DNA of 23,083 nt from a virus. Numbering within the stretch: the first letter of the stretch is position 1; the number at the start of each line of letters is the position of its first letter. The DNA is taken from IMG/VR virus record IMGVR_UViG_3300023253_000017, positions 1 to 23,083 of that record; one strand, written 5' to 3'. Shown one piece after another: positions 1 to 23,083 of this stretch. Under the pieces are notes generated by a model, which had not been told where the DNA came from, did not search any database, and was given only the letters and a program-made list of their open reading frames with translations. Position numbers and translations under genes: made by a program.

Positions 1-113
1 GTTGCGCGGCTCGAGTGTTTTTTACTTAACAAGTCCAAAAAGTCGTTTCATTTAAGGTGGTTATGAAGGCGAGATTATAATTAAATAAAAATGAAATAAA
101 TGTCACTTTTCTC

Positions 114-142
114 TTGACAAATGTTATTATTATAATTATTAT
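114..142 (+). promoter_or_regulatory. Sigma70-type promoter
   Basis: A perfect -35 hexamer TTGACA (114-119) is followed after 17 bp by TATTAT (137-142), one base from the -10 consensus, in a very A/T-rich stretch. It lies about 40 bases before the first ribosome binding site and points into the only gene direction in the window. It is the best promoter seen, and could drive the first genes and perhaps the whole late operon. This is called from sequence alone; a phage-encoded sigma or antitermination control is not excluded. Confidence 0.65.
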
Positions 143-184
143 GTAGACATGATAAACAATAACACAAACAAGAGAGGTATGACA

Positions 185-439
185 ATGGGAAATAAATTTG
201 AAAGATTCGTATTCGGAACATTTTTGGCTGACAAAGGAATCGCTAAGTATAGAGATGAGAAAGGACGCATAACAGTAAAAGTAGAGCATATCTCTAGAGG
301 AGTATTTCAAGGACTCCCGCTTTTTTTTGAGACAAATGATGAGTATGAGGCATGGGTTGACAATATCGTTGATGATGACACCGCAACATACAACAAGGCA
401 ATGGCTGTTAGTTTACTAATAGACGCTATTTTGGAATAA
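185..439 (+). CDS. Small hypothetical phage protein (84 aa)
   Basis: I do not recognise this family. It is a soluble, acidic 84-residue protein with no membrane segment and no cysteine motif. It is the first gene after the promoter. I chose the ATG at 185 because AGAGAGG (171-177) lies 7 bases before it. In-frame ATGs at 149 and 179 exist, but the first overlaps the promoter start region and the second is only one base from the Shine-Dalgarno sequence. The next gene begins 17 bases downstream, so the two are probably co-transcribed. Its place before the terminase genes fits a small accessory or regulatory phage protein, but no function can be assigned. Confidence 0.7.
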   Translation: MGNKFERFVFGTFLADKGIAKYRDEKGRITVKVEHISRGVFQGLPLFFETNDEYEAWVDNIVDDDTATYNKAMAVSLLIDAILE

Positions 440-456
440 CATAGGAGGGATTGAGA

Positions 457-570
457 ATGAAGAAATGCAAGAAGTGTGGCCACGAATGGAAGGCCAAAAT
501 TGAAAAACCCAAGTCATGCCCTGCGTGTAAGTCATACACATGGAACAAAGAAAAGAAAACTCATGCTTGA
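457..570 (+). CDS. 37-aa zinc-ribbon protein
   Basis: The short ORF encodes MKKCKKCGHEW followed by a second knuckle CPAC. Cysteines 4, 7, 21 and 24 form a compact CxxC-x13-CxxC zinc ribbon, and the rest is lysine-rich. A strong AGGAGGG (443-449) sits 7 bases before the ATG. Such mini zinc ribbons are common in phage genomes and usually bind nucleic acid or protein. The last codons overlap the start of the following HNH gene by 8 bases. It may act alone, act as a zinc module for that nuclease, or be a gene whose 3' end was replaced when the HNH gene arrived. The role is inferred only from the motif. Confidence 0.75.
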   Translation: MKKCKKCGHEWKAKIEKPKSCPACKSYTWNKEKKTHA

Positions 571-934
571 ATTATGGAAAGTGGTTCCAGATTATCCTAA
601 TTATAAAATATCATCCTTTGGGAGAGTTGAAAAACACGGCAAGATTTCTGATTTTTCTAATAGAAATGGTGATTACTATTTGTCTGAATATATGGGAAAT
701 GAAAGTGGTAGTATTATCAAGTATGTTCATGTGCTTGTTGCTGAATTGTTTATAGGTGAAAAACCTTCTCCGCTTCATATTGTGAACCATAAAGATCGCA
801 ACAAGAGAAACAACAGGGTTGATAATTTAGAATATTTAACCAAGAGCGAAAATAGCAAGCATTGGCTTACCGTTGGAAATCAATCTAAAAACATACCAGA
901 TCATAGTAAACAAGTATGGCTAAAAAATACATAA
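563..934 (+). CDS. HNH endonuclease with NUMOD4 motif (homing-type)
   Basis: This 123-aa protein starts with a NUMOD4-like DNA-binding motif (residues about 3-24: LWKVVPDYPNYKISSFGRV). An HNH_3-type nuclease core follows, with His56 in VHVLVAELF, the NHKD motif at 75-78 and the closing DNLEY at 87-91. This is the standard make-up of free-standing phage HNH homing endonucleases, which cut DNA site-specifically and spread their own gene. I took the ATG at 563 because residues encoded upstream in this frame come from the overlapping zinc-ribbon gene read out of frame. Upstream Shine-Dalgarno support is weak, suggesting translation coupled to that gene. Its 3' end overlaps the small terminase start by 19 bases. 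The gene is A/T-rich relative to the structural genes. Confidence 0.85.
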   Translation: MLELWKVVPDYPNYKISSFGRVEKHGKISDFSNRNGDYYLSEYMGNESGSIIKYVHVLVAELFIGEKPSPLHIVNHKDRNKRNNRVDNLEYLTKSENSKHWLTVGNQSKNIPDHSKQVWLKNT

Positions 935-1437
935 AAATACCCGAGTACGCTGTCTTGTGTGGATTGTCTTCTCAATACATACGCCGGATTATTGCGAAGG
1001 GGATTATTACCAAGCAGGCGGTTAAAAAAAAGGGTAAGCGTTTTCTGATTAATCCTGAGCAGGCGGATCTTGACCGGGAAAAGAATGTAGCGCCGGAGAA
1101 TCGTAAGAAGCCGAAACTGAAACCCACCGTTGAAGAAAAGGAAACAGTTTCAAAACAGGCTGGTACTAACAAATTAGATTATGCTGAATGTCGAAGATTA
1201 AACGAACAGTATAAGGCCGGGTTGAAAAAGTTAGATTACGACCAAAAATCAGGCCGGTTGATTCCCGCCGATGAGGTTGAGCGTGAATATTTTGACATTG
1301 CGCGGACGGTCCGGGATTCTTTGATGAACATACCGGGCCGGATCAACGCAATATTGGCGGCTGAGATAGACGAGGTTAAGGTGAATGAAATATTAACTCA
1401 GGAAATAACACAGGCTTTGGAGGTGTTGAGTAAATAA
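916..1437 (+). CDS. Terminase small subunit (Nu1-like)
   Basis: This 173-aa protein is the probable DNA-recognition subunit of the packaging terminase. Residues about 3-50 form a helix-turn-helix/winged-helix (IPEYAVLCGLSSQYIRRII), as in the lambda Nu1 family. A charged linker follows (about 55-90). A C-terminal helical part (about 103-172) contains a PADEVEREYFDIARTVRD-type segment and an LPSR-like MNIPGRINAIL segment, typical of Nu1-like small subunits that bind the large subunit. It is next to the large subunit except for an apparent two-gene insertion. No Shine-Dalgarno is seen, and an in-frame stop at 904 leaves 916 as the only good start, so translation may depend on coupling to the overlapping HNH gene. 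Its last codons are part of a 16-bp repeat found again at 2758. Confidence 0.8.
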   Translation: MAKKYIKIPEYAVLCGLSSQYIRRIIAKGIITKQAVKKKGKRFLINPEQADLDREKNVAPENRKKPKLKPTVEEKETVSKQAGTNKLDYAECRRLNEQYKAGLKKLDYDQKSGRLIPADEVEREYFDIARTVRDSLMNIPGRINAILAAEIDEVKVNEILTQEITQALEVLSK

Positions 1438-1441
1438 ATAT
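1426..1441 (+). repeat. 16-bp direct repeat, left copy
   Basis: TTGAGTAAATAAATAT at the stop codon of the small terminase recurs exactly at 2758-2773, just before the large terminase. The two copies bracket two genes that do not normally lie between terminase subunits, as expected of an insertion that duplicated its flank. Confidence 0.8.
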
Positions 1442-1445
1442 TTGC

Positions 1446-1525
1446 GGGGCGCGGCGAGGCGCGGCTCGGCTCGGCCAGGCAAGGCATGGCGAGGCGTGGC
1501 GTGGCAAGGCGTGGCAAGGCGAGGC
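1446..1525 (+). repeat. NNGGC pentamer array (16 units)
   Basis: Sixteen consecutive pentamers of form NNGGC (for example GCGGC, GAGGC, TCGGC, AAGGC, GTGGC) run without interruption. The first two bases vary while GGC is fixed. The array is followed by AGGGAAACAA and then a strong AGGGAGGGG ribosome site for the gene at 1561. A very similar array plus leader precedes the gene at 2284. The GG doublets every 5 bases could form a two-layer G-quadruplex in DNA or mRNA. The array is much richer in G+C than its surroundings. Confidence 0.9.
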
Positions 1526-1560
1526 AGGGAAACAATAACTTTAAATCAGGGAGGGGAATA

Positions 1561-2178
1561 ATGAAAGAATTAAAGATTAAATTGGTTGGTCAATCACCGT
1601 TGATTACTCACAATATCAGGCTTGCAAATCCATTGGGGGAATATGCACAAGCCATGAAATCATTAACGGGTAAACGGAATAAAACCGATGCCGATTTAAA
1701 AGAAATTGCAAAATTGGAATGGGAAGGCGGACTTTATTTGGAAGACGGGGTTGTTGTTATGCCTGCAAAGTGTCTTAATTCCTGTTTTTTTGAGGGGGCG
1801 AAAAAGAAAAAGAATGGTCCGAAATGGCGGACTGGTGCTATATTGCCAAGCGAGCACTATCCCATGGAATATAATGGGGCAAAGATTAATATTAGCGTTA
1901 ATGGAGATATTCCGAATCCTGATCTTGATAAATATTATAGTAATTTCAATGATCAGCGCATGGTTCGTGTGGGAACCGGGCAAATATTAAGAACAAGGCC
2001 ATTATTTTTGGGATGGTCTGTTCCTGATGTGGGTATTATGTATGATGAAAATATTCTTGATAAGCGGACATTGTTGCAGATTTGCGAGGATGCCGGTTAT
2101 CTTGTTGGATTGTGTGAAATGCGTCCAGGATCTAAGGGCGGCGGGACTTATGGGCGTTTTATTGTTGAAAATATTTAA
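1561..2178 (+). CDS. Conserved phage protein, possible RAMP/Cas7-like fold
   Basis: The 205-aa protein is of a type I recall from many phage genomes without a settled function. The N-terminal strand and SPLITHN (12-18) are followed by a charged helical segment (about 25-55), GVVVMPAKCLNSCFFEGAKK (63-82), an R-rich strand (VRVGTGQILRTRP, 135-147) and a glycine-rich C-terminal end SKGGGTYGRF (191-200). This series resembles the layout of RAMP proteins (SPL strand, PGSSLKG-like turn, G-rich loop), but that is my inference and no domain was confirmed. The start at 1561 is fixed by AGGGAGGGG at 1548-1556. The reading frame stays open upstream only because it runs through the pentamer array. The gene lies in the direct-repeat-bounded cassette. 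Confidence 0.75.
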   Translation: MKELKIKLVGQSPLITHNIRLANPLGEYAQAMKSLTGKRNKTDADLKEIAKLEWEGGLYLEDGVVVMPAKCLNSCFFEGAKKKKNGPKWRTGAILPSEHYPMEYNGAKINISVNGDIPNPDLDKYYSNFNDQRMVRVGTGQILRTRPLFLGWSVPDVGIMYDENILDKRTLLQICEDAGYLVGLCEMRPGSKGGGTYGRFIVENI

Positions 2179-2183
2179 GATGC

Positions 2184-2248
2184 AAGGCGTGGCGGGGCTC
2201 GGCAAGGCGGGGCATGGCGGGGCGTGGCAAGGCGAGGCAGGGCGAGGC
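2184..2248 (+). repeat. NNGGC pentamer array (13 units)
   Basis: Thirteen uninterrupted NNGGC pentamers begin just after the stop codon of the preceding gene. They end in GAGGCAGGGAAACAA, the same 15 bases as at 1521-1535, followed by a GGGAGG ribosome site (2271-2276). The shared leader shows that array, leader and ribosome site form a repeated unit placed before each of two unrelated genes. Confidence 0.9.
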
Positions 2249-2283
2249 AGGGAAACAAAAATCCAATACAGGGAGGTAATAAC

Positions 2284-2751
2284 ATGGAAACCAAGAAACA
2301 TCCAGCATGGAAAAATGCGATTGAAATAATTTTAAAGCGATTTGATACCAAAGGATATGGCATTGTTTTTTCTGATGAAGAGATTAACGAAATGCTTGAA
2401 ATAAAAAAACCAGAATTTGGTTCTTACGATTCTTTCCAAAAATTTCAATTGGAAAGAATGAGCCAACTGGAAAGCCTAAAGGAGGTATTACTTGAAAATT
2501 CAAGTCTATGCCTTGAAAGTTTGCGGGGGAATGGATACATATTGATGCATCCAGATGACCAGGTGCAAATAGTAGCAAAGAAGTTTTTTAAACATGCGAG
2601 AAATAAAATCAAACGCGCGACTGCTGTATTGATAAATGTGAACTACGAGCTATTATCAAGCGATGTGAAACAAAAACAGCTTGATATGCTTGGGAAAACC
2701 GCATTTATTAAAGCAGCTATGAATAAGAGAAAACTAATTAAGCAAGCATAA
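2284..2751 (+). CDS. Hypothetical protein of the pentamer-headed cassette (155 aa)
   Basis: I do not recognise this family. The protein is mostly charged and helical, with many lysines and two cysteine-free halves except near residue 75. A central stretch GNGYILMHPDDQVQ (about 99-112) could be the wing of a winged helix, and the C-terminal third (about 113-155) is strongly basic, which would fit nucleic-acid binding. No catalytic motif is visible. GGGAGG (2271-2276) is 7 bases before the ATG. The frame stays open upstream only through the pentamer array, so the longer start at 2224 is rejected. The gene ends 6 bases before the right copy of the 16-bp repeat and is therefore the second gene of the apparent insertion. 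Confidence 0.7.
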   Translation: METKKHPAWKNAIEIILKRFDTKGYGIVFSDEEINEMLEIKKPEFGSYDSFQKFQLERMSQLESLKEVLLENSSLCLESLRGNGYILMHPDDQVQIVAKKFFKHARNKIKRATAVLINVNYELLSSDVKQKQLDMLGKTAFIKAAMNKRKLIKQA

Positions 2752-2757
2752 AGGATT

Positions 2758-2773
2758 TTGAGTAAATAAATAT
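2758..2773 (+). repeat. 16-bp direct repeat, right copy
   Basis: This is an exact copy of the sequence at 1426-1441. Here it is noncoding, lying between the end of the cassette and the large terminase leader. In the left copy the same bases encode the last residues and stop of the small terminase, so this copy looks like the displaced original or duplicated end of that gene. Confidence 0.8.
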
Positions 2774-2806
2774 AAGGGAGATTATTTCGGTTAAATCGAA
2801 AATAAA

Positions 2807-4678
2807 ATGACTATTTGCACATCAGCATTTAAAACCGGGCTCAAGCCGGATCCAAGATTAAACCTTGTCGAATGGGCTGACGAATATCTATATTTACCGC
2901 GAGAGTCCACGGCTGAATACGGCAAGTATCGATCAAGTCGGACACCGTTTGTTGTTGAACCCCTTTTAGAATTATCCCCCACATCCCCGACAAGAAAAGT
3001 GGTGTTAATGAAACCCGGCCAGACTGCGGGAACTACGATTGCAATTATATTTTTATTCGGAACCGCTGACTTATACCCTGGACCTACTTTGATGATCATG
3101 CCTACCGATACCCTTGCGCAGGGATTTTCAAAGAAAAAGATTACCCCCACCTTGCGAGATACCCCAAGGATGGCCGGCAAGATCAAGGATGCCAAGCTGA
3201 AAACTTCCAGCAATACAATTCTTGAAAAAATGTTTCCCGGTGGTTCTTGGCGTTTTTCCGGATCGAACAGCCCTGTTATTTACCGTCAAGAATCTGTGCG
3301 ATATTTAATTTTAGATGACTTTGACGGGTTTGATCTTGATATCGGAGATGAGGGCGATCCGGGCGATCTGGCAGACAGACGGACAGCGACCTTCGCAAAC
3401 TCAAAAACATTTATCAATTCTACTCCCACAATAAAAAGTTTATCAAATGTTGAACGTGAATACAACGCTTCAAGCATGGGAAAGTTTTGTTGTCCATGCC
3501 CGAAGTGTGGAGAACCTCAGTATTTAATATTTCAAAACCTAAAGTTCGACAAGCTGAATTTGTCTTGGATTTATTACGAGTGTGCGTTCTGTCAGCACAA
3601 AATTGACGAAGTTGACAAGAGAACCATGCTTCCGGATGGAAAGTATATCCACGAAGATCCGGAAAATGAGGTTCGGGGGTTTCAGTATAGCGCAATGGTT
3701 ACGCCGCTTGGTTGGAAAAACACATGGAAGAAAATTGCCGGTGACTTTTTAGCCTGCAAGATCCAGGGGGTTATAAATGTTGAAAAGCTGAAAACCTGGA
3801 CAAACACTTTGATAGCCGATCCGTTTGAGCAGAAAGGAGAACGCCCATATCACGAATCATTAAAAAACCGCGCGGCCCTCCCACAAAGCGAAATGTTAAT
3901 ACCTCAAGGCGCTTTGTTTTTGACCGCTTCCGTTGATGTTCAGCACTTATTTTTAGCGGTATTGATTCAGGCGTGGGGTAGGGGAGAAGAGTGCTGGACA
4001 ATCTCATATGATAGAATCCACGGCGATACGTCACGCGAAGAAGTTTGGAGCAAGTTGGATGAAGTGACTATTAAACGACAGTTTGAGCATGAATCAGGGG
4101 CGAAGTTGCATATTCTTAGCATGGGGGTTGATTCGGGCGATGGTGCCAGGACTCAGGCGGTTTATAATTATTGTCGGAAAAGACAACCTATCGTATTTGC
4201 GTTAAAGGGCCAGTCTAATCCGGGGAAGCCTGTTCTTGGAATGCCTACTGCGCAAGATGTGAATTATGGCGGCAAAAAAATTAAGGGTGGTATTCAATTG
4301 TGGCCTATCGGCTCAGACACCGCAACATTAACGGTTTATACTCGACTACAACAGGAAAAAGAGGGCCCGGGCTATTATCACTTTCCGGCTGGGCTTGACG
4401 ATGAGTTTTATTTACAGCTTACGGCTGAGAAGTTTGTGACCAATCGCAACAAGAAAGGTTTCCCGGTGCGTGAATTGGTCCGGGTGCATCCGAGGGCCGA
4501 GGTGTTGGATTGTTTTAAATACGCTTATGCAGCGGCATTACGGATATTAGACAGCATAAACTTAGATCAATTAGAGCGAGATTTAGCGAAACAACTGGAT
4601 AGTAAGACGAAAAGGCCGGAAGAGAAGGAGAAAAAGTCAACATTTATACCGGATAGAAAGGGGGGGTGGTTTAATTGA
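2807..4678 (+). CDS. Terminase large subunit (GpA family)
   Basis: This 623-aa protein is the ATP-driven packaging motor and DNA-cutting enzyme. The ATPase half has a Walker A-like KPGQTAGTT (69-77), a Walker B LILDDFDGF (167-175) and an STPTIKS motif (205-211). A zinc-binding insertion follows with CPKC (231-234) and CAFC (259-262), as in many GpA relatives. The nuclease half has ASVDVQ (Asp377), MGVDSGDGA (Asp442) and AEVLDC (565-569 region), fitting the metal-binding acids of the RNase H-like fold. Length is close to lambda gpA (641 aa). An in-frame stop at 2792 leaves 2807 as the only good ATG. The nearest Shine-Dalgarno (AGGGAG, 2775-2780) is 26 bases away, with a small hairpin between them. 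The partner is the small subunit at 916. Confidence 0.95.
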   Translation: MTICTSAFKTGLKPDPRLNLVEWADEYLYLPRESTAEYGKYRSSRTPFVVEPLLELSPTSPTRKVVLMKPGQTAGTTIAIIFLFGTADLYPGPTLMIMPTDTLAQGFSKKKITPTLRDTPRMAGKIKDAKLKTSSNTILEKMFPGGSWRFSGSNSPVIYRQESVRYLILDDFDGFDLDIGDEGDPGDLADRRTATFANSKTFINSTPTIKSLSNVEREYNASSMGKFCCPCPKCGEPQYLIFQNLKFDKLNLSWIYYECAFCQHKIDEVDKRTMLPDGKYIHEDPENEVRGFQYSAMVTPLGWKNTWKKIAGDFLACKIQGVINVEKLKTWTNTLIADPFEQKGERPYHESLKNRAALPQSEMLIPQGALFLTASVDVQHLFLAVLIQAWGRGEECWTISYDRIHGDTSREEVWSKLDEVTIKRQFEHESGAKLHILSMGVDSGDGARTQAVYNYCRKRQPIVFALKGQSNPGKPVLGMPTAQDVNYGGKKIKGGIQLWPIGSDTATLTVYTRLQQEKEGPGYYHFPAGLDDEFYLQLTAEKFVTNRNKKGFPVRELVRVHPRAEVLDCFKYAYAAALRILDSINLDQLERDLAKQLDSKTKRPEEKEKKSTFIPDRKGGWFN

Positions 4679-4914
4679 CCAATAATGGAGCTGGCAGAAT
4701 AATCAAAGGCATACCGGATCTAAGTGAGTATTTGCAAGAGGTTCATCATGTTAGCATGTCCCGGCCTACGATTATGAAATATATTGAGGACGGTCTTCCT
4801 TGTTGGTTTTTTAGCAATGCTTATCATTTTTATTCGGTTAATGTAGAGGCATTTTTTAGGGCCAGAACATCAAAATCTATTACAGATCCACCAGAGGAAA
4901 AAATTACTGAATAA
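4675..4914 (+). CDS. Small helix-turn-helix protein after the terminase
   Basis: This 79-aa protein starts at a TTG that overlaps the terminase stop (TTGA), with a G-rich ribosome site just before it. Residues about 13-45 (DLSEYLQEVHHVSMSRPTIM) look like a helix-turn-helix of the excisionase/MerR-like winged type, followed by a short aromatic wing (PCWFFSNAYHFYS). It probably binds DNA. Possible roles are a packaging accessory protein or a regulator; a duplicate of the small-terminase DNA-binding domain is also conceivable. The tight overlap shows it is translated with the large terminase. The function is inferred from the motif only. Confidence 0.65.
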   Translation: MTNNGAGRIIKGIPDLSEYLQEVHHVSMSRPTIMKYIEDGLPCWFFSNAYHFYSVNVEAFFRARTSKSITDPPEEKITE

Positions 4915-5068
4915 TACCCCCTCAAAAACTCTGTCAAGTAAAAGTTGTGTAATTCTGTTTAAAGATTGACCTCTATGTCTATCAATCTGTTTAAAGACTG
5001 CGCAACCCCCTAAAAACCTCGTGTATAGTGTTAGCAATCAAAAACAGCACTATATATGAGGTTTTTTT
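4915..5068. other. Noncoding stretch with repeats, possible transposon end and hairpin
   Basis: This 154-base gap is the longest noncoding stretch after the first leader. It holds GTCAAGTAAAAGTTGTGTAA (4933-4952), which resembles inverted-repeat ends of IS256-family insertion sequences as I remember them. TCTGTTTAAAGAYTG occurs twice (4954-4968 and 4986-5000, 32 bases apart, one mismatch). A 7-bp inverted repeat AGATTGA/TCAATCT lies at 4963-4969 and 4982-4988, and the strong hairpin at 5012-5068 ends the stretch. A weak promoter-like TTGACC (4966) and TTTAAA (4990) pair is present. No transposase is seen. Confidence 0.5.
5012..5068 (+). terminator. 19-bp-stem hairpin with T7 tail, hiding a ribosome site
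   Basis: The left arm AAAAACCTCGTGTATAGTG (5012-5030) pairs over all 19 positions with CACTATATATGAGGTTTTT (5048-5066), counting two G-U pairs, across a 17-base loop. Seven T residues (5062-5068) run up to the ATG at 5069. It therefore looks like an intrinsic terminator. Its right arm also contains GAGG (5058-5061), the only plausible Shine-Dalgarno for the next gene. It could be a terminator, a translational switch, or both. Confidence 0.7.
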
Positions 5069-5488
5069 ATGGCTAAATGTCAAGGATTCACAGCACAAGG
5101 AAGCCGATGTAAACGAAATGCTACAATCGGTAATTTTTGCGCTTCTCATCAGGATCAAACCGAGTCTAACCCCGAAACCGCTACACCCCCCCAGAATTTT
5201 CCCATAACTTCGCCGGAAATCCACACTACAACAGCTTTGCCCGAGATCCAGACAACCACAATCGATATGCCCTGCGACCGGATGTTGCGCTACAGGAAAT
5301 CCCCTCCCTGTCCCCGATGCGGCGCTCATCCGGTCGTTTGTAAATTGAGAAAGCAAGATTATGCGCTTTTTCGATGCCGCGTGTGTGGACATCGGTTTGA
5401 GGTTGATCGAAGAGTTGACCGTACAAAAGAATATGTGTCCGGCAAAGAAGGAAACATACTTTTTAAGATGTTCCGGAAGGCGGGATAA
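5069..5488 (+). CDS. Two-zinc-finger accessory protein (139 aa)
   Basis: The N-terminal module has Cys4, Cys14, Cys24 and His27 (C-x9-C-x9-C-x2-H) in a context like the small DUF5763-type motif (T..G.RC.R....G.FC..H). A Pro/Thr-rich linker follows (about 29-66). The C-terminal part is a zinc ribbon, CPRC (81-84) and CRVC (103-106), with basic residues around it. Neither module reveals an activity; binding to nucleic acid or protein is likely. The gene lies between terminase and gpW-like genes, where lambda-type phages have nothing comparable, and it has its own 5' hairpin, so it may be an acquired accessory (moron-like) gene. Its stop codon directly abuts the next ATG, so the next gene is probably translationally coupled. 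Confidence 0.7.
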   Translation: MAKCQGFTAQGSRCKRNATIGNFCASHQDQTESNPETATPPQNFPITSPEIHTTTALPEIQTTTIDMPCDRMLRYRKSPPCPRCGAHPVVCKLRKQDYALFRCRVCGHRFEVDRRVDRTKEYVSGKEGNILFKMFRKAG

Positions 5489-5728
5489 ATGGCAACTGAC
5501 TTCACGACATGGCCATCATTTAGAACGGCTATTAAAAACGCAATGGCTGATCATGTGGCCGGGTCTCCATGTACGGGGTCATATTCTAAAGGTGGCCGCG
5601 CCATAAGTTATCGCAACATTGATGAGTTAGTGGGTCTTTTAGAAAAAAGTTATCAGTTAGAGGCGCTTGAAAATTCGGGGGATAGAGCAAGGATGACTTC
5701 TTATGGCAGGCCGATGAGGTTTTCATAA
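5489..5728 (+). CDS. gpW-like head-tail joining protein
   Basis: This 79-aa protein matches the size and pattern of lambda gpW, which sits under the portal and helps close the filled head. It has a helical N-terminus, a basic turn with small residues (GSYSKGGRAISYR, about 30-42) followed by NIDELVGLLEKSY (about 43-55), and a basic C-terminus ending in RPMRF. Its position directly before the portal gene (apart from an HNH insertion) is the lambda position. The ATG follows the previous stop directly, and the stop overlaps the next ATG in TAATG. Sequence similarity to gpW is recognised by pattern, not by search. Confidence 0.7.
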   Translation: MATDFTTWPSFRTAIKNAMADHVAGSPCTGSYSKGGRAISYRNIDELVGLLEKSYQLEALENSGDRARMTSYGRPMRFS

Positions 5729-6222
5729 TGCAAACCCTAATCAGAGGTTTTGAAGAATATAAGATATTTAAGAATGGTGAAATAATTGGAAAATATGGCA
5801 GAAAATTAAAGCCGAGGATAAGCCCTGATGGATATGCCAGAGTGCAATTGCGCAAAAAAAAGAAATCGTATTCAAGATCTATTCATCGATTAGTTTTAGA
5901 AAATTTTACAAGCACGTGTCCAAATGGAAAAGAATGTAATCATAAAAACGGCATTAAGCATGACAATCGACTTGAGAATTTAGAATGGGTGACCAGAAGC
6001 CAAAATATCAAACATGCCTTTAGAATAGGGCTGCAATCACAAAAAGGTGAAAGAAGTACTCGCGCAAAATTGACAAATTTTAAAGTAAAAACAATTAGGT
6101 TTTTATTAAAAAATACAACCATTTCTCATTATAAAATTGCCGAAATGTTTGAAGTAACTCGGCCAGTTATTTCCAATATTAAAGCTCGTAGAATATGGAA
6201 TTATACGGAGGCTGGGGCATGA
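5728..6222 (+). CDS. HNH endonuclease with C-terminal helix-turn-helix (homing-type)
   Basis: The 164-aa protein has an HNH_3-type nuclease core: His53 in SIHRLVLENF, then NHKN (71-74) and NRLENLEWVT (80-89). The C-terminal part (about 114-160) contains HYKIAEMFEVTRPVISNIK, a helix-turn-helix expected to read the target DNA. This layout is typical of free-standing phage homing endonucleases. The start overlaps the gpW-like stop in TAATG. The end overlaps the portal start in ATGA, and its last codons contain the GGAG used as the portal's ribosome site. It is clearly more A/T-rich than its neighbours, which fits recent arrival. Confidence 0.9.
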   Translation: MQTLIRGFEEYKIFKNGEIIGKYGRKLKPRISPDGYARVQLRKKKKSYSRSIHRLVLENFTSTCPNGKECNHKNGIKHDNRLENLEWVTRSQNIKHAFRIGLQSQKGERSTRAKLTNFKVKTIRFLLKNTTISHYKIAEMFEVTRPVISNIKARRIWNYTEAGA

Positions 6223-7856
6223 GTAAGTTTTTTAAATTTTATGCTAAATTTTTTCCTGAACGTGCAATGCGCGGTTTTATTGCGTCTAAACGTATTGATC
6301 GGCTTGACGAATTCACAGGCCATAGGCGTAGCTTTGATTCTGTGGCCGGTGGTAGGTCTCGGTATGATCTTCAGTCCGAATCACGAAGCCCTGACGCTGC
6401 AATTTACTCCGATATTTCCAAACTCAGAGAGCATGTCCGACAATTAGAGCAAAATAACGGCCATGTTGCAGGGCCAATCAAGAGAAACGTGCGAAATGTT
6501 GTGGGGCAAGGCATACGTTTTCAGTCTGTCATTACCGCTGATGATCCGGGGCGTCGGTTAGAATATCCCAAAATTAACGAGAATGATGCTGAGTCCGTTT
6601 CTTATCTTTCAGAGAAGTATTTCGCAATATGGCAAAAACAGGCCGATGTACGCTTGATGCACTCTTTTTATGAGCAGCAAGGACTTGCTGAAGGCTCTTT
6701 AATGAGAGATGGGGAGTGTCTTGTCATTGGTCGGGAAAGTAAGCGCAGGGGCCGGATTATACCCTACTGCCTTGAAGTTTTAGAGGCTGACCGGCTTGTA
6801 ACGCCACAATCAGAAATTAATAACCCTAAAATTCGACATGGCATTGAATATGACGATGAAGGGGTTCCAAAGACATACTACATACTTAAAGTGCATCCCG
6901 GTGAAACCCTCAATATTGCTATTGTCAGGGCTGATTACGAAGAGATTCCTGCTTATTTCTCAAAGATAGGTGATGGAACACTAAGGAAAGTCATACATCT
7001 TTTTAATCCGTTACGACCTGAACAGACTCGTGGATTTTCAGAGTTTGCAGCGGGGTTAAAAGATCTTCACGACATGGACCGATACATGGAGGCTGAGAAA
7101 TTAGCGGCTCTTGAAGATGCCTGCATGACCGGAATTATAAAGACTAATGACCCCCAGGGTTTTCAGGCTGCATATACAGATCCTACCGCAGACAGACCGG
7201 AAGGTTATGAGCGCATTCACGAATTTGCACCGAATATGAATCATTATCTCATGCCGAATGAAGATTATGACCTTCATAAGCCCAGTCGTCCGAATGATCA
7301 ACTTGAATCATTTATCAATCAATTAATGCGCGGTCCGGCCAATGCCCTGGATATGCCGCCGGAAGTATTTGCCCAGAATTGGCAGGGCATGAACTACTCA
7401 AACGCCCGGACGGTTCTACTCAACTTCTATGCGGCCTGTGCAATGCGTCAATGGTATCTCATCAATCATTTGTGTATTCCGGTTTGGGAGAATGTTGGAA
7501 CCCGGTTAGTCATAAAGGGAAAAATACAGGCCAGGGGTTTTGACCGCCGGAAAGACGATTATTTAAGAAGTGACTGGATACCGGCGGTTTATCGGAAATG
7601 GATTGACCCGAAAAAAGAGGCTGAGGGCAACCAGATAGACCTTGATAATATGGTTGAGATTTTACCTGATGTTTTGGCCGAACGGGGCAAGGATTTTGAT
7701 GCTCATATCGAGAAGAAAGCCAGATCCATGAAGAAGATTCAAGCCGTAGAAAAGAAATATGGTGTGAAACTTTACCCGGAAAAACCGGAACCTAAGAAAC
7801 CAAAAAAAGAGGATGGAAAAGAAGATGAAGACAGAACTCTTTTACAGGTCGTTTGA
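6219..7856 (+). CDS. Portal protein (lambda gpB-like family)
   Basis: This 545-aa protein should form the dodecameric ring through which DNA enters and leaves the capsid. Recognisable family features are a basic N-terminus, the Trp/Tyr-poor segment with HVAGPIKRNVRNVVGQGIRF (about 84-104), DGECLVIGRE (about 168-177), and an ETRGF-like QTRGFSEFAAGL segment before a MDRYMEAEKLAALEDA helix (about 288-303). The lysine/glutamate-rich C-terminus (after about 500) is typical. I chose the ATG at 6219 because GGAG (6207-6210) precedes it by 8 bases and it overlaps the HNH stop. A start at 6195 would read into the HNH gene without ribosome-site support. It overlaps the protease gene by about 30 bases. 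Confidence 0.92.
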   Translation: MSKFFKFYAKFFPERAMRGFIASKRIDRLDEFTGHRRSFDSVAGGRSRYDLQSESRSPDAAIYSDISKLREHVRQLEQNNGHVAGPIKRNVRNVVGQGIRFQSVITADDPGRRLEYPKINENDAESVSYLSEKYFAIWQKQADVRLMHSFYEQQGLAEGSLMRDGECLVIGRESKRRGRIIPYCLEVLEADRLVTPQSEINNPKIRHGIEYDDEGVPKTYYILKVHPGETLNIAIVRADYEEIPAYFSKIGDGTLRKVIHLFNPLRPEQTRGFSEFAAGLKDLHDMDRYMEAEKLAALEDACMTGIIKTNDPQGFQAAYTDPTADRPEGYERIHEFAPNMNHYLMPNEDYDLHKPSRPNDQLESFINQLMRGPANALDMPPEVFAQNWQGMNYSNARTVLLNFYAACAMRQWYLINHLCIPVWENVGTRLVIKGKIQARGFDRRKDDYLRSDWIPAVYRKWIDPKKEAEGNQIDLDNMVEILPDVLAERGKDFDAHIEKKARSMKKIQAVEKKYGVKLYPEKPEPKKPKKEDGKEDEDRTLLQVV

Positions 7857-8817
7857 AATAGACCAGAGATCAATCAATGAGAAAGATAGAAGTGTAGCTG
7901 TTTCATTTTCTTCCGAAACCCCTGCAAAGAGATGGTTTGGTTCTGAAATTTTGCTCCATGGATCTAAAAACGTTGATTTGTCTCGTTTAAAACGGTTTGG
8001 CGCGGCTCTTTTAAACCACAATCCGAATAATATTGTCGGGCCGTTAAAAAGCATAAGTATCAAAGACCGCAGGGGAGAAGCAAAGATTATATTTGATGAG
8101 GACGAAGATGGTGAAAAGGCTTTGGGTAAGGTCAAGTCGGGATCTTTAAAGGGTGTTTCAGTAGGTTATACGATTCAGAAATTCCGCGAGGTATTGAACG
8201 ATGAAACATTTGAAGAAGATGGCGTTAAAATTAAAGGTCCGGCCCTTATTGCTGTTCGTTGGTCTCCACACGAAATAAGCCTAACGCCCGTACCACTAGA
8301 TCATAATGTCGGAGTAGGAAGAGCTTTAACACGGTCCCTTGAGGGTATCGATATCATTAAATCACAAACAAAGGAGAAAGACATGGATGAAACAAAAGTA
8401 AAAGCGATGATTGACGGGGCTATCCGCGAATTAAATTTTGCGAAACCTGAAGATATCCCCAAGGCCGAGGACATTGCAACGGCGGTACGCTCCCTGATCA
8501 CCGAGGATGCGAAACCCAAAATGTTGGTTGACACTGAAACTCTTCAGGATCTTTTGGGCCGGGCAGGTGCCGTGTCTCTGGAATGTAAAAGCAAAATTGC
8601 GGACATGGCAACCCAGGGCAAAACTGAGCCGGAAATGTTGAGAACGATTACCGATGAAGCCACTCTTGACTCTGATGCGGGTGATACGGGCGACAAGGGC
8701 ACTACATTGGAAGGTAAAAAGAAAATCACAACCCGCGCCCAGGTTACATCTTTTGAAGGGGTTGACGATAAAGACTTTTTCGGTTCAGTTTGTCAGCCTT
8801 CCATTTCTTTTAATTAA
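7825..8817 (+). CDS. Prohead protease (HK97 type) with C-terminal scaffold region
   Basis: The protein is about 330 aa. The N-terminal half (about 1-165) is an HK97-type prohead protease, a serine protease that trims capsid and scaffold during maturation. Candidate catalytic residues are His65 in LLNHN and Ser112 in GVSVGY. An acidic C-terminal half (from about 187) has the look of a scaffold and is also made separately if the internal start at 8383 is used. The gene starts inside the portal 3' end. ATG at 7813 is an alternative but is only one base from its GAGG, while 7825 (MKTELFYRSF) fits the family's usual N-terminus. It precedes the decoration and capsid genes, as in lambda. Confidence 0.88.
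   Translation: MKTELFYRSFEIDQRSINEKDRSVAVSFSSETPAKRWFGSEILLHGSKNVDLSRLKRFGAALLNHNPNNIVGPLKSISIKDRRGEAKIIFDEDEDGEKALGKVKSGSLKGVSVGYTIQKFREVLNDETFEEDGVKIKGPALIAVRWSPHEISLTPVPLDHNVGVGRALTRSLEGIDIIKSQTKEKDMDETKVKAMIDGAIRELNFAKPEDIPKAEDIATAVRSLITEDAKPKMLVDTETLQDLLGRAGAVSLECKSKIADMATQGKTEPEMLRTITDEATLDSDAGDTGDKGTTLEGKKKITTRAQVTSFEGVDDKDFFGSVCQPSISFN
8383..8817 (+). CDS. Nested in-frame scaffold protein (Nu3-like arrangement)
   Basis: Within the protease gene and in the same frame, AAGGAG (8371-8376) lies 6 bases before an ATG at 8383, a near-ideal start signal. The product would be the last 144 residues of the protease protein, beginning MDETKVKAMIDGAIREL and rich in Asp, Glu, Lys and Ala. In lambda, the scaffold Nu3 is made from an internal start in the protease gene C, and this arrangement looks the same. 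The scaffold would fill the prohead core and be removed by the protease half. No protein evidence exists; the call rests on the ribosome site, frame and gene position. Confidence 0.65.
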   Translation: MDETKVKAMIDGAIRELNFAKPEDIPKAEDIATAVRSLITEDAKPKMLVDTETLQDLLGRAGAVSLECKSKIADMATQGKTEPEMLRTITDEATLDSDAGDTGDKGTTLEGKKKITTRAQVTSFEGVDDKDFFGSVCQPSISFN

Positions 8818-8839
8818 AATTTAAACGGAGGTAGGCAAA

Positions 8840-9688
8840 ATGGCTGCTGTAAATAGAGACCCGTTTGTATATTCAAACAGAAAGGACGGTAAACCTCATA
8901 TGTTCAGGGGGCTGGTTAAGGCCGGATCTACCCAGGCAATTAAGCGGGGTGAGCTTTGCACTTGGAACGAAGAGGTCGGTTATTTCACACCGATAGATGC
9001 GATTGCCGATCACAGGTATCCTTTGGCGATTGCTGCCGAGGAGCAAAAGGCATCCGGTCGGCATGAGCTTGTCGCTTCCAGATATATTTTGTTCTACTCA
9101 CTTCATCCCGAGGACATTTTCGAGTTTCCAATTGCCGCTGCACAGTCTTTGGCAGTTGGCGATCCTTTTACCATGACCGCTACGACTACTCAGACGCTAA
9201 CAGCAAGCACCGGGGCGTTTGCTGTAGCTCATAATGTCGGCTGGGATCACTACCCGCAAGAGGAAGATACCACAATCAGAAATCAAAGCTACGCGAGGGT
9301 GTCTTTCAATCCTTGTGTGTCTTATTGGGGTTTCCGGTTCAGCAAATTGATGAATCTTGGCGTAAGGGTTATTACTACCGCTGCTGATCTCACGCTACTT
9401 GAAAGCGATATGTATAACACCCTTATTCTTGTAACCGCTGCCAAGACAATAACTTTGCCAGCGGTTAAACCTGGGATGGACACAACTATAGTCGGAACCG
9501 GAGCCTATGCCGTGGTGGTTGATCCTGATGACGATGACCAGCTACGCATTGCGGGGGCGCTATTAACCGCCGGTTTTACAATTACTTCAGGTGGTGCGGC
9601 TGGGGATAGTGTTCACCTTTTAACAGAGGGTGCCGCTGGTTTTATTGTATTAGATGAAAATGGAACATGGACGGCTGAAACTGCATAA
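8840..9688 (+). CDS. Putative head decoration protein, copy 1
   Basis: This 282-aa protein has two parts. Residues about 1-170 (MAAVNRDPFVYSNRKDG onward) are nearly the same as in the following gene. A C-terminal part (about 180-282, starting near LLESDMYNTLI) is a strand-rich module with TLPAVKPGMD and a terminal GTWT, a type often seen in phage virion surface proteins. Its place between the protease/scaffold and the major capsid gene is where lambda has its head decoration protein gpD, so decoration is the likeliest role. CGGAGG before the ATG gives strong expression, fitting an abundant structural protein. It is longer than gpD (110 aa), so the assignment rests on context. Confidence 0.6.
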   Translation: MAAVNRDPFVYSNRKDGKPHMFRGLVKAGSTQAIKRGELCTWNEEVGYFTPIDAIADHRYPLAIAAEEQKASGRHELVASRYILFYSLHPEDIFEFPIAAAQSLAVGDPFTMTATTTQTLTASTGAFAVAHNVGWDHYPQEEDTTIRNQSYARVSFNPCVSYWGFRFSKLMNLGVRVITTAADLTLLESDMYNTLILVTAAKTITLPAVKPGMDTTIVGTGAYAVVVDPDDDDQLRIAGALLTAGFTITSGGAAGDSVHLLTEGAAGFIVLDENGTWTAETA

Positions 9689-9714
9689 TCATTAACAATA
9701 CGGAGGTATAGAAA

Positions 9715-10557
9715 ATGGCTGCTGTAAATAGAGACCCGTTTGTATATTCAAACAGAAAGGACGGCAAGGCCCATATGTTTAAAGGGCTGGTCCAGGCCGG
9801 ATCTACCCAGGCAATTAAGCGGGGTGAGCTTTGCACTTGGAACGAAACCACGGGTTACTTTATCCCCATTGATGCGATTGCCGATCACAGGTATCCATTA
9901 GCGATTGCTGCCGAGGAGCAGAAGGCATCCGGAAGGCATGAGTTGGTTGCTTCAAGATACATTCTTTTTTATTCACTTCATCCGGAAGATGTTTTTGAAT
10001 TTCCGATTGCTGCCGCTGCAAGCGTGGCCGTTGGTGATCCCTATACAATGACCGCAACTACAACCCAGACATTAACCGCAAGCACCGGTGCTTTTGCCGT
10101 GGCAACCGTTGTCGGTTGGGATCATTATCCACAGGAAGAAGATACCAGCATCAGAAGTCAGAGTTATGCACGATTTTCTTTTAACCCCTGCTGTACTTAT
10201 TGGGGATTTCGTTTTTCTAAATTGGTAAATCCTGGACGAAGGGTTGTGACAATAGCAGCGACCGGCACTTTGCTTGAGTCTGATATGTATAACACATTAG
10301 TTACTCTTGCCGGTACAAGTACTGTAACGCTTCCGGCGGTTAAGCCGGGCATGGACGCTATTTTTGTCAATATTGACGGTGATACTCAATGTCTTGATCC
10401 AAATGCTGTTGATTTAATCCGTCTGGATGGGGCGTTACTGGATGTTGGCGATAAGATTACCCAATCTACAATAGGCTTTTCGTGTCGATTGATAACAGAA
10501 GGTGCAGACGGTTTTACTTGTTTGGCTCCTGTTGGTGAATGGACTGACGGAAGTTAA
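9715..10557 (+). CDS. Putative head decoration protein, copy 2
   Basis: This 280-aa protein is a tandem paralogue of the preceding one. The N-terminal 170 residues are close to identical, and the first 50 bases are the same in both genes. The C-terminal module (from about 180) has diverged strongly but keeps LLESDMYNTL, TLPAVKPGMDA and an EWTDG end. CGGAGG precedes the ATG. Together the copies suggest two alternative surface modules on one capsid-binding domain. It directly precedes the major capsid gene. A tail or spike role cannot be excluded from sequence alone. Confidence 0.6.
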   Translation: MAAVNRDPFVYSNRKDGKAHMFKGLVQAGSTQAIKRGELCTWNETTGYFIPIDAIADHRYPLAIAAEEQKASGRHELVASRYILFYSLHPEDVFEFPIAAAASVAVGDPYTMTATTTQTLTASTGAFAVATVVGWDHYPQEEDTSIRSQSYARFSFNPCCTYWGFRFSKLVNPGRRVVTIAATGTLLESDMYNTLVTLAGTSTVTLPAVKPGMDAIFVNIDGDTQCLDPNAVDLIRLDGALLDVGDKITQSTIGFSCRLITEGADGFTCLAPVGEWTDGS

Positions 10558-10582
10558 TTAATTATCAAAAAGGAGATTTAAG

Positions 10583-11800
10583 ATGAAAACATTTATCAAA
10601 TCAAACCTTGTGAAAATAGGGAAAGGTTTGTCAGTCGGTGATTTAAGGGCATTAGCCCAGCATGAGCCGGAAAACTTTGTCCACAAGGTTCAGCAAGGGG
10701 CAGAGGATGGCCACTTGAAGTTGGAAAATCTCAAAGACCTGCGGAGTCTTTATCAGGGCCTTGCAGATGTTGAGGTACAGGTAACGGCTGAAGTGAATGG
10801 TGTCCAGAGAACCATTACTTCTCAGGCGTTTCCGATTTTGACCGGCACGGCGACAATTGCACAGATCAACGATTCGTACCAGGCGGTTGAAACCATTGGC
10901 GGTGAGCTTGTAACTGATTTTGACGATCCTAAAAAAGTTACGACTATCGCCCAGATTTCAACACTCGACAAGGAAGTTGACGAAGTTGCAGAGAGGGAAG
11001 ACTTCCCGGAGGTTGGGGCCGAAGAAGAAAAGGTTGAGATCCGGCATAAAAAGAACGGTCGGAAAATTACTTTTTCGGTTGAATCGATCCTCGAGAACGA
11101 ACTTCAGGATATTGTTTCACGCACCAATGCCCTGGGCGAGATTGCTGCCGAGTGGATTGAGGAACAAACCCTTGCGAGAGTTACCGATGATACCGGTTCG
11201 GCTTCTTCTGATGCGGAGCCTTATGTTTATCGACCCGCCGGAACCGGCACGACTCTTTATTCGGCAACGGCGAACACCCCGGGAACTCGCGCACCTTTAG
11301 GAAATCGGATCACTACAAATCCATTTGTGGATGAGACCGATCTTGAAAATTGCCGAGTCCGAATGGCAACCATGCTGAATAATCGCGGAAAACGAATTAC
11401 CATTCCGAGATCCATGATTAAAATCTTGGTTCCTGATGCGATTGTTGGCGCTGTAATGAAGGTTCTCAACTCTGAGTATGTTTCGGGTGTGGAGAACGAG
11501 AAATCCAACTGGGGTCCCGGTGGTAAATGGGGCATTCCGGCTGAACGAGTGGTTTCAAGCCCAAAACTGGACGATCTTTCAGGGTCCGCGTGGTATTACG
11601 GAGCCTTTCAAAAGCAGTTTAAGCGCAAATGGAAGATGCGGTTTGAGTATGTGACCCTTGGATCAAACACCCAGGCATATCTCAATAGTCAGATCGCTTT
11701 TCAAGCCAGATTAGCATGGGACGTTGAAATTGGCGCTGTTGATTATATTTATGTACTTCAGTGCTTGAGTGCAAGCACCGCGCCTAATGATGCAAGATAA
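10583..11800 (+). CDS. Major capsid protein
   Basis: This 405-aa protein is called the major capsid subunit from position (after protease, scaffold and decoration genes, before head-tail joining genes), length and features of HK97-fold coats. An N-terminal charged helical region (about 1-60) could be a cleavable delta-like segment. There is an extended EEEKVEIRHKKNGRKITFS strand pair (about 147-165, E-loop-like), a long helix (ENELQDIVSRTNALGEIAAE, about 171-190), and a late FQARLAWDVEIGAVDY strand segment. AAGGAG is 7 or so bases before the ATG. Whether the protease trims the N-terminus is not visible. Confidence 0.82.
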   Translation: MKTFIKSNLVKIGKGLSVGDLRALAQHEPENFVHKVQQGAEDGHLKLENLKDLRSLYQGLADVEVQVTAEVNGVQRTITSQAFPILTGTATIAQINDSYQAVETIGGELVTDFDDPKKVTTIAQISTLDKEVDEVAEREDFPEVGAEEEKVEIRHKKNGRKITFSVESILENELQDIVSRTNALGEIAAEWIEEQTLARVTDDTGSASSDAEPYVYRPAGTGTTLYSATANTPGTRAPLGNRITTNPFVDETDLENCRVRMATMLNNRGKRITIPRSMIKILVPDAIVGAVMKVLNSEYVSGVENEKSNWGPGGKWGIPAERVVSSPKLDDLSGSAWYYGAFQKQFKRKWKMRFEYVTLGSNTQAYLNSQIAFQARLAWDVEIGAVDYIYVLQCLSASTAPNDAR

Positions 11801-11812
11801 ACGGAGGTTAAA

Positions 11813-11953
11813 ATGAAACGATTAAAATATTTTCTAATCGCCTTGCTTGGCCTGTGTGTAATTGCTACTTTAGCCTGGGCGGGCACAGTGAGTCAAAAAC
11901 CGTATGGAATTGCGTTTCCATTTTTTTGGTCATGCAATTATATCATAAATTAA
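11813..11953 (+). CDS. 46-aa signal-peptide protein, possibly a truncated gene
   Basis: A strong CGGAGG precedes an ATG encoding a classic Sec signal peptide: basic MKRLK, a hydrophobic core (about 6-20) and a cleavage motif AWA at 21-23. Only 23 residues follow, starting GTVSQKPYG. The two distal genes at 21680 and 22136 also begin with signal peptides ending in WA, and the one at 21680 continues with a similar GTASQ. This ORF may therefore be the remnant of a longer relative, or a real tiny membrane-directed peptide. Its stop codon directly abuts the next ATG, so it is translated ahead of the head-tail joiner. It is shorter than usual gene-caller limits. Confidence 0.6.
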   Translation: MKRLKYFLIALLGLCVIATLAWAGTVSQKPYGIAFPFFWSCNYIIN

Positions 11954-12286
11954 ATGACATTCAAAAGCAAACTTACTACGGACTTGTCAGTGTTTTATAA
12001 CACTGATGAGTTTGCAGAAACCGTGTCTTACACCGCTACGGGTGAAAGTGCGGTTGATATATCGGCAATCGTTACCCGGCAAGGGTCTCATTTAGAGACC
12101 TATGTTCGGGGGTCGATAACGGCGGCGGCTATAATTGAGGTTATGAAAAGCGAAGTTACAAATCCTCAACATGGAGATACTTATACTTTCGATTCTCAAA
12201 CCTGGGAAATGGACCCGGACATTGATGGCGGGGTTATTTATGAAGACGACGAAGAGTTTCACATTGCTTTGAGGCGCAGAGACTAA
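11954..12286 (+). CDS. Head-tail joining protein (gpFII-like)
   Basis: This 110-aa protein has the size, position and pattern of lambda gpFII, which caps the filled head and receives the tail. It has a helical start (FKSKLTTDLSVFYN), a DEFAETVSYT strand (about 18-27), a GDTYTFDSQTWEM segment (about 74-86) and a final strand ending IALRRRD. Similar proteins are often annotated as head-tail or ATP-binding sugar-transporter-like phage proteins. Its ATG follows the previous stop with no gap, and its own stop overlaps the next ATG. The call rests on pattern and gene order. Confidence 0.65.
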   Translation: MTFKSKLTTDLSVFYNTDEFAETVSYTATGESAVDISAIVTRQGSHLETYVRGSITAAAIIEVMKSEVTNPQHGDTYTFDSQTWEMDPDIDGGVIYEDDEEFHIALRRRD

Positions 12287-12819
12287 TGATCCATATCGAA
12301 ATAGACGATAGGCAGATTCGGAGCTTTATGAAGTCCTCTCCTAAGCGTGCTGAGTGGGCCATGAGTGAAGCCCTAAAGATGGCCGGTGGTCATATCAGGA
12401 AAGACCTGAAAGCGTATATTGAAGCCGGTCTTTCCGGAATGAAGCCCTTGCACCCGGTAACGGTGGCAGGCAAGAAAGGAAAAACAACCCCGCTTTATAA
12501 TTTAGCCAAAGCGATTTCTTTTAAATACGGGAAATCAAAGGGTGCTTTGCGGGTAAGAATCGGATGGATTAAAAAAGGTTTACCGGTGATCGTCAAGAGG
12601 GCGTTATATGGTCGAAAGCAAAGAGTCACTGAGAAAATACGGTCTATGTTTCACCATCGAGGGTATCATTTACGGAAAACGACCAAAATGTTGACTACCC
12701 CTGAACGTCCGGCATTGACCACTTTTTGGAATAGAAAAGAAAAAGAGATCCCGCGTTATGTGGAAAAGCGATTTTTTGAGAAGTTTTTTTCCAAGCAACG
12801 CGCAAATTTGAGGTTTTAA
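12286..12819 (+). CDS. Minor tail protein Z-like (tail completion)
   Basis: The 177-aa protein is very basic, with an N-terminal IEIDDRQIRSFMKSSPKR segment and a helical AEWAMSEALKMAGGHIRKDLK (about 22-42), as in the lambda gpZ family. Proteins of this family act at the tail end that meets the head. It lies right after the gpFII-like gene and before the tail tube, the lambda position. Aromatic, lysine-rich helices form the C-terminus. The start overlaps the previous stop by one base. Confidence 0.7.
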   Translation: MIHIEIDDRQIRSFMKSSPKRAEWAMSEALKMAGGHIRKDLKAYIEAGLSGMKPLHPVTVAGKKGKTTPLYNLAKAISFKYGKSKGALRVRIGWIKKGLPVIVKRALYGRKQRVTEKIRSMFHHRGYHLRKTTKMLTTPERPALTTFWNRKEKEIPRYVEKRFFEKFFSKQRANLRF

Positions 12820-12821
12820 TA

Positions 12822-13856
12822 ATGGCTAAACTAACCGGAATGGACGGTGTTTTAAGGGTTTATGATAGTAGCGCAATCCTTTTAGGAACCGCTCCACGAG
12901 ACGATGCCACGGTGGATATTGTTACATGGGACGGTTCAACGACTTATGCTAATATTACTGCCGCCGTGGATACAGACGACACAAGCTATTCATCTGACTT
13001 CCTTACAGACAATGACGATGCGGTGTTTATCGGTGCTGACGTTTCTTTTGCGATGATTCAATTCAAAAAGGATGGTGCCAGTCAATACGCCGTATCATCC
13101 GGGGCGCTGAAAGCTTATTATTTTGACGGCACCAATTTTGACAATACCGTAACGGCAACAGACGGGACGGCAACCGGGGCTGATTGCTTTGTGCAGGATG
13201 GTTATATTACGTTCAAGGTTCCTGAAGGTTGGGCGTTGGGAGCAAATGCTGTTAGTGCAAACCTTGATTCCGACAAGTACTATATTAAGTTAATGACCAC
13301 CACTTCTCCGTCAACCGCTCCGGATGCGGATATCCTTTGTCCTGTTGACGGTCAATTTTTTGAAGTAGCTTTTGCGAACATGGATTTTAACGGACCTCTT
13401 GGAAGGACCAAGACAGAAGAAATCTTGGTTTTAAACCGAATGCGCATGGATGCTAATGCTCATTACATTGAAGGTCCTGACAGTCCTATTTACGACCCAT
13501 TGCCGACCTCTTTTAGCGCGGCTTTAGATGATACTCTAAACAAAAACGATATTCAAATTGCTTTGGCTTGTGGTGATCCGGATTCCGCGAACTGGACCGC
13601 GACTGGCACAAGCTCTAAAGGTGACACTAAAAACGATGGCACTAACGCTAATCCTTCATTTGCTGAGTCCACAAAAAAGACAGTCAATATTCAAATGTTG
13701 TTTGGCACAATGGGGGTAGGCTGGGCGTATTACGAGGTCTTTGTTCCTGAAGATCAAGTAACATTCGCTGAGTCGGAGTCGGACGTTCCTATCACTGTAA
13801 ATGCCGGCGTTTATGGTGTGATTGAACTTATACATGGTTTTGGGGTGAGGCACTGA
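12822..13856 (+). CDS. Tail tube protein, long form with extra domain
   Basis: This 344-aa protein is paralogous to the gene at 14631. Shared elements are MAK....G..RVYDSS at the start, then NGPLGRTKTEEILVLNR (about 196-212), HYIEGPDSPIYDPLP (about 219-233), NDGTNANPSFAES and a late QVTFAESESDVPITVN. The core fits a major tail (tube) protein, and the place before the tail chaperones and tape measure supports that. Between the first strand and the core, about 155 residues (about 25-180) are inserted that the short paralogue lacks. They are rich in Asp, Thr and Tyr and strand-like, possibly a domain displayed on the tail surface. The stop overlaps the HNH start in TGATG. Confidence 0.75.
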   Translation: MAKLTGMDGVLRVYDSSAILLGTAPRDDATVDIVTWDGSTTYANITAAVDTDDTSYSSDFLTDNDDAVFIGADVSFAMIQFKKDGASQYAVSSGALKAYYFDGTNFDNTVTATDGTATGADCFVQDGYITFKVPEGWALGANAVSANLDSDKYYIKLMTTTSPSTAPDADILCPVDGQFFEVAFANMDFNGPLGRTKTEEILVLNRMRMDANAHYIEGPDSPIYDPLPTSFSAALDDTLNKNDIQIALACGDPDSANWTATGTSSKGDTKNDGTNANPSFAESTKKTVNIQMLFGTMGVGWAYYEVFVPEDQVTFAESESDVPITVNAGVYGVIELIHGFGVRH

Positions 13857-14638
13857 TGATTATATGTTGGGATAATTTAGAGGGATTAAAATATAATCTA
13901 CAGAAAGATCGGTTTTATAACAAAACCGTTACTTATATTTATAAGGAATCATGTCTTGTTTGCAAGCAACCATTTTTAACTCAAATACAATCAAAGGGTT
14001 TGTGTTGTTCAAATTCATGTTCGTCAAAATTAAAAAATACTGGTCGTATTCGTAGCGAAGAAGCAAAGGAAAGGATTAGGATGGCCAGGGCGAAACAATC
14101 GCCTCCTATGCTTGGGTGTTTTCATTCGGAAGAAACAAAAAAAAGAATTAGCAAGAGTATAGGTGGAGAAAACAATGCTAACTTTGGGAAATACGGTAAA
14201 AATCATCATTCCTATGGCCGAAAGGCTTCGATTAGGACAAAAGAAAAAATGAGCAAAGCGCATGAAGGAAGGGTTGTGTCTCTAAAAACGCGACAAAAAA
14301 TAAGCATGGCCAAAAAAGGGCGATATTGTGGAAATGAAGCCTCTAACTGGAACGGAGGCACTTCTCAATTGCCTTATTGTTATATATGGACACAGGATTT
14401 TAAAGAAGAAATAAAGAACAGAGATGGATATATATGCCAAAATCCATTTTGTTCTAAACAATGCAACTTATTGTGTGTCCATCACATTGATTATAACAAA
14501 CAAAATTGCTCAACAGAAAATTTAATTACTTTATGTGTCGCATGTAATAGCAAGGCGAATTTTGATCGCAAATGGCACTCCGCTTTTTATAAAGAAATTA
14601 TGAGAAGGAATAAAAAAAGGAGATTTTATTATGGCTAA
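13856..14638 (+). CDS. HNH endonuclease with NUMOD3 motifs (homing-type)
   Basis: This 260-aa protein has an N-terminal zinc-finger-like part (Cys33, Cys36, Cys50/51, Cys55). Several NUMOD3-type DNA-binding helices follow (SEEAKERIRMARAK, SEETKKRISKSIGG, TKEKMSKAHEGR, KTRQKISMAKKGR, about 67-156). A C-terminal HNH nuclease (about 185-235) has HHIDYN (209-214), EN and CVAC (227-230). This is the plan of a free-standing phage homing endonuclease. It sits exactly between two paralogous tail-tube genes. Its start overlaps the upstream stop by one base, and its 3' end supplies the AAGGAG of the downstream gene. It is markedly A/T-rich. Confidence 0.92.
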   Translation: MIICWDNLEGLKYNLQKDRFYNKTVTYIYKESCLVCKQPFLTQIQSKGLCCSNSCSSKLKNTGRIRSEEAKERIRMARAKQSPPMLGCFHSEETKKRISKSIGGENNANFGKYGKNHHSYGRKASIRTKEKMSKAHEGRVVSLKTRQKISMAKKGRYCGNEASNWNGGTSQLPYCYIWTQDFKEEIKNRDGYICQNPFCSKQCNLLCVHHIDYNKQNCSTENLITLCVACNSKANFDRKWHSAFYKEIMRRNKKRRFYYG

Positions 14639-15218
14639 AGTAACACAGAGAGGCGCAAAAATCAGGCTTTATGATAGTACGGCAACGCCTATATATTTAG
14701 AGCTTGATTTTGATCTTGGAAATTTTACCGGGCCGATAGGAACGCCCAAAACTGAGGAGTTGCTTCAACTTGATCGGGGTAGTGCTACTTCAGACATGCA
14801 CTATATTGAGGGCCCAGATACTCCAATGATGGAACCGGTGCCTGTTACGTTCGGGTATTTTTTGCAAAACGTAACTCAACAGACTTATCTTATTCATTGG
14901 TTGACTGCGATGAATGACGGTCTTTCTCAGACTGTTAATTCAAAATCCTTAGAATCTACCGAGTCAGATACTAACAGGGATGGCACTAATGCAAATCCAG
15001 CTTTTGCGGATTCCAATAAAAGTACATGCGATGTTGAATGGTTATCAGACACCGGTGGCACTGATTTCGGCTGGCGATACAACGGTGTTTTATTCCTTTT
15101 GGATCAGCAAACATTTGCTGAATCTGAATCGGAGATTACACTGTCATTAAATGGGATGTGTTACGGCACGATCACAGCTCTTACCGGGTTTACGGAAGGC
15201 ACATCCGCTGAAGCATAA
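14631..15218 (+). CDS. Tail tube protein, short form
   Basis: The 195-aa protein is the compact paralogue of the gene at 12822: MAKVTQRGAKIRLYDST, GPIGTPKTEELLQLDR (about 35-50), HYIEGPDTPMMEPVP (about 57-71), DGTNANPAFADS and QTFAESESEITLSLNG. Its length is usual for siphovirus tube subunits, so it is probably the main tube protein, with the longer paralogue mixed in or used at one end. It starts within the last codons of the HNH gene, 7 or so bases after that gene's AAGGAG. It is followed directly by the tail chaperone gene. Confidence 0.75.
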   Translation: MAKVTQRGAKIRLYDSTATPIYLELDFDLGNFTGPIGTPKTEELLQLDRGSATSDMHYIEGPDTPMMEPVPVTFGYFLQNVTQQTYLIHWLTAMNDGLSQTVNSKSLESTESDTNRDGTNANPAFADSNKSTCDVEWLSDTGGTDFGWRYNGVLFLLDQQTFAESESEITLSLNGMCYGTITALTGFTEGTSAEA

Positions 15219-15235
15219 TAGAAATGGAGGAGCAA

Positions 15236-15769
15236 ATGGAAGAACAAGTAAAGTACGGGGATGTTGAAACTATATCGGAATTAGTGGCTGATGGTCTGCT
15301 ATTTGATTCCAAAGGATTTACGGTCATTAAGGTCACGAAAGACGGGGATGAAAAGAAACTACGACTTCCTATTAAATCAACCGGAGTGGCCGAGTTTCAA
15401 GAGGAGTTATCAGGAAAGGCTCCGAAACCGCCGCAAACATTTGAACGGATCAAGAAAAACTCGGAGCAAGGAAAGGCCATGGGGTTAAAGCATGATCAAA
15501 TGATGGTTGTGTTTGATAATACCGACAATGATTATATTGATGCTCTTGAAAAACACAATCAAGAATTTTCATGGCAGATTGCCGTTTTTGCACTCGATAT
15601 TAACTGGAAGAAAAAAGACGGTTTGCTTGCTGAGTCATTTGAAGACAAAAGAGACATTTTAAAATCGAACAACATTACAGGGCATCAGATTAATAAGATT
15701 TACAAAGATGTTTCTCTGCTGACTCAGTTTGAGGAGGATAGGCAGGATTTTTTGTCAGAAAACTCTTAG
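15236..15769 (+). CDS. Tail assembly chaperone (gpG-like)
   Basis: The 177-aa protein precedes the tape measure gene and ends just after a slippery T_TTT_TTG, as expected of the G product of a G/GT pair. These proteins coat the tape measure while the tail assembles and are not in the finished tail. It begins MEEQVKYGDVETISE; the C-terminal half (about 85-165) is helical and charged. I preferred the ATG at 15236, with GGAGG (15226-15230) 5 bases away, over the ATG at 15224, which overlaps that site. It stops at TAG 15767-15769 when no frameshift occurs. Confidence 0.75.
   Translation: MEEQVKYGDVETISELVADGLLFDSKGFTVIKVTKDGDEKKLRLPIKSTGVAEFQEELSGKAPKPPQTFERIKKNSEQGKAMGLKHDQMMVVFDNTDNDYIDALEKHNQEFSWQIAVFALDINWKKKDGLLAESFEDKRDILKSNNITGHQINKIYKDVSLLTQFEEDRQDFLSENS
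15732..15754 (+). promoter_or_regulatory. Programmed -1 frameshift site
   Basis: The heptamer T_TTT_TTG (15748-15754) is in the right phase within the G-like gene (codons GAT TTT TTG). An internal AGGAGG (15732-15737) lies 10 bases upstream, the spacing known to stimulate -1 shifting in dnaX. After the shift the frame runs open to 16074. No clear downstream stem was found. Confidence 0.8.
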
Positions 15770-16074
15770 GCTATACGGATGAGGTTGAGCAAAAATTATC
15801 ATCGTTACGCCAGAAAAAAGAAGACATAACCGCCCTTTATTCTGACGTCTTGACGATGAAAGAATACCGCTTAACCCCTTTCCAATGGTCTTATTTATCA
15901 CGGATCGACAAAAAAATATTAATCTATTCACGAATCATGGAAGTATATTATCTTGAATTTAGCCCAGAACGGGTTGAGATGCGGAAGCAAGCTAAAGAGG
16001 CGAAGCATAAGCGAAAGATGGACGGCCTAATGAACCGAATGCCAGCATTACAAAAGAGTCGTAGGTATAGATGA
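15754..16074 (+). CDS. T part of the GT tail chaperone, made by -1 frameshift
   Basis: This frame has no good start of its own: its only candidates are a TTG at 15850 and later codons without ribosome sites. It is open from 15742, covers the slippery site and ends at 16074. The fusion would be coded by 15236..15754 joined to 15754..16074, about 279 aa. The T part (about 106 aa) has a helical LGYTDEVEQKLSSLRQKKED, a LTPFQWSYL segment and a very basic C-terminus. In lambda the T domain recruits the tape measure to the tube protein. The stop overlaps the tape measure start in ATGA. Confidence 0.78.
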   Translation, partial: VRKLLGYTDEVEQKLSSLRQKKEDITALYSDVLTMKEYRLTPFQWSYLSRIDKKILIYSRIMEVYYLEFSPERVEMRKQAKEAKHKRKMDGLMNRMPALQKSRRYR

Positions 16075-18260
16075 CCACAAAAGAAACCAAAGTAATTGTA
16101 AGCGCAGAAACAAGTCGTTACGAACGTGGCATGAGGAATATGCAGCGCACCAATGCCAAAACGACTCAGGCGATTAATATGCAATGGGCATCGTCTGGTA
16201 AAGCTATGAAACAAGCAATGTTGTTGGGGGTTGGAGCTTTAGTGGCATTTGGAAAAATAGCAAATGATAAATTTAAAAGTTATGAAACTGCTCTTGTGGA
16301 TATGGGGAAAGTAACGAATAGAAGTTTCAAGGATTTAACGGCTGACATAGCAGGATTGCCAAAAGAGATAGGATCATCAACAGAATTAATGAAGGGTTAT
16401 TATCAAGTAATATCTGCTGGAATTACGGAACCGAAAGCGGCATTAGAATTGTTAACAACCGCTTCGAAGGCGGCAAAAGCGGCACATATTGAACAATCCG
16501 AAGTTATAAAAGGATTAACAAAGGTTATGAAGGGGTACGAGGGGCAGATTAAAACTACTGCCGATGCTGCCGATCTTTTATTCACATTGGAAAAAGTTGG
16601 GCAAACGACAGTAGCAGAGTTAATCCCCCATATTGGTGGGCTTGCAAAAATATCTCATGATTTAGGTATCAGTCAGTATGAATTGGCGGGCTCACTTGCA
16701 CAGATAACCCAACTTGCCGGAGGTACAGACGAAGCAGTTGTTCAATATCAAGGTGTATTGACCGGTCTTATGAAACCAACAACGGATATGAAAGAAGCGA
16801 CTAAAGCAATGGGTTTTGAAAGTTCCCAGGCAGCTATTCAAAGTCTTGGATTTGCCGGGGTTCTTAAAAAATTAAAAGAAGCAACCGGGGGTTCTGCTGA
16901 AAAAATGGCGGCACTTTTCCCAAAAATTAGGGGGTTAAAAGGTATAGCGGCATTATCAGTTGGAAGTTTTGGAGATTTGACAACCAAAATTAATGAAATG
17001 ACCAACGGTGTTAATGCTGCGGATGATGCTTTTGAACGGTGGAAGAAGACATCTGCTGCTATTGAAGAGTTGTTTAGAAATAAGATTTCAGGAGTCTTGC
17101 GAGAAATCGGGGAGAAAAATGCACCAAAAATCAAAGAATTTTTAGAGTTTTTTTCCGATTGGTTGACGGACAATAAAGATTCAATAACAAATACATTCGG
17201 TGGTATGGCAGCAGGTTTGGGACTTAGCTTAAAAGCCTTACAAGAGTATGCGAAAATTTGGCAAACTCTTGGTTGGATATCATCAGGTAATAGGGGATTA
17301 ATGCCCGAATATCAAGAGAAACCGAACTTACCATCAGCAGCAGATATAAGAAAAGCTAATGAATATGATGAAGGGTTACTTGGTGGGGGGTCTGGTGGAT
17401 TCCCAAAAAGTAAAGGAACTGATGGTATATCTGCAATGGGCGGAGACATAACGAAGGCCGATGCTAAAGCACTTGAAGCAGCGAACATGGAATTTCAAAT
17501 GGCATCAATTGCCAAAAGCGAGATGGAAATATTCCTTGAAAGTGAAAAATATCAAGCCCTAAAGGATATGGGGCAGGAACACCGCGAATGGGAAATGGAG
17601 GCCCTAACAGAATCTACAGAATATAAACAAGCAATGATGCAAACCGAACATGATACAGCATTAGAGATGATTCAATGGCAAACCGAGCAAAAAGCAAGGA
17701 TTGAAAAAAGGTATCTGGATCAAAAATTAGCATGGACAAAAGATAATCACAAGAGAACTTTACAATTCACACAAGGCACATTCAATACTCTTATGAATTT
17801 ATCGCAAGGGCATAACAAGACAATATTTGAGGTATCTAAGGCTGCTGCAACGGCTAATGCCATTGTATCAACCTATGCAGGGGCAGCGAATGCCATGAGG
17901 GATGTTCCATATCCATTTAATTTTGTAGCCGCAGCTTCGGTTTTAGCTTATGGTTTTGCGCAAGTTGCACAAATAAGATCACAATCTTTTGATAGCGGCG
18001 GCGGTGTTCCTGGTGGTTCAGGTGGTGCTACTGGTGGCGGGACTTACACATCCCCCACCGTTACGACTGATGCTTCAATGTATCAACCCGCTGAGAGTCA
18101 AGAAGATAAAAGAGGAACCCTGACTATCAACATACAAGGGGATTATATCGGGGATGAAGGATATATTGAAATGTTAGCAGAGAAAATTAGTGAAGCGGTT
18201 GAGGATAGGGATGTCACATTGATTGCCTCTAATTCTAAATACGCGGATGTAATAGCATAA
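16071..18260 (+). CDS. Tape measure protein
   Basis: The 729-aa protein sets tail length. An early conserved part (about 75-330) has the TP901/PhageMin-tail pattern (ALVDMGKVTNRSFKDL, PKEIGSSTELMKGYYQVISAG). A long charged helical region lies at about 470-570. Near the C-terminus (about 590-640) a hydrophobic AAATANAIVSTYAGAANAM and VAAASVLAYGFAQVAQI pair ends in SQSFDSGG, as in many tape measure proteins. At about 0.15 nm per residue the tail would be roughly 110 nm, shorter than lambda's; this is only an estimate. The start overlaps the chaperone stop. Confidence 0.92.
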   Translation: MTTKETKVIVSAETSRYERGMRNMQRTNAKTTQAINMQWASSGKAMKQAMLLGVGALVAFGKIANDKFKSYETALVDMGKVTNRSFKDLTADIAGLPKEIGSSTELMKGYYQVISAGITEPKAALELLTTASKAAKAAHIEQSEVIKGLTKVMKGYEGQIKTTADAADLLFTLEKVGQTTVAELIPHIGGLAKISHDLGISQYELAGSLAQITQLAGGTDEAVVQYQGVLTGLMKPTTDMKEATKAMGFESSQAAIQSLGFAGVLKKLKEATGGSAEKMAALFPKIRGLKGIAALSVGSFGDLTTKINEMTNGVNAADDAFERWKKTSAAIEELFRNKISGVLREIGEKNAPKIKEFLEFFSDWLTDNKDSITNTFGGMAAGLGLSLKALQEYAKIWQTLGWISSGNRGLMPEYQEKPNLPSAADIRKANEYDEGLLGGGSGGFPKSKGTDGISAMGGDITKADAKALEAANMEFQMASIAKSEMEIFLESEKYQALKDMGQEHREWEMEALTESTEYKQAMMQTEHDTALEMIQWQTEQKARIEKRYLDQKLAWTKDNHKRTLQFTQGTFNTLMNLSQGHNKTIFEVSKAAATANAIVSTYAGAANAMRDVPYPFNFVAAASVLAYGFAQVAQIRSQSFDSGGGVPGGSGGATGGGTYTSPTVTTDASMYQPAESQEDKRGTLTINIQGDYIGDEGYIEMLAEKISEAVEDRDVTLIASNSKYADVIA

Positions 18261-18838
18261 TGGCTATAAGAATCACATATAATTCAGTAAATGTTGATTT
18301 GCAGATTGCAGAGAACAGCTTAGAAGTTGAGCATGTTCAAGAGTACAGCCAGAACAAATCGGGCTCAGGTAAGACAGAGCAGATAAATCAATATGGTGCT
18401 TATATCATAACCTTTGATGCGTATTTTCAAGTGGCTGTAGAACGTCAGCTTCAAGCGTGGTGGTCTTGGGCCAGGCAGGGAAAGGAATTTTCGTTTGCAA
18501 TGGATTCAGGCAATATCGGAAGTACAACCCTTGACGCTTCAGCGGCCGCAGGTCAAAAGAATGTCCCCCTACTTTCGACAACCGGATTCACAGCAGCCGA
18601 CGAATGTTTGATTAAGGCAAATGACGTTGACGATGAATTTGAAATTGTAATTATAGCCTCAGTGGATTCGGGTGTAAAAGTCGTTGCTACCGACAACTTG
18701 ATATTTTCTTATAATTCTGCTGACACTTTTAGGCATAGGCATTATTGGCCGACTCTTAAAACATTAGACAAGAAGTTCAAACCCGACAGAGACGGTAACT
18801 GGTATCGTTGGAAATTTTCATTTGCCGAGGTTTTGTAA
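18260..18838 (+). CDS. Distal tail / minor tail protein
   Basis: This 192-aa protein directly follows the tape measure, where lambda has gpM and many siphophages have the distal tail protein. Its first 85 residues have a strand-rich pattern (IRITYNSVNVDLQ, then EYSQNKSGSGKTEQINQYG and WWSWARQGKEFSFAMD). A module of about 65 residues (about 95-160: DASAAAGQKNVPLLSTTGF, DECLIKAND, IIASVDSG) looks like an inserted strand domain found in other phage tail proteins. The C-terminus returns to the core with WYRWKFSFAEVL. It abuts the next gene in TAATG. The exact tail-tip role is inferred from position. Confidence 0.65.
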   Translation: MAIRITYNSVNVDLQIAENSLEVEHVQEYSQNKSGSGKTEQINQYGAYIITFDAYFQVAVERQLQAWWSWARQGKEFSFAMDSGNIGSTTLDASAAAGQKNVPLLSTTGFTAADECLIKANDVDDEFEIVIIASVDSGVKVVATDNLIFSYNSADTFRHRHYWPTLKTLDKKFKPDRDGNWYRWKFSFAEVL

Positions 18839-20484
18839 TGCTAACTACAAATTCTACATTTTCAGCAAAGCATGATTTGGACTACAAAATTCCTATGTAC
18901 ACCGTTTCGTTTGACGGTGAAAGTATATCATATTGCAATCACCTTCCATTGGGTGGTGGAAGTGAGTCTCATAAAAAATATTTAAAAAGCATATCCGGTT
19001 TAGCACAGAAAGTAAATCCTGAATCCGGGAGCGCGTCAATTAGCAGCATTACGATTAATATTATTGATTATGACGATGAGATAACCGCTCTTTTGGCAAC
19101 TGATACCTATTACTTTCACCGGAAAAAAACAACAATCAAAGCCGGATATATGGGCATGGCTGAAGAAAATATGATGACTGTAATGACCGGATGGGTAACA
19201 GGGTTGAAGTTAAGTAAAGACCTGATTGTCTATCAGTTTGCGGTTACAGATCCGACAAAATGGATGCAGAGAAAAATATTTAGGGGCGCTGAAGACTCAA
19301 TCGTAACGCTATCAGGAAATCCAATAAATATCCTATTGGCGTGTTTGACTTCAACCGGAGACGGAGATAACGGCGCTTATGATTATTACGTTGCTGCAAA
19401 TAGTTTGGGGATTGATACCGACTATATTAACGTAACTGCAATTGAGAAGGTGCGGGATGATTGGTTTCCGGGCGATAGTCATTACATGAAAATTACCATA
19501 GACGAAAGAATCAAAGCCAAAGACTTTTTTGAGAAAGAAATATTCAAACCTTTAAACTTGTACCCGATTATAGACGGTCAAGGTAGGTTTAGCATTAAAC
19601 CATTTAAGCCCCCACTTGCGGCGACGGAAGAAGTACAATCGTTTAACGAAGATAATATTATTGGACTTCCCAAGTGGGATGCCAATTTATCTTCATTAGT
19701 GAATGAGGTTGAATTCCATTATGACTACGATCTTGACGATGACGAATTTGACACACAATTATTTTATGTTGATTCGACCTCTATAAACAATAGGGGGCCT
19801 GGCAAAAAACCGATTACTATTAAAACCAAAGGACTCCACACAAGCTACAGTCCATCTTCTATGACCGGACATACCTTAGACATACTTTCAACTCGAAAGG
19901 ATAGAATATTTGGCAGATTCGCTACCCCTCCGATCAAGTTAAAATTAAAAACATTTTTTTCAAGGTGGTTATCCGAGGCAGGTGATATTGTTCCTTTCAC
20001 ACATTCAAAAGTTCCCGATATTGCGGCTGGCACGCGGGGATATACCGCCGAGCGTATGGAAATAATTAATAGAAGTGTGGACTGGGCAAAGGGTAATGTA
20101 TCGATTGAATTGCTGAACACCGGATTTGCCAAAGGAACTTATGGAGTTATTTCTCCGGCCATGACTGTAGTAAGCGCTTCCGATGCAGAGAATTTCGTGG
20201 TGTCTGTGGCTGATGCTGCAAAATACGCTGATCTAACCAGCCCAGAGGTCCAGGTATGCGATTCTAAAATGAGACAGAGAAAAGTAAATGCTACGCTTTT
20301 GACCGTGAATACCACAACCGGGGCTTGTGCTTGTGACGCTTTGGGGTTTACCCCTGATGCCGGGGATATAGTTCTGTTTGCTGATTATGACGATTGCACG
20401 GATGAACAAAAAAAATGGGGTTTTATTGCGAACAGTTCCAACAAATTAGGCACGGCTGAAGATGACGCACATTTAATAATATGA
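18838..20484 (+). CDS. Tail tip / hub protein
   Basis: This 548-aa protein lies where the central tail hub is expected. The N-terminal part (about 1-140) is strand-rich with SASISSITINIIDYDDEI (about 62-79) and VMTGWVTGLKLSKDL (about 109-123). A middle part (about 205-285) has WFPGDSHYMKITIDERIKAK and a hub-like LNLYPIIDGQGRFSIKPF. The late SEAGDIVPFTHSKVPD (about 380-395) and NVSIELLNTGF (about 420-430) recall hub or side-domain strands. The last 110 residues, after TYGVISPAM, look like a separate module. I chose ATG 18838 (overlapping the previous stop) over 18808, which reads into the previous gene. Hub is my best guess; a minor tail protein is the alternative. Confidence 0.6.
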   Translation: MLTTNSTFSAKHDLDYKIPMYTVSFDGESISYCNHLPLGGGSESHKKYLKSISGLAQKVNPESGSASISSITINIIDYDDEITALLATDTYYFHRKKTTIKAGYMGMAEENMMTVMTGWVTGLKLSKDLIVYQFAVTDPTKWMQRKIFRGAEDSIVTLSGNPINILLACLTSTGDGDNGAYDYYVAANSLGIDTDYINVTAIEKVRDDWFPGDSHYMKITIDERIKAKDFFEKEIFKPLNLYPIIDGQGRFSIKPFKPPLAATEEVQSFNEDNIIGLPKWDANLSSLVNEVEFHYDYDLDDDEFDTQLFYVDSTSINNRGPGKKPITIKTKGLHTSYSPSSMTGHTLDILSTRKDRIFGRFATPPIKLKLKTFFSRWLSEAGDIVPFTHSKVPDIAAGTRGYTAERMEIINRSVDWAKGNVSIELLNTGFAKGTYGVISPAMTVVSASDAENFVVSVADAAKYADLTSPEVQVCDSKMRQRKVNATLLTVNTTTGACACDALGFTPDAGDIVLFADYDDCTDEQKKWGFIANSSNKLGTAEDDAHLII

Positions 20485-20492
20485 GGCAATAA

Positions 20493-21683
20493 ATGGCACT
20501 TGAAATATTCAGAGCAATTTCAAATTTACGCTTGGTTTTAGAAACCGAGACTGATTACGACTCGCCGGACAACGAGCTTACTTATAAAGCTATTCGTGAA
20601 ATGATCGAAATTCTATATCAGCTTACGCTCGATACCGGCGATAGTGGGACCGCTACGGGAAACCCGACAGAAACAACCCTCACGGACTATTTCAAGAGCT
20701 ATAGTGTTGATGAGCATAATGGCAGGACTTTAGTAATATGTTCCGGAAATGCAAAAGGAAATTTTTATACCATTGACGATACCACCGCCACGACAATCGT
20801 ATGTACCGGAGACACCCTTTTAGCAGACGGTGTTTTGTCCGGCGATGATTATAAAATACTGTATGACATTAAAACCCACACAAGCGGACACAATCACAAT
20901 GGGGTTAATTCGGCAAGTGCGACGGTTGCTGATGGTCAAATAACGGCGGCGAAACTTGCATCAAGTGCGGTTACTCAGACAAAATTAAAAACATCTTTGG
21001 GAAGTGTAAATCATAATTCAACAACATTGACTCTCAAAATCTTACCTGGTGGGTCATATGGTTTTAGAGAACAATACAAAATGACGGATACATATTCGGG
21101 AGCATGGGAAGGTCATCCTTTAAAAGCGGATGCAGGTTTTGCTGGTTGGACTACCTATGCGACAACCGTTGGATTAAAAAGTGCTGGTGGTCCCAAGGTA
21201 TTGTATGCACAGCAAAGATATGTAACTTCTTCCGGCGAAGTTTTTTGGATATTTATTCTCAGGGATAAGGCAACCAAAGAAATTTCATCTGTTTGGCAAG
21301 CCCCTGACCATCCTTGTTTTGGCAATGGTGGAAAACCTCAATTAGTTCCCCATCCTTTTCCGGGTTATGATGATACAAAAGATGAAATAATTGTAATCAA
21401 TCCATCAAAAGAAAAAGTTCTTGAAATGAAGAGAAAGACTATCGTGGAGTCAGAAACCGAACCGGACAGAGATATGATTGATGTTATTTTGGAAGATTAC
21501 GACCTTGACGAAACAACCGAACCTAATTGGCCTACAGAAAAAGTTACGGTAGGTTTACCTCCTGATTGGGAAGAAAAAGCCATGGGTGATTCTATTGTGC
21601 CAATTCGAAAAGTGATACCAAGGCCTGTTTATATAAAAACAGCAGCTTTAAAATTTAAACAGATAAAAGGAGTCGAGCTATGA
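20493..21683 (+). CDS. Tail fibre or tail-tip attachment protein
   Basis: The 396-aa protein starts with a helical MALEIFRAISNLRLVLETE and then a strand module (about 50-125) with TETTLTDYFKSYSVDEHNGR and TTATTIVCTGDTLLADGV, a pattern seen in phage fibre and spike proteins. Next comes HTSGHNHNGVNSASATVADG (about 130-149), the His-rich turn common at the base of tail fibres, followed by QITAAKLASSAV. The rest (about 190-396) includes an aromatic strand-rich stretch and an acidic tail that I cannot place. It lies after the hub and before two secreted-looking proteins. It is probably part of the tail tip or fibre base. Confidence 0.55.
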   Translation: MALEIFRAISNLRLVLETETDYDSPDNELTYKAIREMIEILYQLTLDTGDSGTATGNPTETTLTDYFKSYSVDEHNGRTLVICSGNAKGNFYTIDDTTATTIVCTGDTLLADGVLSGDDYKILYDIKTHTSGHNHNGVNSASATVADGQITAAKLASSAVTQTKLKTSLGSVNHNSTTLTLKILPGGSYGFREQYKMTDTYSGAWEGHPLKADAGFAGWTTYATTVGLKSAGGPKVLYAQQRYVTSSGEVFWIFILRDKATKEISSVWQAPDHPCFGNGGKPQLVPHPFPGYDDTKDEIIVINPSKEKVLEMKRKTIVESETEPDRDMIDVILEDYDLDETTEPNWPTEKVTVGLPPDWEEKAMGDSIVPIRKVIPRPVYIKTAALKFKQIKGVEL

Positions 21684-22126
21684 GAAAACGATTATTTTTA
21701 ATTATTTTGGCAGTGCTTTTTATGGTCTCAAATGTTTGGGCCGCTGGAACCGCATCGCAGTCATTTTCATGGATTACCCCAAACATGGCCCAGTTAGTGT
21801 TTACCTGCACCGGGGATGCCGCTGACGGGACTATACCGGACACCGACACAACGGATGGTAGAATCCTTGGATTGTATTTATATCGAGTTATAGTCAAAAA
21901 TACAACGGCTCAGACTGACTGCACAGACGATTCGGACGTTTATATTTTAGATGAGGGTGCTGTTGATCTTCTTAACGGCCAGGGGGTTGACACTCTGGAT
22001 AAGGATGCTGAAAACTATATCAGGCTTTATCGAAAAGACCCGATTGTAGGGCCTGTTACTCTTGATGTGAATAGTCAAGCGGAAGTTTCTGCTGTTTATA
22101 CTGTAACCGTAATCCTTGCAAAGTAG
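21680..22126 (+). CDS. Signal-peptide-bearing small protein in the tail region
   Basis: This 148-aa protein begins with a clear Sec signal peptide (MRKRL, a hydrophobic core at 5-17 and NVWA before cleavage near 21/22). The mature part is a strand-rich domain of about 125 residues: TASQSFSWITPN, FTCTGDAADGTIPDT, YILDEGAVDLLNGQG and a final VYTVTVILAK. I recall similar short domains among phage structural proteins, often without a signal peptide. AAGGAG is 7 bases before the ATG, which overlaps the previous stop. A periplasmic or outer-surface destination is predicted if the signal is used. It may be a fibre accessory, a decoration protein or a protein acting on the host envelope. Confidence 0.65.
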   Translation: MRKRLFLIILAVLFMVSNVWAAGTASQSFSWITPNMAQLVFTCTGDAADGTIPDTDTTDGRILGLYLYRVIVKNTTAQTDCTDDSDVYILDEGAVDLLNGQGVDTLDKDAENYIRLYRKDPIVGPVTLDVNSQAEVSAVYTVTVILAK

Positions 22127-22135
22127 GTGAAAAAC

Positions 22136-23083
22136 ATGAAGAAATTAATTACAATATTAAGCCTTTTATTGACGCTATATATTCCTAACCTATGGGCTAT
22201 GTGTGAGTGTGATATGTGGGTGGGGAGTACGACAGAAGCGGGATTGGTCGAACTCGCCACCGATGAAGAAACCGTAACTGGAGCTTCTGATGCGGTGGTA
22301 TGCACCCCTGGAAATATTACGGCAAAGATGGCGGCACCCGGAGCCATAGGCGGCACAACCCCGGCGGCTGGTGCGTTTACAACCTTAGCCGTTACCCAAA
22401 ATTTTCAGCCCACAAAAGGTTCTGACGTTGCGAGTGCCGGGGCCATGACCCTCGGGAACGGCAACCTGTTTGACATTACCGGAACCACGACGATTAATAC
22501 GATTGTCTCAAAGGGCATTGGAACCATTGTGGTTCTTGAATTTGACGGTGCGCTTCAGTTAACCCATTCAGCCGACTTATTCTTGCCTACCGCTGGAAAT
22601 ATCACAACCGCTGCCGGAGATATTGCTGCTCTGTACGAGTACGCTTCTGGTGACTGGCGGTGTTTTAATTATATGCGGGCTGATGGGACGGTATTGAGTG
22701 GCGTGGCTGCTATCACCAGCGGTTCAATAACGGGAATAACCGACCTTGCCATAGCTGATGGTGGTACTGGAGCAGGGACAGCGGCAGATGCTTTCACGGC
22801 TTTAAAACAGAATGCCACAGGTGCAGCCACAGGCGTTGTTGAACTCGCCACCAATGCCGAAACCGCAGCATTTACAGACGAAAGCCGGGCGGTTACTCCC
22901 GAAGGGCTCGGCTATGCAATGGCTGGTTTGCTGGCTTATGGTGTTCAGTGGGATGAAGATTTGTCAAGTCCGACACTGACACGAACTGGGGCCTTGGCAG
23001 GTTTAGCGGCCGCCGCCAGTCCCGGAAATGCGGCACTTCCTATCCATGCCGCTATGAGACGATGTATTCTGAGCGATGCCGGA
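22136..23083 (+). CDS. Tail fibre protein with signal peptide (partial)
   Basis: The frame is open from ATG 22136 to the window edge (316 codons seen). AGGTGA (22124-22129) precedes the start. The N-terminus is a predicted signal peptide (MKK, a hydrophobic core at about 4-16 and NLWA at 18-21). Two tail-fibre repeats follow: AGLVELATDEETVTG (about 36-50) and TGVVELATNAETAAF with AVTPEGL (about 235-260), both of the Phage_fiber_2 type. GGTTPAAGAFTTLAVT and GGTGAGTAADAF are further fibre-like linkers. Near the cut, VQWDEDLSSPTLTRTG and an MRRCILSDAG end begin a module I recall from phage and prophage fibre tips. It probably binds the host receptor; why it has a signal peptide is unclear. Confidence 0.75.
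   Translation, partial: MKKLITILSLLLTLYIPNLWAMCECDMWVGSTTEAGLVELATDEETVTGASDAVVCTPGNITAKMAAPGAIGGTTPAAGAFTTLAVTQNFQPTKGSDVASAGAMTLGNGNLFDITGTTTINTIVSKGIGTIVVLEFDGALQLTHSADLFLPTAGNITTAAGDIAALYEYASGDWRCFNYMRADGTVLSGVAAITSGSITGITDLAIADGGTGAGTAADAFTALKQNATGAATGVVELATNAETAAFTDESRAVTPEGLGYAMAGLLAYGVQWDEDLSSPTLTRTGALAGLAAAASPGNAALPIHAAMRRCILSDAG

Follow-up and report, generated by a model that had tools for sequence, protein, structure and literature searches.

A probable type II-like VIPR cassette with two putative guide arrays between the terminase genes of a tailed phage

In the tailed-phage sequence studied here, the two genes and two pentamer arrays that separate the terminase genes are very probably a type II-like VIPR system that the phage carries as cargo. 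The 2026 preprint that introduced VIPR (Viral Interference Programmable Repeat; PMC13142463) gives its components as a small RAMP protein, an accessory gene, and guide RNAs (vrRNAs) in which YNNGG repeats are followed by a tail, and describes it as an RNA-guided DNA binder that represses competing phages. VIPR itself is already known, though very new, and the cassette adds another member. The window, meaning the whole stretch analyzed (23,083 nucleotides of the IMG/VR record IMGVR_UViG_3300023253_000017), opens with small genes, an HNH/NUMOD4 endonuclease gene (563-934) that abuts TerS, and TerS itself; the order vrRNA1-vipr-vrRNA2-vap follows, ahead of TerL. The features are as follows, with L005 denoting a near relative of the window.

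916..1437, plus strand: terminase small subunit gene (TerS), left neighbor (phrog_57, E=4e-29; 78% DNA identity with L005)
1426..1441, plus strand: left copy of a 16-mer, the TerS end plus ATAT; no repeat of it at the right border in L005
1445..1529, plus strand: vrRNA1, putative guide array of 17 YNNGG units, from reading the array in units
1530..1560, plus strand: vrRNA1 3' tail and vipr leader with ribosome site, 31 nt, 100% identical in L005
1561..2178, plus strand: vipr, for a RAMP-fold, predicted RNA-guided DNA-binding protein of 205 aa (PDB 36pp, AlphaFold, Foldseek)
2183..2252, plus strand: vrRNA2, putative guide array of 14 YNNGG units, from the same unit reading
2253..2283, plus strand: vrRNA2 3' tail and vap leader with ribosome site, 31 nt, 100% identical in L005
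2284..2751, plus strand: vap (vap1-like) accessory gene, 155 aa, product probably winged-helix and DNA-binding (wV8 gene 94 homology; weak fold matches)
2758..2773, plus strand: right 16-mer copy, in the vap-TerL gap; differs in L005, which has about 310 bp more
2807..4678, plus strand: terminase large subunit gene (TerL), GpA type, right neighbor (PF05876, PF20454, phrog_15; 100% DNA identity with L005)

A first-pass annotation of this DNA had placed two non-terminase genes between TerS and TerL, each with a pentamer array and a ribosome site, and this layout is confirmed: the genes at 1561-2178 and 2284-2751 belong to phrog_4652 and phrog_5926, which are function-unknown families in PHROGs, and a strong ribosome site lies inside each 31-nt gap between array and start codon. 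The annotation took the pair for a cargo unit that it could not name; the cargo part stands, and homology of Vipr now supplies the name VIPR. Its remark that integrases and transposases are absent holds for the cassette, since PHROG and Pfam scans between TerS and TerL found neither and returned the vipr and vap families only, although an HNH/NUMOD4 endonuclease gene adjoins TerS.

Scanned alone, the gene at 1561-2178 matches the PDB entry 36pp, 'SUSP1 Vipr protein', with E=5.3e-21, and a profile built from 69 relatives of its product matches the same entry with E=6.5e-39. All 69 aligned family members (69/69) match phrog_4652, while Pfam and NCBIfam names for the family were chance-level matches only. 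The AlphaFold model has a pLDDT of 95.1, and its top Foldseek matches in the PDB are Csm3/Cas7-type CRISPR chains; each of the 28 PDB matches with E<=0.001 is to a chain or subcomplex of a Csm or type VII CRISPR system, at TM-scores of only about 0.4. By homology and by its modeled structure, the product is a Vipr RAMP protein, with the RRM plus G-loop fold of that class and a predicted likeness to Csm3. The second gene, vap, is homologous to wV8 gene 94 (BLASTP E=4e-13; profile 3.5e-23), which adjoins wV8 vipr between two GGY/NN arrays, and a tblastn search of phages with vap gave no match, though a profile search finds homologues. Its predicted structure (pLDDT 90.5) resembles winged-helix DNA-binding domains weakly, with E 0.06 at best, and the model suggests that the product is probably a winged-helix DNA-binding protein. 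We infer the type II label solely from the homology of vap to the accessory gene beside vipr in wV8, a SUSP1-like phage.

The arrays have the composition expected of vrRNAs, which in the published cases have 9-16 YNNGG (GGY/NN) repeats with variable NN and an invariable structured 3' tail (PMC13142463). GGC is invariant and NN variable in both arrays, and Y is C in all units. The NN series is GG GC GA GC TC TC CA AA AT GA GT GT AA GT AA GA AG in vrRNA1, whose 17 units by strict count are one above the published range, and AA GT GG TC AA GG AT GG GT AA GA AG GA AG across the 14 units of vrRNA2. Array GC content is 79%, against 34-45% in neighboring genes. From the end of each array to the following start codon is exactly 31 nt, and both tails open alike, with AAACAA after the last GG; folding of the tails gave no stable structure (z 0.7 and 0.1), and their sequence is 100% conserved with L005. 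A search for known RNA families and tRNAs returned none, and a literature search on the pentamer repeat alone gave no lead. Read from their sequence, vrRNA1 and vrRNA2 are putative guide RNAs of VIPR.

Across viral loci, arrays and Vipr are strongly linked. A pattern scan for arrays covered 2.9 million viral contigs, and from the matches listed we took loci L032-L150; among these 119 loci, picked by array pattern alone with a scan that demanded a purine at the first N in seven units and so biased the sampled arrays, 81 encode a Vipr homologue. For 82 of the 85 Vipr genes there is an array at most 300 bp upstream or 600 bp downstream, and array strand relative to Vipr is the same in 388 cases and opposite in 0. 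Many of the 38 loci that lack Vipr have their array near the locus end. In the control set of TerL-selected relatives (L006-L031), there was no array of 8 or more units and no Vipr match. Some of the sampled loci have a more elaborate content: L146 (1068-5117) combines two Vipr genes, one vap, and many arrays, and L034, L054, and L058 mix GGC arrays with tRNA-like strings such as GGTTCGACTCC.

Two relatives have nearly the same proteins and different guides. L001, from metagenome 3300005918, is a near-clone of the window, with 22 differing columns in 7009; 20 of these fall within 1456-1487, inside vrRNA1, and two sites are outside the guide. Expressed in units, L001 has lost GA GC TC TC and gained TC, and GGC is untouched. 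In L005, from metagenome 3300031657, vipr is 99.5%, vap 99.8%, and both tails and TerL are 100% identical to the window, and both guides differ: 14 of 110 paired array positions are mismatched, against 4 mismatches in about 1150 positions of vipr, vap, and tails (Fisher p about 1e-12, although sequence columns are not independent, so that the turnover p-values are overstated and the location of the differences is what counts). In both relatives vrRNA1 departs from that of the window solely by NN and by whole units. Assembly error in a repeat could produce guide differences, but a typical short read is longer than 85 bp. Across these three genomes, the guides gain and lose whole 5-bp units and the protein genes are fixed. 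It is possible, at somewhat less than even odds, that in nature YNNGG unit gain and loss, through recombination or slippage between GGC repeats, alters the guides at a higher rate than the remaining genome changes; the window and L001 would then be two recent guide alleles of one phage, and unit gain and loss may be a route of retargeting that needs no integrase.

Work on SUSP1 (PMC13142463) showed vrRNA expression, Vipr binding, DNA recognition with a 1-nt skip, repression, and its enhancement by vap1, and by analogy a mechanism can be proposed for the window. Each array would share a transcript with the 5' leader of its gene, from which a vrRNA would be processed; on the YNNGG repeats of this vrRNA Vipr subunits, being Cas7/Csm3-like RAMP proteins, would assemble as shown for SUSP1 (PMC13142463). 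The NN pairs would then read double-stranded DNA, with one base skipped per step; GCnGAnGCnTCnTCnCAnAAnATnGAnGTnGTnAAnGTnAA is the predicted 1-nt-skip target sequence. The bound complex would block transcription of the target gene, which a competing phage or satellite probably carries, and the vap product would help repression. If the skipped base is put at the third position of each codon, vrRNA1 gives the stop-free peptide pattern A[DE]ASS[HQ][NK][IM][DE]VV[NK]V[NK], as expected if the target is coding. Searches for natural targets with exact 1-nt-skip patterns of vrRNA1, vrRNA2, and the L001 and L005 guides, over IMG/VR viral contigs and in one GTDB scan, gave 0-9 matches each, none extending along the guide, and in a mismatch-tolerant search with skips of 0-3 over part of the fetched loci, the window guides matched at >=60% their own arrays only.

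Negative target searches are what one would see if this were a decayed VIPR whose guides have lost their purpose, but vipr and vap are intact and 99.5-99.8% conserved in L005, and 20 of the 22 L001 differences lie within a guide in which all units keep GGC; we give decay a slim chance. Another view is that the arrays are recombination linkers or regulatory leaders that shuffle gene modules rather than guides. Identity between the window and L005 does shift sharply at the end of TerS, beside the first array, and the spacing from array to gene is constant, but the arrays are tied strongly to Vipr and not to genes in general, GGC stays invariant while NN varies, and the same arrays are guide RNAs in the published VIPR (PMC13142463), so that we regard a linker role as very unlikely. 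Translation of the arrays as repetitive N-terminal extensions of both proteins has in its favor that each window array reads without a stop in the frame of the gene behind it and that the unit counts 17, 14, and 11 differ by multiples of three. Over 37 array-gene pairs, though, the numbers open in frames 0, 1, and 2 are 17, 14, and 26, respectively; unit counts have no modulo-3 bias, and a strong ribosome site follows each array. We rejected array translation on these frame and unit counts, and consider it hardly credible. A guide function in a VIPR system is the reading that we retain.

How the cassette came to lie between the terminase genes was addressed in the first-pass annotation through a 16-bp direct repeat. 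The repeat exists as described: exact copies of TTGAGTAAATAAATAT stand at 1426-1441 and 2758-2773, and the window has no further copy at up to 2 mismatches. The left copy consists of the last TerS codons and stop (TTG AGT AAA TAA) followed by ATAT, and the right copy lies 34 bp upstream of TerL. Sequences drawn from a first-order Markov model of the window contain a 16-mer repeated within 2 kb in 1.4% of cases and at any distance in 10.7%, and the other short-range 16-mer repeats, among the matches listed, are those of the arrays and of a duplicated gene pair only; a chance repeat in AT-rich gene ends is unlikely but not extraordinary. If a transposon-like element or moron had inserted here and duplicated its target site, an exact 16-mer at both borders, with its 1.4% chance within 2 kb, would be its trace, and distant relatives do have cargo-free TerS-TerL junctions. 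L005, however, has the same cassette at the same site with borders TTTTAAGTAAATAAATATTTGCGG and TTTTGAGTAAATGAAAAAAG and no 16-mer repeat, which runs counter to the claim that the 16-mer records an insertion; a 16-mer not conserved at the borders is an outcome that the annotation itself had named as refuting. No transposase or integrase accompanies the cassette. The right-hand motif TTTGAGTAAATGA is found again in L005 where two small genes start, and for that reason looks like a gene-junction motif. These two genes (L005 1991-2343) lie between vap and TerL, are absent from the window, and each start at TTTGAGTAAATGA. Target duplication via the 16-mer was rejected on the L005 cassette, and we consider such an insertion very improbable.

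Acquisition of the cassette by some route is nevertheless probable because many relatives have TerS next to TerL, as the annotation had supposed, and other cargo occupies the junction in several. The two genes are adjacent or nearly so in L007, L015-L018, L020, L021, L023-L025, L028, and L029; other genes lie between them in L006, L010, L014, and L022 and directly upstream of TerL in L008 and L012, and the junction cargo of L012 and L014 includes DNA methyltransferases. The junction is variable in these relatives. An empty site in a close relative, which the annotation had proposed to look for, was not found: the nearest cargo-free junctions have a TerL about 44% identical or less. A search of the phage collection gave no DNA-level relatives. 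The annotation had also proposed to look for the same genes and arrays at other loci, and the same four-part array-vipr-array-vap block sits directly after TerL in L062, in agreement with the idea of a single cargo unit. In L007, TerS and TerL are 14 bp apart, and an array and a Vipr homologue lie far from the terminase on its contig. Because the junction is variable and vipr blocks sit at other places (L062, L007), movement of the cassette as a unit is likely. Seven of the array-selected loci (L033, L038, L062, L069, L072, L081, and L093) have their Vipr gene downstream of a GpA-type TerL.

Some further genes of the window and its relatives are of note. Proteins encoded between TerS and TerL in L006 (818-2452), L010 (661-1290), and L022 (4327-4878) belong to no Pfam, PHROG, or PADLOC family and are candidates for unknown cargo. 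HNH endonuclease-like genes precede TerS (563-934) and the portal gene (5728-6222; HNH recognized by eye) in the window. Most of both is missing from L005, in which TerS is 78% identical compared with 99.5-100% for vipr, vap, and TerL, a combination consistent with homing and co-conversion or with mosaic exchange of another kind. Between two structural genes lies an additional endonuclease gene, of HNH/NUMOD3 type (13856-14638), and the adjacent paralogous genes at 8840-9688 and 9715-10557, which share long identical stretches, are by their sequence a recent tandem duplication.

The closest described system is the felixounavirus VIPR of Escherichia phage SUSP1 and its relatives, wV8 among them (type II; PMC13142463, PDB 36pp), with which the window shares homologues of both vipr and the accessory gene, GGY/NN arrays followed by 3' tails, and a phage-borne location; wV8 Vipr is nearly identical to SUSP1 Vipr over the aligned N-terminus. 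SUSP1 has one vrRNA upstream and three downstream, whereas the window has vrRNA-vipr-vrRNA-vap between TerS and TerL, and compared with SUSP1 the window has Y = C in every unit and tails that differ in sequence and appear unstructured. In Pseudomonas phage LESphi2, a VIPR-like locus with a 38% identical Vipr, an adjacent homologous second gene, and GGY arrays upstream adjoins repressor and sigma-factor genes, unlike the terminase setting of the window. L062 (IMGVR_UViG_3300018080_001996) has the same vrRNA-vipr-vrRNA-vap order and a 46% identical Vipr, but its cassette directly follows TerL. The predicted fold of window Vipr resembles Csm3 among the Cas7/Csm3 RAMP proteins of Class 1 CRISPR systems; in contrast to these, no CRISPR array or cas genes were noted, and VIPR guide logic is discontinuous.

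VIPR has been proposed as the ancestor of CRISPR RAMP systems (PMC13142463), and how its guides acquire new targets lies outside the main text of that preprint. With three near relatives that have the same proteins and different guides, turnover of the guides can be tested directly. VIPR has a recurrent home in the terminase-portal stretch, and we suggest TerS-TerL-portal as a cargo site to survey.
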